This document shows positions 1-64,000 of a stretch of DNA of 64,000 nt, piece by piece. This DNA is from Amycolatopsis deserti (GTDB taxonomy: Bacteria > Actinomycetota > Actinomycetes > Mycobacteriales > Pseudonocardiaceae). The first letter of the stretch is position 1. Every line of letters begins with the position of its first letter. Below the pieces are notes generated by a model. That model was not told where the DNA came from. It saw nothing but the letters and a program-made list of their open reading frames with translations, and did no database searches. The stretch covers positions 558,001 through 622,000 of the forward strand of contig NZ_BNAU01000004.1 in assembly GCF_014653945.1 (NCBI RefSeq), read 5' to 3'. Both the position numbers and the translations under genes were made by a program.

Positions 1-569
1 CCCTCGGCCGGGCCGAACAGGTACCGCCCGGCGGAGTCGGTGGTCTTCTCGGCCAGCGGCGCGCCACCGCCGTCGCAGCCGAGGAGCTGGACCCGCACGC
101 CGGGCAGCGGGGGCTCGTCGCCGTCCTGGATGCCGTCGCCGTCGGTGTCGAACCACGTCCGGTCGCCCAGCTGGACCGGCCCGTCCAGGCCGCCGACGCC
201 CATCGTCAGCGTGACGGCCTTGCCGCCGCCGACGTCGACGAACTCGGTCAGGCTGGCCCGGCTCTGGTCCTCGACCGCGGGCTTGACGTCGGGCATCGAC
301 GCCGGGATGGCGGCGTCCACGCGGTACTTGCCGCCGGACAGCGGCGTGGTGGCGAGCTGGACCGACCCGTCCGGCCCGGTGACGCCGCTGACGCTCGCGC
401 CGCTCGGGTCGGTGGCCACCACGAGGATGCCGCCGACCCCGGTCTCACCCCGCACGACCCGCACGGTGAGCGGGCCGTCGGTGTCGTCCGCGGCCGCCAC
501 GAGCAGGGGCGTGCTCAACCCGAGCACCGCCGCCGCGCACACCAACGCGGCCAGGACATGCCTTGCCAC
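1..569 (-). CDS. Secreted protein with SdrD B-like repeat (partial, 3' end off window)
   Basis: The gene enters from the left edge and only its N-terminal 189 codons are visible. I chose the GTG at 569 because GGGAG lies just upstream and a signal peptide follows directly (a basic MARH start, a hydrophobic stretch to about residue 25, then AAADD). After about 100 residues of beta-rich sequence comes LGDRTWFDTDGDGIQDGDE (about residues 135-153), the calcium-binding signature of SdrD B-like domains, continuing into LPGVRVQLLGCD. Such domains form rigid stalks in secreted or surface proteins. Whether a wall anchor follows cannot be seen. Confidence 0.75.
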   Translation of the reverse strand, partial: MARHVLAALVCAAAVLGLSTPLLVAAADDTDGPLTVRVVRGETGVGGILVVATDPSGASVSGVTGPDGSVQLATTPLSGGKYRVDAAIPASMPDVKPAVEDQSRASLTEFVDVGGGKAVTLTMGVGGLDGPVQLGDRTWFDTDGDGIQDGDEPPLPGVRVQLLGCDGGGAPLAEKTTDSAGRYLFGPAE

Positions 570-696
570 CGCGAGCTCCCCGACTTCTCCCTGCCATCAA
601 CTGCGCCCACCCTAGAAGCGCGTTCACGTCAGGCCAGGGAGAAGTCGGCTCCCCATCGGGTGATTTCGGGGAGGTCAGAGCAACGCTGCGTGTCCG

Positions 697-1764
697 TCAG
701 CCGAACTCGGGGGCCAGCTGCTCGGCGATCTCGTAGGTGTTCAGGGCCGCGCCCTTGCGCAGGTTGTCGCCGCACACGAAGAAGTCGAGCGTGTTCGGGA
801 AGTCCAGCGCCTGGCGCACCCGTCCGACGTACGTCGGGTCGCCGCCGACCACCTCAGCGGGGCTCGGGAACTTGCCGTTCTCCGGGTCGTCGACCAGCAC
901 GATCGACGGCTGGGCCTCGAACACCTTGTGCGCCGCCTCGACAGTGACCTCACGCGCGAAGGTGGCGTGCACCGCGAGCGAGTGCGTGGTGACCACCGGG
1001 ACGCGCACGCAGGTCGCGGACACCTTCAGGTCCGGGATGCCGAGGATCTTGCGCGACTCGTTGCGGACCTTCAGCTCTTCGGAGAACCAGCCGTCGCCCT
1101 TGTAGGAACCGGCGGCGGGAACGACGTTCAACGCCAGCGGCGTGCCGGCGAACGGGCTGTCCGACAGCGGCAGGCCGGCCGACTCCAGCTCGGCCCGCAC
1201 GTCCCCGGCGGCCGAGCCGAGGCCCTTGCCGGACACCGCGGCCAGCTCCGCCTGCAGCCGGTCGATGCCGGGCTGGCCGGCCCCGGAAGCCGCCTGGTAG
1301 GAGGCGACGACCAGCTCGGTCAGGCCGAACTCGCGGTGCAGCGCGCCCAGCGCCGCCATCATCGACAGCGTCGTGCAGTTCGGGTTGGCGATGATGCCGC
1401 GCGGCCGCTCCCGCACCTTGTCGGAGTTGACCTCGGGCACCACCAGGGGCACCTCGTCGTCCATCCGGAACGCGCCGGAGTTGTCGACCGCGATCGCGCC
1501 GCGCTCGGCCGCGATCGGCGCCCACTCGGCGGACACCTCGTCCGGCACGTCGAACATCGCGACGTCCACGCCGTCGAAGGCCTCCGGGGAAAGTGCGATG
1601 ACCGTCAGTTCCTCGCCCCGCACGGTGATCTTCTTGCCCGCCGACCGCGGCGAGGCGATCAGCCGGATCTCACCCCACGGCACGCTCGGGCGCCCGTTGA
1701 TGATGTCGATCATGACGGTGCCGACCGCGCCGGTGGCACCGACGAGAGCCAACGTTGGAGCCAT
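697..1764 (-). CDS. asd: Aspartate-semialdehyde dehydrogenase
   Basis: Reduces aspartyl-phosphate to aspartate semialdehyde with NADPH, the branch point to lysine/diaminopimelate, threonine and methionine. The N-terminus has the nucleotide-binding loop GATGAVG; the catalytic cysteine lies in [10 protein letters not shown]; the C-terminal half has the usual RVPVVTTHS segment. The ORF opens at a GTG at 1776 inside lysC, but the ATG at 1764, one base after the lysC stop, gives the normal family N-terminus ([12 protein letters not shown]), so I use it. It is translationally coupled to lysC, as in mycobacteria and corynebacteria. Confidence 0.95.
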
Positions 1765-1765
1765 T

Positions 1766-2281
1766 TCAGCGACCACTCCCTGCGTAAACGACGGCTTCCT
1801 CGTCGCCGCCCAGTTCGAAGGCCTCGTGGATCGCGCGCACCGCGTCGTCCAGCTGCGCGTCGCGGATCAGGACCGAGATCCGGATCTCCGAGGTGTTGAT
1901 GATTTCGATGTTGACGCCGACCTTGGCCAGCGCCTCACAGAAGGTCGCGGTGACGCCGGGGTGCGAGCGCATGCCCGCGCCCACCAGCGACACCTTGCCG
2001 ACCTGGTCGTCGTAGAGCACGGAGTCGAACTCCAGCTCACCCTTCAGCTTCTCCAGCTCCGCGACCGCCTTCGGGCCGTTGGCCTTGGACAGCGTGAAGG
2101 TGATGTCGGTGCGGCCGGCGGTGTTGGAGACGTTCTGCAGCACCATGTCGATGTCGATCTCGGCGTCGGCGATGACCCGGAAGATCCGCCCCGCGGCGCC
2201 GGCGTGGTCCGGCACCCCGGTGACGGTGACCTTGGCCTCCGACCGGTCGTGCGCCACACCGGTGATCAACGCTTGTTCCAC
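1766..2281 (-). other. Internal translation start for aspartate kinase beta subunit
   Basis: A GTG at 2281 lies in frame inside lysC, preceded by GAGGAG at ideal spacing (GAGGAGATCCCC then GTG). It would give a 171-residue protein beginning [12 protein letters not shown] that consists of the two ACT domains. Corynebacterium and Bacillus are known to make a separate regulatory beta subunit from exactly this internal position, so an alpha2-beta2 enzyme is likely here. The Shine-Dalgarno sequence is visible; the product is inferred. Confidence 0.65.
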
Positions 2282-3028
2282 GGGGATCTCCTCAATCGAA
2301 CCGGCCACGGTGGTGCCCGGCTTGTCGCTGTAGGACGAACGGACCCGGATCGGCACGCCGTAGCGGCGGGCGTACTCGACCGAGCGCAGGTGCAGGATCT
2401 TCGAACCGCTCGCGGCGAGTTCGAGCATCTCCTCGTACGGGATGGTGTCGAGCTTGCGTGCGTTGGGCACGATCCGCGGGTCGGCGGTGTACACGCCGTC
2501 CACATCGGAGTAGATCTCGCACGCGTCCGCGTTGAGCGCCGCGGCCAGCGCCACCGCGGTGGTGTCCGAACCGCCGCGGCCGAGCGTGGTGATGTCCTTG
2601 GTGTCCTGCGCGACGCCCTGGAACCCGGCGACCAGCGCGATGTAACCCTGGTCGAGCGCCTCGGTGACCCGGCTGGGCGTCACGTCGATGATGCGCGCGT
2701 TGCCGTGCACGCCCGTCGTGACCACGCCCGCCTGGGACCCGGTGAACGACCACGCTTCGAAACCGTGTGCCGAAATCGCCATCGCGACAAGCGCGTTGGA
2801 AATGCGCTCCCCAGCGGTGAGCAGCATGTCCATCTCTCGTTCGGGCGGCACCGGGTTGACCTGCTGGGCCAGGTCGAGCAACTCGTCGGTGGTGTCACCC
2901 ATGGCGGAGCAGACGACGACCACGTCGTTGCCCGCCTTCTTGGTGGCCACGATCCGTTCGGCCACGCGCTTGATGCGATCAGCGCTCTCCAGCGACGAAC
3001 CGCCGTATTTCTGGACCACGAGCGCCAC
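1766..3028 (-). CDS. lysC: Aspartate kinase, alpha subunit
   Basis: Catalyses ATP-dependent phosphorylation of aspartate, the first step of the aspartate-family pathway. The protein is 420 aa, the normal actinobacterial length, starting at a GTG with the hallmark KYGGSS at residues 7-12. [12 protein letters not shown] marks the amino-acid kinase domain, and two ACT domains follow in the last 170 residues and should bind the lysine/threonine feedback effectors. The stop is one base before the asd start, so the two are co-transcribed. The 122-bp gap to the divergent PIG-V gene should hold the operon promoter. Confidence 0.96.
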
Positions 3029-3150
3029 TTGTCTGCCGACCTCCTATTTCGCACCTTTCGGAGCAGCCTACCGGGGCTTACGGCCCTGGCCACCCCGTTA
3101 TGTGGCTCCGGCCACTGCCTCGGCGGGAGTTCGTGGGAAAATGACCAACC

Positions 3151-4353
3151 GTGCAGGCGAGCAGCCAAACCGTTCGAGAACCGGACCAAGCGGCCCCTGG
3201 CCTGCTGCTGGACCTGGAAGAACGGATCTGGAGACGCCGGGCGCTCCTGCTGCCCGCCGCCGTCTACCTCGGTGTCCGGGCTCTCGGTGTTGTGGTGCTC
3301 ACGGTCTTCGCCGCGCTGCACGACACGAGCCTGCTGTCTAGGATCGCCGCCTGGGACGGGCAGTGGTACCTGAAGATCGCCGCGTCCGGCTACGAACTCG
3401 GGCCGGTTCCGGACGCGCTCGGCCACCCGAATCCGCACACGCCGCGGGCCTTCTTCCCGGCGTACCCGTTCCTGATCCGGCTGCTGGCGCCCGCGTTCGG
3501 GTTCACCACGGCGGCGCTGGTCGTGTCGCTGGCCGCGGGGCTCGTCGCCGCCTACGGCCTGGCGCGGCTCGGCCGTCTCGTGCGCGGCGGTTCGCGGCGG
3601 GCCGGGTACGTCCTGGTCGCCCTGTTCGCGGCGACGCCGATGAGCGTCGTGCTGACCATGGCCTACACGGAGGCGCTGTTCTGCGCGCTGGCCGTGTGGA
3701 CGCTGGTTGCGGTGCTGGAGCGGCGGTGGGAGTTCGCCGGGGTGTGCTGCCTGGTGGCCGGGCTGGTGCGGTCGACGGCGCTGGCGCTGGTCGTCGCGGT
3801 GGTCGTGGCGGCGTTGTTCGCGTTGGCGCGCCGGGAGGGCGGCGGCCGTCCGCTCGCCGCGCTGGCGGTGGCGCCGGTGGGGTTGTTCGGTTACCTGTGG
3901 TGGACCGGTATGCGGGTGCGGCCGGAGTCCGGGTTCGAGGCGCAGCTGAGCACGTGGTCCGACCTGGAGTGGCAGGGGTGGCGGACCCGGTTCGACGGCG
4001 GGGTGTCGACCATCCGGTTCGTGGCCGAGGTGCTGACGGGCAGCGACTCGGCGATGAGCGTGCTGACGGTGGCGGTGATCCTGGGCGCGCTGGCCGGCTT
4101 GGCGTTGCTCGCGCGGCGCGAGACGGTGCTGGCGGTGTACGCGGCCGGGGTGATGGTGATGTGCCTCGGGTCGAGCAGCCTGATGCACGCCAAGCCGCGG
4201 TTGTTGTTGCCGGCGTTCACGCTGCTGGTCCCGGTGGCGATCGCGCTGGCCAAACGCCGGACGAACACGGTGTGGTGGGTGTGCTCGGGCGTCGCGCTCG
4301 CCAGCGCCTGGTTCGGCGCGTTCGCGCTGACGGTTTGGCAGTATGCGATTTGA
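3151..4353 (+). CDS. PIG-V-family integral membrane mannosyltransferase
   Basis: A 400-residue polytopic membrane protein. WDGQWY (residues 68-73) in the first extracytoplasmic loop and FFPAYPFLIR (101-110) are the signatures of bacterial relatives of eukaryotic GPI mannosyltransferase 2 (PIG-V), which use polyprenol-phosphate-linked mannose as donor. About ten hydrophobic segments follow. The acceptor in actinobacteria is uncertain (lipoglycan or glycoprotein). The GTG at 3151 is followed by a short cytoplasmic N-terminus. Its last five codons lie inside the left copy of a 23-bp direct repeat. Confidence 0.85.
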   Translation: MQASSQTVREPDQAAPGLLLDLEERIWRRRALLLPAAVYLGVRALGVVVLTVFAALHDTSLLSRIAAWDGQWYLKIAASGYELGPVPDALGHPNPHTPRAFFPAYPFLIRLLAPAFGFTTAALVVSLAAGLVAAYGLARLGRLVRGGSRRAGYVLVALFAATPMSVVLTMAYTEALFCALAVWTLVAVLERRWEFAGVCCLVAGLVRSTALALVVAVVVAALFALARREGGGRPLAALAVAPVGLFGYLWWTGMRVRPESGFEAQLSTWSDLEWQGWRTRFDGGVSTIRFVAEVLTGSDSAMSVLTVAVILGALAGLALLARRETVLAVYAAGVMVMCLGSSSLMHAKPRLLLPAFTLLVPVAIALAKRRTNTVWWVCSGVALASAWFGAFALTVWQYAI

Positions 4354-4358
4354 TGCGC
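4336..4358. repeat. 23-bp direct repeat, left copy
   Basis: The 23 bases beginning TGGCAGTATGCGATT are identical to positions 4721-4743, 385 bp away. This copy contains the last codons and stop of the PIG-V gene. Together the copies bracket one small gene. Confidence 0.9.
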
Positions 4359-4381
4359 GACGACGCATCGAGGAGGGGACC

Positions 4382-4708
4382 ATGACGGAGCCGGGCGACG
4401 CTGACAGTTACGTCAGCATCGTCGAACCGGAGATGGACAACGGCCGGGCCGTGCTCCGGTTCGTCACGACGTCCGCGCGGGACGCGGCCGCGATAGTGGC
4501 GTACTGGTGCAAGATCGGTTACGTCTACACGGCCGATTTCGCCGACGAGTCCGTGATCATCAATTTCGGACGGGTCACGCGTGCCCACACCCACCAGGGC
4601 AGCCGGTTCCGGGGCGTTGGACTACCCACGGCCGCGTGGTCGGTCAAACCCTCCGCCGCCGACATCGCGAGGGCTCGCGCGGCGCTGGCCCGCCAGGGTG
4701 AACTCTGA
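4382..4708 (+). CDS. Small hypothetical protein between direct repeats
   Basis: A 108-residue soluble protein that I do not recognise. The ATG at 4382 is chosen over an upstream in-frame ATG at 4343 because GAGGAGGGG sits just before it. It starts MTEPGDADSYVSIVEPEMD, has a central segment with two cysteine/aromatic patches (VAYWCKIGYVYTADF), and ends in an Ala/Arg-rich helix. There is no signal peptide or membrane segment. It sits between two perfect 23-bp repeats, so it may be an inserted cassette. Base composition resembles the neighbours. Confidence 0.7.
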   Translation: MTEPGDADSYVSIVEPEMDNGRAVLRFVTTSARDAAAIVAYWCKIGYVYTADFADESVIINFGRVTRAHTHQGSRFRGVGLPTAAWSVKPSAADIARARAALARQGEL

Positions 4709-4720
4709 CTCCGGCCGCAC

Positions 4721-4743
4721 TGGCAGTATGCGATTTGATGCGC
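4721..4743. repeat. 23-bp direct repeat, right copy
   Basis: Identical to 4336-4358. In this copy the segment reads ...ATTTGATGCGC and supplies the ATG of the nitroreductase gene at 4738. If the DNA between the copies is removed in thought, the PIG-V stop TGA and the nitroreductase ATG overlap as TGATG. Confidence 0.9.
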
Positions 4744-5328
4744 AAGCCAGCCGAATCCAGCGTGCCCCTGACCGACGTGATCGCGCAGCGGTGGAGTCCG
4801 CGGGCGCTCGACGAGACGCGCGAGGTCAGCTGGGACCAGCTGCGCGCGTTGCTCGAAGCCGCGCGGTGGGCGCCGTCTTTCGGGAACACCCAGCCGGCTC
4901 GCTTCCTGGCCGGCCGGCGGGGTGACGCGACCTTCCGGCAGATCCTCGGCACGCTCACCGAGCGGAACCAGGCCTGGGCGCACCGCGCGGGCGCCCTGCT
5001 GATCGGGATCATGGTGTCGCGCAACGAAAAGGGCGAAATCCCCTATGCCGAGTACGGGCTCGGGATGGCCGCGCAGAACCTGGTGCTGCAGGCCGTCGCG
5101 GAGGGGCTCGTCGCGCACCAGATGGCCGGGTTCGACGCCGAGGCCGTCCGCGAGCGATTCGCGGTGCCCGACGACGCGATCCCCCGCGTCGCGATCGCCG
5201 TCGGGCACGCCGGGGATCCGGCGGTGCTCGAGGTGGACAAGCTGATCGAGCGCGAACGGGCGCCCCGGAAACGCCTGCCGCTGGGCGAATTCGCCTACAC
5301 CGGCGAGTGGGGCACGCCCGCGTTCTAG
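4738..5328 (+). CDS. Nitroreductase family protein
   Basis: A 196-residue FMN-dependent oxidoreductase of the nitroreductase superfamily. QRWSPRALDE near residue 20 is the N-terminal FMN-phosphate-binding signature (RRSxR type), followed by ARWAPSFGNTQPARF and the C-terminal GLGMAAQNLVLQAVAEGL helix. Substrate is unknown; relatives reduce quinones or nitro compounds with NAD(P)H. ATG 4738 is chosen over a TTG at 4735. The stop overlaps the stop of the convergent regulator gene by four bases. Confidence 0.88.
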   Translation: MRKPAESSVPLTDVIAQRWSPRALDETREVSWDQLRALLEAARWAPSFGNTQPARFLAGRRGDATFRQILGTLTERNQAWAHRAGALLIGIMVSRNEKGEIPYAEYGLGMAAQNLVLQAVAEGLVAHQMAGFDAEAVRERFAVPDDAIPRVAIAVGHAGDPAVLEVDKLIERERAPRKRLPLGEFAYTGEWGTPAF

Positions 5329-8300
5329 GCCGGGTGCGACCGGAGCTGAGCCAGCGGCGACGAGTGCGGCGCGATGCCCATCTCCTTCATCCGCGTGCGG
5401 TAGATCCGGTCGTACCGGCGGGCCTCGCCGAGACGTCCGGCGTCGCGCAGCGTGGCGATCAGCATCAGGTACGCCTCCTCGTCGTAGACGTCCTTCGCCA
5501 GCAGCCGCAGCGTGTAGCGCACCGCTCCATCGACGTCCCCCGCCTGCCGCAACCGGGAGGCGAGCGCGCGAAGCACCGCGAAGTGCGTCGCGCGGACCTC
5601 CTCCGCCAGCAGCGGAGCCCACTCCTGGTACGGCTCGTCCTCCAGGACCTCCCCGGTGCACGCGGCCGCGGCCGCGGTCAGCCGGGCCGTCGCGTCGGCC
5701 TGCCCGGTGCGGTGCGCCCGCAGCGCCGCCTCGGCGGCGGCGAGGAACTCCTCCAGGTCGACCCGCACCCGCGACCGGTCGAGCCACACCGCGTTGCCGT
5801 CGCTCGCCAGCGGGCCGCCGGCCGACTGGCCCTGCCGCAGCACGTCCCGGACCAGGGACAGCAGGACCGACAACCGGTTGCCGGCCTTGACCGGGTCGGC
5901 TGACGGCCACAGCAGCTCCATCAGCTGTTCGCGCGGTACCGGACGGCGACGGGTGACGAGGATCTTCAGCAGATCCCGAGCCTTGCGCGACTGCCAGGCC
6001 GTCTTCGGCACCGGCGTGCCGTCCACCACCACCTGGAAGGCGCCGAGCGCACGGATGAACACCGCGGGGCCGGACGGGCGTGAAGCCGCCAGCGGTCCCG
6101 CCGCCCGGCGGCCCCCGATGTCGACGCCCGCCTGCCGCAGGGTCTCCTCGGCCAGGCACACGTCGGCCTCCGGCACCGGGGCCCCGATGCGTGCCGCCAC
6201 CACCCGCGTCACCGCCTCCTCCAGGCGGCACCCGTGCTCGTGCCAGAGGTCCACCGCCTCGTCGAGCAGGTCCGCCCTGGCGGCCGGGTCCGGCGACGAC
6301 AACACGCCGAGCGTGATCGCCTCGGCGAGGCCGGGGCCGTCCCGCCGGAGCCGCGCGGCCTTCGCCGCCCGCGCCGCGTCGGCGGCGGCCCGGTCCCGGT
6401 CCTGGGCCAGCAGCGCGACCCAGCCGCTGGTGAGGCGCCCCGGGATCTCCAACAGCCCCTCGCCAAACGCGAGCGCGCGGTCCGCCAGCGTGCGGGCCGT
6501 GGCGAGGTCGTCGGCGGCCCGGACGCGGGCCAGCCCGATCAGCGCGTGCCCGAGGGCGAACAGGTCGTGGTGCGGTTGCGCCACCGCGAGCGCTTCCTCG
6601 TAGTCCGCGGTTGCGCGGACCAGCTGTCCGCGCGTGCGGTGCAGGTCGCCGAGCACGCACAGCGGCCAGGCCAGGAACCGGGATCCGAGGCGCTGGAAGG
6701 TGTCCACGGCCGTGTGGAGGTCGGCCGCCGCCTCGTCCAGTGCGCCGAGCATGAGGTGCGCCCGCGCGCGGACGGTGTGGGCGTGCCCGGTGAGGAACGG
6801 GCACCCGCACTGCTCGCTCGTGCGGAGCGCGAGCTTGGCCTCGGCGAGCGCCTGCCGCGGTGACCCCATGTCGCACGCGTGGAAGGCGTGGCAGACCCGG
6901 ATCCAGCCGACCTGCAGGAGGTCGCCGAGCGCCTGCGCGCTGTGCAACGCGTTGAGGCACTGCACGTCGGCTTCGCGCCGGTCCGGCTCGGCGGCCGCGA
7001 GCATCGCCAGCACCTGGTGGATCGCCGCCCGCGCGCCCGGGGTGCCCGACCGTGTGGCGGCGGCTTCCGCGCGCGCCATCGCCTGCCGCGCCCGGCCGGT
7101 CTCGCCGACCATCCGGCACGTCGTCGCCAGCAGCGCCAGTGCCCTGGCCTCGTCCTCGGTGTCCTCCTCGCCCAGCCGGGTGCGGCCCAGCACGTCCAGC
7201 GTGTTGCCGAACTCGCCCTGGGTGAAGGCGAGCATGCCGATGCGCCAGCCGAGCGCGGCGTCGGGCTCCTCGTGGAACCGGCTCGCGCGGCGGAAGCTCT
7301 CCATGGCCGCCGCCCAGTGGCCCGCCGTCCGTTGCGCCTCACCGAGGACCTGGTGGATGCGGGGATCGTCGAGGAACTCGGTGGGCAGCCCGGCGGCCTC
7401 CAGAACCGCGTCGCCGTGGCCGCTCATCACCAGGGCGTCGCCGTGCTCGACCAGCAACGCGGCGCAGGCGGAGTGCGCGCCCGCCGACGCGAGGTGCCGC
7501 AGCGCGTCGGCCGGCGCCCCCTGGCTGAGGTAGCGCCGCCCGGCTTCGAGGTGCAGCTCGACCCGTTCGCGGGTGGACAGCACGGCCTCGTGGGAGAAGT
7601 AGTGCGCCAGGGGACGGATCAGCGACCAGCGGAGCACATCGCCCGCGGTGCGCGTGACCAGGCCCCGGCGGGTCAGTTCGGTCAGCAGCCGTTCCTGCTC
7701 CGGCCCCGGAGCGCTGATCTCCCCGAGCACGGCGAGCCGGCGCAGTGCCGCGCGGGCGGCCGGCGGCTCCTGGCCGAGCACCTCCTCGGTGAGGAACCCG
7801 TGGAACCGCTCGCCGGGCGCGGTCAGCCGCCGCAGCACCGCGGCGCGCTGCCCGGGCGCGACGTCCCGCATCATCTCCACGACCGTCCGCACCGCGACCG
7901 GCCAGCCCGCGGTGCACTGGTGGATCATGGCGGCCAGCCCGGGCGGATCGTCGCCCACGGTGGCCTGGACCAGCGCCTCGATCCAGGCCGGGCGGACGGC
8001 CAGGTGCGTCGCGTCGATCTCCGCCACCATCCCGCGGCCGCGGAGCCGGGCGAGCGAGAACGGCAGTTCCGCGCGGGACAACAGCATCACGTGCAACCAT
8101 TCCGGCGCGTTCTGGCAAATCGTTTCGACAACCGCGGCGGAACCGTTTTCCGCACTCAATGCCTGAACGTCGTCGATGATCAGGAACAGCTCCCCGGCGC
8201 CCGATCGGCGCAGCTGTTCCGGGTCCCGGGCGATCGGGCGCAGCAGCCGGTCGTGCTCCCCGGCGCGGGCCCACACCGCGGGCCGCGACTCCGCCCACGC

Positions 8301-8414
8301 CGCCACCGCACTGGTTTTTCCCCAGCCGGCGGCGCCGATCACGACCACCAATCGCCGCGCGGACGCCTCGTCGAGCAGACTGCGCACCCCGCCCGGTCGC
8401 CCCCCTGTCGTCAC
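5325..8414 (-). CDS. Large AAA/STAND ATPase with C-terminal SARP-type winged helix and BTAD
   Basis: About 1029 residues. The N-terminus carries a Walker A (GAAGWGKTS) and Walker B-like LFLIIDDV, as in MalT/LAL ATPases, then a long helical TPR-like region. The last 244 residues hold an OmpR-type winged helix (from LGAFQVVVDG) and a bacterial transcriptional activator domain, the DNA-binding pair of SARP regulators, but at the C-terminus instead of the N-terminus. The GTG at 8414, preceded by AGGGAGGA, is preferred over GTG 8483. It lies last in the lanthipeptide locus, where RamR/AmfR (a LuxR-type response regulator) normally sits, so it is the probable pathway activator. Confidence 0.85.
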   Translation of the reverse strand: MTTGGRPGGVRSLLDEASARRLVVVIGAAGWGKTSAVAAWAESRPAVWARAGEHDRLLRPIARDPEQLRRSGAGELFLIIDDVQALSAENGSAAVVETICQNAPEWLHVMLLSRAELPFSLARLRGRGMVAEIDATHLAVRPAWIEALVQATVGDDPPGLAAMIHQCTAGWPVAVRTVVEMMRDVAPGQRAAVLRRLTAPGERFHGFLTEEVLGQEPPAARAALRRLAVLGEISAPGPEQERLLTELTRRGLVTRTAGDVLRWSLIRPLAHYFSHEAVLSTRERVELHLEAGRRYLSQGAPADALRHLASAGAHSACAALLVEHGDALVMSGHGDAVLEAAGLPTEFLDDPRIHQVLGEAQRTAGHWAAAMESFRRASRFHEEPDAALGWRIGMLAFTQGEFGNTLDVLGRTRLGEEDTEDEARALALLATTCRMVGETGRARQAMARAEAAATRSGTPGARAAIHQVLAMLAAAEPDRREADVQCLNALHSAQALGDLLQVGWIRVCHAFHACDMGSPRQALAEAKLALRTSEQCGCPFLTGHAHTVRARAHLMLGALDEAAADLHTAVDTFQRLGSRFLAWPLCVLGDLHRTRGQLVRATADYEEALAVAQPHHDLFALGHALIGLARVRAADDLATARTLADRALAFGEGLLEIPGRLTSGWVALLAQDRDRAAADAARAAKAARLRRDGPGLAEAITLGVLSSPDPAARADLLDEAVDLWHEHGCRLEEAVTRVVAARIGAPVPEADVCLAEETLRQAGVDIGGRRAAGPLAASRPSGPAVFIRALGAFQVVVDGTPVPKTAWQSRKARDLLKILVTRRRPVPREQLMELLWPSADPVKAGNRLSVLLSLVRDVLRQGQSAGGPLASDGNAVWLDRSRVRVDLEEFLAAAEAALRAHRTGQADATARLTAAAAACTGEVLEDEPYQEWAPLLAEEVRATHFAVLRALASRLRQAGDVDGAVRYTLRLLAKDVYDEEAYLMLIATLRDAGRLGEARRYDRIYRTRMKEMGIAPHSSPLAQLRSHPA

Positions 8415-8520
8415 GGCTGGTCCTCCCTCTGCCCGGCCACGAACCACCGCCGAATTCGCCGCGATCACATCCGTGGAATTCACCGGATAATCCGAGATCG
8501 AAAACGAATGGCCCCGGACG

Positions 8521-8550
8521 ATTCTATTCTGCGGCGAGGGCCGGAATCAA
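8521..8550 (-). promoter_or_regulatory. Probable promoter of the SARP-type regulator
   Basis: On the minus strand TTGATT (8545-8550) and TAGAAT (8521-8526) are separated by 18 bp, a good housekeeping-sigma match in an otherwise GC-rich stretch, about 100 bp ahead of the GTG at 8414. This suggests the regulator is transcribed apart from the transporter genes. Confidence 0.5.
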
Positions 8551-8614
8551 ATCGACGAGCGATTTTCCCGCCTGCCGCGCGGGTGGAAATACACTCGCAG
8601 GGCGCGCCCGGTTT

Positions 8615-10321
8615 TCAATTCACCGGGACCGGCGGCTCGGCGTGCCAGTACCCGAGCAGCTCCCGGTACAGCGGCGAGACCGACCGCAGCGCCACCGGAT
8701 CGCCGTCCACCGCGTCGGTCCCGTCGAGCACCAGAACCCGCTTGGCGCGCAAGGCGGAACTGATCCGGTGCGCGATGACCACCACCGTGCCGCCGCGGGC
8801 CGCGAACGCCTCCTCGGCGCGCCGCTCGGCGATCGGGTCCAGGTGGCAGGTCGCCTCGTCCAGGATCACGACCGGCGCGTCGGACAGGTACGCGCGCACG
8901 AGGGCGATCAACTGCCGTTCCCCGGCCGACAACTCGGCCGGTACCACTGCGGCCGGGTATCCGCCGAGGCGGGCGAGCAGGTGTTCCGCGCCGACTTCGG
9001 CCACCGCACGGTCCACCTGGGACACCTCGGCCGACGGCCGCAGGTAGACCAGGTTGTCCCACACCGAGCCGCTGAACACGTACGCCTCCTGCGGGATCAG
9101 CACCCGCAGCCGGGCCAGCTGGGCCGGGGTCAGGCCGGTGACGGACGCGCCGCCGAGCCGGATCGAACCGGACCCGGGCCGCAGCAGTCCGCACACCAGG
9201 CCGGCCAGGGTGGACTTGCCGATTCCGCTCGGCCCGACGATCGCCAGGTGATCCCCTTCCGGCACCACGAGGTCGAGATCGTCGAGCACCGGCTCGGCGT
9301 GCGGCCCGTAGGCGAACGTGACGCCGTCGAGGGCGATGTCGTGCCCGCACGGCGTGGTGGAGACGAGCGGGCCGGGCCGTTCCGGTGGGGCGGTGGCGTC
9401 GAGGATGCGGCCCAGCGTCACCACGAACTGCAGCCCGCTGCTGCCGACGCCGGTGACCAGCGTCTGCAGGGCCGGGTTGAGTCCCATCAGGATGTAGGTC
9501 AGGCCGCCCATGATCGCGCCGGTGGTGAGCCCGCGGCCGACCAGCCACGGCGCGGCGAACAGCAGGACGATCAGCGGCAGCCACACCCCGGCGGCGAAGC
9601 AGAAGGTGCGCAGCACCGCGACCCAGGCGAGTGCGCGCTCGGCGGCCGCCTGCTCCTCGATGGGCTCCGCGGCGAGCGCGGCCGCGTGCCCCTCGGCGCC
9701 GGTCGCGACCACGTCCCGGGTGGCGGACAGCACCGCGTTCGCCGTGTCGCCCACCCGTTCCTCGGCCAGCACCGTCGCCCGCTCGCGTGCGGCGGCCAGC
9801 CCCAGGGTGGCGACGAACGCGCCGAACCCGAGTGCGAACGGCGGGAGGATCAGGCCCACGATCACCGGGTCGATGGACAGCAGCCCCAGCACCACGCCGG
9901 CCACGGTGACGGCGAACCCGCGGGTCACCACGATGAGCCCGGCGAAGGAGTCGCGCACGATCTCCACCTGACGCGTCACCCGGGCCATCGCCCCGTCGTC
10001 GCGGTGGCCGGCGACGGCGTGCGCGAGCGCTCCGCCGACCACCCGGCGGAGGAGGTCGTCGCGGAACGGCTCGACCAGATCGCCGAGGCGGCGGAACACC
10101 TGCCGCGATCCCCACGCCCCGACGCAGGCCGCGAGCAGGAACGCGCCCAGCCAGGCCAGCCCGGTCACCGGCCGCGCCGCGAGGAACCCGTCGTCCATCG
10201 CCTTCGCGATCGCCAGACCGGAGATCGTCGTGGGCAGCGCTTCCGGGACCGACCAGGCGAGGAGCGCGAGCAGCGGCCGCCGGTGCAGCGCCCGCAGCCC
10301 GAACCGGATCTCCCGCTTCAT
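8615..10321 (-). CDS. ABC transporter half-exporter (canonical ATP site)
   Basis: A 568-residue fused TMD-NBD half-transporter. The N-terminal half has six hydrophobic segments (type I exporter fold); the NBD has Walker A GPSGIGKST, signature LSAGERQ, and Walker B VVILDEATCHLD with the catalytic glutamate. The ATG at 10321 overlaps the upstream gene's stop (ATGA), giving tight coupling with its partner. By analogy with RamAB/AmfAB it should export the modified lanthipeptide. A longer reading from 10402 only extends antisense-like sequence over the partner gene. Confidence 0.9.
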   Translation of the reverse strand: MKREIRFGLRALHRRPLLALLAWSVPEALPTTISGLAIAKAMDDGFLAARPVTGLAWLGAFLLAACVGAWGSRQVFRRLGDLVEPFRDDLLRRVVGGALAHAVAGHRDDGAMARVTRQVEIVRDSFAGLIVVTRGFAVTVAGVVLGLLSIDPVIVGLILPPFALGFGAFVATLGLAAARERATVLAEERVGDTANAVLSATRDVVATGAEGHAAALAAEPIEEQAAAERALAWVAVLRTFCFAAGVWLPLIVLLFAAPWLVGRGLTTGAIMGGLTYILMGLNPALQTLVTGVGSSGLQFVVTLGRILDATAPPERPGPLVSTTPCGHDIALDGVTFAYGPHAEPVLDDLDLVVPEGDHLAIVGPSGIGKSTLAGLVCGLLRPGSGSIRLGGASVTGLTPAQLARLRVLIPQEAYVFSGSVWDNLVYLRPSAEVSQVDRAVAEVGAEHLLARLGGYPAAVVPAELSAGERQLIALVRAYLSDAPVVILDEATCHLDPIAERRAEEAFAARGGTVVVIAHRISSALRAKRVLVLDGTDAVDGDPVALRSVSPLYRELLGYWHAEPPVPVN

Positions 10322-11967
10322 CCGAACGCCTCCCGGTAGCCCGCGTCCTGCCAGAGCCGGTGGTGCGGCGCGACGGCCCGCACGCGGCCGGCGTCGAGCC
10401 ACACGACGCAGTCGGCCCGGGCGGCGGTCGAGACGCGGTGGGTGACGATCAGGCGGGTGCGGCCGCCGTCGTCGGTCAAGGTGCGGCTGATCTGCATCTC
10501 CGTGACCATGTCGAGGCTGGAGGTCGCGTCGTCCAGCACGAGCAGGCGCCGCGCGTGCCAGGCCCGGGCCAGGCCGAGGCGCTGGGCTTCACCACCGGAC
10601 ATCGGCGCGTCGGCCAGCGGGGTGTCGTAGCCCTCCGGATAGCGGCTCACGAAGTCGTGGGCGTGGGTGGCGCGGGCGGCGGTCAACACCGAGGCACGGT
10701 CCCGTCCCGACCCGATCGCGTCCGCCACGGTCGCGCCGACCAGCACCGGGCGTTCGAACGCGGCGCACACCGCGGCGCGCAACGCTTCGTGGCTCAGCTC
10801 CCCCAGGGGAACGCCGTCGAGCAGCACCTCGCCCTCGTCCGGGTCGCGCAGCCGCGCGGCGAGCGCCGCGAGCACCGACTTGCCGGCGCCGGAGTGGCCG
10901 ACCACCGCCACGGTCGCGCCACCGGGCACGGTCAGGTCGACGTCGTCGAGCAGGGTGGTCCCGTCCGACCGGACGGTGACGTGGCGGAATTCCAGCCGGC
11001 CAGTGCCCTCGGGCAGCGCCCGCGAGCCGTACTCGACCGCGGGCACGGTGAGCACCTCGGCGGCGCGGGCGGCGCCGGCCCGCGCCCTGGCGAGCTGCCC
11101 GAACACCCCGGCGAGCCCGCCGAGCCCCGCGCCGAGCACCGCGTACCGGCTGGCCGCGAACAGGTCCCCGGCGGTGATCCGGCCATCCACCAGCGCCAGC
11201 CCGCCGACCGCGAGGACGGCGACCAGGACGAGCGGGCCCGCGACGGCGCCCTGCGCGGCCGCCCGGGAGAGCACCTGCCAGGTCTGCCTGCCGTGGCCGT
11301 GCAGCTCGGGAAGCGGTTCGAGCACCCGGCTCTCCTCCCGCCCGGCCGTGCCGGCGGCCGCGATGGTCCGCGCCCCCGCCAGCGACTCCGCGAGCCGGGC
11401 CGCGATCCGGCCCTGGGTCCGCTGGTAGGCGGTGAAGACCGCGGTGCTGCGGACGGTGAAGGCACGCAGCACCGCGGCGACGACCGCGAGCCCGGCGACG
11501 AACGCGACCGCCAGCCACGGGTCGATGACGACCAGCAGCACCAGGCTCCCGGCCGGCGGCAGTACGGCGGCCACCACGGTCACCACGCTCGGTCCGGCCT
11601 GTGCGGCGTCGACGGCGTTGCCGGAGATCCGGCTCACCAGGTCACCGGTGTCGAAGCGGCGGGCGCGGTCCGGCCCCATCCGGAGCACCTGCCGCACCAG
11701 GCGGTTGCGCAGCCACGCGGTCGTGCCCGCGACGCAGGCGATGCCCGCGGAGGCGTCGATCAGGTCGGCGAGGATGCCCACCACGACGAGGGCGGCCGCC
11801 AGCAGCAGCCAGCGGCCGCTGTCGTCCCCGGCCACGATCGCGTCGACCGCGCGCCCGAGCACCGCGGGCAGCGCCAGCGTGCTCAGCGTGCCGGCCAGCG
11901 CGGCGAAACCGATCACCGGCAGCCATGCGCCCCCTCGCCGCACGATCGCACCGAAGGTCGTGGACAC
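10318..11967 (-). CDS. ABC transporter half-exporter (degenerate ATP site)
   Basis: A 549-residue TMD-NBD protein and partner of the downstream half-transporter. Walker A is GHSGAGKSV and the signature MSGGEAQR, but Walker B reads LLVLDDATSSLD, with aspartate where the catalytic glutamate is expected. One degenerate and one canonical site is typical of heterodimeric exporters. The GTG start at 11967 follows GAGGAGG. It is separated from the precursor gene by 69 bp that contain a strong hairpin. Confidence 0.9.
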   Translation of the reverse strand: MSTTFGAIVRRGGAWLPVIGFAALAGTLSTLALPAVLGRAVDAIVAGDDSGRWLLLAAALVVVGILADLIDASAGIACVAGTTAWLRNRLVRQVLRMGPDRARRFDTGDLVSRISGNAVDAAQAGPSVVTVVAAVLPPAGSLVLLVVIDPWLAVAFVAGLAVVAAVLRAFTVRSTAVFTAYQRTQGRIAARLAESLAGARTIAAAGTAGREESRVLEPLPELHGHGRQTWQVLSRAAAQGAVAGPLVLVAVLAVGGLALVDGRITAGDLFAASRYAVLGAGLGGLAGVFGQLARARAGAARAAEVLTVPAVEYGSRALPEGTGRLEFRHVTVRSDGTTLLDDVDLTVPGGATVAVVGHSGAGKSVLAALAARLRDPDEGEVLLDGVPLGELSHEALRAAVCAAFERPVLVGATVADAIGSGRDRASVLTAARATHAHDFVSRYPEGYDTPLADAPMSGGEAQRLGLARAWHARRLLVLDDATSSLDMVTEMQISRTLTDDGGRTRLIVTHRVSTAARADCVVWLDAGRVRAVAPHHRLWQDAGYREAFG

Positions 11968-11985
11968 GTACCCTCCTCCTCAAGG

Positions 11986-12024
11986 CCGCGGCCCCGGACG
12001 AACGCCAGTCGTCCGGGACCGCGG
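11986..12024 (-). terminator. Intercistronic hairpin between precursor and transporter genes
   Basis: Two 16-nt arms (12009-12024 and 11986-12001) around a 7-nt loop. In the minus-strand RNA all positions pair, with one G-U wobble; as plus-strand RNA that position would mismatch, so the structure fits minus-strand transcription. No U-tract follows. It could lower readthrough into the transporter genes or protect the precursor mRNA, so that far more peptide than exporter is made. Confidence 0.65.
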
Positions 12025-12036
12025 CTGCACCCGGGA

Positions 12037-12186
12037 TCAGTGGCAGATCAGGACGCTCAGGCCACTGGTGCCGCCGCAGAGGGTGACGCTCAGGTTGCTC
12101 GGGCAGCTCTTGCCGCTCGCGCTGCTGCCGCCACCGCCCCACTCCGGGGCCGCGCTTTCCATGCCTTGCAGGTCGAGAAGGGCCAT
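12037..12186 (-). CDS. lanA: Class III lanthipeptide precursor (SapB/AmfS-like)
   Basis: A 49-residue peptide with a perfect Shine-Dalgarno sequence (AAGGAGGAGAA) before its ATG. The leader starts MALLDLQGMES; LDLQ is the recognition motif of RamS/AmfS-type precursors. The core has two copies of the S-x2-S-x3-C pattern used for labionin or lanthionine rings: S30-N-L-S33-VTL-C37 and S41-G-L-S44-VLI-C48, ending in H49. This matches the two-ring layout of SapB. Unlike SapB it has an additional S27-C28-P just before the first ring. The product should be a hydrophobic morphogen-like peptide that helps aerial hyphae leave the surface. Confidence 0.92.
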   Translation of the reverse strand: MALLDLQGMESAAPEWGGGGSSASGKSCPSNLSVTLCGGTSGLSVLICH

Positions 12187-12218
12187 TTCTCCTCCTTGGA
12201 GAGTGGGTTGGACGGGGA

Positions 12219-14801
12219 TCACCCTGCCGCGCCGACTGCCGGCGCGGAGGTCTGTGGGGCCGGGGCGGGCGCGAGCAGCGGCAGGTGGACCGGCGGGTCG
12301 GCCAGCACCGAGCCCAGCGCCAGGAGCACCCCGGCGGTGCCGGTGGCGAGGTCCATCGACAGGCGCAGCAGTCCGGTGCCGGGGAACGCCGTGCCACCGC
12401 CGAAGGGAAGCGCGTGCCAGGCCAGCGCGCGCACCTGCCTGGCGACCGACGGGTCGCGCGGCGGATCGGGCGAGCGCCCGGCGAGGTAGAGCAGGATCCC
12501 GGCGCGGCCGGAGAACAGCCCGGGCAGGATGTACATCGGCGACTGCGCGGCGAGCTGGATGCGCCGGTTCGCCTCGGCGAACTCGGCGTCGTCGCGGCGC
12601 GCGAGGAACTCGTCGAGCACCAGGCCGATGCCGACGCTGCCGACGTCCAGGTAGGGCATGGTGCGCCAGCCCTCGTTGACCTCCAGCGCGCCGCTGTCGC
12701 GGACGACGCACTGCCGGAGGTCCTGCCGCAGCGCGATCGCGGCGCGGTCGAGCAGGGCGGTGTCGCCGGTGTCGTCGTAGGCCCGCAGGAGCAGCAGCGC
12801 CTTGCCCGCGCCGCCGCGCATCAGGCCCGCGAAGGAGCCGTCCCGGCCGCTGATCTCCGGGCCGTCGGCGGCGTCACCGACCCGCTCGGCGACCAGTTCC
12901 ACCGCCCGGTGCGCGGCCCGCCGGAGCGTCGGATCGCCGGTGCGGCCGGCGAAGTGCAGGAGGTTCAGGCCGGCGCCGGCCAGCCCGCCGCCCAGGTCCG
13001 GCCCGAGCGCTTCCCAGTTCTCGCGCAGGCAGATGTCCAGCACGTCCAGCGCCTGCTGCCGGTATCCGAGGTGGTCCAGGGCGAAGGCCGCGCCGTGCAG
13101 CCCGTCGAACAGGCCGAGCCGGGTGCCGCCCGGCGGGTTGGTCGCGCGGTCGACGAGCCACTTCTCGAAGACGGGGCTGGGATCCGCACCGGTCGCGGAC
13201 AACGCGTAGAGCACCCCGGCGGCGCCGTGGGCCAGGCCGATGCCGCCGGTGGCGAACTGCTCCGGATCGCCGGGGAAGAGCCGGTCGTCCCGCTCCGGCG
13301 TCGCGCTCGCCACGATCGCGCGCACCAGGTCGTCGCGCAGCTCGGGCCAATCCGCCGGGTCCGGTTCGATCCGCGGGTGCGGCAGGTGCGGGGTACCCGG
13401 CGGCACGATCACGTCGACCGCCTCGGTGAGGTAGCTCCGCGGCACCGGGAAGTGCTCGGCGATGATCTCGGCGAACTGCCGCGCCTTCACCCGGTGCAGG
13501 CCGAACAGGTAGGTCATCGGCAGGAACAGCGCCAGGCGCAGGCACGCGAGCGCGTAGCGGTCGATGTCGAAACCGGTGACGCTGCGCGGCGCGGCGAACC
13601 CCTGGTTGCCCAGGCCCGGCCGGGCCGCCTCCGCGACCGGGGCGGCCACCTCGAAGTCGAGCAGCCGGATCGTGCCGTCCGCGCGCACCATGACGTTGAA
13701 CAGGTGCAGGTCGCCGTAGACGATCCCGCGCTCGTGCACCGCACGCATCGTCTCTTCGATCTGCCGCTGGATCCCCATGGCCCAGTCGGTGAAGTCGCGG
13801 TAGTCCTCCGGTCCAGCACTCGGGTCGATGAGCGGGTACCGGCGGACGATCGCCTTGCCCAGCACGTCGCCCTCGACGTACTCCATCACCAGGAACCGGT
13901 GCTCGCCGAGCCAGAACAGGTCGTGCACCTCGGGGATCCCCGGGATGCCCGCCAGCCGCCGCAGGATGTCGTGCTCGTGCTCGACGCGCCGCACCGCGTC
14001 GTGGCCCCACGCGTCGAGTCCCGCGTGCGGGCGGCCCTCCTTGAGGACCACCTGGGCGCCGGTGCGGTTGTCCCGGCCGACGTAGATCCCGCCGCCGTTG
14101 GAGAAGTGCACGACTCGCTCGATCGTGTAGGGCAGGCCGGCGACGGTGACCGCGTTGCGGGCTTCCAGGTGCGGCGCGAGGAAGTCGGGGAGCGTCACCC
14201 ACGGCGGCACGTGGAACACCGGCCCGCGGCGGTCCGGGACCAGCCGGCCTTCGCCGTCCGCGATGGCCGGCACCACGTCACCGTTTTCGGTGACCATGTA
14301 CCGGTTGACGAACGCGCCGTAGCGCACGAACAGCGGCCCGCGCCCCCAGCGCAGGTCGCTCAGGATGTAGGGGTTCGGCTCGCCGTCGAGCGTCTCGCCG
14401 AGTTCGCGCAGGATCGTCTCGCACGCGCCGAGATCGGGCGGGTAGATCGTCACCAGCTTGCCGCTGTACCCGCGCGGCGCGTACTTGGAGACCCGGGCGG
14501 TCAGCGCGGCGGGCGAGCGCAGGAACTTGAACTCGATCCGCCGCGGCACGCAGTAGTCCCACACCGCGTCGAGGATCTTCTCGGCGTTGCCCGGCGTGGC
14601 GGAGACGTGGATCTTCCACCCCTGCGCGGGCAGCCCGGTGGCTCCCGGGTCGAGCACGAACCAGTCGTCCTGCTCGTACCGGCGCCAGCCGTCGGGCAGG
14701 GGCAGCCGCGCGGTGGCGAAGGACGGGCCGGCGGTGCGCTCGGAGTGCATGGCGTCGTAGAACGACGAGTCGGCCATGCAGAATCGCTCGTACTCGTCCA
14801 T
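12219..14801 (-). CDS. lanKC: Class III lanthipeptide synthetase (lyase-kinase-cyclase, RamC-like)
   Basis: Phosphorylates Ser/Thr of the precursor, eliminates phosphate and cyclises. About 860 residues. The start MDEYERFCMADSSFYDAM is typical of RamC/AmfT; the ATG at 14801 with GAGGTGGC ahead is preferred over 14837. Lyase region about 1-215; kinase region with VVLK (K254), YGDLHLFN (D364, N369) and LLDFEV (D382) as catalytic and metal residues; LanC-like cyclase from about residue 520 to the end. The cyclase lacks the Cys-Cys/His zinc ligands of LanC, as is usual in class III. Only 32 bp separate it from the precursor gene, so they form one operon. Confidence 0.95.
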   Translation of the reverse strand: MDEYERFCMADSSFYDAMHSERTAGPSFATARLPLPDGWRRYEQDDWFVLDPGATGLPAQGWKIHVSATPGNAEKILDAVWDYCVPRRIEFKFLRSPAALTARVSKYAPRGYSGKLVTIYPPDLGACETILRELGETLDGEPNPYILSDLRWGRGPLFVRYGAFVNRYMVTENGDVVPAIADGEGRLVPDRRGPVFHVPPWVTLPDFLAPHLEARNAVTVAGLPYTIERVVHFSNGGGIYVGRDNRTGAQVVLKEGRPHAGLDAWGHDAVRRVEHEHDILRRLAGIPGIPEVHDLFWLGEHRFLVMEYVEGDVLGKAIVRRYPLIDPSAGPEDYRDFTDWAMGIQRQIEETMRAVHERGIVYGDLHLFNVMVRADGTIRLLDFEVAAPVAEAARPGLGNQGFAAPRSVTGFDIDRYALACLRLALFLPMTYLFGLHRVKARQFAEIIAEHFPVPRSYLTEAVDVIVPPGTPHLPHPRIEPDPADWPELRDDLVRAIVASATPERDDRLFPGDPEQFATGGIGLAHGAAGVLYALSATGADPSPVFEKWLVDRATNPPGGTRLGLFDGLHGAAFALDHLGYRQQALDVLDICLRENWEALGPDLGGGLAGAGLNLLHFAGRTGDPTLRRAAHRAVELVAERVGDAADGPEISGRDGSFAGLMRGGAGKALLLLRAYDDTGDTALLDRAAIALRQDLRQCVVRDSGALEVNEGWRTMPYLDVGSVGIGLVLDEFLARRDDAEFAEANRRIQLAAQSPMYILPGLFSGRAGILLYLAGRSPDPPRDPSVARQVRALAWHALPFGGGTAFPGTGLLRLSMDLATGTAGVLLALGSVLADPPVHLPLLAPAPAPQTSAPAVGAAG

Positions 14802-14858
14802 GCCACCTCGCTTGGTCGCCACGGCACCGCCGGGCACAAGCTAGGTGGCAGGTCTTCC

Positions 14859-14891
14859 GGTCGCCTTAGTCTCCGCTTAGGGTCCGCTTTG
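14859..14891 (-). promoter_or_regulatory. Three tandem 11-bp repeats upstream of lanKC (candidate SARP operator)
   Basis: On the minus strand three consecutive 11-mers read CAAAGCGGACC, CTAAGCGGAGA and CTAAGGCGACC. SARP regulators bind heptamers repeated every 11 bp, and a SARP-type protein is encoded in this locus. A TAnnnT-type -10 (TAGCTT, 14838-14843) lies 15 bp downstream, and the lanKC ATG is 57 bp downstream of the repeat block. Confidence 0.55.
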
Positions 14892-14897
14892 GCTTGA

Positions 14898-17294
<2,397 letters not shown>

Positions 17295-17300
17295 CGCACG

Positions 17301-17338
17301 AAGGCCGGCCGCTCCCCACGGGGGCGGCCGGCCTTTTT
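17301..17338. terminator. Bidirectional terminator between leuA and the AhpD-like gene
   Basis: AGGCCGGCCGC and its reverse complement flank a short loop, with AA on one side and TTTTT on the other (CGGCCGGCCTTTTT). It serves leuA and, on the other strand, the convergent gene ending at 17342. Confidence 0.85.
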
Positions 17339-17341
17339 CGT

Positions 17342-17830
17342 TCAGTGCGCCGCGGCCGAGAACATCCCGGGCTGGTAGGAGCCGCCCTGGTTGCGGACTA
17401 TCACGTTCATCCGGTTGGCCGCGTTGATCATCGCCACCAGGGTGATGAGCGCGGCGGTCTGGTCGTCGTCGTAGTGCTTGCGCACCTGGGCCCACGTCTC
17501 GTCCGACACGCCCTCGTGCGCGTCGGCGAGGCGGGTGCCCTCCTCGGCCAGCGCGAGCGCCGCCCGCTCGGCCTCGGTGAACACCGTGGCCTCGCGCCAG
17601 ACCGCGACCAGGTTGAGCCGCGTCGCGGTCTCCCCGGCGGCCGCGGCCTCCTTGGTGTGCATGTCGACGCACAGCGCGCACCCGTTGATCTGGCTGGCCC
17701 GCAACGACACCAGCTCCTGCGTGGACTGCGGCAGCGCCGTCGACTGCAGCACCGCGGCCACCCCCGCGAACCGCTTCGCCAGCTTCGCCCCGACCTCGTT
17801 GGCCATCAGGTTGAACCGGGTTTCCACCAC
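17342..17830 (-). CDS. Carboxymuconolactone decarboxylase / AhpD-like protein
   Basis: A 162-residue all-helical protein. SQINGCALCVDMHTKEA holds the Cys-x2-Cys...His arrangement of AhpD-like peroxidase partners. Family members act as alkylhydroperoxidase components or decarboxylases; the substrate here is unknown. The GTG at 17830, preceded by GAGGAGGA, is preferred to ATG 17866, which would add 12 acidic residues. It stands between leuA and a LysR gene, with its own start region. Confidence 0.85.
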   Translation of the reverse strand: MVETRFNLMANEVGAKLAKRFAGVAAVLQSTALPQSTQELVSLRASQINGCALCVDMHTKEAAAAGETATRLNLVAVWREATVFTEAERAALALAEEGTRLADAHEGVSDETWAQVRKHYDDDQTAALITLVAMINAANRMNVIVRNQGGSYQPGMFSAAAH

Positions 17831-17903
17831 TTCGTCCTCCTCGGAGTCGCTCTCGTACGACCACAAGGCACCGGCCGCGCGCCGGATGTGACAGTGACGG
17901 CCG

Positions 17904-18815
17904 TCACGGCTTGGTCGTCACCGCGGCGGCCTCGGCGTGCAGGAGCTCCAGCACCGTGGCGACCGGCGGGCGCGTGCCGGCGCCGGTGCGCAGGACGGCC
18001 TCGATCAGCCGCGCCGCGCGGATACCGGCCAGCGGCCGCCGCACGATCCGCCGCGACCAGGTCCCGGCCAGCGTGTAGCGCGGCAGCAGCGCGATGCCGT
18101 GCCCGGCCGCGACCAGGGCCTCGATGATCCGGAAGTCGTTGATGCGCTGCTTGACCCGCGGCCGCACCCCGGTGCGCACCGCGAGCGACCGCAGCACGTC
18201 GTCGACCGGGAAGCCGACGTCCACCGAGATCCACTGCTCCCCGGCCAGCTCGGTGAGGTCCACGCGGCGGCGCCGCGCGAGGTGGTGGCCGAGCGGCAGC
18301 GCCACGTCCAACGGCTCGCGCAGCAGGTGCACCACGTCCAGCCGGGCGGACGGGAACGGCTCGGCGTGCTCGTCCCGGTGCGTGACCACGATGTCGAAGT
18401 CGGCGACCAGCTCCGGCACCTCGGCCGGCGTCATGTCGACGTCGCGCACCTCCACGTCCAGGCCCTCGACCTCGGCGAACCGGTGCAGCAGCCCGGGCAG
18501 CAACATCAACGCGGCGGACGGGAAGATCGCCACCCGCACCCGGCCGCGTGGCAGGCTGCGGAACACGTCCATCTCCGCCTCGGCGCGATCCATCGCGGCG
18601 ATGACCTCGTCCGCCCGCACCACCAGCGCCCGGCCCGCGTCGGTGAGCCGCAGCCCGCGACCGGCCGGTTCGGTGAGGACCAGCCCGACCTCCGCCTGCA
18701 GCGCCCGGAGCTGCTGCGACACCGCGGACGGCGTGCAGTGCAGGGCCTTCGCCGCGGCCGTCACGCTGCCGCGATCGGCGAACTCGCGCAGTACCCGCAA
18801 CCGGCCGATGTCCAT
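17904..18815 (-). CDS. LysR-family transcriptional regulator
   Basis: 303 residues. The N-terminal winged helix (DIGRLRVLREFADRGSVTAAA, then TPSAVSQQLRALQ as recognition helix) is followed by the periplasmic-binding-like effector domain. It is divergently transcribed from an EamA transporter with a 71-bp gap holding an inverted repeat, so it most likely controls that exporter. The effector is unknown. Confidence 0.9.
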   Translation of the reverse strand: MDIGRLRVLREFADRGSVTAAAKALHCTPSAVSQQLRALQAEVGLVLTEPAGRGLRLTDAGRALVVRADEVIAAMDRAEAEMDVFRSLPRGRVRVAIFPSAALMLLPGLLHRFAEVEGLDVEVRDVDMTPAEVPELVADFDIVVTHRDEHAEPFPSARLDVVHLLREPLDVALPLGHHLARRRRVDLTELAGEQWISVDVGFPVDDVLRSLAVRTGVRPRVKQRINDFRIIEALVAAGHGIALLPRYTLAGTWSRRIVRRPLAGIRAARLIEAVLRTGAGTRPPVATVLELLHAEAAAVTTKP

Positions 18816-18841
18816 GAAGCAACGCTACACAGTAGGTGCAA

Positions 18842-18855
18842 ACAATCTCGATTGT
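18842..18855. promoter_or_regulatory. Inverted-repeat operator between LysR and EamA genes
   Basis: ACAATC-TC-GATTGT is a perfect 6-bp inverted repeat in an A/T-rich island midway between the divergent starts. It is a likely LysR-type binding site. Confidence 0.55.
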
Positions 18856-18886
18856 CCTTCATAGTTGTGGCAGGCAAGCTGAACAA

Positions 18887-19795
18887 GTGCCTACTCGCGA
18901 CCGCCTCCTCGCCTTGTTCGTCGTCGTCCTGTGGGGCCTCAACTTCATCGCGATGCACCCGATGCTCGACCACTTCCCGCCGCTGTTCGCCGGCGCGCTG
19001 CGCTTCGCGGTGATCGCGGTCCCGACGATCCTGTTCATCCCGCGGCCGAAGGTGAAGCTGCGCTGGCTGATCGGCTTCGGGCTCGGGTTCGGCACCGGGC
19101 AGTTCGCGTTCCTGTTCCTCGCGCTGACCAACGGCATGCCGACCGGCCTGGCGTCGCTGGTGCTGCAGGCCTCGGCGCCGTTCACCGTCCTGCTCGGCGG
19201 GATCTTCCTGCGTGAACCGCTGTCCGCGCGGCAGCTGACCGGCATCCTGGCCGCGGTCGCCGGCATGGGCGTGATCGCCTGGCACCGCGCGGAGAACGCC
19301 GTGCTGCTGCCGGTCGTGCTCACCCTGCTCGGCGCGTTGTGCTGGGCGATCGGCAACATCTGCTCGCGTCAAGCGAAGCCGGAGAACCCGATCCACCTCA
19401 CCCTGTGGATGTCGGTCATCCCGCCGATCCCGATGTTCGCCCTGTCCACGGTCTTCGAGGGCCCGGCCGTGCAGTGGCACTCGCTGGCCACGCTGGGCAC
19501 CGGCGAGGGCCTGCTCGGGCTGGCCGGGTTCACCTACGTCGTGCTGGTCGGCACGGTGCTCGGGTCGAGCATCTGGACCGTGCTGATGCGCCGCAACCCG
19601 GCCAACGTGGTGGCGCCGTTCTCGCTGCTCGTGCCGGTCGTCGGGATGTCCGCGGCGTTCTTCGTGCTCGGCGAGACCCCGGCGCTGGTCGAGGTGCTGG
19701 CCGGCCTGGTGGTGGTGGCCGGGGTGCTGTTCGGCTCGCTGCCGAGGCGTCAGCGGTCGGCCGGCGCGCTCTCCGCCGAGCTGGTCTCCTCGTGA
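18887..19795 (+). CDS. EamA/DMT-family exporter
   Basis: 302 residues with ten predicted transmembrane helices in two EamA repeats (first around VVVLWGLNFIAMHP, second around LLGALCWAIGNICSR). RhtA/YdcZ-type relatives export amino acids or metabolites. The GTG at 18887 (VPTRDRLLALF) is chosen because the upstream part of the frame crosses the operator and codes for no helix. Its last 46 bp overlap the convergent DedA gene. Confidence 0.88.
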   Translation: MPTRDRLLALFVVVLWGLNFIAMHPMLDHFPPLFAGALRFAVIAVPTILFIPRPKVKLRWLIGFGLGFGTGQFAFLFLALTNGMPTGLASLVLQASAPFTVLLGGIFLREPLSARQLTGILAAVAGMGVIAWHRAENAVLLPVVLTLLGALCWAIGNICSRQAKPENPIHLTLWMSVIPPIPMFALSTVFEGPAVQWHSLATLGTGEGLLGLAGFTYVVLVGTVLGSSIWTVLMRRNPANVVAPFSLLVPVVGMSAAFFVLGETPALVEVLAGLVVVAGVLFGSLPRRQRSAGALSAELVSS

Positions 19796-20394
19796 CGGCG
19801 GGCCATCCGCTTCTTGATCACCAGGCTGACCACCACGCCCACGACGACGGCGACCGCCAGCGCGAGGTAGGAGAACCGGGACAGCCACTTCTCCGCGACC
19901 ACGCCGAGCGAGTACACCAGCGCCGTCGTGCCGCCCGCCCAGACGATGCCGCCGAGCGCGTTGGCGAGCAGGAACCGCGGGTAGTGCATGTGCAGCGACC
20001 CGGCGAGCGGACCGCACAGGATGCGCAGAATCGCGACGAAGCGGCCGAAGAAAACCGCCCACATCCCCCGTTTCCGGAACATTCGCTCGGCGGCCGCCAC
20101 GTGCGACGGTCCGAAATGCTTGGGGAACCTCCGCCCGGCCCAGTCGAACAGGCGCTGCCCGCCCTTGCGCCCGATCAGGTAGCCGATGCTGTCCCCGGCG
20201 ATGGCGCCGCCGCTGCCGACGGCGCCGATCAGCCAGGGGTTCAGCCCGTCGTGGTGCGAGGCCAGGAGAGCCGCGCTGACCAGCACGACCTCTCCCGGCA
20301 ACGGGATCCCCAGGCTTTCGCACCCGATCACCAGCCCGACCGCGAGGTAGACGGCCAGCGGCGGGATCGTCTCCAGCCACGCGTCGATGTGCAC
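19750..20394 (-). CDS. DedA-family membrane protein
   Basis: 214 residues. GCESLGIPLPGEVVLV and FFGRFVAILRILCGPLAG are the two conserved DedA/SNARE-associated motifs, including the E and the F-x-R-F-x-P/A-x-x-R arginines. DedA proteins act in lipid flipping, including undecaprenyl-phosphate recycling, and membrane homeostasis. The GTG start at 20394 has GAGGGGG as ribosome site, but a TTTTT run between it and the GTG is also the tail of the upstream importer terminator. The 3' end overlaps the EamA gene on the other strand by 46 bp. Confidence 0.9.
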   Translation of the reverse strand: MHIDAWLETIPPLAVYLAVGLVIGCESLGIPLPGEVVLVSAALLASHHDGLNPWLIGAVGSGGAIAGDSIGYLIGRKGGQRLFDWAGRRFPKHFGPSHVAAAERMFRKRGMWAVFFGRFVAILRILCGPLAGSLHMHYPRFLLANALGGIVWAGGTTALVYSLGVVAEKWLSRFSYLALAVAVVVGVVVSLVIKKRMARRHEETSSAESAPADR

Positions 20395-20395
20395 G

Positions 20396-20440
20396 AAAAA
20401 CCCCCTCGGGTACCCCGGCGGAATTGCCGCCAGGGTACCC
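20396..20440 (-). terminator. Terminator of the peptide importer operon
   Basis: On the minus strand GGGTACCCTGGCGG pairs with CCGCCGGGGTACCC (one G-U), then GAGGGGG and TTTTT. The U-tract directly precedes the DedA start codon, so the terminator and the DedA ribosome site overlap. Confidence 0.75.
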
Positions 20441-20443
20441 CGG

Positions 20444-21544
20444 TCAGGGCTCCAGCATTTCGGCCACGGAAGCGGCCTGCGGAATAGCCGTATCGGGTGA
20501 CAACTGCGCGGTGACCAATTCCGGTTTCACCTCGTGCGGGGTGATCCGGCCGGCCTGGATGTCCTCCGCCCAGTGGCAGGCGACCCGGTGCCCGGCGCCG
20601 AGCTCCCGCAGCGCGGGCCGCTCGGTGTCGCACTTGGTCTCCTGCCGCCACGGGCAGCGGGTGTGGAACCGGCAGCCCGACGGCGGGTTGGCCGGCGAGG
20701 GCAGGTCGCCGGCGAGCAGGATCTGCTCCCGGCCGTCCTCCACCACCGGGTCCGGCACCGGGATCGCCGACAGCAGCGCCCGCGTGTACGGGTGCAGCGG
20801 CTCGTCGTACAGGGTCTCCGAGTCGGTCTCCTCGACCAGCGAGCCCAGGTACATCACGCCGATGCGGTCGGAGATGTGCCGGACGACCGCCAGGTCGTGG
20901 GCGATCACCAGGTAGGTCAGGCCCAGCGAGTCCTGCAGCTCCTCGAGCAGGTTGATCACCTGCGCCTGCACGGAGACGTCCAGCGCGGACACCGGCTCGT
21001 CGGCGACGATCAGGTCCGGTTCCACGGCCAGCGCCCGCGCGATGCCGATGCGCTGGCGCTGGCCGCCGGAGAACTCGTGCGGGTACTTCCGCAGCGAACT
21101 CTCCGGCAGGCCGACCGCGTTGAGCAGCTCACGCAAGCGCTTGCGCGTGCTGTCCCGGTCCCGGTCCAGGCCGTGCGCCCGCATGCCCTCGATGAGGATC
21201 GACTCGACCGACTGCCGCGGGTCGAGGCTGGACAGCGGGTCCTGGAACACCATCTGCATCCGCCGCCGCATCTTCCGCAGCGACTCGCCCTTGAGCGTGG
21301 ACAGGTCCACGCCGTCGAACACCGCGCGGCCACCGGTCGGCTCGACCAGCCGCAGCAGGCTGCGGCCCAGCGTCGTCTTGCCGCACCCGGACTCGCCGAC
21401 CAGGCCGTAGGTCTCGCCACGCTGGATCTCCAGGTCGACCCCGTCCACGGCGTAGACGTGACCGATCGTGCGGTCCAGCACCAAGCCCCGCTTGATCGGG
21501 AAGTGCACCTGCATGCCTTCCACGCGCACCAGCGGTTCGGACAT
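20444..21544 (-). CDS. Peptide ABC importer ATPase, DppF-like
   Basis: 366 residues. Walker [10 protein letters not shown], signature [15 protein letters not shown], Walker [13 protein letters not shown], then the C-terminal oligopeptide-transporter domain with its cysteine cluster ([15 protein letters not shown]) found in DppF/OppF. Its ATG shares one base with the stop of the DppD-like gene (TGATG). It is the last gene of the importer operon; a terminator follows. Confidence 0.92.
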
Positions 21545-22539
21545 CAGCGCACCCCCTCGCCCGCCGCGACCGGACGGTCCACCGGATTGTGGCACCGCAG
21601 CATCCCGCCCGTGTCGGGTTCGAGCTCCGGCGTGACCTCGCGGCACAGCTCGAGCGCGTTCGGGCAGCGGGGCGCGAACGCGCACCCCTGCGACCACGGG
21701 ATGTTGTCGGAGACCGACCCCTTGATCGGCACCAGCTTCTCGCCGCGCGGCGCGTCCAGCCGCGGGATCGAGGCGAGCAGCCCGTGCGTGTAGGGGTGCC
21801 GGGCGGAGGCGAACAACGCGTGCCGCTCCGCCCGCTCGACCACCCGGCCGCCGTACATGACGTTGACCTCGTCGCACAGCCCGGCGACGACGCCGAGGTC
21901 GTGCGTGATCATGATCAGCGCGGTGCCGGTCTCGCGCACCAGCTCGGACAGCAGCGCCAGGATCTGCGCCTGGATCGTCACGTCCAGCGCGGTGGTCGGC
22001 TCGTCCGCGATCAGCAACCGCGGACGGCAGGCCAGCGCGATCGCGATGAGCGCGCGCTGGCGCATCCCGCCGGAGAGCTGGTGCGGGTACTCCGACAGCC
22101 GCCGGTTCGGGTCCGGGATGCCGACGCGGTCCAGCAGGTCCGCTGCCTCCACCCGGGCTTGTTTGCGTTCCATCTTGCGGTGCCGTTCCAGGACCTCGGT
22201 GATCTGCAGACCGATCGGGATCACCGGGTTCAGCGACGACAGCGGGTCCTGGAACACCATGCCGAGGTCGCGGCCGCGCCGGTCGCGCAGCTGCCGGTCG
22301 GACAACTGGAGCAGGTCCGTGTCCTCGAACATGACCTCGCCGGTGACCCGCGCGCCGCGCTTGGGCAGCAGGCCCATGATCGCCAGCGCGGTCACCGACT
22401 TGCCGCTGCCGGACTCGCCGACCAGGCCGACCGTGCGGCCCGGCTCGACGTCGAAACTGACCCCGTCCACCGCGGTGAACGGCCGGGTTCCCTTGCGGGA
22501 GAAGACGACCGACAGGTCGCGTACTTGCAGGAGACTCAA
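21544..22539 (-). CDS. Peptide ABC importer ATPase, DppD-like
   Basis: 331 residues. Walker [10 protein letters not shown], signature [15 protein letters not shown], Walker [14 protein letters not shown]-loop MITHDLG, and the C-terminal [14 protein letters not shown] cysteine motif of oligopeptide ATPases. It pairs with the downstream ATPase to drive the two permeases. It starts 4 bp after the permease stop. Confidence 0.92.
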
Positions 22540-22543
22540 CGCG

Positions 22544-23470
22544 CTACCGCCTGTTCTTCGGGTCGAGCGCCTCGCGCAGCGACTCGCCGAGCAGCGTGAA
22601 CCCCAGCGCCACCACGACGATCGCGATGGCCGGGTAGAACGCCAGGCTCGGTTTGACGTCCAGCAGGTTCTGGGCCTGGGCCAGCATCAGCCCCCACTCG
22701 GCGCGGCTGGGATCGTTGTCGCCGAGGCCGAGGAACGACAGCGCCGCCACGTCGATGATCGACGTCGCCAGCGTCAGCGTGGCCTGCACGACCACCGGCC
22801 CGAGCGAGTTCGGCAGCATGTGCCGGAACACGATCGTGCTGCGCCGGACGCCCAGCGCGGTCGCCGCCAGCACGTGGTCGCTGGATCTCTGCGACAGCAT
22901 CGCGCCGCGCAGCAGCCGGGCGAAGATCGGCACGCTCACCACCGCGACCGCGATGATGACCGTCCACTGTGTCCCTTGCGAGAACAGCGCCGCGATCGAG
23001 ATCGCCAGCAGCAGCGAGGGGATCGCGAGCAGGATGTCGGTGAACCGCATCAACAGCGTGTCCACCCAGCCACCCAGCGCGCCGGCCAGCCCGCCGATGA
23101 GCATGCCGACCGTCAGCCCGATCAGGGTGGCGACCACACCGACGATCAGCGTCTGCTGCGCACCGACCAGCAGGCGGGAGAAGAAGTCGTACCCGCGGTG
23201 GTCGCTGCCCATCACGAACCCGTCCATCGGGCCGGGGATGAAGTCCGGCCGCAGGTTCACGCGCAGCTCGTCGTAGGGGACGTAGGGGTTCTTCGGCGCC
23301 AGGAACGGGGCCAGGATCGCCAGCAGCACGAACAGGACGGTGATGACCGCGCCGGTGATCGCCACCGGGCTGCGCGCCATCCGCCGGACCGCGTCCGCCG
23401 CGAGGCTGGTGCCGCCGGCCTCGGCCAGGTCGTCGATGCGTTCGGCCTTGCGCCGCAACATGGAGGTCAT
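22544..23470 (-). CDS. Peptide ABC importer permease, DppC-like
   Basis: 308 residues with an N-terminal OppC leader helix, a long extracytoplasmic segment with MGSDHRGYDFFSRLLVGAQQ, and the EAA-type loop (AATALGVRRSTIVFRHMLPN) that docks onto the ATPases. Six hydrophobic segments. The ATG overlaps the DppB-like stop (ATGA). Confidence 0.92.
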   Translation of the reverse strand: MTSMLRRKAERIDDLAEAGGTSLAADAVRRMARSPVAITGAVITVLFVLLAILAPFLAPKNPYVPYDELRVNLRPDFIPGPMDGFVMGSDHRGYDFFSRLLVGAQQTLIVGVVATLIGLTVGMLIGGLAGALGGWVDTLLMRFTDILLAIPSLLLAISIAALFSQGTQWTVIIAVAVVSVPIFARLLRGAMLSQRSSDHVLAATALGVRRSTIVFRHMLPNSLGPVVVQATLTLATSIIDVAALSFLGLGDNDPSRAEWGLMLAQAQNLLDVKPSLAFYPAIAIVVVALGFTLLGESLREALDPKNRR

Positions 23471-24471
23471 CGCACCCGCACCCTCGGATCGATGATCGCA
23501 TACGAGATGTCGACCAGGAGGTTCACCAGGACGTACACCACGGCGGCCAGCAGCAGCAACGCCTGCAGCCGCGGGTAGTCCCGGCGTTCGATGCCCTGCG
23601 CCAGCAGCGCGCCGACGCCGTTCCAGTTGAACACCTTCTCGGTGAGCACGGCCCCGGCGAGCAGCAGACCGGTCTGCAGACCGATCGTGGTGGACACCGG
23701 CAGGAGCGCGTTGCGCAGCACGTGCCGCTGGCGGATCGTGCCGGTGGTCAGGCCCTTGGACTCCGCGGTGCGCACGAAGTCCTCCTGTTGCACGTCCAGC
23801 ACCGAGGCGCGGGTGATCCGCACGATCACCGCGAACGGGATGCTGGCCAGCGCGATCGCGGGCAGGATCAGGTGCTTGATCGCGTCCCAGGTGGCGTCCA
23901 GCTCGCCGGTGAGCAGGCCGTCCAGGGTGAAGAACCCGGTGATGTGGGTGGCGTCGATGGTGACGTCCTGGCGCCCGGACGGCGGCAGGACGCCCAGCTT
24001 CTGCGCGAACACGTACTTGAGCAGCACACCGAAGAAGAACACCGGGACCGCGACGCCGACCAGCGTGGTGAGCACGGTGGCGTTGTCCAGGAGCCGGCCC
24101 CGGTAACGCGCGGCGAGGTAGCCCATCGGGATGCCGAACCCGACCGCGAGGACCAGTGCGGCCAGCGACAGTTCGACGGTCGCGGGGAAGGCCCGCCCGA
24201 TCTCGGTGAGCACCGTGTCGCCGCTGATCAGGGACGAGCCGAAGTCACCGGTGAGAACGCGGCCGAGGAACTTGAAGTACTGGACGAAGATCGGTTGATC
24301 CAGGCCCAGCACCGAGTTCAGGGACGCGACCTTCTCCGGCGTCGCCTTGTCGCCGAGCAGCGCGGTGGCGGGGCCACCGGGCAGCAGGCGGAGCCAGGCG
24401 AAGACCAGGATGGAGAGCACGAGGAGCGTCGGGATCGCTTGCAGCAACCGACGAATCACGAATCGGAGCAT
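23467..24471 (-). CDS. Peptide ABC importer permease, DppB-like
   Basis: 334 residues beginning MLRFVIRRLLQAIPTLLVLS, the standard DppB opening; an upstream in-frame start at 24510 would run through the intergenic hairpin and is rejected. The EAA loop reads RTAESKGLTTGTIRQRHVLRNALLP. It is separated from the binding-protein gene by 73 bp that contain a 12-bp stem, likely to reduce permease expression relative to the binding protein. Confidence 0.92.
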   Translation of the reverse strand: MLRFVIRRLLQAIPTLLVLSILVFAWLRLLPGGPATALLGDKATPEKVASLNSVLGLDQPIFVQYFKFLGRVLTGDFGSSLISGDTVLTEIGRAFPATVELSLAALVLAVGFGIPMGYLAARYRGRLLDNATVLTTLVGVAVPVFFFGVLLKYVFAQKLGVLPPSGRQDVTIDATHITGFFTLDGLLTGELDATWDAIKHLILPAIALASIPFAVIVRITRASVLDVQQEDFVRTAESKGLTTGTIRQRHVLRNALLPVSTTIGLQTGLLLAGAVLTEKVFNWNGVGALLAQGIERRDYPRLQALLLLAAVVYVLVNLLVDISYAIIDPRVRVR

Positions 24472-24496
24472 GTGTTGTGCCTTTGACTCCGCACCA

Positions 24497-24531
24497 CGGC
24501 GGGAAAGCACGCGCGGCGCGCTTTCCCGCCG
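24497..24531 (-). terminator. Attenuating hairpin between binding-protein and permease genes
   Basis: CGGCGGGAAAGC (24497-24508) pairs perfectly with GCTTTCCCGCCG (24520-24531) around an 11-nt loop. No clear U-tract, so partial termination or 3'-end protection of the binding-protein message is likely. Confidence 0.65.
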
Positions 24532-24544
24532 TCGATGGCGGAAC

Positions 24545-26218
24545 TCAGCCCTTGTTGCCCTTGGTGACCGTGTAGAAGCGCTCGTCGGTCAGCGGGGTCG
24601 GGACCAGCCCCTGGACGTCGGACCGGACCACGATCCCCGGCGGCGACGACGAGAGCGGCACCGCGGGGACGTACTGCGAGATCAGCACGCTGGCGTTCTC
24701 GTAGGCCGCCTTCTTGGCATCCGGGGTCGTCTGCGCGTCCGCGGTGGACAGGGCGTTGAAGATCTGCGGGTTGTCGAACCCGAACTCCGGCTTGGGTCGG
24801 CCGAAGAACGTGCCGACGAAGTTGCCCGCGTCGGCGTAGTCACCGGTCCAGCCGAGCAGGTGCAGGTCCTGCTTGCCGGCCTTCTGGACGGAGTCCTTGT
24901 ACCCGCCGTTCCACGGCTCCTGGACGACGTTGACCTTGATGCCGACGGCCTTGAGGTCGTCGGTGATCGCGGCGGCGATGTCCACCGGGTTGGGCATGTA
25001 GGGCCGCGTGACCTCGGTCGGCACGTAGAAGTTCAGCGTCAGGTCGGACGCGCCCGCCTGGGCCAGCAGCTGCCGGGCGGTGTCCGGGTTGTAGCTGTAC
25101 TTGGCCACCGCGTCGGTGTGGCCGGGGACGTTGTTCGGCAGGAACTGGTCCTGCGCGTAGGCGCCCTGCGGCAGCCGGTTCTTCACCAGCTGGTCCTTGT
25201 TGATCGCGTACTCGATCGCCTGGCGGACCCGCACGTCCTGCAGCTTCGGGTTGTTCTTCTGGTTGATGCCCAGGTACAGGATGTTGAACGCGGGCCGGAT
25301 CAGGACCTGGTTGCCGGCGTCCTTGAGCGAGTTGTAGTCCGCCGGGCTCGGGAAGTCGTAGCCGTCGATGGTGCCGGCGGCGAGCTCCTGCTTGCGGGCG
25401 TTCTCGTCCGGGATGATCTTGAAGATCAGCTTGGCGGTCTTGGCCTTCTCGCCCCAGTAGTCCTCGTTGCGGACCAGGGTGATGGTGTTGTTGGCCTTGT
25501 CGAAGCTGTCGAACTTGTACGGCCCGGTGCCCGTCGGGTGGTCCGTGGCGTAGGCCGGGTAGGTGAACGCCTCACCGCTCTGCGTGACGGTGTCGGCGTC
25601 CCACTTCTTCAACGCGTCGGGGCTCGACATGGACAGCGAGGTCAGGCCGAACGCGTCCGGGAACGCACCCTTGGCCTTGTTCAGGTTGAGGACCGCGGTG
25701 TGGTCGTCCTTCGCCTCGCACGACTTGTAGACCGGCTCGCCGCTGATGTCGCCCTCGTTGTGGGCGAAGCCCTCGAAGACATCGCCGTAGTAGATCATCT
25801 GGCTCTGGGCGGCGGCGCCCTTCATGTTGTACCAGCGGTCGAAGTTGAAGCAGACCGCCGCGGCGTTGAACGGGGTGCCGTCGTGGAACTTGACGCCCTG
25901 GCGCAGGGTGAAGGTCCAGGTGGTGTTGCCGTTGCTCGGCGTCCAGGCCGTGGCCAGGCCGCCTTCCAGTTCGGTGGTGCCCGGCTTGTAGGTGACCAGG
26001 GTGTCGAACATCTGGCGGGCGGGACGGAAGCTCTCGCCGTCGTCGTTGAAGATCGGATCGAAGTTCTTCGGGGCACCGGCCGCGCCGAAGATGAAGGTGT
26101 CGCTGGCGCTACCGCCCGAGCCGCGCTCGGAAGCGCAAGCGGCCGTCGTGACCGCGAGGGCGCCGGCAAGCCCGATCAGGGCGATGCGGCGCAACCCAAC
26201 TGCCCGCGTTGGGAGCAT
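24545..26218 (-). CDS. Peptide ABC importer substrate-binding lipoprotein
   Basis: 557 residues of the SBP_bac_5 family. A lipoprotein signal peptide ends VTTAAC with Cys28 as the lipidation site. The body has the family pattern LATAWTPSNGNTTWTFTLRQ and GTGPYKFDSFDKANNTITLV. It binds di- or oligopeptides (or nickel/sugar conjugates in some relatives) outside the membrane for the four downstream genes. The ATG follows AAGGAG. First gene of a five-gene operon. Confidence 0.93.
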   Translation of the reverse strand: MLPTRAVGLRRIALIGLAGALAVTTAACASERGSGGSASDTFIFGAAGAPKNFDPIFNDDGESFRPARQMFDTLVTYKPGTTELEGGLATAWTPSNGNTTWTFTLRQGVKFHDGTPFNAAAVCFNFDRWYNMKGAAAQSQMIYYGDVFEGFAHNEGDISGEPVYKSCEAKDDHTAVLNLNKAKGAFPDAFGLTSLSMSSPDALKKWDADTVTQSGEAFTYPAYATDHPTGTGPYKFDSFDKANNTITLVRNEDYWGEKAKTAKLIFKIIPDENARKQELAAGTIDGYDFPSPADYNSLKDAGNQVLIRPAFNILYLGINQKNNPKLQDVRVRQAIEYAINKDQLVKNRLPQGAYAQDQFLPNNVPGHTDAVAKYSYNPDTARQLLAQAGASDLTLNFYVPTEVTRPYMPNPVDIAAAITDDLKAVGIKVNVVQEPWNGGYKDSVQKAGKQDLHLLGWTGDYADAGNFVGTFFGRPKPEFGFDNPQIFNALSTADAQTTPDAKKAAYENASVLISQYVPAVPLSSSPPGIVVRSDVQGLVPTPLTDERFYTVTKGNKG

Positions 26219-26257
26219 GGTGGCACTCCTTGAAGAAGTTCGGGTACGTGATCGACG

Positions 26258-26287
26258 ACCCTAGTCCGCATGTTGGGATTTCGTTAA
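26258..26287 (-). promoter_or_regulatory. Probable promoter of the peptide importer operon
   Basis: Minus-strand TTAACG (26282-26287) and TAGGGT (26258-26263) with an 18-bp spacer, 40 bp ahead of the binding-protein ATG, in an unusually A/T-rich stretch. Confidence 0.5.
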
Positions 26288-26355
26288 GCGCGTAAGGTTA
26301 CGATCGCGCTACGTAAGAACGCACGCACGGCCACATTTGGCTTATATGGTTACGT

Positions 26356-26931
26356 TCAGTGGTCACTTTGCGTGAGGGCGGACGAAAGTACTAGGCCGTT
26401 CGGGTGTACGTACTCGTGGGTAAGGTCAACGGCGAACCAACCACATTCGAACTTCTGCCACGCGGTGAGCGGGCCACGGATGCCCTCGCCGTCCCGGGAG
26501 ACTGCCCGTTCGAGCCGACTTTCCGGGTCCGGGCCGGGGACCCAGCACAGGGCGGACAGGCGCGGCCGGATCGAGGCCCGGCCGGCGGACACACCCTCCA
26601 GGACGACTACGTCGACCGGGTGAACCGTGCGGACCGGCCCTGGCCGCGGCTCGCCGGTGGTCCAGTCCAGTGGGCGGTAGACGGCGGGGCGGCCGGCAGC
26701 GAGGGGGTCGAGGACCTCGGCGACGAGCCGCGGCCACCAGGCGACCGGGTCGTCCCAGGTGGCGTAGTGGTCGGTGGCGACGAGCGCGGTGGTCGCGCCG
26801 CGCGCGCGGAAGGCGTCGGCGAGTTCGCCGGCGAAGGTGGTCTTGCCGGCGCCGGAGGGGCCGTCGACGGCGACCAGCCGGACCCGCCCGCAGCGGGGCG
26901 GGCCGGCCAGCACGTCGTCGACCAGCGTCAA
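26356..26931 (-). CDS. Uridine-kinase-like P-loop kinase
   Basis: 191 residues. Walker [19 protein letters not shown] near the N-terminus, [16 protein letters not shown] as the substrate-binding region of uridine kinase-like proteins, and [11 protein letters not shown] as Walker B-like strand. The true substrate is unknown; relatives phosphorylate nucleosides or similar small molecules. The start is a TTG overlapping the recR stop (TTGA), so it should be coupled to recR. Confidence 0.75.
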
Positions 26932-27524
26932 AGGGCGCGGCGGCCGGAGAGGGCGCGGCCGAGGGTCAGTTCGTCGGCGAACTCGAGGTCGCCGCCCATC
27001 GGCAGGCCGGACGCCAGCCGCGTGACGGTCAGGCCGGGGAAGTCGCGCAGCATCCGCACCAGGTAGGTCGCGGTGGCCTCGCCCTCGGTGTTCGGGTCGG
27101 TCGCGATGATCACCTCGGTGACCTGTTCCGCGCCGAGCCGGGCCAGCAGCTCGCGGATGCGCAGCTGGTCCGGGCCGATGCCGGACAGCGGGTCGAGCGC
27201 GCCGCCCAGCACGTGGTAGCGGCCCTTGAACTCGCGGGTGCGCTCGACCGCGAGCACGTCCTTGGGTTCCTCGACCACGCAGATCAGCGACGTGTCGCGC
27301 CGGACGTCCCGGCAGATGCGGCACTGCTGCTGTTCGGAGACGTTGCCGCAGATCTCGCAGAACTGCACGCCTTCGCGGACCTTGCCGAGCACGTCCTGCA
27401 GCCGGGCGATGTCGGCCGGGTCGGCGGCGAGCAGGTGGAACGCGATCCGCTGCGCGCTCTTCGGACCGATGCCGGGCAGGTGTCCCAGCTCGTCGATCAG
27501 GTCCTGGACTACCCCTTCGTACAA
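26928..27524 (-). CDS. recR: Recombination mediator RecR
   Basis: 198 residues. Helix-hairpin-helix at the N-terminus ([20 protein letters not shown]), four-cysteine zinc motif ([16 protein letters not shown]), and Toprim domain ([21 protein letters not shown]). Works with RecF/RecO to load RecA at gaps. It follows ybaB by 9 bp, the usual order dnaX-ybaB-recR, though here an amidase gene on the other strand is inserted after dnaX. Confidence 0.97.
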
Positions 27525-27533
27525 CGGGGCCCG

Positions 27534-27905
27534 CTACTTCAGGCCGGGCAGACCGAGTCCGCCGAGGTCGGGCATGCCGCCGCCACCGCCGCCGAGGGCG
27601 CCGGCCACCGGGCCGAGCTTTTCCTCGGTGAGCTTCTGGGCGCTGCTCATCGCGTCGCGCACCGCGGCGACCACCAGGTCGGCGAGCGTCTCGGTGTCCT
27701 CCGGGTCGACCGCCTTCGGGTCGATCTGCAGGGACTTCAGCTCCATGCCGCCAGTCACGGTGGCCTTGACCAGGCCGCCGCCGGACGTGCCGGTCACCTC
27801 GGTGCGGGCGAGCTCCTCCTGCGCGGCGACGAGCTGCTGCTGCATCTGCTGCGCCTGCTGCAGGATGGCCTGCATGTCGGGCATTCCACCGCCGGGTTGC
27901 ACCAT
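27534..27905 (-). CDS. ybaB: YbaB/EbfC nucleoid-associated protein
   Basis: 123 residues. The coiled-coil start [20 protein letters not shown] and the conserved [20 protein letters not shown] core define the family, which binds DNA as a dimer. The C-terminus is a Gly-rich tail ([20 protein letters not shown]). ATG at 27905 preceded by GGGG. Upstream of recR in the same operon. Confidence 0.93.
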
Positions 27906-27965
27906 GATCCCCGTTTCGTCGTGCTGTCCTGTGGGTCCCAGCGTAGCTCGGACGGCTGTGGCACC

Positions 27966-28763
27966 GTGTTCGCCGTGCGCAGTCTTGTGGGGTTGGTGCT
28001 GAGCGGGGTGCTGCTGGTCGCGGGGTGCTCGTCGCCCCCGCCGGTGCCGTCCGGGATGAGCCGGGTGTCTTCGGTCGCTCCGCCGGTTTCGTCGTCGGCC
28101 GCGCGCGAGCCGGTGACGGTGGTGCTGGACCCCGGGCACAACGGCGGCAACGCGCTGCGGCCGGACGTGATCAACGCGCCGGTGCCGGCCGGACGCGGCA
28201 AGACGAAGCCGTGTAATACGACGGGCACCGCGACCGACCGGGGGTATGCCGAGCACGCGTTCAACTGGGATGTCGCGCAGCGGGTGGGTTCGCTGCTGGA
28301 GGCGCAGGGGGTGCGGGTGATCTACACGCGCCCGGACGATTCCGGGGTCGGCCCGTGCGTGAACGAACGAGCGGCGGTCGGGAATCGAGCCGGTGCGGCG
28401 GCGGTGGTGTCGATCCACGCGGACGGCTCTACGGCGGCGGGGGCCCGGGGGTTTCACGTCGCGTACTCGAGCCCGCCGCTGAACGAGGCGCAGGGTGAGC
28501 CGTCGGTGGAGCTGGCCCGGGCGGTGCGCGCGGGGCTGTCGTCGTTCCCGGTGTCGAACTACCTGGGCTCGAAGGGCCTCGCCCCGCGCGACGACCTCGC
28601 CGGGCTGAACCTCTCGGAGCGCCCCGCGGTCCTGGTGGAGTGCGGAAACATGCGAAACCCGGCGGAGGCCGCGGTGATGTCCAGTGCGGACGGCAGGCAG
28701 CGATATGCGGCGGGGATCGCCGCCGGGGTGGTGTCGTTCCTGAGGGAGCACGGAGGTTTCTGA
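27966..28763 (+). CDS. N-acetylmuramoyl-L-alanine amidase lipoprotein
   Basis: About 265 residues, Amidase_3 fold, cutting the lactyl-amide bond between MurNAc and the stem peptide. A lipoprotein signal ([18 protein letters not shown]) is followed by a Ser/Pro linker. Zinc-site motifs: [25 protein letters not shown]; the C-terminal [13 protein letters not shown] carries the catalytic glutamate. Two cysteines (about PCNTTG and GPCVNE) could form a disulfide. GTG 27966 and GTG 27975 are both possible starts. Divergent from ybaB. Confidence 0.88.
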
Positions 28764-28892
28764 AGCACGCGGCGGTTGGCTCGCCGCGCAGGCGGTGCTG
28801 CCTGGCGGACCAGCCGCTCGGCGCGGCCCCGAGCCCTGCCGGCAGCGGCGCGCCAGCTCTCCCGACCCACCGCACGCGCCGGGCCGGGCCGA

Positions 28893-31049
28893 TCAGTCGA
28901 TCGGCTGGGCGCCCAGGTGCTCGGCCAGCAGGCGGCGCGCCAGTTCCTCCGGGTCGTTCTGCGGGGCGGGCGCGCTGTCCGGCACGGGGCCGCCCGCCTC
29001 GGCCATCATGGCTTCCTCGTCCTCCGGCTCGGGCGGGAGGGGGATGTCGTCGGCGGGCTCCGGCGGTGGCTTCGGCGCCCGCGCGGGCGGCTCGGCCGGG
29101 GGCGCGGCCTGCGGGGCCGGGGTCGGGCGCTGGAAGGTCCGCTGCTGCGGGGCCTCGCGCTGGGGCGGGTTCGGGCGCGGGCCCGGGCCGTCGCGGCGGG
29201 CCGAACCGCCGCCTCCGCCGCCGCCGTGCACGCACCGCACCTGCCACGTGCCGCCGAGCACCTCGTGCAGCGCGCCGGCGATGAAGTCCGCGTTGCGCGG
29301 CTCCGACAACCGCCGTGCGAGGGGCTCCGCGCTGTGCGCCAGCACGACCAGCGAGCCCTCCACGCTCTGCACCGTGGCGTTGATCATCATCGCCTCGGTG
29401 CTGCGGCTCGTCTTGCGGATGGCGGCCAGCAGATCCGGCCACACCCGCCGGATCGCGGCCGCGTCGATCCCACCGGGCGCCGGCTCCGCGGCCGCCGGCT
29501 CGGTCGGGCGACGCACCGGCGCCTCCGGCGCGGCCGCCTCGGCCGCGGGGCGAGCAGCTCCTTCGCCCGCGGGCGAACCAGCCCCCGGGCGCGCAGCTCC
29601 CTCCGCCGCCGACCACCCAGCGGCCTCGCCTGCCGGGCGCGCAGCTTCCCCCGCTGGGGCCGGGCGGGAAGGCGGCTCGCCTGGGCGTGCGGCTTCCTCC
29701 GCCGCGGCACTCCGCTCCGGCGCGGCGGTCGGTTCCGTGGCCCGGCGGACCGGAGCTTCCGGCGCCGGACGCGCAGCGGCCTCGGCAGCCGGGCGAGACG
29801 GCGCGGCCGCACGCTGCGAAGGCCGCTGGAACCGTTCGGGAGCAGCCGCCACCTGCCCGTCGGCGGCAGGCAGACTGCCCCCACCGCTGACCGTGACCCG
29901 CCGCTCCAGGCGCTCCAGCCGCTGCAGCACCGCCGCTTCGCTCTCCGACGCCGACGGCAGCAGCATCCGCGCGCACAGCAACTCCAGCAGCAGCCGCGGC
30001 GCCGTGGCCCCGCGCATCTCCAGCAGGCCGTTGTGCACGATCTCCGCGTACCGGGTCAGCGTTGCCAGGCCGGCGCGCTCGGCCTGCGCCGTCATGCGGT
30101 CCAGCTCGTCCGCGGGCGCCGACACCAGGTTGCGCGCCGCCGCGTCCGGGACCGACCGCAGCAGCACCAGGTCGCGCAGCCGGTCGAGCAGGTCGCTCGC
30201 GAAGCGGCGCGGCTCGTGGCCGGCCTCGACCAGCCGGTCGACCGTGCCGAACACGGCGGCCGAATCGTCCGCGGCCAGGCCGTCGATCATGTCGTCGATC
30301 AGGGCCGAGTCGGTGACGCCGAGCAGCGAAATCGCCCGGTCGTAGGTCACGCCGTCCGGGCCCGCGCCGGCCAGCAGCTGGTCCAGCACCGACTGCGTGT
30401 CGCGCGCCGAACCGCCGCCCGCGCGGATCACCAGCGGGTACACCGCCGGGTCGACGTGGATGCCCTCGGCCGCGACGTTGCGCTCCAGCAGGTCCCGCAT
30501 CGCGCTGGGCGGGATCAGCCGGAACGGGTAGTGGTGGGTCCGCGACCGGATGGTGGGCAGCACCTTGTCCGGCTCGGTGGTGGCGAAGATGAAGATCAGG
30601 TGTTCCGGCGGCTCTTCGACGATCTTCAGCAGGGCGTTGAAGCCCTGCGTGGTGACCATGTGCGCCTCGTCGATGATGAACACCCGGTAGCGCGACTCGG
30701 CCGGCGCGTAGAAGGCGCGGTCGCGCAGCTCGCGGGCGTCGTCGACACCGCCGTGGCTGGCCGCGTCGAGTTCGGTGACGTCGATGCTGCCGGGGCCCTC
30801 GGGCGCCAGCGCGCGGCACGAGTCGCACTTGCCGCACGGGTCCGGGGTCGGGCCTTCGACGCAGTTCAGCGAGCGGGCCATGATGCGCGCGCTGGAGGTC
30901 TTGCCGCAGCCGCGCGGCCCGGAGAACAGGTACGCGTGGTTGATGCGGCCCGCGGTGAGGGCGGCGCGCAGCGGTTCGGTGACGTGCTCCTGCCCGACGA
31001 CCTCGGCGAAGGTCGCCGGACGGTACTTGCGGTAGAGAGCCAGAGCCAC
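28893..31049 (-). CDS. dnaX: DNA polymerase III subunits gamma/tau
   Basis: 718 residues. The clamp-loader AAA+ domain has Walker A SGPRGCGKTS, the zinc module CVEGPTPDPCGKCDSC, and Walker B VFIIDEAH, followed by domain III. From about residue 400 a long Ala/Pro/Glu-rich linker includes an internal imperfect duplication (PEAPVRRATEPTAAPE and PEAPVRRPTEPAAAEP), and a conserved tau C-terminal domain follows. Start GTG/ATG at 31049 gives MALALYRKYRPATF, the universal opening. Adjacent to the SRP RNA gene, as in most actinobacteria. Confidence 0.96.
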   Translation of the reverse strand: MALALYRKYRPATFAEVVGQEHVTEPLRAALTAGRINHAYLFSGPRGCGKTSSARIMARSLNCVEGPTPDPCGKCDSCRALAPEGPGSIDVTELDAASHGGVDDARELRDRAFYAPAESRYRVFIIDEAHMVTTQGFNALLKIVEEPPEHLIFIFATTEPDKVLPTIRSRTHHYPFRLIPPSAMRDLLERNVAAEGIHVDPAVYPLVIRAGGGSARDTQSVLDQLLAGAGPDGVTYDRAISLLGVTDSALIDDMIDGLAADDSAAVFGTVDRLVEAGHEPRRFASDLLDRLRDLVLLRSVPDAAARNLVSAPADELDRMTAQAERAGLATLTRYAEIVHNGLLEMRGATAPRLLLELLCARMLLPSASESEAAVLQRLERLERRVTVSGGGSLPAADGQVAAAPERFQRPSQRAAAPSRPAAEAAARPAPEAPVRRATEPTAAPERSAAAEEAARPGEPPSRPAPAGEAARPAGEAAGWSAAEGAARPGAGSPAGEGAARPAAEAAAPEAPVRRPTEPAAAEPAPGGIDAAAIRRVWPDLLAAIRKTSRSTEAMMINATVQSVEGSLVVLAHSAEPLARRLSEPRNADFIAGALHEVLGGTWQVRCVHGGGGGGGSARRDGPGPRPNPPQREAPQQRTFQRPTPAPQAAPPAEPPARAPKPPPEPADDIPLPPEPEDEEAMMAEAGGPVPDSAPAPQNDPEELARRLLAEHLGAQPID

Positions 31050-31099
31050 GACGCGAGAGTACCGGCACCCACCGACAAGCTCGGACTAGCCTGCTGGGC

Positions 31100-31389
31100 G
31101 TGACCCGGCGCTTCTACGACCGGCTGGCCGCGGACTACCACCGCATCTACGCGGACTGGCCCGCGAGCGTCCGCCGCCAGGGTGAAGCGCTGCACCGCCT
31201 GCTCGGTGGAGACCCGCGGCGGGCGCTGGACTGCGCGTGCGGCATCGGCACGCAGGCACTCGGCCTGGCCACGCTCGGCCACACCGTGAGCTGCGGGATC
31301 TCGCCGAAGAGGCGGGCTTCTCCGAAGCGGTGTGGCGAGAGCCGACGGACACCGGCTTCTTCCAGCCGATCCTCACGGCCAAAACCTGA
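31100..31389 (+). pseudogene. SAM methyltransferase with internal deletion
   Basis: The first 63 codons read as a class I methyltransferase N-terminus (TRRFYDRLAADYHRIYADWP; motif I LDCACGIGTQALGLA) up to GHTV. The next bases continue, in another frame, as ELRDLAEEAGFSEAVWREP then TDTGFFQPILTAKT and stop at 31389, which matches the C-terminal end of the same family. The middle of the gene (several hundred bases) is therefore missing and the frame is broken. The remains lie divergently next to dnaX. Confidence 0.75.
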
Positions 31390-31486
31390 GCTGGTCCACG
31401 CCACACGCGCCCAGCGCCCGCCAAGGCGAGGAGCTCGCACCGTGGGGGGTCCGGGGGGTCGCCCCCCGAAAAACACAGCGGACGAA

Positions 31487-31526
31487 GTCCCCTTCGTGCA
31501 AGGGCGGGGCCCTTGACGAAGGGGAC
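31487..31526 (-). terminator. Hairpin after the SRP RNA
   Basis: On the minus strand GTCCCCTTCGT pairs with ACGAAGGGGAC (outer 11 bp), and CAAGGG with CCCTTG inside. TTTTT appears 13 nt further on. Its outer arm includes the last 4 nt of the predicted RNA, so terminator and closing stem may compete during transcription or processing. Confidence 0.6.
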
Positions 31527-31606
31527 CCCCGCACCCGTCAGAGCCTGCTTATCCTTGCTGCCTTCCGGCCCTGGGGAGGTTCACAGGATGGACGCCGCGG
31601 GGGTCC
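31523..31606 (-). ncRNA. ffs: Signal recognition particle RNA, small bacterial type
   Basis: On the minus strand the core GGGCCGGAAGGCAGCAAGG is the conserved SRP domain IV tip and internal loop (GGAAG tetraloop, AGCAAG asymmetric side). The ends GGACCCCCGC and GCGGGGGTCC pair to close the rod. About 84 nt. Scaffold for Ffh in co-translational membrane targeting. Located between dnaX and glycosyltransferase genes, its common position in actinobacteria. Exact ends are uncertain by a few bases. Confidence 0.92.
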
Positions 31607-31619
31607 ACCGTCAGTGTAC

Positions 31620-33464
31620 TCAAGCCGCGCCGGCACCTGACGTCAGGTCGTAGACCGTCGTGCCGCCCACCGTCTGAGCTGTGAAGTTCTCGGCCACCCA
31701 CGTCGCGATCTCGCCGGAGCCGCCGCGCTCCATGCCGCCCTCGACGTAGTACGTGATCTGCCCGTCGGCGACGTACTGCTTGAACTCCTCCAGCGTCGGC
31801 GCGGGGTCGCCGCCGTTGAACCCGCCGATCGCGATCACCGCGGTGTCCGAGTTCAGCGCCAGCCCGGCCGCGGACTGCGAACCGTTCGTCGCCGCGGACC
31901 ACTTCGTCGTGGTCTGCTTGAGCAGCGCGATCAGCTCGCTCGACTCCGTGCCGGCCCGGTCGCCGAAGCCGCCCATCGAGTTGCCGGACGGCCCGGACGT
32001 CGGGATCGACCCGGTGTGCCCCTGGCTCGCGGTCTCCACGGCGTACGCCCCCGGCCCGAGCAGCCCGGCGCAGACCCCCACCACCGCGAGCACGACACCG
32101 GCCCGCCGGAGCCGGTCGAGCCCGAACAGCAGCCCGGCGACCACCAGCGCGGTCAGCACCAGCAGCACCCACCGCAGCCACGGCTGCCAAGACGGCGTCC
32201 GGTCGAGCAGGATGAAGTCCCACACCCCGGTCGCCGCGAGCATCAGCGCCAGCACGATCCGCGCGGCGAAGTTGTGCCGCCCCCGCCACAGCTCGACCGC
32301 GCCGATGCCGGCCAGCCCGGCGATCCCCGGCGCCAGCGCCACCGTGTAGTACGAGTGGATCGTGCCGCTCATGAAGCTGAACACCAGCGCGGTGACGACC
32401 GTCCACCCGCCCCAGAGCAACAGCGCGGCCCGCGTGCGGTCCAGCCGCGGCGCGAACCGGGTGAACCACAGCCCGGCGACCAGCGCGATCAGCGCGGCGG
32501 GCAGCAGCCACGAGATCTCCAGCCCGAACGCCGACCCGAACATGCGCAGCAGCCCGGTCTCGCCGCCGAACATGGTGTTGCCGCCCATGCCGCCACCGCC
32601 GTTGCCGTCGCCGCCGAAGATCCGGCCCAGCCCGTTGTAGCCGAAGGCCAGCTCCAGCGGCGTGTTGTCGGTGGACCCGCCGATGTAGGGCCGGGACTCG
32701 GTGGGCCACAACGCGACCGCCACGATCCACCAGCCCGCCGCGACCACGACCGCGACACCGGCCCCGGCGAGCTGCAGCAGCCGCTTGCCCAGCCCGGCCG
32801 GCGCCGCGACCAGGTACACCAGCGCGAACGCGGGCAGCACCAGGAACGCCTGCAGCATCTTGGTGAGGAACCCGAACCCGAGCGCGGCGCCGGCGAGCAG
32901 CAGCCAGCCGGTGCTCGCCCGGTCGAGCGCGCGCACCGTGCAGTACGCGCCGGCCACCATCAGCAGCACCAGCAGCGCGTCCGGGTTGTTGAACTTGAAC
33001 ATCAGCGCCGCGACCGGGGTCAGCGCGAGCGCGGAACCGGCGAGCAGCCCGGCCAGCGGCCCCGAGGTGCGCCGCACGGCCGCGTACAGCAGGGCCACCG
33101 AAGCCACGCCGCACAGCGCGTTGGGCAGCAGCATGCTGAAGCTGGAGAACCCGAACAGTCGTCCGGACAACGCCATCAGCCACAGCGACGCGGGCGGTTT
33201 GTCGACCGTGATCACGTTGCCCGGGTCCAGCGATCCGAAGAACATGGCCTCCCAGTTCTTCGTGCCGGCCTGCACGGCCATCGCGTAGAAGTCGTTGGCG
33301 TATCCGGACGCGCTCAGGTTCCACAGGTACAGCCCGGCGGTCGCGACCAGCAGGACGGCGACCGAGGGCCGCACCCACGGGGGCCGGCCGGCTGTCCGCG
33401 TACGCGCCGCGGCGGGGACCGGCCCGAGGCGGGCCGGGTCGGAGGAAACAGCCGCAGTCGACAT
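31620..33464 (-). CDS. GT39-type membrane glycosyltransferase
   Basis: 614 residues with about 12 transmembrane helices in the ArnT/PMT-like fold. The first outer loop contains SGYANDFYAMAVQAGTKNW and LDPGNVITVDKPPASLW, with the Asp residues of this family. A Gly-rich outer loop (GGDGNGGGGMGGN) and a soluble C-terminal domain of about 130 residues follow. It should transfer a sugar from polyprenol phosphate to an extracytoplasmic acceptor. Directly downstream (15 bp) of the GT2-GtrA fusion that would supply and flip the donor. Confidence 0.87.
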   Translation of the reverse strand: MSTAAVSSDPARLGPVPAAARTRTAGRPPWVRPSVAVLLVATAGLYLWNLSASGYANDFYAMAVQAGTKNWEAMFFGSLDPGNVITVDKPPASLWLMALSGRLFGFSSFSMLLPNALCGVASVALLYAAVRRTSGPLAGLLAGSALALTPVAALMFKFNNPDALLVLLMVAGAYCTVRALDRASTGWLLLAGAALGFGFLTKMLQAFLVLPAFALVYLVAAPAGLGKRLLQLAGAGVAVVVAAGWWIVAVALWPTESRPYIGGSTDNTPLELAFGYNGLGRIFGGDGNGGGGMGGNTMFGGETGLLRMFGSAFGLEISWLLPAALIALVAGLWFTRFAPRLDRTRAALLLWGGWTVVTALVFSFMSGTIHSYYTVALAPGIAGLAGIGAVELWRGRHNFAARIVLALMLAATGVWDFILLDRTPSWQPWLRWVLLVLTALVVAGLLFGLDRLRRAGVVLAVVGVCAGLLGPGAYAVETASQGHTGSIPTSGPSGNSMGGFGDRAGTESSELIALLKQTTTKWSAATNGSQSAAGLALNSDTAVIAIGGFNGGDPAPTLEEFKQYVADGQITYYVEGGMERGGSGEIATWVAENFTAQTVGGTTVYDLTSGAGAA

Positions 33465-33479
33465 GTCGAGTCGGTTCTC

Positions 33480-34715
33480 CTATCGGTTCTTTCGGAAGAC
33501 CCAGTTGCGGAACAGCAGGAACCGCAGGACGGTCGCGGCCAGGTTGGCCAGGACGAGCACCGCCAGCTCGGCGAACCGCCCGGGTTCGCCGCCGGCGTGC
33601 AGCAGCGCCAGCGATCCGCTGGTCAGCGCCAGCCCGAGGCCGAACACGATCAGGCCTTCGAACTGGTGCCGCCCGGCGCCCTTCGACCCGCGGACGCCGA
33701 AGGTGAACCGCCGGTTGGCCGCGGTGTTGGCGACCGCGGTGACCAGCAGCGCGATCAGGTTCGCCGCCTGCGCGCCGATCCCGGTGCGCAGCAGGACGTA
33801 GAGCACCAGGTAGGCCAGCGTGCTGCCGACGCCGATCGCGGCGAACCGGACGAGCTGCCTGGCCAGTTTCGGCGGGACGCCGGGTTCGGTGACGGCGATC
33901 GGGTGCCTCCCCAGCTGGGCGCGGATCTGGCTGACGGGCAGGGTGCCGCGCGCGAAGCCGCGGATCATCCGGGCGACGCCCTTGAGGTCCGCGGTGGCGG
34001 TGGCGACGATGTCCACCGACGAGTCCGGGTCGTCGACCCAGTCCACCGGCACCTCGTGGATCCGCAGGCCGGAGCGCTGCGCGAGGACGAGCAGCTCGGT
34101 GTCGAAGAACCAGCCGGTGTCCTCGACGAGCGGCAGCAGCCGGCGCGCGACGTCGGCGCGGATGGCCTTGAACCCGCACTGCGCGTCGCTGAACCGCGCG
34201 GCCAGCGCGCCGCGCAGGATCAGGTTGTAGCAACGCGAGATGAACTCGCGCTTCGGTCCGCGCACGACCCGGGCGCCGCGGGCCAGCCGGGAGCCGATCG
34301 CCAGGTCGGAGTGCCCGGAGATCAGTGGCGCGACCAGCGGGAAGAGCGCGGCCAGGTCGGTGGACAGGTCGACGTCCATGTAGGCCAGCACGTGGGCGTC
34401 GGAGGCGGACCAGACGGCGTTGAGCGCGCGGCCGCGGCCCTTCTGGTCCAGGTGCCGCACCTCGACCCCGGGCAACTCGGCGGCGAGTGCCCGCGCGATG
34501 TCCAGCGTCGAGTCCGTGCTCGCGTTGTCGGCGACGGTGATGCGGAACGGGTAGGGCAGCGCGTCGGACAGGTACGCGTGCAGGCGGCGCACGCAGGGCG
34601 CGAGGTCGGTCTCCTCGTTGTACACGGGGACGACGACGTCGAGGACCGGGGACGTGCTCCGTTGCGGTGGGTCGGCCGGCCGAGGTGCGGGAGAGGCGTC
34701 GGCGGAGGTCGTCAT
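33480..34715 (-). CDS. Polyprenol-phosphate glycosyltransferase fused to GtrA flippase-like domain
   Basis: 411 residues. The GT2 domain (DVVVPVYNEETDLAPCVRRL; AYMDVDLSTDLAAL as DxD region) should load a sugar onto polyprenol phosphate at the inner face. From about residue 285 a four-helix GtrA domain (LVRFAAIGVGSTLAYLVLYV) likely flips the product. The ATG at 34715 is preferred to an upstream frame start at 34751. Fusion of the two functions plus the next GT39 gene makes a complete surface glycosylation pathway. A PhoP-like box lies 45 bp upstream. Confidence 0.9.
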   Translation of the reverse strand: MTTSADASPAPRPADPPQRSTSPVLDVVVPVYNEETDLAPCVRRLHAYLSDALPYPFRITVADNASTDSTLDIARALAAELPGVEVRHLDQKGRGRALNAVWSASDAHVLAYMDVDLSTDLAALFPLVAPLISGHSDLAIGSRLARGARVVRGPKREFISRCYNLILRGALAARFSDAQCGFKAIRADVARRLLPLVEDTGWFFDTELLVLAQRSGLRIHEVPVDWVDDPDSSVDIVATATADLKGVARMIRGFARGTLPVSQIRAQLGRHPIAVTEPGVPPKLARQLVRFAAIGVGSTLAYLVLYVLLRTGIGAQAANLIALLVTAVANTAANRRFTFGVRGSKGAGRHQFEGLIVFGLGLALTSGSLALLHAGGEPGRFAELAVLVLANLAATVLRFLLFRNWVFRKNR

Positions 34716-34759
34716 GACACCGACGGTGACCCGCCGCGTTGTGGCGATCATGTGCCCGA

Positions 34760-34777
34760 GCTGTGCGCAGCCTGTGA
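34760..34777 (-). promoter_or_regulatory. PhoP-like box before the glycosyltransferase pair
   Basis: Read on the minus strand: TCACAGG, CTGC, GCACAGC. Two heptamers 11 bp apart in the 78-bp gap between the histidine-kinase stop and the glycosyltransferase start, matching the boxes found upstream of the response-regulator gene. Confidence 0.6.
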
Positions 34778-34793
34778 GCGGCTCCCGGCCGCG

Positions 34794-36284
34794 TTACCTG
34801 GGAAAACGCACCGTGAATTCGGTGTGACCCGGCCTGCTTTCGACGCCGGCGCGGCCGCGGTGGGCGGCGACGACGGCGGCCACGATCGCCAGCCCGAGAC
34901 CGGTGCTGCCGGCCGCGCGGGAGCGGGAGGTGTCGCCGCGGACGAACCGCTCGAACACCGTCGGCAGGACCTCCGGCGCGATGCCCGGCCCGTTGTCGGT
35001 CACCCGCAACACCACCTCGGTGTCCGCGGTGGACAGCCGGGTGGTGACCACGGTGCCCGGCGGGGTGTGGGTGCGGGCGTTGTTGAGCAGGTTGAGCACG
35101 ACCTGGTGCAGCTGGTCGGCGTCACCGACGACGGTGATCGGCTCGGCGGGCACGTCCAGCTGCCACCGGTGGTCCGGCCCGGCGACGGTGGCGTCGGACA
35201 CCGCGTCGGCCACGATCCGGGAGAAGTCGACCGGCTCGTAGACGCGGTGCCGCCCGGAGTCCAGGCGCGCGAGCAGCAGCAGATCCTCGACCAGGGTGGT
35301 CATCCGGGCCGATTCGGACTCGACGCGGCCCAGCGCGAACGCGATGTCCGGCGGCACCGCGTCACCGCTGCGCCGGGCCAGCTCCGCGTAGCCGCGGATG
35401 GCCGCCAGCGGCGTGCGCAGCTCGTGGCTGGCGTCGGCGACGAACTGCCGCACCCGGCTCTCGCTGGCCTGCCGCGCGGTCAGTGCGGCCCCGACGTGCC
35501 CGAGCATCTGGTTGAACGCGGCCCCGACCTTGCCGACCTCGGTGCGCGTGTCGGTGTCGACCGGTTGAACCCGGATCGACAACGCGACCTCGCCGCGGTC
35601 GAGTTGCAGCTGGGACACCTTGGACGCAGTTTCGGCGAGCCGGTCCAGCGGGCGCATGGTGCGACGGATGGTGATCGCGCCGAGCCCGCCCGCGATGAGC
35701 AGGCCGCCGAGCGCGACCCCGCCGAAGATGAACCCGAGCCGCCACAGCGTGTCGGTCACCTCGGCCAGCGGGAGGCCGGTGATCAGCAGCGCGCCGTCCT
35801 GGGCGCGCACCGACACGACGCGGTAATCGCCGAGGTCACCGAGGTCGACGCTGCGCCGCTTGCCGTCCGCGGGCAGCGCGAGCAGGGTGCGCAGCTGCTC
35901 GGCGGGCACCGGATCGCTGGGGAACGGGTTCCCCGAGCCGCCGCCGCGCAGGATCCCGTCCCGGACGGCGCCGTCCGGGAAGACGGCGACGGCCAGCGTG
36001 CCGATGCCCTGACCCGGGACCCGCAGCGAGTCCGGCGGCGGCTGGTTCGGCGCGCCGTTCCACGCGCCGGGCGGCGGCTGGCGGGTGCCGCGCTCGCTCG
36101 CCGCGACGAGCCGGTCGTCGAGCTGGTGGTAGAGGAAGCTGCGCAGGGCGATCTCGGTGACCAGACCGACGACCAGGCACACGAGCGCGAGCAGCGCGAT
36201 GACCTGCGCGATCAGCTTGCCGCGCAGGGACGAGGGCAGGAGCCGCCGGGGGCGGGCGTGCTCAGCCTGCCGGCTTGAGGACAT
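34794..36284 (-). CDS. Sensor histidine kinase (PhoR-like)
   Basis: 496 residues. TM1 at about 24-47, an extracytoplasmic sensor region of about 115 residues with a Pro-rich part (RQPPPGAWNGAPNQPPPDS), TM2 at about 162-190, HAMP, HisKA with phospho-accepting His in ADASHELRTPLAAI, and HATPase_c with LNNARTHTP, DNGPGIAP and GLGLAI. The start overlaps the response-regulator stop by 23 bp. Signal unknown; relatives sense acid, phosphate or envelope state. Confidence 0.93.
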   Translation of the reverse strand: MSSSRQAEHARPRRLLPSSLRGKLIAQVIALLALVCLVVGLVTEIALRSFLYHQLDDRLVAASERGTRQPPPGAWNGAPNQPPPDSLRVPGQGIGTLAVAVFPDGAVRDGILRGGGSGNPFPSDPVPAEQLRTLLALPADGKRRSVDLGDLGDYRVVSVRAQDGALLITGLPLAEVTDTLWRLGFIFGGVALGGLLIAGGLGAITIRRTMRPLDRLAETASKVSQLQLDRGEVALSIRVQPVDTDTRTEVGKVGAAFNQMLGHVGAALTARQASESRVRQFVADASHELRTPLAAIRGYAELARRSGDAVPPDIAFALGRVESESARMTTLVEDLLLLARLDSGRHRVYEPVDFSRIVADAVSDATVAGPDHRWQLDVPAEPITVVGDADQLHQVVLNLLNNARTHTPPGTVVTTRLSTADTEVVLRVTDNGPGIAPEVLPTVFERFVRGDTSRSRAAGSTGLGLAIVAAVVAAHRGRAGVESRPGHTEFTVRFPR

Positions 36285-37011
36285 ACCCCGCGCCGCGCAT
36301 CGTGTGGATCATCGGCTCCCTGCCGGCGTCGATCTTCTTCCGCAGATAGGAAATGTAGAGCTCGACGATGTTGGCCTGGCCGCCGAAGTCGTAGCTCCAC
36401 ACCCGGTCCAGGATCTGGGCCTTGGACAGCACCCGCTTGGGGTTGCGCATCAGGAAGCGGAGCAGTTCGAACTCGGTGGCGGTCAGCGAAATCGGGTCGC
36501 CGCCGCGGAACACCTCGCGGCTGTCCTCGTCCAGGGTCAGGTCGCCGACCGTCAGGGTCGAGCCCTCGCTGGCGGAGACCACCCGCGAGCGGCGCAGCAG
36601 CGCACGCAGGCGGAGCACGACCTCTTCCAGGCTGAACGGCTTGGTCACGTAGTCGTCGCCGCCCGCGGTCAGGCCGGCGATGCGGTCCTCCACCGCGTCC
36701 CGCGCGGTGAGGAACAGCACCGGCAGGTGCGGTGTCTCGGCGCGCAGCTTGGTCAGCACCTCCAAGCCGCTGAAGTCGGGCAGCATGACGTCGAGCACGA
36801 CCGCGTCCGGGCGGAAATCGCGGGCCACGCGGACCGCCTCGGTGCCGGTGCCGGCGCTGCGGGTTTCCCAGCCCTCCATGCGCAGGGCCATCGACACCAG
36901 CTCGGCCAGGGTCTCCTCGTCGTCGACGACGAGAACCCGCACCGCCGAGCCGTCGGGGTGCTTGAGGTCGGCCTTGCCCGCACCGGCCGTCGCGGCGTTC
37001 ATGCTGGTCAT
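36262..37011 (-). CDS. OmpR-family response regulator (PhoP-like)
   Basis: 249 residues. Receiver domain with VLVVDDEETLAEL, phospho-acceptor Asp in AVVLDVMLPDFSG, LFLTARD and DYVTKPFSLEEV, all close to mycobacterial PhoP/TcrA. C-terminal winged helix (LTATEFELLRFLMRNPKRVL; VELYISYLRKKID). The ATG at 37011 is chosen; an upstream frame start runs across the operator. Heptamer boxes with 11-bp phasing lie 33-61 bp ahead, suggesting self-regulation. Confidence 0.93.
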   Translation of the reverse strand: MTSMNAATAGAGKADLKHPDGSAVRVLVVDDEETLAELVSMALRMEGWETRSAGTGTEAVRVARDFRPDAVVLDVMLPDFSGLEVLTKLRAETPHLPVLFLTARDAVEDRIAGLTAGGDDYVTKPFSLEEVVLRLRALLRRSRVVSASEGSTLTVGDLTLDEDSREVFRGGDPISLTATEFELLRFLMRNPKRVLSKAQILDRVWSYDFGGQANIVELYISYLRKKIDAGREPMIHTMRGAGYVLKPAG

Positions 37012-37043
37012 GGTCTCATCCTGGGCCGCGCCGGTGGGTCCTT

Positions 37044-37072
37044 CCTGTGACCCGCCTGTGCGTTTCCTGTGA
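37044..37072 (-). promoter_or_regulatory. Triple PhoP-like box upstream of the response regulator
   Basis: On the minus strand: TCACAGG at 37066-37072, GCACAGG at 37055-37061, TCACAGG at 37044-37050, each separated by 4 bp (11-bp period). This is the known spacing and near-consensus of mycobacterial PhoP sites. Confidence 0.65.
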
Positions 37073-37083
37073 GCGCTCGCCGT

Positions 37084-37123
37084 GCACAGCGTCCGCCCAT
37101 GCCCCGCACAGCTCGCACACAGC
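37084..37123 (+). promoter_or_regulatory. PhoP-like boxes upstream of the DUF5666 gene
   Basis: GCACAGC at 37084 and 37106 and ACACAGC at 37117: starts at 0, 22 and 33 bp, all multiples of 11. They face the divergent gene at 37189, the opposite direction to the triple box beside them. Confidence 0.55.
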
Positions 37124-37188
37124 CGGACTGCCGAACCTGTGGGGTGGCAGGGGTGGCCCCTGCCGCGACCGACAGCGAAAGGGACACG

Positions 37189-37749
37189 ATGAGCACGGAG
37201 CCGCCGACCACCGAGGCACCTGCCACCGCGTGGGGAGACCCGCAGCCGCCCGCGCCGAAGTGGTCCGGCAGGAAGACCGCGATCGCCGCGGCCGTGGCGG
37301 TCGTCATCGCCGCCGTCGGCGGGGTCGCGATCTACGCGGGGACCTCGTCCGAGGCGAACCAGCGGGGCGGCACGTTCCCGGGCGGCCGTCAGATGGGCGG
37401 GACGGCGTCGATCCTGCGGGAGGCGCTGCACGGCGACTTCACGGTGTCCGCCGACGGCGGGTACGCGGTCGAGCGGTTCCAGACCGGCGAGGTGAGCGCG
37501 CTGAGCGCCACCTCGATCACGGTGCGGAGCGAGGACGGCTACACCCAGGCCTACGTCATCGACTCGTCGACGGAGAAGGCGGCCAACGTGGCGAGCGGTT
37601 CGACGGTGACCGTGCTGGCGAAGGTCTCCGGCGACACCGCCACCGCGACGTCGATCACTGAGGGTTCGGCCCGGCAGCAGGGTGGCTTCCCCGGTGGTCA
37701 GGGGCCTGGCGTTCCCGGTGGTCAGGGGCCGGGCGGCGGGCGGCCCTGA
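37189..37749 (+). CDS. Membrane-anchored DUF5666-like protein
   Basis: 186 residues. A Pro-rich cytoplasmic N-terminus, one TM helix (TAIAAAVAVVIAAVGGVAIY, about residues 30-49), then an extracytoplasmic domain with GEVSALSATSITVRSEDGYT and VASGSTVTVLAKVSGD, the beta-barrel pattern of DUF5666. The C-terminus is Gly/Pro/Gln-rich (GGFPGGQGPGVPGGQGPGGG). ATG 37189 after AAAGGGA. Divergent from the two-component genes and probably controlled by them. Function unknown. Confidence 0.8.
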   Translation: MSTEPPTTEAPATAWGDPQPPAPKWSGRKTAIAAAVAVVIAAVGGVAIYAGTSSEANQRGGTFPGGRQMGGTASILREALHGDFTVSADGGYAVERFQTGEVSALSATSITVRSEDGYTQAYVIDSSTEKAANVASGSTVTVLAKVSGDTATATSITEGSARQQGGFPGGQGPGVPGGQGPGGGRP

Positions 37750-37795
37750 CCACCGGGCCGTGTGGGGAATAACACACGAGTTTCGATAATCGGCG

Positions 37796-38047
37796 TCAGC
37801 GCAGGTCGAATTGGCCCGCCTTGACCCCTTCCAGGAAGGCCGCCCACTCGCCCGCGTCGAACACGAAGACGGGGCTGCTCGCCAGCTTGGTGTCGCGAAC
37901 GCCGACCAGCCCCGGCGCGGCCATGTTGACCTCCACGCAGTTGCCGCCGTTGGGCTCGCTGGCGAAGGACTTCTGCCACTTCGACTCGTCGAACAGGTGC
38001 ACCGCCTCGTGCGGGTCGTAATCCACCGGTCGCGGGTATTCCGGCAT
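37796..38047 (-). CDS. DUF397 protein
   Basis: 83 residues. WQKSFASEPNGGNCVEV and VGVRDTKLASSPVFVF followed by WAAFLEGVKAGQFDL are the family pattern (usually WRKSSYSGxxGxCVEVA...RDSK). In Streptomyces such genes pair with an XRE-DUF5753 regulator, often as small antagonist or toxin-antitoxin-like partners; here the nearest XRE-DUF5753 gene is 4 kb away at 42048. Confidence 0.9.
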   Translation of the reverse strand: MPEYPRPVDYDPHEAVHLFDESKWQKSFASEPNGGNCVEVNMAAPGLVGVRDTKLASSPVFVFDAGEWAAFLEGVKAGQFDLR

Positions 38048-38654
38048 CAGTCCCTACCTCCGTGCCTGAGGCCCGATCCCGTCGCGTAGCGAAGCGGGGC
38101 GAGCCTGGTCCTTTCGTTGGAACCACGTGGGTCCAGTCGGGTGAGGCGATCGTTGATCACTCGACACTGGGATTATTCCAGGAGTAGGATTATTCCCGTC
38201 GGTCGGGTCGATCACACGGCCCGTGTTCCGTCCTTGGGGGAGGTTCGACGGTGCTCGGAGATGTCACGGAACGCCCCGCGGCGGCCTGCCGGAATCCCCG
38301 GCCGCGACCGGAAGGGGGACGGCGATGACCGTCCGAATCCTGACCGAGCCGACCAGGCCGCACCGCGCCGAACCGGCGGCCCCCCGCGACCGTCGCAGGT
38401 GGACACTGCTGCCACGCTCGTTCCGCCGACACTGGCACGCGTGGCGCCACAGCGCGGAACTGGCACTCCCGCGCCCGCGCAGCTAGCGGCCAGCGGGCGG
38501 GCACCACCCCGGCACCGCCGCCCGCGCAACTGATCGACACCAGCCGATCCGCGGCCTGCCGCCCGCCCGACGGGCGGGCACCACCCGCACCGGCGCCCAC
38601 ACAGCCCCGCCGCGGACCTAGTGCCCAGCAACCGCCCCAACGCGGCACGCGCAG
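38048..38654. other. 607-bp region with repeats and one possible small ORF
   Basis: Contains an A/T-rich direct repeat GGATTATTCC at 38170-38179 and 38187-38196 (17-bp period), the possible small gene at 38325, and a GC-rich part with a 16-bp direct repeat CGGGCGGGCACCACCC (38494-38509, 38571-38586) and the palindrome GCCCGCCCG-A-CGGGCGGGC (38561-38579), which may end transcription from either side. No other gene is apparent. Confidence 0.6.
38325..38486 (+). CDS. Possible small Arg-rich protein
   Basis: A 53-codon ORF, MTVRILTEPTRPHRAEPAAP at the start and ending in LALPRPRS, with a strong GGAAGGGGGA ribosome site. It contains 13 arginines and several tryptophans and has no membrane segment. 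It could be a real small basic protein; the codon bias is compatible, but GC-rich DNA yields such ORFs by chance. Confidence 0.4.
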   Translation: MTVRILTEPTRPHRAEPAAPRDRRRWTLLPRSFRRHWHAWRHSAELALPRPRS

Positions 38655-39515
38655 CTAACCGCGCGCCGCCGCGATCAGGGCCTTCGGTGCGGGCCTCGAC
38701 GCGGCCACGGCGAGGAACGCGGGCATCCGCAGCGCCGGCCGCAACCGCCGGAACTCCACACCCGGGATCGGCAGCTGGCTCGCGTGCGGCTCGTAGAACA
38801 CGGTCCACGCCCCGCGCCCGAAAGCGATCGCCGCGAGCGTGTCCTGCGCGGTGGTGAACTCCGGCCCGAAGACCGGCTCGAACCCCGCCTCGTGGCACGC
38901 GCCGACCACCAGGTCGTACAGCCTCGGGTTGCGCGCCCGCCCGGACAGCCGCAGCGGCAAACCGGCCAGCTCGGCCAGAGCGACATCCGCTCCGGCGAAC
39001 AGCCCCGCCGGCAGCGCGGCCAGCACCTCGTCGGTCCACACCTCGATCATCCGCAGCCCCGGCCAGGTCCACCGGCCCCGCACGATCGCGCCGTCCAGCT
39101 CGCCCGACCGGACCCGGCGCAGGCGCTCCTCGGTCGAGGCGTGCACGAGTTCGAGCTGCGACCGCGGAGCCCGCCGCGCGTACTCGGCGAGCAGGCGGTC
39201 GAGCCGCTCGCCCAGGCCGTCGCTGGTGCCCAGCCGCAGCGTGGCGTCCCGCTCGGCGCGCACCGACCGCATCGCGTCCAGCGCGCGCTCCTCGGCCGCG
39301 ACCACTTCGCGAGCGTGCGGCAGGAACCGGTGACCGGCCTCGGTCAGGCGCACCGTCCGGGTGGTGCGGTCGAACAGATCCACGCCCAGCTCACGTTCCA
39401 GCCGCCGCACCTGCTGGCTCACCGCGGACTGCACGATGTGCATCCGCTCCGCCGCGCGCCCGAAGTGCAGCTCCTCCGCGACCGCGAGGAAGTACCGCAA
39501 CTGCCGCAGCTCCAT
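38655..39515 (-). CDS. LysR-family transcriptional regulator
   Basis: 286 residues. MELRQLRYFLAVAEELHFGR opens the winged helix, with QSAVSQQVRRLERELG as recognition region, then an effector domain like those of BenM/CbnR. ATG 39515 chosen; the longer open frame crosses the intergenic region. Divergent from two alpha/beta hydrolase genes, which it probably controls. Confidence 0.92.
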   Translation of the reverse strand: MELRQLRYFLAVAEELHFGRAAERMHIVQSAVSQQVRRLERELGVDLFDRTTRTVRLTEAGHRFLPHAREVVAAEERALDAMRSVRAERDATLRLGTSDGLGERLDRLLAEYARRAPRSQLELVHASTEERLRRVRSGELDGAIVRGRWTWPGLRMIEVWTDEVLAALPAGLFAGADVALAELAGLPLRLSGRARNPRLYDLVVGACHEAGFEPVFGPEFTTAQDTLAAIAFGRGAWTVFYEPHASQLPIPGVEFRRLRPALRMPAFLAVAASRPAPKALIAAARG

Positions 39516-39527
39516 CGGACCCCATTC

Positions 39528-39542
39528 ATCACCAGTCGTGAT
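39528..39542. promoter_or_regulatory. LysR-type box between the regulator and hydrolase genes
   Basis: ATCAC-N5-GTGAT, a T-N11-A inverted repeat, 13 bp ahead of the lysR start codon and 58 bp ahead of the hydrolase start: a position suited to autorepression and activation of the divergent operon. Confidence 0.6.
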
Positions 39543-39599
39543 CAGTGTAGGAGCGATCTGCTCCTTGGTCGGCCCGCCGCCCGGCGATTTGCTGGTGCC

Positions 39600-40337
39600 A
39601 TGACCGACCTGTACTACGAAGACGCGGGCACCGGCCCGGCCCTGGTGTTCCTGCACGGCTGGGGCACGAGCGGCCGGGTGTGGCACGCGCAGCTGCCGGA
39701 GTTCGTGCGCGACCACCGCGTGCTCACCGTGGACTGGCGGGGCTGCGGCCGGTCGGTGAAACCCGTCCACGGCAACGACACCGCCACCGTGCTCGCCGAT
39801 CTCCTCGCCCTGTTCGACGAACTCGGCGTCGAGTCACCGACGCTGGTCGGCTCCTCGATCGGGGCGACGTTCGCGCTCGAACTCGCCCTGCGCCACCCCG
39901 GCCGGGTCGCCCGGGTGGTGTCGGTCGACGGTCCGCTGCACTGGCCGTCGACCGGGATGCCGATCGACGACCTGCGCCGGGGCCTGCGCGAGGACCGGGC
40001 CGGCACGCTCGCCTCCTGGGTGCCCCACTGGTACGCGCCGGGCACCGCGCCCGCGCTGATCGACTGGACCGTGCGCCAGATCCTCGACTCCGGCGTCTAC
40101 ATCGACGACCACTTCGCCGAGGCCGCGGCCTACGACCCGCGTCCGGCGCTGCCTTCGGCACGCGTGCCCGTCGTCTTCCTGCACGGCGAGCGGGACACCG
40201 AGATCCCGCTGCCCGTCGCGGAGGAATGCGCCTCGCTCACCCCCGGCTCGAAGGTCGTCGTGATCGCCGGCGCCGGTCACATGCCGCACCAGGAACGTCC
40301 CGCCGAGTTCAACGCCGCGCTGCGCGCGGTGCTGTGA
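39600..40337 (+). CDS. Alpha/beta hydrolase 1
   Basis: 245 residues. Oxyanion motif FLHGWGTSG, nucleophile elbow VGSSIGATFA (Ser), acid Asp in GERDTEIP, and catalytic His in GAGHMPHQERP. Like haloperoxidase/esterase-type hydrolases; substrate unknown. ATG 39600. It is 11 bp upstream of a second hydrolase, forming a two-gene operon divergent from LysR. Confidence 0.9.
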   Translation: MTDLYYEDAGTGPALVFLHGWGTSGRVWHAQLPEFVRDHRVLTVDWRGCGRSVKPVHGNDTATVLADLLALFDELGVESPTLVGSSIGATFALELALRHPGRVARVVSVDGPLHWPSTGMPIDDLRRGLREDRAGTLASWVPHWYAPGTAPALIDWTVRQILDSGVYIDDHFAEAAAYDPRPALPSARVPVVFLHGERDTEIPLPVAEECASLTPGSKVVVIAGAGHMPHQERPAEFNAALRAVL

Positions 40338-40348
40338 AAGGAAGACCC

Positions 40349-41164
40349 ATGCCTCACGTCACCGTCCCGATCACCGGCGGCGAAGCGTCCGTGCACTACG
40401 ACGTCGCCGGTCACGGCCCAGGAGTGGTGCTGGTGCACGGCACCGGCGCGTCCGGCGAACAGTGGCAGCCGCTGACCGAGCTGCTGCGCGACCGGTTCAC
40501 CGTGGTGGTGCCGGACTACTCGGGCTCCGGCCGAACCCGGGACCACGGCGGCCCGGTGACCCTCGCCGACCTCGCGGCCGAGGTGACCGCGGCCGCCGGG
40601 CACGCCGGACTCGAGAGCTTCCACCTCGTCGGGCACTCGCTGGGCGCCGCCGTCGCCACCCACATCGCCGGCACCCGCCCGGCTCTCGTCCGCTCGCTGG
40701 TGCTGCACGCCGGGTGGGCCCACACGGACGCCCGCATGGACGCCGAGTTCCGGTTGTGGCTGCACCTGCTGCGCACCGACCCCGCGCTGTTCGCGCGCTC
40801 GATCGCCCTGTCGGCGCTGGGCCCCCGGTTCTGGGCGCAGACCACCGCCGAAGCGAGCGAAGCCCTGGTCACCGGACTGGCCGCCACGCTGGCGCCCGGC
40901 ACGGACCGGCAGACCGAAGTGGACCGCACGGTCGACCTGCGCCCGCTGCTCGGTCGCGTCACGGCACCGACGCTGGTGCTCGCCAGCGCCCACGACCGCA
41001 TCATCGCCCCAGCTCAGCAGCGTGCCCTGGTCGCGGGCATCGCGGGCGCCCGCTACGCCGAGGTGGACGCCGGGCACGGCGCGCACGCCGAGAACCCCGG
41101 CGAGTTCTTCGGGACGATCACCGCGTTCCTGGACGACCAGCTGAGCGCGGCCGACGCCGCCTGA
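40349..41164 (+). CDS. Alpha/beta hydrolase 2
   Basis: 271 residues. LVHGTGASGEQWQPL (oxyanion hole), nucleophile GHSLGAAVA, Asp in SAHDRIIAP, and His in DAGHGAHAENP. AAAGGAAG serves as ribosome site before ATG 40349. Paralogous in fold but not closely similar to hydrolase 1. A tandem pair under one LysR regulator suggests catabolism of an ester or ring-cleavage product; the compound cannot be told from sequence. Confidence 0.9.
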   Translation: MPHVTVPITGGEASVHYDVAGHGPGVVLVHGTGASGEQWQPLTELLRDRFTVVVPDYSGSGRTRDHGGPVTLADLAAEVTAAAGHAGLESFHLVGHSLGAAVATHIAGTRPALVRSLVLHAGWAHTDARMDAEFRLWLHLLRTDPALFARSIALSALGPRFWAQTTAEASEALVTGLAATLAPGTDRQTEVDRTVDLRPLLGRVTAPTLVLASAHDRIIAPAQQRALVAGIAGARYAEVDAGHGAHAENPGEFFGTITAFLDDQLSAADAA

Positions 41165-41170
41165 GACCGG

Positions 41171-42013
41171 TCAGGGCTTGCGGCCCACCCCGCACCAGCC
41201 GATGGATATCGACGGCCTGGCCACGAACTTCTGCGTCACCGGGGACGGCGCTTCGTCCAGCCGCCACTGCGGCAGCCACACCACACCCGGCTCCACCATC
41301 TCGAAGTCGCCGAAGAAGGAGGCGATCTCGTCGTACCGGCGGGAGAACGCGGGCGTGCCGGACCTCTCGTACAGCTCGAACGCCGCGCGGATGCTCGCCG
41401 CGTAGTCCGCGGGCACGTCGAGGTCGTCGTACGTCGCGTGGGAGATCGCCAGGTACGAGCCGGCCGGCAGCCGCTTGCGGTAGCCGGCCACGATCTCGTC
41501 CGCGGGCTCGTCGTTGGGGATGAAGTGCAGCGCCGCGCAGAAGATCAACGCGATCGGCCGCGTCCGGTCGAGCACGCCGGTGCCCAGCGCCGCCCGCCAC
41601 ACCGCGTCTGGGTCCCGCTGGTCCGCGCGCACGATCGCGTGCCGCTCCGGGTCGCCCTCGCGCTCCAGCAGCAACTGCCCGTGGGCGACGGCGACCTGCT
41701 CGCGGTCCACGTACACGCACCGGCTGGCCGGGTCGAGCGAGTCGGCGATCCGGTGGACCGTGCCCACGGCGGGCCCGCCGGAGCCGACGTCGAGGAACTG
41801 GTCGATCCCGTTGCGCACGCAGAACCGCACGACGCGTTCCAGGAACTCCAGGTTGGCGCGGCCGATCAGGGGCGCTACCGGCACCTCGGCCAGCACACGG
41901 TCGCCGAGGGCGCGGTCCATCGCCCAGTTCCCGGTGCCGCCCAGGTAGTAGTCGTACATGCGGACGGCGTTGGGACGGTCCAGGTCCACACCGTCGTGAT
42001 CCGGTTCGGTCAC
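41171..42013 (-). CDS. SAM-dependent methyltransferase, Methyltransf_19 (DUF574)
   Basis: 280 residues. RPNAVRMYDYYLGGTGNWAM is the family opening, IDQFLDVGSGGPAVGTVHRI the SAM-binding motif, VYVDREQVAVAHGQ motif II. These proteins are abundant in actinomycetes and often lie next to XRE-DUF5753 regulators, as here; their substrates are not known. GTG 42013 (VTEPDHDG) with GGGGG upstream is preferred over TTG 42019. It is 34 bp downstream of the XRE gene. Confidence 0.88.
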   Translation of the reverse strand: MTEPDHDGVDLDRPNAVRMYDYYLGGTGNWAMDRALGDRVLAEVPVAPLIGRANLEFLERVVRFCVRNGIDQFLDVGSGGPAVGTVHRIADSLDPASRCVYVDREQVAVAHGQLLLEREGDPERHAIVRADQRDPDAVWRAALGTGVLDRTRPIALIFCAALHFIPNDEPADEIVAGYRKRLPAGSYLAISHATYDDLDVPADYAASIRAAFELYERSGTPAFSRRYDEIASFFGDFEMVEPGVVWLPQWRLDEAPSPVTQKFVARPSISIGWCGVGRKP

Positions 42014-42047
42014 GCCCAACCCCCGACAAGTTGATCTTGACCGGAGC

Positions 42048-42905
42048 CTAGGCCCCCATCGCCACCCGGTACTGATCGGCCATGTTCTTCAGGAACTCGC
42101 GCGTCTCCTGCCGTTCCAGCGCCGCGCCGCGCAGGCGGTCCCACGCGTCGACGAACAGCTGGAAGTCCTTCTGGTCGTCCAGGTAGATCCCGCCCGCCGA
42201 GTGTTCGATGTAGACGAAGTCCCGGGTGCGGTCGGGGAAGCGCATGATCGTGAAGTCGTTGGGCACCGCGGCCAGCCGGGCCCCGAACGGCAGGACGTGG
42301 ATGTACACGCGCTGCCGCCGGTCCAGCTCCAGCAGGTGCTCGATCTGGTCCAGCATCACCGCGGGCGCCCGGCCGCCGGGCGCGCGGTGCAGCGCGGCCT
42401 CGCTGATGATGAACCGGTAGTACGGCGGCTGCGGCTGGTCGAAGACGGCCTTGCGGTCCAGCCGGTTGCGCACCAGCGACGTGACGTCCGTCGCGCCGAA
42501 CTCGGTGAACTGCTTGAGCATGTAGTGCTCGGACTGCAGCGGGCCGGGGATGCGCTCGCCGTGCCAGGTCATGATCTCCACGGCGGCCGGCTCGAGGTCG
42601 GTGAACGTCCGGAACCAGTGCGGCACCACCGACCGGTAGCCCGACCACGCGCCCCGCTGACCCGCCGCCGCGCGTGCCAGGCTCATCAGCGCCTCCGACT
42701 CGTCACCGTTGACGCCGAACGCCTCCAGCATGGTGCGCACGTCGCCGAGCTTGACGCCCACCGCGCCGGATTCGATCTTGTTGACCTTGCCCTGGGTGCA
42801 GCCGAGGACCTCGGCGACCTGCTGCTGGGTCATCTTCGCGGCCAGCCGCGCGTGCCGGAGCTCATTGCCGAGTTGCTTGCGACGGGAAGTAACGGTGCTC
42901 GCCAT
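42048..42905 (-). CDS. XRE-family regulator with DUF5753
   Basis: 285 residues. N-terminal HTH (LRHARLAAKMTQQQVAEVLG, then CTQGKVNKIESG) followed by the DUF5753 domain (ERIPGPLQSEHYML, then QRVYIHVLPFGA and YIEHSAGGIYLDD). A common morphology or secondary-metabolism regulator type in Streptomyces and relatives (BldB/WhiJ systems with DUF397). Here it is in an operon with Methyltransf_19; the DUF397 gene at 37796 may be a separated partner. Confidence 0.9.
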   Translation of the reverse strand: MASTVTSRRKQLGNELRHARLAAKMTQQQVAEVLGCTQGKVNKIESGAVGVKLGDVRTMLEAFGVNGDESEALMSLARAAAGQRGAWSGYRSVVPHWFRTFTDLEPAAVEIMTWHGERIPGPLQSEHYMLKQFTEFGATDVTSLVRNRLDRKAVFDQPQPPYYRFIISEAALHRAPGGRAPAVMLDQIEHLLELDRRQRVYIHVLPFGARLAAVPNDFTIMRFPDRTRDFVYIEHSAGGIYLDDQKDFQLFVDAWDRLRGAALERQETREFLKNMADQYRVAMGA

Positions 42906-43123
42906 TGCCTATTTCCGCGCCCTCACCCGCTCCACGGCACCTCGTCCCGCTTCGTCCCTGGTAGTGGAACCCACGACCGTACTCCATGCCGCACCGTGAC
43001 GCGGCAGTGACCGGATGGAGTTTGGCAGGAAAAGTGATCCAACGCTAGTTACTCACGCGTTCACCTGCGGGAACAGGGCGCCGCGCTAGGGTGCGGTGAG
43101 AGCTTCGAGAGGGAAGGCTGCGC

Positions 43124-44563
43124 ATGAGCAAGAAGGCGAGCATCGGCGTCACGGGCCTGGCCGTCATGGGCCGGAACCTGGCGCGCAACCTGGCGCGGCA
43201 CGGGCACACCGTCGCCCTGCACAACCGCTCGGAACAGCGCACTCGCGACCTGGTGGAGCAGTTCGGCGACGAAGGCGAATTCATCCCCACCTACTCCGCG
43301 CAGGAGTTCGTGGACGCGCTCGAGCGGCCGCGCAAGCTGGTGATCATGGTCAAGGCCGGCGCCCCTACGGACGCGGTCATCGAGGAGTTCGCGCCGCTGC
43401 TCGAAGAGGGCGACGTGATCGTGGACGCGGGCAACGCGCACTTCGCCGACACCCGGCGCCGCGAGGCGGCGCTGCGCGAGCGCGGGCTGCACTTCGTCGG
43501 CACCGGCGTCTCCGGCGGCGAGGAGGGCGCGCTGCACGGGCCGAGCATCATGCCCGGTGGGTCGAAGGAGTCCTACGAGTCGCTCGGGCCGCTGTTCGAG
43601 AGCATCTCGGCCAAGGTCGACGGCGACCCGTGCTGCACCCACATCGGCCCGGACGGCGCCGGGCACTTCGTGAAGATGGTGCACAACGGCATCGAGTACT
43701 CCGACATGCAGCTGATCGCGGAGTCGTTCGACCTGCTGCGCGGCGCGCTCGGGTATGAGCCGGCGCAGATCGCGGAGGTGTTCCGCACCTGGAACACCGG
43801 GCGGCTCGACTCGTACCTGATCGAGATCACCGCCGAGGTACTGGCGCACACCGACGCCGCGACCGGCAGGCCGTTCGTCGACATCGTCACCGACCAGGCC
43901 GAGCAGAAGGGCACCGGCCGCTGGACCGTGCAGATCGGCCTGGACCTCGGCGTGCCGATCAGCGGCATCGCGGAGGCGGTGTTCGCGCGGTCCCTGTCCG
44001 GCAGCGCGGACCTGCGCAAGGCCAGCCGCGGCCTGCCCGGCCCGTCGCGCGCCCCGCTGACCGGTGCGGCGGCGGAGACCTTCGCCGACGACGTCGAGCG
44101 CGCGCTGTACGCGTCGAAGATCGTCGCCTACGCGCAGGGCTTCAACCAGATCCAGGCCGGTGGCGCGGAGTACGGCTGGGACATCGACCTCGGCGCGCTG
44201 GCGGCGATCTGGCGCGGCGGCTGCATCATCCGGGCGAAGTTCCTGGACGACATCCGGGCCGCCTACGCCGCCGAGCCGGGCCTGCCGACGCTGCTCACCG
44301 CGGGCGACTTCCGCAAGGCCGTGGAGGACGCGCAGGACGCGTGGCGCTCGGTGATCTCCACCGCGGTGCGGCTGGGCATCCCGACGCCGGGCTTCTCAAC
44401 CGCGCTGGCCTACTACGACGGCCTGCGCGCCGAGCGGCTCCCGGCCGCCCTGGTGCAGGGGCAGCGCGACTTCTTCGGCGCGCACACCTACCGCCGGGTC
44501 GACCGGGAGGGCTCGTTCCACACCCGCTGGGCCGAGAACGGCCGCCCCGAGGTCGAGTCATAG
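43124..44563 (+). CDS. gnd: 6-phosphogluconate dehydrogenase (decarboxylating)
   Basis: 479 residues. Oxidative pentose phosphate pathway: 6-phosphogluconate + NADP+ to ribulose 5-phosphate. N-terminal Rossmann motif TGLAVMGRNLARNLA; substrate site KMVHNGIEYSDMQLI (Lys, Asn, Glu, Tyr); long helical C-terminal domain with GCIIRAKFLDDI. ATG follows GAGAGGGAAGG; TAGGGT about 25 bp ahead could be a -10. An 18-bp-stem hairpin begins at the stop codon. Confidence 0.96.
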   Translation: MSKKASIGVTGLAVMGRNLARNLARHGHTVALHNRSEQRTRDLVEQFGDEGEFIPTYSAQEFVDALERPRKLVIMVKAGAPTDAVIEEFAPLLEEGDVIVDAGNAHFADTRRREAALRERGLHFVGTGVSGGEEGALHGPSIMPGGSKESYESLGPLFESISAKVDGDPCCTHIGPDGAGHFVKMVHNGIEYSDMQLIAESFDLLRGALGYEPAQIAEVFRTWNTGRLDSYLIEITAEVLAHTDAATGRPFVDIVTDQAEQKGTGRWTVQIGLDLGVPISGIAEAVFARSLSGSADLRKASRGLPGPSRAPLTGAAAETFADDVERALYASKIVAYAQGFNQIQAGGAEYGWDIDLGALAAIWRGGCIIRAKFLDDIRAAYAAEPGLPTLLTAGDFRKAVEDAQDAWRSVISTAVRLGIPTPGFSTALAYYDGLRAERLPAALVQGQRDFFGAHTYRRVDREGSFHTRWAENGRPEVES

Positions 44564-44608
44564 CCGGACGCGTGACGGGCGCCCGCGCGGCGCCCGTCAC
44601 GCGTCCGG
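44564..44608. terminator. 18-bp-stem hairpin shared by gnd and the Clp-N gene
   Basis: CCGGACGCGTGACGGGCG (44564-44581) pairs perfectly with 44591-44608 around a 9-nt loop. It starts right after the gnd stop and includes the last codons of the convergent gene (stop at 44597). No T-run on either side, so factor-dependent or structural termination is likely. Confidence 0.75.
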
Positions 44609-45313
44609 GAACATGCCCCGCAGCATCTCGCGGATCTGCCCCTCGACGGCGTCCTTCGTGATGCCGAGTTCGGTGAGCACGTCGTAGGCCGGCCCCTCGG
44701 CCAGGTCGAGCAGGGCGAGCAGGATGTGCTCGGTGCCGACGTAGTTGTGCCCCAGCCGCAACGCCTCCCGCACGGTCAGCTGGATGATCTTGCGGGCGGC
44801 GCCGCTGAACGGGATGTGCGCGGGCAGTTCGTCGTCCACCGGCGGCGGGAGGGTCGCGGTGACCCGGTCGCCCACCGTTTCCGGTGTCACGCCGAGGTTT
44901 TCCACCGCCTTCGCCGCCAGGCCGTCCCGCTCGCCGATCACGCCGATCAGGATGTGGCCGGTGTCGATCTGCTCGTTGCCCGCGCCCCGCGCCACCTTCT
45001 CGGCGTTGACGATCGCGCGGCGCGCGCGTTCGGTGAACCGGCTGAAGGCCTCCATGCCGGCGCCCGGGGATTCCTTGGGGACGAACCGTTTCTGCGCCGC
45101 CTGCTTCGAAACGCCCATGCTGGCGCCGATCTCCGTCCACGACGCGCCACTTCGCCGCGCCTGGTCGACGAAGTGGCCGATCAGGTGGTCAGCGACGTCG
45201 CCGAGGTGCTCGCCGAGCATGACCGCGTCGGAGAGCTGCTGGAGGGGATCGGAGTCCGGGTGCTGCCGCTTGATGGCCTCGATCAAGTCGTCGAGGCGAA
45301 CTGAACTGGTCAT
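44597..45313 (-). CDS. Clp-N double-repeat protein with N-terminal HTH-like region
   Basis: 238 residues. The first 85 contain a helix-turn-helix-like stretch (SGASWTEIGASMGVSKQAAQ), and residues about 88-235 hold two ClpA/ClpC N-terminal repeats (FTERARRAIVNAEKVARG; FSGAARKIIQLTVREALRLG). There is no AAA ATPase. Clp-N domains recognise adaptors or damaged proteins, so this could be a sensor that couples proteostasis to transcription. Two identical-arm palindromes cover its promoter, and the ATG is probably the first transcribed base region. Self-regulation is inference. Confidence 0.85.
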   Translation of the reverse strand: MTSSVRLDDLIEAIKRQHPDSDPLQQLSDAVMLGEHLGDVADHLIGHFVDQARRSGASWTEIGASMGVSKQAAQKRFVPKESPGAGMEAFSRFTERARRAIVNAEKVARGAGNEQIDTGHILIGVIGERDGLAAKAVENLGVTPETVGDRVTATLPPPVDDELPAHIPFSGAARKIIQLTVREALRLGHNYVGTEHILLALLDLAEGPAYDVLTELGITKDAVEGQIREMLRGMFPDA

Positions 45314-45314
45314 G

Positions 45315-45361
45315 CGTCAACTGTAGGTTGACGATGCGGCAGCGTCAACCCTGGGTTGACG
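45315..45361 (-). promoter_or_regulatory. Leaderless promoter covered by two palindromic operators
   Basis: Two palindromes with identical arms, CGTCAAC-N5-GTTGACG, at 45315-45333 and 45343-45361 (centres 28 bp apart). On the minus strand TTGACG of the distal site is the -35, and TACAGT inside the proximal site is the -10, with exactly 17 bp between; the ATG (45313) lies 6 nt after the -10. A bound repressor would block both elements. Confidence 0.8.
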
Positions 45362-45753
45362 ATAAGGGCAGCGGGTCCAGCGGCGGGGAATCAGCCGCGA
45401 TCGCCGCCTGCATGTCACCACTGGGGCTGGGCAGCGACGTGGCGATCTCGGTGCGCGGCCCGGTTCACGACACCGGGATCGTCGCACTGAAGGCCACCCG
45501 CGGCCGGATCCCGATCACCGGGCACTGGCCCGACGCGCCCGGCCGCCGCTGGCACGTCGGGCCGATGGCGCGCAGCGTGCGCGACATCGCCGCCGCGTTG
45601 TGGATCCTCGCCGGGCCGGACGGCGTGGACGGCCATGTCCAGTACAGCCCGTCGCAGAACGACCCGCCGGAGCCGAGCGGGATCCGCGTGAGCTGGGCGA
45701 GCGAGCCCGCGTTCGGCCCGGTGGACGCCGAGGTGACCGCGACGGTCCGTCGG
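45362..45753 (+). pseudogene. Amidase-signature gene fragment
   Basis: Reads GSGSSGGESAAIAACMSPLG then GSDVAISVRGP, VALKATRGRIPITGHWP and PMARSVRDIAAALWILAGPDG: the Ser-cisSer-Lys amidase core (SSGG and the S-V-R nucleophile strand). Both ends are missing. It begins without a start codon at the edge of the Clp-N operator and loses similarity at about VDAEVTATVR, just before the 3' end of pobA. A full amidase has about 450-500 residues; roughly 130 remain. Confidence 0.75.
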
Positions 45754-45801
45754 GGTCCAACTCGAAGCCGTCAGCCCCGTGCGCCTCCGCGGCCCCGCGC
45801 T

Positions 45802-46983
45802 TCAGGCGAACGGCAGCCCCACGTAGTTCTCCGCGATGCTCGTCGCCGCGGCGCGGGACGTCGCCGTGTACCGCAGCTGCGACAGCTGCAGCCGCCGGGT
45901 GAAGTCGTCCGCCGCGGGGTCCACGTGCAGCATCGAGGTCATGTACCAGGAGAAGTGCTCGGCCCGCCACACGCGCCGCAGACAGGTGTCCGAATAGGAC
46001 TCCGCCAGCTCGCTTCGCTTGTGCTGCAACAACTCCACCAGGGCGCGGGACAGCACGCGGACGTCCGCGACCGCCAGGTTCATGCCCTTGGCACCGGTCG
46101 GCGGGACGATGTGCGCGGCGTCGCCGGCGAGGAACAGGCGGCCGTACTGCATGGGTTCGGTCACGAAGCTGCGCATCGGCGTGATGCCCTTGTCCAGGAT
46201 CGGCCCCTCGCGCAGCACGAAATCGTGCGCGTTCGTGGTGAGCCGGACGTCCAGTTCGGACCAGATGCGGTCGTCGGACCAGTTCTCGATCTTCTCGTCG
46301 CTGGGCACCTGGAGGTAGAGCCGCGTGATCTCCGGCGAGCGCATGCTGTGCAGGGCGAACCCGCGCTCGTGGTGGGTGTAGATCAGCTCCTCGTGCGAGG
46401 GCGGGGTCTGCGCCAGCACACCGAGCCACGCGAACGGGTACTCGCGGTCGAAGGTTTTGATCCGGTCCGCGGGGATCGTCGGGCGGCTGACGCCGTGGAA
46501 GCCGTCGCAGCCCGCGATCACGTCGCACTCCAGGGTGCGCGCCTCCCCGTCGGCGTCGCGGTAGGTGACACGCGGGTTTTCGGTGTCCACGTCGTGCAGT
46601 TCGACGTCGGTGACCTCGAAGTGGATCGGGTAGCCCTTGGCCTCGTGCGCGGCGATCAGGTCCTTGACGATCTCCTGCTGCCCGTACACGGTGATCGACT
46701 TGCCGGTCAGCTCGGTGAGCGCGATGCGGTGGTCCTGGCCGTCGAACCGCAGCGAGAACCCGTGGTGCGGCAGGCCTTGGGCGTCCAGCCGCGCGCCGAC
46801 GCCGATCTCCCGCAGCAGCTCGACCGTCGGGTGCTCGCAGACCCCGGCGCGCACCCGCTTCTCCACGTAGGCGCGGCTGCGCGTCTCGAGGACCACGGCG
46901 TCGACACCCTCGGCGTGCAGCAGGTACGACAACAGCAGACCTGCCGGCCCGGCGCCGATGATCCCGACCTGTGTGCGCGTCAC
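45802..46983 (-). CDS. pobA: 4-hydroxybenzoate 3-monooxygenase
   Basis: 393 residues, the exact family length. FAD/NAD(P)H-dependent hydroxylation of 4-hydroxybenzoate to protocatechuate. VGIIGAGPAGLLLSYLLHAE (FAD), RAGVCEHPTVELLRE, DVIAGCDGFHGVSR and LAGDAAHIVPPTGAKGMNLA are the PHBH motifs. GTG 46983 follows GGAGG at good spacing; GTG is preferred over ATG 47013. No PobR or protocatechuate genes are adjacent. Confidence 0.93.
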   Translation of the reverse strand: MTRTQVGIIGAGPAGLLLSYLLHAEGVDAVVLETRSRAYVEKRVRAGVCEHPTVELLREIGVGARLDAQGLPHHGFSLRFDGQDHRIALTELTGKSITVYGQQEIVKDLIAAHEAKGYPIHFEVTDVELHDVDTENPRVTYRDADGEARTLECDVIAGCDGFHGVSRPTIPADRIKTFDREYPFAWLGVLAQTPPSHEELIYTHHERGFALHSMRSPEITRLYLQVPSDEKIENWSDDRIWSELDVRLTTNAHDFVLREGPILDKGITPMRSFVTEPMQYGRLFLAGDAAHIVPPTGAKGMNLAVADVRVLSRALVELLQHKRSELAESYSDTCLRRVWRAEHFSWYMTSMLHVDPAADDFTRRLQLSQLRYTATSRAAATSIAENYVGLPFA

Positions 46984-47068
46984 TGCGACCTCCAACCTTC
47001 GCTGTTCCGGCACCCAGGATGCGGTCGGGCCGGGCCCGAGGCCAGCACTGCTTCCATTCAGTGGAAGC

Positions 47069-47815
47069 TCATCCCCGCTGCCCGGCGAGCCAGTCGTCGA
47101 ACGTGGTGGGTGCGAGCCGGGCGCCGTCGCCGGGCAGCATCACCTCGCCGGCCATGTCCGGGCCGAACAACCCGGACCAGGTCGGCGCGAACTTCGCCGA
47201 CCGTCCGCGCGCCTCGTAGGTGCGGCGCGCCATGTCGACCAGGTCCTGCGGCTCCGGGCCGGCGAGGTCGAGGCGGTCGCGCAGCGGTTCCCCGGTGGCG
47301 ATCTCGGCGAGCACGTCGGCCACGTCGTCCGGCGCGACCGGTTGGACGAGTAACGGCGCGATGGACACGACGCCGTCCTGCTCGCCCCAGCCGGCGACCA
47401 TCCCGGCGAAGTCGTGGAACTGCGCGGCGCGGACGATCGACCACGGCACCGGCCCGCCGGCGACGAGTCGTTCCTGCTCGCGCTTGCCCGCGTAGTGCGC
47501 GTTGCCCTCGACGCGGTCGACGCCGAGGATCGACAGCAGGACGTGGTGCCGCACCCCGGCGCGCTCCTCCGCGGCCAGCAGGTTCCGCGTGGTGCCGCCG
47601 AAGTAGGCGACGGTTTCGTCTCTGTCCATCGGCGGGGCGCTCAAGGCGTCGACGACCGCGTCCACCCCGGTCAGCGCCTCCTCCAGGCCCGCGCCGGTGG
47701 CGAGGTCCACGCCGAGCGAACGGCTGATCCGCACGACCTCGTGCCCGTCCCGCTCGAGGGCGGCGACGGTGCGTTGCCCGATGTTGCCGGTGGCCCCGAG
47801 GACTGCGATGCGCAT
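47069..47815 (-). CDS. NmrA-like NAD(P)-binding protein
   Basis: 248 residues, atypical SDR. The N-terminal MRIAVLGATGNIGQRTVAAL is the GxxGxxG dinucleotide site; HHVLLSILGVDRVEGNAHYA and REQERLVAGGPVPWSIVRAA are typical of NmrA/HSCARG-like and YlxX proteins that act as reductases or redox sensors. Divergent from an Rrf2 regulator with a clear operator between them; this pairing is common in actinobacteria. Confidence 0.88.
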   Translation of the reverse strand: MRIAVLGATGNIGQRTVAALERDGHEVVRISRSLGVDLATGAGLEEALTGVDAVVDALSAPPMDRDETVAYFGGTTRNLLAAEERAGVRHHVLLSILGVDRVEGNAHYAGKREQERLVAGGPVPWSIVRAAQFHDFAGMVAGWGEQDGVVSIAPLLVQPVAPDDVADVLAEIATGEPLRDRLDLAGPEPQDLVDMARRTYEARGRSAKFAPTWSGLFGPDMAGEVMLPGDGARLAPTTFDDWLAGQRG

Positions 47816-47828
47816 GTTCTCCTCCTTT

Positions 47829-47849
47829 TATGGACTTAATAGGTCCATA
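47829..47849. promoter_or_regulatory. Rrf2-type operator between the NmrA-like and rrf2 genes
   Basis: TATGGAC-N7-GTCCATA, a perfect 7-bp inverted repeat in an A/T-rich island, 13 bp from the start of the NmrA-like gene and 23 bp from the rrf2 start. Confidence 0.7.
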
Positions 47850-47872
47850 ATATCGCAGATACACTGGTCCGT

Positions 47873-48364
47873 GTGAAGCTGCCATCGAGCACGGAGTGGG
47901 TGCTGCACTGCGCGACGACGCTGGCGCAGCTGGAGCCGGGCGGGACGGCCTCGACGGCGCAGCTCGCGGAGTACTTCGACCTGCCGGCGCCCTACCTCGC
48001 GAAGCAGCTGAAGGCGCTGGTCCGGGCCGGGGTGCTGACCGCCACGACGGGCCCCCGCGGCGGCTTCCGGCTGGCCCGGCCCGCGGCGGAGATCACGCTG
48101 CTGGAGATCGTCGAGGCGGTCGACGGGGCGTCCGCGCCGTACGAGTGCCGGGAGATCCGGCAGCAGGGCCGGGGCGCCCTACCACCCGAGGAGTGCCGCG
48201 AGACGTGCCTGCTGGCGGCGAAGATGGCGAGCGCCCACGAGGCCTGGCGGGAGCGCCTGAGAACCGAGTCCCTGGGCGATGTCCTCGCCGAGCTGCCGGA
48301 GTGGGCACCGCAACGGACCCGGCGTCTGCTGAACGAGACCAGCCCCGCGCGCCGATCGAGCTGA
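47873..48364 (+). CDS. Rrf2-family regulator
   Basis: 163 residues. Winged helix (ASTAQLAEYFDLPAPYLAKQ, LKALVRAGVLTATTGPRGGF) then three cysteines in the effector region (YECREI ... EECRETC), spaced 17 and 4 residues, compatible with redox sensing or an iron-sulfur cluster but not the IscR spacing. GTG start; probably represses the divergent NmrA-like gene and itself. Confidence 0.88.
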   Translation: MKLPSSTEWVLHCATTLAQLEPGGTASTAQLAEYFDLPAPYLAKQLKALVRAGVLTATTGPRGGFRLARPAAEITLLEIVEAVDGASAPYECREIRQQGRGALPPEECRETCLLAAKMASAHEAWRERLRTESLGDVLAELPEWAPQRTRRLLNETSPARRSS

Positions 48365-48589
48365 GCCCCAACGCAGCCGCGAGGGCAACCCCGGCGCAGC
48401 CGGCCCGCGCAGCGCTGGTGCTCGCCGCGGCGAGCGGCCCCGGCCCTCCGACTCAACGCGGCCGCCACAGCGCCCAGCGTGGGCAGCCCGCCAGACGGGC
48501 ACCGCCGTCACCGGGCACACCCGGCGCCAATCACGCGGCCCGCGAGGCGGGCGCAGCCGGCCACGGCCACCCCGCCAAGCGCCCCCATC

Positions 48590-49366
48590 TCAACTCGGCT
48601 GCCGCAATGCCCGAGGCGCGCCCAGCGTCCGCGAAATCCCCCGCGCCGCGGCTCGCACCGCGGGCACCATCGAGCGCGGGTCCGGCCCCGCGGCCGGGAT
48701 CACGATCGAAATCGCCGCCACCACCCCATCGTCGGCGCCGTGGACCGGCGCCGCCACCGACAGGGACACCATCTCCACCTGCCGGTCGCTGATCACGTAC
48801 CCGTCGCGGCGCACGTCGGCCAGCACACGGCGCAGCTCGTCCGCCGAGGTGATCGTCTTCGGCGTGTACCGGCGCAGCGGCGCGGCCAGCACCTGCTCCT
48901 GCACCTCGGCCGGCGCGTGCGCCAGCAGCACCAGCCCGACCCCGGTCGCGTGCGCGGCCAGCCGTCCGCCGGGCCGGGACACGATGCTCACCGCGTTCCG
49001 CCCGGAGATCCGCTCCACGTACACCACGTCCGGCACGTCCAGCACCGCGAGCTGCACGTTCTCGTGCGTCGCCTCGTACAGGTCCTCCAGGAACGGCATG
49101 GCCGCGTCCCGCAGCACCAGCCCGCGCGGCGACAGCGACGCGACCTCCCACAGCCACAACCCGACCCGGTACTGCCCGTCGTCCTGCCGTTCCAGCGCCC
49201 CGCGCCGCGCCAGCTCGCCGACGATCCGGTGCGTCGTCGACAGCGGCAGCCCGGTGCGGCGGCTCAGCTCGGACAACGTCATCGCCGGGCGCTCCGGGGT
49301 GAACGCGGCCAGCACGTCCAGCACGCGGTCGACGACCGAGGGTGCCTGCGCCGATGTGTGCCGCAT
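48590..49366 (-). CDS. IclR-family regulator
   Basis: 258 residues. N-terminal winged helix (MTLSELSRRTGLPLSTTHRI) and a C-terminal IclR effector domain (RPGGRLAAHATGVGLVLLAH; YVISDRQVEMVSLSVAAPV). It lies 9 bp downstream of the MetE-like gene on the same strand, so the two are likely co-transcribed. The 225 bp between its stop and the rrf2 stop are GC-rich without a gene. Confidence 0.9.
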   Translation of the reverse strand: MRHTSAQAPSVVDRVLDVLAAFTPERPAMTLSELSRRTGLPLSTTHRIVGELARRGALERQDDGQYRVGLWLWEVASLSPRGLVLRDAAMPFLEDLYEATHENVQLAVLDVPDVVYVERISGRNAVSIVSRPGGRLAAHATGVGLVLLAHAPAEVQEQVLAAPLRRYTPKTITSADELRRVLADVRRDGYVISDRQVEMVSLSVAAPVHGADDGVVAAISIVIPAAGPDPRSMVPAVRAAARGISRTLGAPRALRQPS

Positions 49367-49375
49367 CAGCTCAGG

Positions 49376-50500
49376 CTAACGGCCCCACACCAGCTCGGCG
49401 GTCTCGACGATCCGCTCCAGCTTCGCCTTCTGCTCGTCCTGCGTGAGGTCGTTGCCCTCCTCGGTGGAGGAGAACCCGCACTGCCCGGACAGGCACAGCT
49501 GGTCGAGATCGACGTACCGCGCCGCCTCGTCGATGCGCCGCCGCAGCGAATCGACCGGCTCCAGCTCCCCGCGCTTGGTCGTGACCAGCCCGAGCACGAC
49601 GTACTTGCCCTTCGGCACGAACCGCAGCGGCTCGAACCCGCCGGAGCGCTCGTCGTCGAACTCCAGGAAGTAGCCGTCCACCTCCAGCTCGTTGAACAAC
49701 GCGTCGGCGACGAAGTCGTACCCGCCGGAGGCCACCCACGACGAGCGGAAGTTGCCGCGGCACAGGTGGGTCGTCACGGTCAGCCCCGCGGGGCGGCCGG
49801 CCAGCGCGGCGTTCATCGTCTTGATGTTGCGCACGTGCTGCTTGTCCGGGTCGCCGCCCATCTCGGCCACCAGCTGCCGCTGCGCCGGGTCGTTGAGGTA
49901 GGCCAGGCTGGTGTCGTCGAGCTGCAGGTAGGTGCAGCCCAGCTCGGCCATCCCGGCGATCTCCTTGGCGTAGGCCGCGGCGAGGTCGCTGTAGAACTCC
50001 TCGAGGTCGGGGTAGACCCGCTCGGAGACGGCGCGGCGGCCGCCCCGGTAGTAGATCATGCTGGGCGACGGGATGGTCTGCTTCGGCGTCTGCGACGGGT
50101 CCACAATGGACTTCAGGAACGCGAAGTGGTCGCCGAAGATCGTGCCGGACAACCCGACCTTGCCGTCCACCTTCAGGCCGGCCGGGCTGAACTCGATGTC
50201 CCCGGCCGCGTTGTGGAACTTGACGTGCAGCTTCTCCTCGCTGCGGGAGATGCCGTCGAGGGAGTAGATGAAGTCCATGTGCCAGGAGGCGCGGCGGAAC
50301 TCGCCGTCGGTGGCCGAGCGCAGCCCGACCTCGCGCTGCATCGCGACGACGTCGCGGATCGCGCTGTCCTCCACGGCCTTCAGGTCCTCGGCGCTGATGG
50401 CGCCCCGCGCGAAGTCCTCGCGGGCCCGGTGCAGTTCGTCGGGCCGCAGCAGGCTGCCCACGTGATCGGCGCGGAACGGCGGTGTCGTGCGCACAGTCAT
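49376..50500 (-). CDS. MetE-like zinc methyltransferase (catalytic half only)
   Basis: 374 residues corresponding to the C-terminal barrel of cobalamin-independent methionine synthase. The zinc ligands are present: H-x-C in THLCRGNF, Glu in DGYFLEFDDERSGG, Cys in LSGQCGFSS. The N-terminal folate-binding half of MetE (about 750 aa in total) is absent, as in YxjG/core-MetE proteins, so methyl donor and acceptor may differ from folate/homocysteine. Start ATG 50500. In operon with IclR. Confidence 0.88.
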   Translation of the reverse strand: MTVRTTPPFRADHVGSLLRPDELHRAREDFARGAISAEDLKAVEDSAIRDVVAMQREVGLRSATDGEFRRASWHMDFIYSLDGISRSEEKLHVKFHNAAGDIEFSPAGLKVDGKVGLSGTIFGDHFAFLKSIVDPSQTPKQTIPSPSMIYYRGGRRAVSERVYPDLEEFYSDLAAAYAKEIAGMAELGCTYLQLDDTSLAYLNDPAQRQLVAEMGGDPDKQHVRNIKTMNAALAGRPAGLTVTTHLCRGNFRSSWVASGGYDFVADALFNELEVDGYFLEFDDERSGGFEPLRFVPKGKYVVLGLVTTKRGELEPVDSLRRRIDEAARYVDLDQLCLSGQCGFSSTEEGNDLTQDEQKAKLERIVETAELVWGR

Positions 50501-50539
50501 GCCCCGATCTTCGGCCACCGCACCACCGCGCACAACCCG

Positions 50540-50584
50540 CCTTCCGTCCCGCGGCGACCGCCTCGGCAACCGCGGGACGGAAGG
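50540..50584 (-). terminator. Hairpin between the ketosynthase and MetE-like genes
   Basis: CCTTCCGTCCCGCGG (50540-50554) pairs perfectly with CCGCGGGACGGAAGG (50570-50584) around a 15-nt loop. It lies in the 93-bp gap after the ketosynthase stop; no T-run. Confidence 0.65.
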
Positions 50585-50593
50585 TCTCGCGGA

Positions 50594-51754
50594 TCAGGCC
50601 GGCGGGCCGAGCACGACGACCGAGTTGTGGCCGCCCATGCCGAGCGACGACTTGACGGTCAGCCCGTCACCGACCGGCACCCGGCCGGTGAGCAGCTGCG
50701 GGTGCCCGGGCGCCACCGCGGGCGGCGCCGGGATGTACCCGCGGTCGTAGCCGAGCGCGGCGACCGACACCTCGACCGCCGAGGCCGCGCCCTGGCAGTG
50801 CCCGACCAGCGGCTTGACCGAGTACACCCCGGTCGCGGCCCCGAACTCCTGCTCCAGGATCGTCGCCTCGGCCGTGTCGCACTGCTTGGTCCCCGGCCCG
50901 TGCGCGTTGAGGTAGCGCACCGCCGCCGCGGGCACCCCGGCGTTGGCCAGCGCGTCCCGGAAGCAGCCGCGGACCTGCCGCAGGTCCGGGTCGACCGAGG
51001 TCACGTGGTACCCGTCGTGCGACATCGCGCCGCCCAGGGCCATCGCGTAGGGACGAGTCGCGTTGCGGGACAGCACGAACGCCACCGCCGCCTCACCCAC
51101 GAGGAACCCGCGGCTGCCCTCCTGGAAGGGACGGCACGCCTCGAGCGGTTCGGTGTCGGTGACGGCCACGCCGAGCCGCACGAAGTGCCGCACGTTCTCC
51201 TGCGTCGCCGACACGTCGGTGGCCACGAACACGACGTCGTCGACGATCCCCGCGTCCAGCCACGCCTTCGCGGTGAGCAGCCCGGCGTTGCCGGAGGCGC
51301 ACATCGCCGACACGTTCATCGCCGGCCCGTGGAACCCGTACTCCTGCATGAACGTCGACATCGGCGTCGACGGCATCAGGCCCAGGTACTCCCTGGGCCG
51401 CACGTCACCTCCGCGATCGAGGTAGAACTCCCGCCAGAGGTCCACCTCGCCGAGCACCACCGCATGCAGCAGCCCGACCCGCTTCCCGGGCTGCCAGCCG
51501 CGCTCCCCCGCATCGGCTATCGCTTCCCGGGCCGCGGCCCGCATCGCCCGCGCGAACCGGCTCGGCCCGTCCACCGGGTTGCCGCCGTCGGCCACCTTCG
51601 CGACCCAGCCGGGCTCCTCCGGCTGGGCCCCGTAGCCGGCTTCCAGCCCGGCCGCAGGCTTGCCGGAAGTCAGCCCGTCCCACAGGTGTTCCCGGCCCCA
51701 GCCGTAGCCGGTGACCGCCCCGATGCCGCAGATTGCCATTTCCCGCGAGTCCAT
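50594..51754 (-). CDS. Stand-alone beta-ketoacyl synthase
   Basis: 386 residues, KAS II/FabF-like fold. Active-site Cys in NVSAMCASGNAGLL, His in YLNAHGPGTKQCDTAE, and His in VKPLVGHCQGAASAVE; GLGMGGHNSVV matches the C-terminal signature. No acyl carrier protein, ketoreductase or chain-length factor lies nearby. The nucleophile context MCASG differs from the usual ACASG. It may serve an unlinked polyketide/fatty-acid pathway. Start ATG 51754. Confidence 0.87.
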   Translation of the reverse strand: MDSREMAICGIGAVTGYGWGREHLWDGLTSGKPAAGLEAGYGAQPEEPGWVAKVADGGNPVDGPSRFARAMRAAAREAIADAGERGWQPGKRVGLLHAVVLGEVDLWREFYLDRGGDVRPREYLGLMPSTPMSTFMQEYGFHGPAMNVSAMCASGNAGLLTAKAWLDAGIVDDVVFVATDVSATQENVRHFVRLGVAVTDTEPLEACRPFQEGSRGFLVGEAAVAFVLSRNATRPYAMALGGAMSHDGYHVTSVDPDLRQVRGCFRDALANAGVPAAAVRYLNAHGPGTKQCDTAEATILEQEFGAATGVYSVKPLVGHCQGAASAVEVSVAALGYDRGYIPAPPAVAPGHPQLLTGRVPVGDGLTVKSSLGMGGHNSVVVLGPPA

Positions 51755-51947
51755 CGCACTCGCCCCTCCTTCGTCATTGCCTCTACGATCCGTCCCGAGG
51801 GACGGACTCGTTCCAAGCCAACGTCGGCTGGCCGGAAGGGCATAACCGAGCGAAGTCCGCCACCGGAGATTGGTGCGGACGGACTACGGGAAACCGGCCG
51901 AATGGTGTAATCGAACAGCAGAAGATGCTCGGCGGATCGGACGGAAG

Positions 51948-54680
51948 ATGGAGCCAAACGCCAACCACGGGGAAGGCGTCCCTGGCCTGTCCGTCGATCA
52001 CGAACAGCTGATCGACCTGGCGTTGTCCACCGACCGCGCGGTGATCTGGTCGTTCGCGTTCGAAGGCGACGTCCTGGCCTGGCGCTCCGGTCTGGACCGG
52101 CTGCTCGCCCTGCCCGGGGCCCCCGAGGCCGACGTCCGCAAGACGCTGTCCGAGCTGGTCGAGCCGCTGGTCGTGGCCGCGCGCACCGCGCCGGTCTGGC
52201 ACGACCTGGAGCTGGAGCAGCCCTACCGGACCCCGGCAGGCGACGCGCGCTGGCTCCGCTTCCACGCCCGCACGTTCGAGGGCGGGCTGCTCGGCATCGC
52301 CACGGACGTGACCGACCGGCACGAGGACCGCCGCGAGCTGGCCGACCTCGCCGACCGCTACCGGCTGCTGGTCGAGCTGAGCCCGGACGGGATCGTGGTG
52401 CACCAGTACGGCGTGCTGACCTACGCCAACCCGGCCGGTCTCGGGTTCGTCGGCGCCAAGTCCGTCTCCGAGGTGCTCGGGCGCCCGATCACCGACTTCG
52501 TCGATCCGCCGTCGGTGCCGTCGATGCTGCGCCGGATCGCCGGGCTGAACGAGCCGGGCGCCACGTCCGAGCCGGCGGAGGCGGTGCTGACCAGGCTGGA
52601 CGGCGGCCAGGTCACCGTCGAGTCGGTGTCGGTGCGCACCACCTGGGAGGGCAAGCCGGCCTTCCAGGTGATCATGCGTGACATCAGCGCGCAGAAGGCC
52701 GCCGAGGCCGCGCTGCGCTACCAGGCCGCGCTCGTGCAGCACGTCAGCGACGCGATCATCGCCACGGACGCGCGGGGCCGGGTGACCAGCTGGAATCCGG
52801 CCGCCGAGACGATCTACGGCTGGCGCGCCGCGGACGCGCTGGGCCAGGACGTCGGACGGCTGGTCGGGGCGCCGCTCGACCCGGGTGACGTGCTCGCCCA
52901 CGGCGGCGTCGCGCAGGCCACCCACCGCGCCGCGGACGGGTCGGCGCTCGCGGTGCGGGTGTCGGCGGCCGAAATGGACGACGGCTACGTGCTGGTGTGC
53001 GCGGACGAGACCGCCCGCCGCCGCGCGGAACGCCAGTTCAGCACGGTCGTCGCGGCGCTCGACGAGGGTGTGCTGGTGATCGGCCCGAACGGACGGGTCA
53101 TGTCGGCGAACCCGGCGGCCGAGCTCATCCTCGGCGCCACCGAGGCGGAGCTGATCGGCGCGCCGCCGGACAACTGGCCGCTCTACGACGAGGACGGGCG
53201 GCGGCTCGACCCGTCGGAGTACCCGTCGGCGCAGCTGCGCCGGGGCGGTGAGCCGCAGCAGGGCCGGGTGATGCGCGCCAAGCGCGCCGACGGCCGGATC
53301 GTGTGGCTGTCGGTGTCGTGCCGGGCGATGAACCCGGAGGACATGCCGTCGTCGGCGTTCGTGCTGTCGTTCACCGACATCACCGAGCGCAAGGCGATCG
53401 GCGAGCGGCTCGCGCACGACGCCACCCACGACCCGCTGACCGGCCTGGCCAACCGCACGCTCGTGCTGCAGCGGCTCAACGCGGCCCTGCACGAGGAGGG
53501 CTACGGCGCCACCGCGGTGCTGTTCATCGACCTGGACAAGTTCAAGGTCATCAACGACTCGCTGGGCCACACGGTCGGCGACCGGGTGCTGCAGATCGCC
53601 GGTGAGCGGCTGCGGCACGCGGTGCGCGCCGGGGACGTGGTGGGCCGCCTCGGCGGTGACGAGTTCGTGGTGATCGCGTTCGGCGTGCACGACGAGTCCG
53701 GCGTGCGGGCGCTGACCAACCACATCCGGGACGCGGTGACCACGCCGATCTCGGTCGACGGCCGCCGCCTGCACGTCGACGCGAGCATCGGGATCGTGCT
53801 GACCGGCCCCGGCGATCAGCGCGACGCCGACGAGCTGCTGCGCGATGCGGACGTGGCGATGTACCACGCGAAGACGCTCGGCCGCGGCCGCTACGAGTTC
53901 TTCGACGTCGAGCTGCGGATGCGGATGCAGCGGCGGCTGCGGCTGGAGCAGGACCTGCGCGACGCCGTCCGGCACGGCCGGCTGTGGGCCGCCTACCAGC
54001 CGGTGGTCGACCTGCGCACGGACGAGATGGTCGCGGTCGAGGGCCTGCTGCGCTGGACGCACCCGGTGCACGGGCCGATCTCACCGGCGGAGTTCATCCC
54101 GCTGGCCGAGGAGAGCGATCTGATCAACCTGCTCGGCTCGCACATGCTGCGGGAGACCACGCGCGAGGTCGCCGGGCGGCGCGCGGAGGGCGCCCGGGTC
54201 GGGCTGAAGATCAACCTGTCCACCCGCCAGCTGGACGACCCGGCGCTGGTCCTGGCCGTCGAGGAGGCGCTGGCGGTGACCGGGCTGCCCGCGGAGGCGC
54301 TGTGCCTGGAGATCACCGAGAGCGCGTTGATGCGGGATTCGACGGTCACCAGCAAGACGCTCGCCGCCCTGCGGGACCTCGGCGTGTGCCTGGCGATCGA
54401 CGACTTCGGCACCGGGTACTCGTCGCTGGCGCAGCTGCAGCGGCTGACGCTGGACACGTTGAAGATCGACCGGTCCTTCATCACCGGGCTGGGCGAGTCC
54501 GGCGACGCCGAGGTGATCGTCACCAGCATCATCGCGATGGCCCACGCGGTGCACCTGACCGTCGTCGCCGAGGGCGTGGAGAACGCGAAGCAGCTGGAGA
54601 TCCTCAAGCGGCTCGGCTGCGACCAGGCGCAGGGCTACTACCTGGGCAGGCCGCTGCCTGCCGCGGAGCTGTGGTCCTGA
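51948..54680 (+). CDS. Multi-PAS GGDEF-EAL cyclic-di-GMP enzyme
   Basis: 910 residues. Soluble N-terminal sensor, at least three PAS domains (LLVELSPDGIVVHQYG; VSDAIIATDARGRVTSWNPA; VSANPAAELILGATEAEL), then a GGDEF domain with intact RLGGDEFVVIAF and DPLTGLANRTLV, and an EAL domain with AVEGLLRW, LCLEITES, AIDDFGTGYSS, LKIDRSFI and VVAEGVEN. Both halves keep their catalytic residues, so it may both make and degrade c-di-GMP, which controls development via BldD in actinomycetes. ATG 51948 with GGACGGAAG; an earlier GTG at 51870 is possible. 3' end overlaps the AraC gene by 43 bp. Confidence 0.92.
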   Translation: MEPNANHGEGVPGLSVDHEQLIDLALSTDRAVIWSFAFEGDVLAWRSGLDRLLALPGAPEADVRKTLSELVEPLVVAARTAPVWHDLELEQPYRTPAGDARWLRFHARTFEGGLLGIATDVTDRHEDRRELADLADRYRLLVELSPDGIVVHQYGVLTYANPAGLGFVGAKSVSEVLGRPITDFVDPPSVPSMLRRIAGLNEPGATSEPAEAVLTRLDGGQVTVESVSVRTTWEGKPAFQVIMRDISAQKAAEAALRYQAALVQHVSDAIIATDARGRVTSWNPAAETIYGWRAADALGQDVGRLVGAPLDPGDVLAHGGVAQATHRAADGSALAVRVSAAEMDDGYVLVCADETARRRAERQFSTVVAALDEGVLVIGPNGRVMSANPAAELILGATEAELIGAPPDNWPLYDEDGRRLDPSEYPSAQLRRGGEPQQGRVMRAKRADGRIVWLSVSCRAMNPEDMPSSAFVLSFTDITERKAIGERLAHDATHDPLTGLANRTLVLQRLNAALHEEGYGATAVLFIDLDKFKVINDSLGHTVGDRVLQIAGERLRHAVRAGDVVGRLGGDEFVVIAFGVHDESGVRALTNHIRDAVTTPISVDGRRLHVDASIGIVLTGPGDQRDADELLRDADVAMYHAKTLGRGRYEFFDVELRMRMQRRLRLEQDLRDAVRHGRLWAAYQPVVDLRTDEMVAVEGLLRWTHPVHGPISPAEFIPLAEESDLINLLGSHMLRETTREVAGRRAEGARVGLKINLSTRQLDDPALVLAVEEALAVTGLPAEALCLEITESALMRDSTVTSKTLAALRDLGVCLAIDDFGTGYSSLAQLQRLTLDTLKIDRSFITGLGESGDAEVIVTSIIAMAHAVHLTVVAEGVENAKQLEILKRLGCDQAQGYYLGRPLPAAELWS

Positions 54681-55669
54681 TCCTCGGCCCGGGTGCCGCG
54701 GAAGGTGTAGCGGTAGCCGCTCGGTGAGACGCCGAGCGCGGCCTGCAGGTGCTGGCGCAGCGATCCGGCGCTGCCGAACCCGGCGTCCTCGGCGACCCGG
54801 TCGATCGGCAGGTCGGTTTCCTCGAGCAGCTGGCGGGCGCGTTCGACGCGCTGCTGGGTGAGCCACTGCCCTGGCGAGAGGCCGACCTCCTCGCGGAAGC
54901 GGCGGGTGAAGGTGCGCACGCTCATCGACTCGCGCGCGGCGAGCTGGCGCAGCGTCAGCGGCCGGTGCAGGTTCTCCAGCGCCCACGCCCGGGCCTTGCC
55001 GGTCGAGGACACCGTCGGCTGCGGCACCGGCCGGGGGATGTACTGGGCCTGGCCGCCCTCGCGGTGCGGCGCGACAATCGTGCCGCGCGCGACCTCGTTG
55101 GCGACCGCGGCGCCGTGGTCGCGGCGGATCATGTGCAGGCACAGGTCGATGCCGGACGCGACACCGGCCGAGGTCAGGATGTTGCCGGATTCGGTGTAGA
55201 GGACGTTCGGGTCGACCTGCACGCGCGGGTACAGCGTGCGCAGGTCGTCGGCGGACTGCCAGTGCGTGGTGGCCGGGCGGCCGTCGAGCAGCCCGGCGGC
55301 GGCGAGCACGAAGGCGCCGCTGCAGATCGAGGCGATGCGGGTGCCCGGCGCGATGGCGGCGAACGCGTCGGCGAGCGGGCCCTGCAGCGGGCCGCCGGGC
55401 TGCGGGCCGTAGTCGTTGTCCGAGGAGGAGACGACGATCGTGTCGGCCTCGGCGAGGGCGTCCAGGCCGTGCTCGACGTTGACCGTGAAGTCGGTGTCGG
55501 TGCGCAGCACGCCGGGGTGGAGGGTGCAGGTGCGCACCTCGTACAGCAGCTCGCCGTCGGCCCTGGCCTGCCCGAACAGGCGGTGCACGATCCCCAGCTC
55601 GATCGGCAGCAGACCGTCGCGGACCAGCACGGCGACCCGGTGCCGACCGTCGTTCGCGAAAACCGTCAT
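54638..55669 (-). CDS. GlxA-like AraC regulator with DJ-1/PfpI domain
   Basis: 343 residues. N-terminal DJ-1/GATase1-like domain (VAVLVRDGLLPIELGIVHRL; Cys in ASICSGAFVLAAAGLLDGR) and C-terminal AraC double HTH (LTLRQLAARESMSVRTFTRR; IDRVAEDAGFGSAGSLRQHL). Probably senses a small molecule or redox state. ATG 55669. Divergent from a quinone-reductase-like gene with only 71 bp between, so that gene is its likely target. Confidence 0.92.
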   Translation of the reverse strand: MTVFANDGRHRVAVLVRDGLLPIELGIVHRLFGQARADGELLYEVRTCTLHPGVLRTDTDFTVNVEHGLDALAEADTIVVSSSDNDYGPQPGGPLQGPLADAFAAIAPGTRIASICSGAFVLAAAGLLDGRPATTHWQSADDLRTLYPRVQVDPNVLYTESGNILTSAGVASGIDLCLHMIRRDHGAAVANEVARGTIVAPHREGGQAQYIPRPVPQPTVSSTGKARAWALENLHRPLTLRQLAARESMSVRTFTRRFREEVGLSPGQWLTQQRVERARQLLEETDLPIDRVAEDAGFGSAGSLRQHLQAALGVSPSGYRYTFRGTRAEDQDHSSAAGSGLPR

Positions 55670-55740
55670 GGCCCGATCCTGACACATGCTGACCATCGGG
55701 CCACTCGTCGGCGCGTCCATCCGGGCGGAGCCTGGAGGTC

Positions 55741-56508
55741 ATGAACGTGTTGTGGATCTTCGCTCACCCCGAGGGACGCTCGCTCAACGCCGCCCTGCGC
55801 GACGAGGGCCTGAAGGCGCTGGAGGAGTTCGGCCACTCCTACCGCGTGTCGGACCTGTACGCGATGAAGTGGAACCCGGTGGTCGACTACGACGACTTCG
55901 CCCACGACCCGCGTGAGCGGATGCTGGTCGCGTCGGCGTCGCACGAGGCGTACGAGTCCGGCCGCCTGCCCGCGGACATCCAGGCCGAGCAGGAGAAGCT
56001 CGCCTGGGCGGACGCGATCGTCGTGCAGTTCCCGATGTGGTGGTACGGGTTGCCGGCGATCCTCAAGGGCTGGTTCGACCGGGTCTTCGTGAAGGGCCTC
56101 GGCTACGGGATCGCCGCGCCGGACGGCACGGTGCTGCGTTACGGCGACGGCAAGCTCACCGGCAAGCGGGCGATGGTGGTGACGACGATCGGCGCGCGGC
56201 CGTCCAGCATCGGGCCGCGCGGTGTCCACGGTGAACTGAACGACCTGCTGTTCCCCGTGCACCACGGCACCTTCTGGTACACCGGCATCGCGCCGCTGCC
56301 CCCGTTCGCCGTGCTGGGCGCCGACCGCCTGGACGAGGCCGGGTACGCCGCGGCGGTCGAGGGACTGCGGGACCGGCTCCGCACGCTGGAGACGGCGGAG
56401 CCGATCCCGTTCCGCTACCAGAACCGCGGCGAGTACGACGAGAACCTGGTGCTACGCGCCGATCTCGCGCCGGGCCGGTCGGACCTGGCCGTACACCTGC
56501 GCGACTGA
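55741..56508 (+). CDS. NAD(P)H quinone oxidoreductase-like flavoprotein
   Basis: 255 residues, flavodoxin-like fold. NVLWIFAHPEGRSLNAAL binds the FMN/FAD phosphate; AIVVQFPMWWYGLPAILKGW and FDRVFVKGLGYG are NQO/MdaB/KefF family motifs. The TGGAGG ribosome site is strong. Two-electron quinone reduction is the usual role. The 3' end overlaps the convergent MFS gene by 57 bp. Confidence 0.92.
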   Translation: MNVLWIFAHPEGRSLNAALRDEGLKALEEFGHSYRVSDLYAMKWNPVVDYDDFAHDPRERMLVASASHEAYESGRLPADIQAEQEKLAWADAIVVQFPMWWYGLPAILKGWFDRVFVKGLGYGIAAPDGTVLRYGDGKLTGKRAMVVTTIGARPSSIGPRGVHGELNDLLFPVHHGTFWYTGIAPLPPFAVLGADRLDEAGYAAAVEGLRDRLRTLETAEPIPFRYQNRGEYDENLVLRADLAPGRSDLAVHLRD

Positions 56509-57594
56509 CACCACCATGAGCAGCGCGCTGACCACGACCGGCGACCGGAACCCGAGGCCCGCGTCGAGCGCGAGCCCGCCCAGCGCGGGGCCGAGCGTGT
56601 TGCCGACGTTGAACGCGGCCGTGGTGAAGCCGCCGGCCAGCGCGTTGCCCGGGGCCTGGTAGAACACGCGCGCGGTGAGCGCCGGCGCGAGTCCGAAGGC
56701 CAGCATCCCTTGCACGAACACGAGAACGAGCGTGACGACCGGGCTGGACGCGCTCAGCGCGATCGCGATCCAGCCGACGGTCAGCGCAGTCGTCCCGGTC
56801 AGCAGGACGGTGCGGGGCCGGGCGTCGGCGACGCGCCCGCCGAACACGATCCCGGCGCACGCGCCGACGCCGAACAGCACGAGCGTGGCCGGCACCCACG
56901 CCTCGGACAACCCGGCCACCTCGGTGACCAGCGGCGCGAGGTAGGTGAACGTGCAGAACGTCGCGCCTTGGACGAGGGCGTTGGTGGCGTAGGTGAGCAG
57001 CAGGCGACGACGCAGGAGCGGCCGGACGGCGGTCGCCTCGGTGTCCGGTTTGGACACCGGGATGGTGCGCACCACGGCGACGGTCGCGGCCACCGCGAGC
57101 GCGGCCACGGCCCAGAACGCGGAGCGCCAGCCCCACGCCTGGCCGAGCACCGCGCCGCCGGGAACGCCGGCGACGCAGGCCAGCGTCACCCCGCCCATCA
57201 CCACGGACATCGCGCGGCCCTTGGCGTCCGACGCGACCAGCGCGACGGCGACCGTGGTGGCCAGCGCCCAGAACCCGGCGTTGGCCAGTGCCGCGAGGAT
57301 CCGCGTGACGAGCAGGACGGCGTAGCTGTCGGTGAGCGCACCGAGGACGTGCGCGGCGGCGAACACGACGAGGAACGCGGTGACCGCCCGACATTGCGGC
57401 CAGCGCCCGGCGAGGATGGCGAGCAGCGGCGCGCCGACGATCATCCCGACCGCGAACGCCGAGGTCAGGTAGCCGGCGTCGGCGATCGAGACGTGCAGAT
57501 CGGTCGCGATGTCCGGGACCAGGCCGGACAGCATGAATTCCGAGGTGCTCTGGGCGAAGACGGCGAGCCCGAGCAGGTAGACGGCAAAGGGCAT
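56452..57594 (-). CDS. MFS drug exporter, Cmx/CmlR-like
   Basis: 380 residues, 12 TM helices. FAQSTSEFMLSGLVPDIATD and GALTDSYAVLLVTRILAAL are typical of DHA1 pumps of the Cmx/AraJ group, some of which export chloramphenicol. The ATG at 57594 is preceded by a GGGAG ribosome site that lies against the 3' arm of a long hairpin, and a short leader ORF reads into the hairpin. This is the layout of antibiotic-inducible translational attenuation. The substrate is inferred. Confidence 0.85.
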   Translation of the reverse strand: MPFAVYLLGLAVFAQSTSEFMLSGLVPDIATDLHVSIADAGYLTSAFAVGMIVGAPLLAILAGRWPQCRAVTAFLVVFAAAHVLGALTDSYAVLLVTRILAALANAGFWALATTVAVALVASDAKGRAMSVVMGGVTLACVAGVPGGAVLGQAWGWRSAFWAVAALAVAATVAVVRTIPVSKPDTEATAVRPLLRRRLLLTYATNALVQGATFCTFTYLAPLVTEVAGLSEAWVPATLVLFGVGACAGIVFGGRVADARPRTVLLTGTTALTVGWIAIALSASSPVVTLVLVFVQGMLAFGLAPALTARVFYQAPGNALAGGFTTAAFNVGNTLGPALGGLALDAGLGFRSPVVVSALLMVVSVAQVYGQVRPARREIGA

Positions 57595-57603
57595 GACAAA
57601 GCT

Positions 57604-57660
57604 CCCGAGTCGGAGAAACAGGGGTCAGCGGGTGATCCGCTGGCCTCTGTCCGACTCGGG
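57604..57660 (-). promoter_or_regulatory. Translational attenuator hairpin of the MFS pump
   Basis: CCCGAGTCGGA (57650-57660 on the minus strand) pairs perfectly with TCCGACTCGGG (57604-57614). An inner stem CAGCGG/CCGCTG closes a 5-nt loop, with two single mismatches and a 4-nt bulge between. The 3' arm ends in the CGGGAG that should be the pump's Shine-Dalgarno sequence. Confidence 0.75.
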
Positions 57661-57669
57661 GCTGTTCAC
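57625..57669 (-). CDS. Leader peptide of the MFS pump
   Basis: A 14-codon ORF, MNSPESDRGQRITR, starting at GTG 57669 and ending in the loop side of the attenuator. Codons 4-8 lie in the 5' arm, so a ribosome stalled there would keep the hairpin open and free the pump's ribosome site. Confidence 0.6.
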   Translation of the reverse strand: MNSPESDRGQRITR

Positions 57670-57676
57670 GCTGCGT

Positions 57677-57682
57677 AGAGTA
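57677..57682 (-). promoter_or_regulatory. -10 element for the leader peptide transcript
   Basis: TACTCT on the minus strand, 7 nt before the leader GTG, suggesting a leaderless transcript. A -35 element is not clear. Confidence 0.4.
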
Positions 57683-57706
57683 CCGGGCGCCGCCGCGGTG
57701 ATCGAC

Positions 57707-58645
57707 TCATTTTCCGCCGAACCGGCGCAGGTCTTCGAGTTCCGCGGTGAGATCGGGCAGTTCTTCGAAGGGCTGGACCTCGACGCTGTTCCCGGTGCGG
57801 GTCCAGGTGCCCGCGACGCGGCCGTCGACGAGCACCGCCGCCCGGATGATGCCGCCGCCGGGGTGGACGAGCTTGCGGTGTTCGGGGGCGACCGCGTGGT
57901 CCCGGGTGCGCCAGCCGAGGAGGTACTCGTCGAAGGCCGGGATCAGGCGGACGGTGGAGCCGGCTTCCTTGATGTCCACTGTGGTCGGTCGCCAGGCGGG
58001 TTTGACGCGGCTGACGGGGATTCCGGACCAGGCGGCGAGGTCGGCGGGCTCGGCCGGTTCGTGCGCGGCCCGGTAGCGGGCGACGAGCCGGTCGAGGGCG
58101 GTGTCCTCGGGTTCGGTCGGCAGGGGTGCGCCGAGCCAGTCGCCGGCGTGGACGTAGGTGGGCTTGCCCCGGCGTTCCGGTCCGAGCACGACGAGCCCGT
58201 GCGCGGCGGCGAGCATCGCCAGGTGGACGGTCGCCTGTCCCTCGGTGCCGGTTCGCTCGCCGAGTTCGGCTTTGGTGAGCGGCCCCTGGCCGTCGAGGGC
58301 CTTCGCTGCTTTTGAGCCGTCGGGGTTGCTGACGCCCAGTTCCGCGAGGCGGCGCAGGGAGTTCGCGGGGTTCGGCTTGACCAGCGGGTACAGCCAGGGC
58401 AGGTCGTCGCGGGCGATGAGGTGCAGCGTGCCGCGCGGACCCCAGCAGCGGACGATCGACCGGTCGTGGCGGGCGTTGTCCAGTTCGGCGGCGGTCAGGC
58501 CGGGGACCCGCGCGCGCAGCGCCAGCGGGAAGGCGGTCGGTTCCTGCGCCTGCACGGCGAGGAGGTGACGTACGGCGTCGACGAGCCCCAGGTTGGCCGG
58601 GCGGTCCAGGAGCTGGGCCGCGACCCGGCGGCGCCGTACGTCCAT
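57707..58645 (-). CDS. AlkZ-like winged-helix DNA glycosylase (HTH_42)
   Basis: 312 residues of PF06224. The catalytic-loop motif in LLAVQAQEPTAFPLALRAR is Q32-A-Q34, the QxQ form seen in AlkZ of Streptomyces sahachiroi (azinomycin resistance); E. coli YcaQ has QxD. CWGPRGTLHLIARDD and FDEYLLGWRTRD are family blocks. It should unhook or remove bulky alkylated bases, often to protect against a self-made DNA-damaging product. 10 bp downstream of the DUF6194 gene, likely one operon. Confidence 0.85.
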   Translation of the reverse strand: MDVRRRRVAAQLLDRPANLGLVDAVRHLLAVQAQEPTAFPLALRARVPGLTAAELDNARHDRSIVRCWGPRGTLHLIARDDLPWLYPLVKPNPANSLRRLAELGVSNPDGSKAAKALDGQGPLTKAELGERTGTEGQATVHLAMLAAAHGLVVLGPERRGKPTYVHAGDWLGAPLPTEPEDTALDRLVARYRAAHEPAEPADLAAWSGIPVSRVKPAWRPTTVDIKEAGSTVRLIPAFDEYLLGWRTRDHAVAPEHRKLVHPGGGIIRAAVLVDGRVAGTWTRTGNSVEVQPFEELPDLTAELEDLRRFGGK

Positions 58646-58654
58646 CCCGGCAGG

Positions 58655-59077
58655 CTACCGGCGTCGTCGTTCGGCGTTGTCGAACTTCCGCACGGCGAAC
58701 GCGTAGGCCTCGTCGAGGAGTTTCCGGGCTTGCGGCCACGTCTCGTCCGGGTTGATGACGCAGACCCAGTGCTGCCCGCCGTACACGGGGTGCGGGAAGA
58801 GGACGTCCAGGGCGGTGACGTCGTAGTCCCCCGGCGGCACGACTTCGGCGAAGCGGTCCCGGGTGAGGCCGATGTTGAGACGGAAGACACCGGGCCGGTC
58901 GAGGTTCGAGGTGTTGTCGAACTCGGTGTCCGAGGTGACGATGGTCGCCCACGGCATCTGACGCTGCGGCGGAAGGTCCCCGCGAGGGTCGTAGATGGCG
59001 AAGAGGTCCCCGTTCGCCTCGGCGATCCGGGTGCTGTCGAAGGTGGCCAGTTCCTGTCGAATGTGCTCGATATCCAC
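58655..59077 (-). CDS. DUF6194-like protein
   Basis: 140 residues, soluble. DLPPQRQMPWATIVTSDTEF then FRLNIGLTRDRFAEV and LFPHPVYGGQHWVCVINPDE form a conserved alpha/beta protein of the MmcQ/YjbR-like type known as DUF6194. GTG 59077 (VDIEHIRQEL) chosen over ATG 59095. Function unknown; upstream of the AlkZ-like gene in the same direction. Confidence 0.75.
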   Translation of the reverse strand: MDIEHIRQELATFDSTRIAEANGDLFAIYDPRGDLPPQRQMPWATIVTSDTEFDNTSNLDRPGVFRLNIGLTRDRFAEVVPPGDYDVTALDVLFPHPVYGGQHWVCVINPDETWPQARKLLDEAYAFAVRKFDNAERRRR

Positions 59078-59187
59078 TGCGCCAAGGAAGCACAATACGG
59101 ACGATCAATGTGCGGTGCAAGTGATGAGGATCACAGAATCAGGCCTCCCTCGTCGCGACTTCCTGACCAAGCCGCGGTAGGCGTACG

Positions 59188-59460
59188 ATGTACCCCTATG
59201 GGATAGCTTCCGAGCGCGACGTCCCTGAGTTCCTGGTCACCTACACCCGCGACATGGCCTTGTCGCCGGAGGATCCGGGCGCGATCCTCGACCGGTACTT
59301 CGTGCCCGACTTCGTCTACTGCAACGACGGCATCGAGATCGACCGGCAGCGGATGGAGGCGGAGATCCACACGTTCGGCCAACTCGCCGCGGACGGCCGC
59401 ATCCAGCGGATCGACCAACTCAGCCGCCAGCACCCCTCGGCGCACCCCCACGGACGATGA
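59188..59460 (+). pseudogene. Truncated NTF2/SnoaL-like fragment
   Basis: 90 codons: PEFLVTYTRDMALSPEDPGA followed by DRYFVPDFVYCNDGIEIDRQ look like the first half of an NTF2-like (SnoaL) protein, normally about 120-140 residues; after about residue 70 the sequence changes to RQHPSAHPHGR and stops. The C-terminal strands are missing. It lies about 100 bp from the edge of the integrated element, but truncation by the element is not demonstrated. Confidence 0.5.
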
Positions 59461-59519
59461 CCGCCCGGGCAGCCTGCGAGCCGGCCGGCAGCCGAGACCT
59501 CCAACCGGCCCAAGACGTG

Positions 59520-59550
59520 AAAAAACCGCCCCGATCTGTATCGGAGCGGT
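59520..59550 (-). terminator. Ancestral tRNA-Phe terminator, displaced by the element
   Basis: On the minus strand ACCGCTCCGAT-ACAG-ATCGGGGCGGT (one G-U) is followed by TTTTT. It sits 9 bp beyond the partial tRNA-Phe copy and has no gene of its own on this strand, so it most likely ended the tRNA operon before insertion. Confidence 0.65.
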
Positions 59551-59558
59551 TCATCGAC

Positions 59559-59591
59559 CGGTGGCCAGGGCCGGGGTCGAACCGGCGACCT
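59559..59591. repeat. Attachment-site repeat, distal copy
   Basis: 33 bp identical to 62891-62923. On the minus strand it contains the last 30 nt of tRNA-Phe (T-arm and acceptor 3' strand) but no complete tRNA. It marks the far junction of an element integrated into the tRNA gene. Confidence 0.85.
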
Positions 59592-59673
59592 GGTTGGCAG
59601 CGCGGACACATACTCGAACATTCATTCGATTCTGCTGCCGGCGTGGCGGCGCAAGCGGGCTGAGGATGAGGGT

Positions 59674-59892
59674 GTGGCGGTCCTGAAGCCACCGGTCACG
59701 CTCGTGGCACCCGTGCTGGAGTCGCCGCTCCCCGCGCGAGCGCGCCGTCCGGCGGGGCCGGTGGCGTATGAGCCGAAGCTGTACGGCTGGCGCTGCTACA
59801 CCGTAGAACCAGAGGCCACCGACGCGGACGGGAACCACGACGGTCTCGTCGTCAAGGGAAGCCAGGACACGACGTTCGCCCACTCGCCCTAA
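59674..59892 (+). pseudogene. Short ATP-dependent DNA ligase-like ORF
   Basis: 72 codons from GTG 59674 with GAGGATGAGGGT ahead. LKPPVTLVAPVLESPLPARA and VAYEPKLYGWRCYTV resemble the N-terminus of ATP-dependent ligases, where motif I is KxDG; the lysine is kept but Asp is Tyr. After CYTV the resemblance ends. Probably a ligase relic; could be an unrelated small protein. Its stop overlaps the convergent methyltransferase stop by 4 bp. Confidence 0.45.
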
Positions 59893-60635
59893 GCGGCCTC
59901 GAGAACGAAGAACAGGAAGCACAGGAATGCGGCCCCTGCAGGCCGGTGCCCGAGCTTCTCGGGGAACCGCTCCCGAGCGCCTGGCGCGGGGGGCGGTTCG
60001 CTGATGACGGAGATGCGGAAGCCAGCCGCTGTGAAGGCATCACTCATCGCATGCAACGGTCGGTGCCAGAAGCTCATCAGTGCACTGTGACCACCGAACG
60101 TCCACTCCTCGGACCGCTTGCTGGTCGCGAAGTAGTCACACTCGGGATTGGCCAGTTTCTGCACGAGCGGGTGGTCGACAGCCACAATCAGCCGGCCACC
60201 GGGCTCGAGCACGCGCCTCAGTTCGGCCAGCGGCGCCGTCCAGTCCTCCAAGTAGTGCAGCAGCAGGCACGCGACGATGTCGTCGAACGACTTGTCCGGG
60301 AACGGCAGCGTGCTGCCCACGTCGGCTAGGTGCAGGTCCGCATCGTCGCCGAGCCGCTTGCGGGCCAACTCGAGCATCTTGGCGCTCGAGTCGACACCGG
60401 TCACGATGGCGCCGCGCTCGCGCAGCGCCGCGTGCAGGGCGCCGGCTCCACAGCCGGCGTCAAGGATCCGGCGCCCAGCCACATCACCTGCCAGATCCAG
60501 GACAGCGGGCCGGGCGTAGTAGCCGTTGATGAGGTTGGACTCAGTTTCGGCAGCGTACGCCTCGGCGAAGCTGTCGTAGTTGTTCGTTTCGAGCTTGCCG
60601 ACAGACCCAAAGGAATGATCACTATCAGGAGACAT
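59889..60635 (-). CDS. Class I SAM-dependent methyltransferase of the island
   Basis: 248 residues. SAM motif RILDAGCGAGALHAALRERG, motif II VTGVDSSAKMLELARKRL, and post-motif PFPDKSFDDIVACLLLHYLE. Start ATG 60635; the longer frame upstream is antisense to the integrase remnant. Full length and uninterrupted, so it is the only gene of the element that looks functional. Substrate unknown; relatives methylate small molecules. Rare codons are more frequent than in chromosomal neighbours. Confidence 0.85.
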   Translation of the reverse strand: MSPDSDHSFGSVGKLETNNYDSFAEAYAAETESNLINGYYARPAVLDLAGDVAGRRILDAGCGAGALHAALRERGAIVTGVDSSAKMLELARKRLGDDADLHLADVGSTLPFPDKSFDDIVACLLLHYLEDWTAPLAELRRVLEPGGRLIVAVDHPLVQKLANPECDYFATSKRSEEWTFGGHSALMSFWHRPLHAMSDAFTAAGFRISVISEPPPAPGARERFPEKLGHRPAGAAFLCFLFFVLEAA

Positions 60636-60699
60636 GCGGCTAAGGCTGGCACGGCTGATCGCTTCGAGCACTAGCAGATCCCCAACCAACGCCGCCAAG

Positions 60700-61106
60700 G
60701 GGGCGCCTGTTGAGGTGGACGTGAAATCGAGGGCGGGCCGCCGCACGTTCCCGCTGCCCGACGAGTTGTTCAGCCTGCTGATGCGCCACAAGGAGCGGCA
60801 GGAGCGCGAACGCGAGCGCGCCGGCACCGAGTGGCATGAGGGCGACTGGATCTTCACACAGCCGAACGGCAAGCCGCTCGATCCGCGCGCGAACTACGGC
60901 GATTGGAAGGTGCTCCTCGCCGAAGCTGGCGTCCGCGAAGCTCGGATCCATGACGCGCGTCACACTGCGGCGACGGTCCTGCTCATCCTCGGCGTGCCCG
61001 ACGGGACCGTGATGGACCTCATGGGCTGGTCCACGGCGTCCATGAAGGCGCGCTACATGCGAGATCCGGAGAGATGTCGCCGACCAGCTCAACGGCTACT
61101 TCTGAC
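60700..61106 (+). pseudogene. Tyrosine integrase C-terminal remnant
   Basis: About 120 codons of the catalytic domain: VKSRAGRRTFPLPDELFSLL, ARIHDARHTAATVLLILGV (H-x-x-R box) and MGWSTASMKARY (Tyr nucleophile), as in pSAM2/AICE-type integrases. The N-terminal two thirds are missing. After ARYMR the frame breaks: the natural ending RDVADQLNGYF plus stop (61106) is found in another frame. Once it would have integrated the element at the tRNA-Phe att site; now inactive. Confidence 0.8.
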
Positions 61107-61181
61107 AGTCGGCGCCTTGATGCCCCCGTCTGTCGATCAGCACGCCCACTAGCCGGCATGCCGCCGGTAGAAAGTGGTGCT

Positions 61182-62707
61182 TCACGTGGCATCTAGGTTG
61201 CGCTGGACAAACCCGGCGACAGAAGGCTCTCGGATGCCGGACCAGCCGTCGTATTCAAATCCTTCCTTCTGCGCCATACGGTCCAACTCAGCGATGGCGT
61301 GCGCGAGCAGCCGGTCATCGCCGTCGAAGAGGACGCGACGTACCTCCGGGTCGTCGACCATCGTGACGAAGGCCGGCGCGCTGCGTTGCGTGTAGTAACG
61401 GGCGAAATTGGTGTAGAAGTTCTGACTGTCGGCGCCGCCCCGAGTGCCGATCACAACGAACGCGCCGTACACGTCGAACTGAGCGAGACTGGTCAGGATT
61501 GCCGGGTCATCAGCTGCCCGGTCCGGCCGCAACGCCGCTACGCCTCGAACCACGTTGTGCGCACGCGCAAGCAGCCCGGCCCTGTCCTCCGTCTCGAACA
61601 AGTAGGCCCGCGAGGCCATAGTCAGCGCGTGCCGCAGCCAGCTGCCGAAGTAGTCGAAGGGCGCACCCTGTGGGCGACGCTCGGCCAACGAGCGCACGAC
61701 CGCCCAGTCCTTGAGCCGGACAGCCAGTGCACCGAGCGCATAGACGCGGGTGATGACGTCTAGCCACAGGCGAGCCGACTCGGCGCCGCGGGCGTTGCCA
61801 TGCTCGTCAACGCCCAGTTCATAGATGCGCTGAAGCGCGTCCACTGCCAGCTGCCACCAGGCGTGGCGTTGGTGGTGGATGCTCAGTGCGGCCAGCGCTG
61901 CAACCCGATCCAGCAGCTGACCGAGCTCGCCGCGGCTACCGTTGCTGATGAGGGTGGCCGCATCGCGTGTGGTCTGGGTGAGCAGGGTGCGAAGCGAGAT
62001 GTCGTCGTTGCTGCGCAGGAGCTCGGTTACCAGCTGTTCGAATGAGTCACCGTCGATGCGCCAGGTCATCGCCGCAGCCGGCAGCTCCTGCAGGCCTTGT
62101 ACGGTCGCTGTGAGCCGGGTCTGTTCGGCGAGTTCGTGGGCGATCTCCCGGCGCCACGCTTCCTTGCGGCGGTCGACGACCTGGTCGAACAGGCGGGTCA
62201 CGTCGTCGTCCGTCCAACGTTCGCTGCTGGTGCCGTGGCGCACGAAGACATCTCCGACGCGGAAGACGTACTGCTTCTTACCGTTGCTGTCCTCGTACTC
62301 CCCGGGAGCACGGAAGGTGCACCAGCCTTGTTCGGCGGGTGGCACGTAGATCAGCACCAGCTGCGTGCCGTCAACCTCGTGGCGAGCGCTGCGCAGGCCG
62401 GAAGCGTCTATGTACTTCGCCAGCTTGGGGCGCAGGACCGCCTCGTCAAGATGGCGAGCTAGCTCAGGGGTCAGGTCAGGCACAGGGTTGCCGTGGTCGT
62501 CCGGCCGATGAGGATGTAGCCGCCGAGCGGTTCTGCTCGCATCGCAGCGCAGTCCTTGGCCAGCTCGACAACGTCGCGAGCGTGTCCCTTGCCGAGATTG
62601 AGCGAGGTCTTGTAGTCCAGCGCGGACTGCTCGTGCTGCTCGGCCAGCAACGCGAGCAGCTTCTCGCGGGTCACGACGGGTTCCACCACGACAGCCATGC
62701 CGATCAT
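61182..62707 (-). pseudogene. AlbA_2 (Schlafen-type) domain protein with a frameshift
   Basis: The first about 70 codons (from ATG 62707) give EQSALDYKTSLNLGKGHARD and AMRAEPLGGYILIGR, an AlbA_2 DNA/RNA-binding or Schlafen-like domain, and stop at 62471. The continuation DDHGNPVPDLTPELARHLDE then VLIYVPPAEQGWCTF runs in another frame from about 62500 down to 61182 (about 440 codons, a helical C-terminal region without a recognised domain). One insertion or deletion near 62490-62505 would join them. Such proteins often belong to phage-defence or regulatory islands. It may be a broken gene or a sequencing error. Confidence 0.7.
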
Positions 62708-62843
62708 GGTGCCTGACTTGGCAAGGGCGATAGGCCAGCTCGCGACTCCTACGTCCCGACGGGCCGCGCTGCACGGTGCGCCCGTTGGGACGCTGCGGCC
62801 AACGACACCCGATTGAGACCCCAATTGAGCACCTGCGGGCGCC

Positions 62844-62877
62844 AAACGGCCCCCGTCGTGATCGACGGGGGCCGTTT
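62844..62877 (-). terminator. Terminator now following tRNA-Phe (supplied by the element)
   Basis: AAACGGCCCCCGTCG (62844-62858) pairs perfectly with 62863-62877 (15 bp, 4-nt loop), 17 bp past the tRNA-Phe 3' end. It ends in TTT. Confidence 0.75.
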
Positions 62878-62890
62878 GTGCTGCTAGAAG

Positions 62891-62923
62891 CGGTGGCCAG
62901 GGCCGGGGTCGAACCGGCGACCT
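62891..62923. repeat. Attachment-site repeat, tRNA copy
   Basis: Identical 33 bp to 59559-59591; it lies at the 3' end of the intact tRNA-Phe, so integration rebuilt the tRNA. Confidence 0.85.
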
Positions 62924-62967
62924 TCCGCTTTTCAGGCGGACGCTCGTACCAACTGAGCTACCTGGCC
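62894..62967 (-). tRNA. tRNA-Phe (GAA)
   Basis: 74 nt. Acceptor GGCCAGG/CCTGGCC, anticodon stem-loop CCGC-CTGAAAA-GCGG with anticodon GAA, T-arm GCCGG-TTCGACC-CCGGC. The CCA end is not encoded. Host site of the integrated element; third gene of a Glu-Asp-Phe array transcribed on the minus strand. Confidence 0.95.
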
Positions 62968-62997
62968 GGAAACGCCGGCTGAAGCCAGACGCTACTG

Positions 62998-63071
62998 CGA
63001 CCCTGACGGGACTCGAACCCGCGACCTTCGCCGTGACAGGGCGACGCGCTAACCAACTGCGCCACAGGGCC
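62998..63071 (-). tRNA. tRNA-Asp (GTC)
   Basis: 74 nt. Acceptor GGCCCTG/CAGGGTC, anticodon loop CTGTCAC in the stem CGCC/GGCG, T-arm GCGGG-TTCGAGT-CCCGT. 30 bp from tRNA-Phe and 18 bp from tRNA-Glu; likely one transcript. Confidence 0.95.
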
Positions 63072-63089
63072 ATATGCATTTGTCATGCG

Positions 63090-63162
63090 TACTCCCAACG
63101 GGATTCGAACCCGCGTTGCCGCCTTGAAAGGGCGGAGTCCTAGGCCGCTAGACGATGGGAGC
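63090..63162 (-). tRNA. tRNA-Glu (TTC)
   Basis: 73 nt. Acceptor GCTCCCA pairing with TGGGAGT, anticodon loop CTTTCAA in the stem CCGCC/GGCGG, T-arm CGGG-TTCGAAT-CCCG. First of the tRNA array; TATGCT about 60 bp upstream could be its -10. Confidence 0.95.
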
Positions 63163-63322
63163 CCGGCCGGTTCGGGTGACCGACCGACCGCGCTCTCAGG
63201 TCTCCCTGGGAGCGATTACAAGCATAGGGCACCCCGAACCCGCCCTTCCACCGGGTATCCCTTAACGCCCGCAACCGTGCCTGAGCAGGGAAAACACGCG
63301 ACCGCCTGCCCGACTGGCCCGG

Positions 63323-64000
63323 TCACTCGTCGCGACCGAGGTCCGCCAGCGAGCGCACCAGCTCGGCGCGCTCCGGCTCGGACAGCACCTCCAGCAGCTC
63401 GTCCATCCGCTCATCGGTCAGCGACTCCGCCCGCCGCCACCGCTCCTCCAGATCCGGGCGCCGGCGGGCACGCGCGATCAGCTCGTCGGCCGCCTCCGGG
63501 GACCACGCCGTCCGCAGCAGGCGCGCCCGCCCGCCCTCCGGGTCGGCCACCACCGCCTCCGGCACCGTCAGCCCCACCGCCCGCAGCGCCGCGAAGTGCA
63601 ACCCGCCCCGGTACTCGCGCAGCAGCATCAAGCCGTGGCCGATGCGGGCGACCGGATCGGACGGCCACTCGACCCGCTGCCAGCCCGCGAACAGCGCCAA
63701 GCCGCTCGCGTCCGCGGCCTCCACCAACCGGGGCAGCAACGCGGCCAACGGCGACTCCCGCAGGTGCGCCTTCGACCATCGGTACAGCGCCTCCGTGTAC
63801 GCCGCGACCGCCACCTCCGCGCCCAACCGCTCGGTCGCCGTCGGCAGGACCGCGTCCACCACCCACCGCGGGAAGATCCCGAACAGCTCGGCGACCACCG
63901 CCGGCGACGGATCGCCCAGCACCGCGGACCGGCCGCGGAAGTACAACGCCCGCCGCCCCAGCCCGGCCTCGCGCTCCACCTCGGCCAGCTCCGGCGACGT
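63323..64000 (-). CDS. SCO6745-family-like protein (partial, 5' end off window)
   Basis: 226 codons visible, open to the right edge; an internal GTG at 63979 is not the true start because the frame continues through SPELAEVEREAG. GRRALYFRGRSAVLGDPSPA, then FGIFPRWVVDAVLPTA and HGLMLLREYRGGLHFAALRA match the all-helical SCO6745-type family of actinobacteria, function unknown. The C-terminal LTDERMDELLEVLSEPERAE is an extra helix resembling MarR-like ends. Confidence 0.65.
   Translation of the reverse strand, partial: TSPELAEVEREAGLGRRALYFRGRSAVLGDPSPAVVAELFGIFPRWVVDAVLPTATERLGAEVAVAAYTEALYRWSKAHLRESPLAALLPRLVEAADASGLALFAGWQRVEWPSDPVARIGHGLMLLREYRGGLHFAALRAVGLTVPEAVVADPEGGRARLLRTAWSPEAADELIARARRRPDLEERWRRAESLTDERMDELLEVLSEPERAELVRSLADLGRDE

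Follow-up and report, generated by a model that had tools for sequence, protein, structure and literature searches.

A SapB-type class III lanthipeptide locus of Amycolatopsis deserti with a STAND-SARP regulator in the place of RamR and a candidate operator to match

Genes of the locus and architecture of the regulator

The window, which is the whole 64,000-nucleotide stretch of Amycolatopsis deserti DNA analysed here, contains a SapB-type class III lanthipeptide locus of five genes, all on the - strand, in the order LanKC, precursor, ABC, ABC and regulator. An earlier note on this DNA had named these genes, their order and their positions, and translations of the open reading frames together with Pfam and NCBIfam profiles bear them out. 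The features of the coding part are as follows.

12219-14801, - strand: RamC-like LanKC (class III lanthionine synthetase) of 860 aa, ATG at 14801
12037-12186, - strand: SapB/RamS-type precursor, 49 aa, from translation and profiles
10318-11967, - strand: ABC half-transporter 1, RamA/RamB-like, with ABC_membrane and ABC_tran domains (Pfam)
8615-10321, - strand: ABC half-transporter 2, with an ABC_tran domain (Pfam) and homologues at the equivalent place in related loci
8521-8550, - strand: promoter-like TTGATT-18-TAGAAT before the regulator gene, one base different in A. thermalba (TTGATC)
5325-8414, - strand: regulator, 1029 aa, with a MalT-like STAND ATPase, a TPR region and a C-terminal SARP
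8313-8336, - strand: Walker A (GAAGWGKT) within the regulator, from an alignment of 35 homologues, P0001 residues 50-57 (P0001 numbering is the 1029-aa numbering plus 23)
5361-6062, - strand: SARP module (winged helix and BTAD), from the BTAD score and the EmbR/AfsR profile, P0001 residues 808-1041

The LanKC protein scores 1093 bits against NCBIfam NF038151 (cut-off 575) and 267 bits against Pfam RamC_N, and its RamC_N, Pkinase and LANC_like domains all exceed the Pfam cut-offs. The precursor consists of a MALLDLQ leader and a core with two S-x2-S-x3-C motifs, and matches Pfam RamS (PF19402) with 54.4 bits and NCBIfam SapB_AmfS_lanti (NF033212) with 49.8 bits. Half-transporter 1 is 68-71 % identical to its homologues at loci L006-L011 and L015, and its stop codon is overlapped by the ATG of half-transporter 2 (ATGA). 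None of the five genes contains a TTA codon. The LanKC domains, the SapB/AmfS-family precursor and the two half-transporters after it are those of a SapB/RamS-type class III locus, the peptide of which is presumably a morphogen. The order RamC-RamS-RamA-RamB is named for ramCSAB in PMC5650626 and PMC13380574, and gene set, order and a SapB-type precursor are common to the window, ramCSAB-ramR of S. coelicolor (SapB) and amf of S. griseus (AmfS). In contrast to these, the regulator of the window is a STAND-SARP, and its promoter carries TAAG repeats in 11-bp phase. Neither the window locus nor that of A. thermalba (L014) has a RamR-type response regulator. Therefore, the window locus is not a canonical ram locus.

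The regulator gene starts with GTG, preceded by GGAGG. Its product had been described as a 1029-aa AAA protein with a winged helix and BTAD at the C-terminus, which agrees with the profile searches: BTAD scores 39.6 bits (Pfam cut-off 22.1), and a profile built from 18 homologous C-termini matches the PDB structures of EmbR (2fez, E 6e-11) and AfsR (8hvr, E 1e-5). Trans_reg_C scores 18.2 bits, below its cut-off of 26.2. The protein thus ends in an OmpR-type winged helix followed by BTAD, which is the SARP arrangement, and no LuxR helix-turn-helix was detected at this end (no GerE match at E 0.01). An AlphaFold model of the SARP module, calculated from two sequences, reached a pLDDT of 48.5 and was discarded. 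Towards the N-terminus, the alignment of 35 homologues has an intact Walker A (GAAGWGKT) and a Walker B (LFLIIDD), P0001 residues 98-357 match the MalT chain of PDB 8bob (E 2.5e-11), and TPR_MalT (42.3 bits, cut-off 45) and AAA_16 (18.1 bits, cut-off 32.6) score below their Pfam thresholds. This NOD with both Walker motifs, together with the TPR region, is of the MalT/STAND type. The regulator resembles AfsR and other large SARPs in combining SARP, NOD and TPR in one protein, and in the 11-bp direct repeats before the -10 element. However, the SARP of AfsR-type proteins is N-terminal, whereas here it follows a MalT-like NOD and forms the C-terminal end; the large SARPs covered by the available part of the review PMC10972967 are N-terminal SARPs only. 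MalT/LAL regulators share the MalT-like NOD and TPR region before a C-terminal DNA-binding part, but this part is a LuxR helix-turn-helix and not a SARP winged helix with BTAD.

Regulators across class III loci

The comparison of LanKC neighbourhoods suggested in the earlier note covered 29 distinct class III loci, after five duplicate regions with identical proteins had been dropped and without two SARP-only loci that were found via the operator. Besides the window and G014, 20 of 22 LanKC matches with at least 50 % identity were taken, fragments G054 and G160 being left out; at 38-49 % identity the survey was limited to the same-genus loci L087-L090 (45-46 %), and L091 (34 %) was added from the same genus. 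Key genes were placed by tblastn; the gene caller picks wrong-strand frames in places, for example at L014. In 23 of the 29 loci, the second ABC gene is followed by a convergent gene for a RamR-like regulator of the LuxR type, three loci have a STAND-SARP (the window, A. thermalba and L162 of genome G047), two have neither, and one is cut off. The window and A. thermalba have no RamR-like gene at this place and a STAND-SARP instead, so that the earlier reading of a SARP/STAND regulator replacing RamR holds at the locus. In the LanKC tree, both belong to a clade of 19 rows, the remaining 17 of which are of the RamR type. As judged from these sequences, the STAND-SARP in RamR's place is a regulator swap. 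No RamR-like match was found among the called genes at L087-L090. The two class III loci with neither regulator type nearby (L155 and L161) have no TAAG repeats, and indicate that distal control occurs or is possible.

Distal control bears on the view that a RamR-like regulator elsewhere in the genome controls the operon, with the STAND-SARP gene being a passenger that adjoins it by chance. Between half-transporter 2 and the regulator lie about 200 bp with the promoter-like site, and visual comparison suggests good conservation of this gap in A. thermalba. Because of both properties, the regulator may have its own promoter; its place and strand as the fifth gene stand as previously described, while its simple membership in the operon is qualified. 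The genome contains 37 matches to a RamR-like query, the best two of which are 45 % and 42 % identical. Locus-borne RamR-like regulators are 62-86 % (13 of the same family), 49-53 % (four others of the family) or 38-45 % (five of other families) identical, so identity alone does not exclude the best two matches. However, the genes next to both resemble sensor kinases by their best NCBIfam matches, which are below cut-off, and neither of the two belongs to the main clade of locus-borne regulators, which holds 20 of 22 with a support of 91/88. None of the seven matches placed in the tree, out of 37, lies within this 20-row clade, and an unlinked RamR orthologue was rejected on these grounds. L079 and L080 share a tree region with two Actinomadura locus regulators (L016 and L017); therefore, their exclusion depends on clade and gene neighbours and not on distance alone. 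The regulator is also conserved beside the A. thermalba locus, and its family recurs at the class III locus of G047 and a class IV locus of G031, in positions and orientations different from those in the window. Together with the link between operator and SARP type described below, this makes a passenger gene very improbable.

The lanKC promoter and the occurrence of its repeats

The promoter of lanKC contains a matching candidate operator, which is new relative to the earlier note.

14847-14890, - strand: proposed SARP operator of four 11-bp phased repeats, AAAGCGGACCC TAAGCGGAGAC TAAGGCGACCG GAAGACCTGCC
14838-14843, - strand: TAGCTT, the -10-like hexamer of the lanKC promoter, separated by 7 bp from the heptamer of the last repeat (GAAGACC)

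The repeats follow in the order AAAG-TAAG-TAAG-GAAG, and the same layout of repeats and -10 element was found at L014, L162 and L163. SARP-activated promoters have repeats 11 or 22 bp apart and 8 bp before the -10 element (PMC10936776); the lanKC promoter has the 11-bp phase and a gap of 7 bp, one off the rule. The sequence AAGCGGA-N4-AAGCGGA occurs exactly once in the 7.74-Mb genome, at the lanKC promoter, and with one mismatch at two sites, compared to three for the reversed control. The placement of the repeats relative to the -10 element speaks against the regulator being a repressor of the operon, or requiring further activators, in the manner of Atr32, a SARP with NB-ARC whose disruption raised atratumycin 2.3-fold (PMC6835768). 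SARP-only loci, too, retain the repeats in position before the -10 element, and we regard both repression and a need for further activators as quite improbable.

The motif TAAG-N7-TAAG has 11 matches, including near-copies and overlapping pairs, in 22 STAND-SARP loci (457,867 bp; L163 scanned without its second precursor copy), compared to between zero and two for any other spacing between 4 and 25, none in 23 RamR-type loci (434,189 bp) and none in nine others. When 18 further STAND-SARP loci were added, in which the regulator is 32-40 % identical except at L188 (50 %), eight independent sites were present in 805,685 bp, whereas 0.62 were expected at the rate of the own genome (Poisson 3e-7). 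Without the window and L162, six remained against 0.56 expected (Poisson 3e-5). The 18 distant loci have no LanKC match nearby and contributed just two sister sites. The motif was not found in 30 of the 40 STAND-SARP loci; therefore, the family either lacks the operator in part or has diverged forms of it. In the own genome the motif alone is at chance level (six sites, reversed control 13). The other five sites have no visible common context and were treated as chance, and a wider regulon was rejected.

A search for the full pattern with at most one mismatch across 249 genomes of the family returned seven sites, and the reversed control none. Six of the seven precede a lanthipeptide synthetase adjoining a SARP of the regulator's kind. 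Four sites are exact, namely that of A. thermalba and those of the three loci from which the pattern had been derived. Of the three new sites, two (G400 and G420) precede LanKC, while no LanKC and no SARP of this kind is present within 19 kb of the third (L199, G117:C208). Among 298 genomes of the order there were two sites, both already known, and two for the reversed control. The loci of G400 and G420 (L197 and L198), found blind, are class III, with LanKC at 50-52 % identity, both ABC genes and, in divergent orientation, a SARP gene whose product shares about 55 % identity with regulator residues 808-1049. These SARPs showed no similarity to the STAND and TPR regions, and Trans_reg_C in that of L197 scores 26.3 bits (cut-off 26.2). 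In the tree, their SARP domains group with that of the G047 STAND-SARP with 100/100 support, which indicates that operator and DNA-binding module occur together and that the sensor part is separable. Related STAND-SARPs also occur at the class IV locus (L163, G031) and at a lasso-peptide locus (L129), both with repeats upstream of biosynthetic genes. In the genomes searched, the operator is linked to the regulator's SARP type at lanthipeptide loci.

Promoters of RamR-type loci carry TGAC repeats 22 bp apart in seven of ten cases compared (from a set of 12, L016 and L017 being left out); phasing of repeats in itself is therefore no hallmark of SARPs. OmpR-type global regulators can also bind phased repeats. 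Another binder, such as MtrA or PhoP of the OmpR family or an unlinked SARP, might use the repeats while the STAND-SARP controls something else, and in S. coelicolor MtrA has a strong effect on ramCSAB (PMC5650626). However, global regulators are assumed to be common to these genomes, yet the TAAG repeats are present in none of the 23 RamR-type loci, and six of seven full-pattern sites adjoin a SARP of the regulator's type. We consider another binder unlikely.

Proposed control of the operon

Based on these comparisons, a STAND-gated SARP has probably replaced RamR and would activate the lanKC operon directly. The regulator would be a cluster-situated activator in RamR's stead. Its C-terminal SARP module may bind the TAAG/GAAG repeats in 11-bp phase that immediately precede the lanKC -10 element, and recruit RNA polymerase to the lanKC-ramS-ABC operon. 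The N-terminal MalT-like STAND ATPase and the TPR region presumably keep the regulator inactive until a signal is sensed; as both are intact, we infer that production may answer to a nucleotide- or ligand-gated signal. Trans and cis elements appear to have changed together, since RamR-type loci combine a response regulator with the lack of TAAG repeats, and the window and its lanthipeptide-linked kin combine a SARP with repeats. Two systems are similar by description: in a reporter assay, the A127-LP SARP of Actinoalloteichus fjordicus raised the activity of a RiPP promoter about 5-fold (PMC5974421), although its cluster makes a lasso peptide, and CaoR5 is a BTAD protein in the cacaoidin lanthipeptide cluster, which, however, is class V and has five regulators (PMC8068269).

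We tentatively suggest that STAND-gated C-terminal SARPs could be a switch family for RiPP clusters (class III, class IV and lasso) and some others in Pseudonocardiaceae, with a TAAG operator portable for at least part of them. RamR-type control would have been displaced more than once, and loss of the sensor half at related class III loci would have produced a natural ungated version. Candidate signals for the gated proteins would be the peptide itself, its precursor and a cue from the cell envelope. The SARP-only relatives offer a natural test of the role of the STAND part, and expression of the SARP module alone is suggested as a route to switch on silent loci. The regulator and operator are a candidate pair for SapB-like peptides outside Streptomyces, derived from sequence and partly backed by the blind genome search. 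A STAND-SARP has apparently taken over control of a morphogen-type operon from a response regulator, and the promoter seems to have changed accordingly.

The five-gene locus and its regulator

The earlier note had placed the five genes of a class III lanthipeptide locus at 5325–14801, and gene calls, translation and profile matches bore out the positions of all five. The window occupies C4:558001–622000 of the host genome (7.74 Mb, 24 contigs), which contains a single LanKC, the RamC-like synthetase; the four other matches in the homology search of the genome were partial, scored at most 36.5 bits, and are taken to be kinase domains. LanKC starts with the ATG at 14801, preceded by GAGGTGGC, and the precursor peptide combines a MALLDLQ leader with two S-x2-S-x3-C motifs. 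The regulator starts with the GTG at 8414 and is 1029 residues long. Its NOD resembles MalT (8bob, structure-database match), with the Walker A motif GAAGWGKT in the homologue alignment. In the C-terminal SARP part, BTAD scored above the Pfam cut-off, and a profile search matched EmbR (2fez) and AfsR (8hvr); Trans_reg_C and TPR_MalT scored below their cut-offs. Databases already contain proteins of this architecture, here called STAND-SARPs, under generic BTAD names. The closest named relative found was Amycolatopsis thermalba NRRL B-24845, with identities of 95% for LanKC and 93% for the regulator.

Regulators of class III loci and surroundings of STAND-SARPs

The comparison of LanKC neighbourhoods called for in the earlier note gave a RamR-like regulator at 23 of 29 distinct class III loci and a STAND-SARP at three; two had neither and one was cut off. 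The tally comprises two samples and the window, with five repeated contigs removed. In the first sample, 13 loci from a LanKC homologue search of genome contigs, 12 carried a convergent RamR-like regulator beyond the half-transporter ABC2, located about 2 kb past ABC2 rather than adjoining it in L016 and L017, and the A. thermalba locus carried a STAND-SARP. Pfam detected GerE in all seven of the 12 RamR-like regulators checked and Response_reg in six, three of these below the cut-off; the L012 regulator had no Response_reg match. The second sample, 20 regions from the bacterial family of the window, contained 16 RamR-like regulators, one STAND-SARP (L162, genome G047), two loci with neither (L155, L161) and one truncated by a contig end (L157). 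The fetched flanks of L155 and L161 lacked both RamR-like and SARP regulators; both loci are second LanKC/ABC1/ABC2 copies beside ribosomal-protein-like genes identified by sequence start. The locus assigned to Rhodococcus rhodnii NRRL B-16535 (JOAA01000001.1) is almost identical to that of Kibdelosporangium aridum, with a 97% identical response regulator, and the assembly is probably mislabelled.

In the LanKC tree, the window and A. thermalba fall within a 19-row clade, all 17 other rows of which have RamR-like regulators, and L162 clusters with two Actinomadura loci (98/78), both RamR-like carriers. This placement points to separate takeovers by STAND-SARPs, although the count of label changes on the tree does not require more than one.

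Full-length regulator homologues occur at 42–56% identity in several genera among 150 family genomes, with weaker ones below; 200 order genomes yielded, besides the window's own, distant homologues only. Neighbourhoods were inspected at 40 STAND-SARP loci, including the window and A. thermalba. L162 is a class III locus with the STAND-SARP divergent from LanKC, a SapB-type precursor and an S9 protease. L163 (genome G031, 6079–18516) is a class IV locus (LanL 1072 bits, VenA precursor 94.6 bits) with an S9 peptidase and ABC1 and ABC2 homologues, and its STAND-SARP lies convergent beyond the ABC2 homologue, in the usual place of RamR. At L129, the STAND-SARP accompanies a lasso locus with asparagine synthase, PqqD, transglutaminase and a 36-residue candidate precursor without a family match. 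Lasso-like genes (asparagine synthase, PqqD) also adjoin STAND-SARPs at L133 and L138, and other surroundings include an NRPS-like gene (L132). L124 (3887–13669) has two STAND-SARP genes on the same strand, each about 53% identical to that of the window, with a 919-residue open frame on the opposite strand between them.

S9 prolyl-oligopeptidase-type genes lie within the SARP-linked lanthipeptide loci L162 (6897–8903), L197 (5234–7210) and L163 (8877–10856), and are candidates for leader removal; at the window locus, the Pfam scan of the five genes gave no such match. Copper amine oxidase genes, possible tailoring enzymes, are located directly behind triple TAAG repeats adjoining a STAND-SARP in L123 (8960–11095) and directly behind ABC2 in the SARP-linked class III locus L197 (2–1903).

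Candidate operator and SARP-only relatives

The sequence in front of lanKC contains the following feature:
Upstream of lanKC: candidate operator, AAAGCGGACCC TAAGCGGAGAC TAAGGCGACCG GAAGACCTGCC, then ACC, then TAGCTT

According to PMC10936776, SARP promoters have direct repeats spaced 11 or 22 bp, the 3' repeat lying 8 bp from the -10 element. L162 and L163 share the layout of the window (TAAG, TAAG, GAA, CCTA), with regulators about 46% and 41% identical to that of the window. TAAG-N7-TAAG matched 11 times across 22 STAND-SARP loci, concentrated at spacing 11 with hardly any at others, and the pattern scan gave zero matches in 23 RamR-type and 9 other loci. Eighteen more STAND-SARP loci added two matches, so that the pattern is present in 10 of 40 and missing from 30. 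TAAG was absent within 250 bp in all ten RamR-type lanKC promoters tested; seven (L006–L011 and L015, several being close relatives) have TGAC repeats spaced 22 bp, candidate RamR or MtrA sites. The ramC operon is reported to be directly activated by RamR, with MtrA also important (PMC5650626), and a class III cluster published in 2026 likewise has a response regulator (PMC13380574).

A full operator pattern built from the window, L162 and L163 was searched with at most one mismatch. Among 249 family genomes it gave four exact sites (window, L162, L163 and A. thermalba) and three new ones, with none in the reversed control; among 298 order genomes, partly overlapping the 249, sites occurred only in the window genome and G031, with two in the reversed control. 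New sites in G400 and G420 each lie in front of a LanKC gene accompanied by ABC1, ABC2 and a divergently oriented SARP gene, whose product shares about 55% identity with the C-terminus of the window regulator. The open frames of these SARPs, whose start sites are uncertain, have 344 and 544 residues; neither the frames nor their surroundings showed a match to the regulator N-terminal to residue 808. An S9 protease was confirmed by Pfam at one of the two loci (L197) and recognised by sequence start only at the other (L198); of the two, L198 alone yielded a SapB-like precursor. The third site (G117:C208) had neither LanKC nor such a SARP within 19 kb.

In the SARP-domain tree, the G400 and G420 proteins are sister to the G047 STAND-SARP (100/100), and this group nests inside the STAND-SARPs, with weaker support at deeper forks (82–91). 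Because of this nesting, loss of the STAND part would be the simpler history of the SARP-only form. A short SARP-only frame of L122 falls elsewhere in the tree.

Novelty and proposed mode of regulation

Searches of the open literature turned up neither a class III lanthipeptide locus with a SARP nor a protein in which a MalT-like NOD is followed by a C-terminal SARP. The parts of the locus are of known kinds; what appears to be new is how they are combined, together with the operator. In a reporter test, a SARP activated a lasso-peptide promoter about 5-fold (PMC5974421).

The architecture, the regulator swap, the operator association and the modular absence of the STAND part were established by sequence comparison. 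By analogy with AfsR and MalT, the SARP module would bind the repeats and recruit RNA polymerase, and the STAND/TPR part may gate the SARP module through ATP and some signal.
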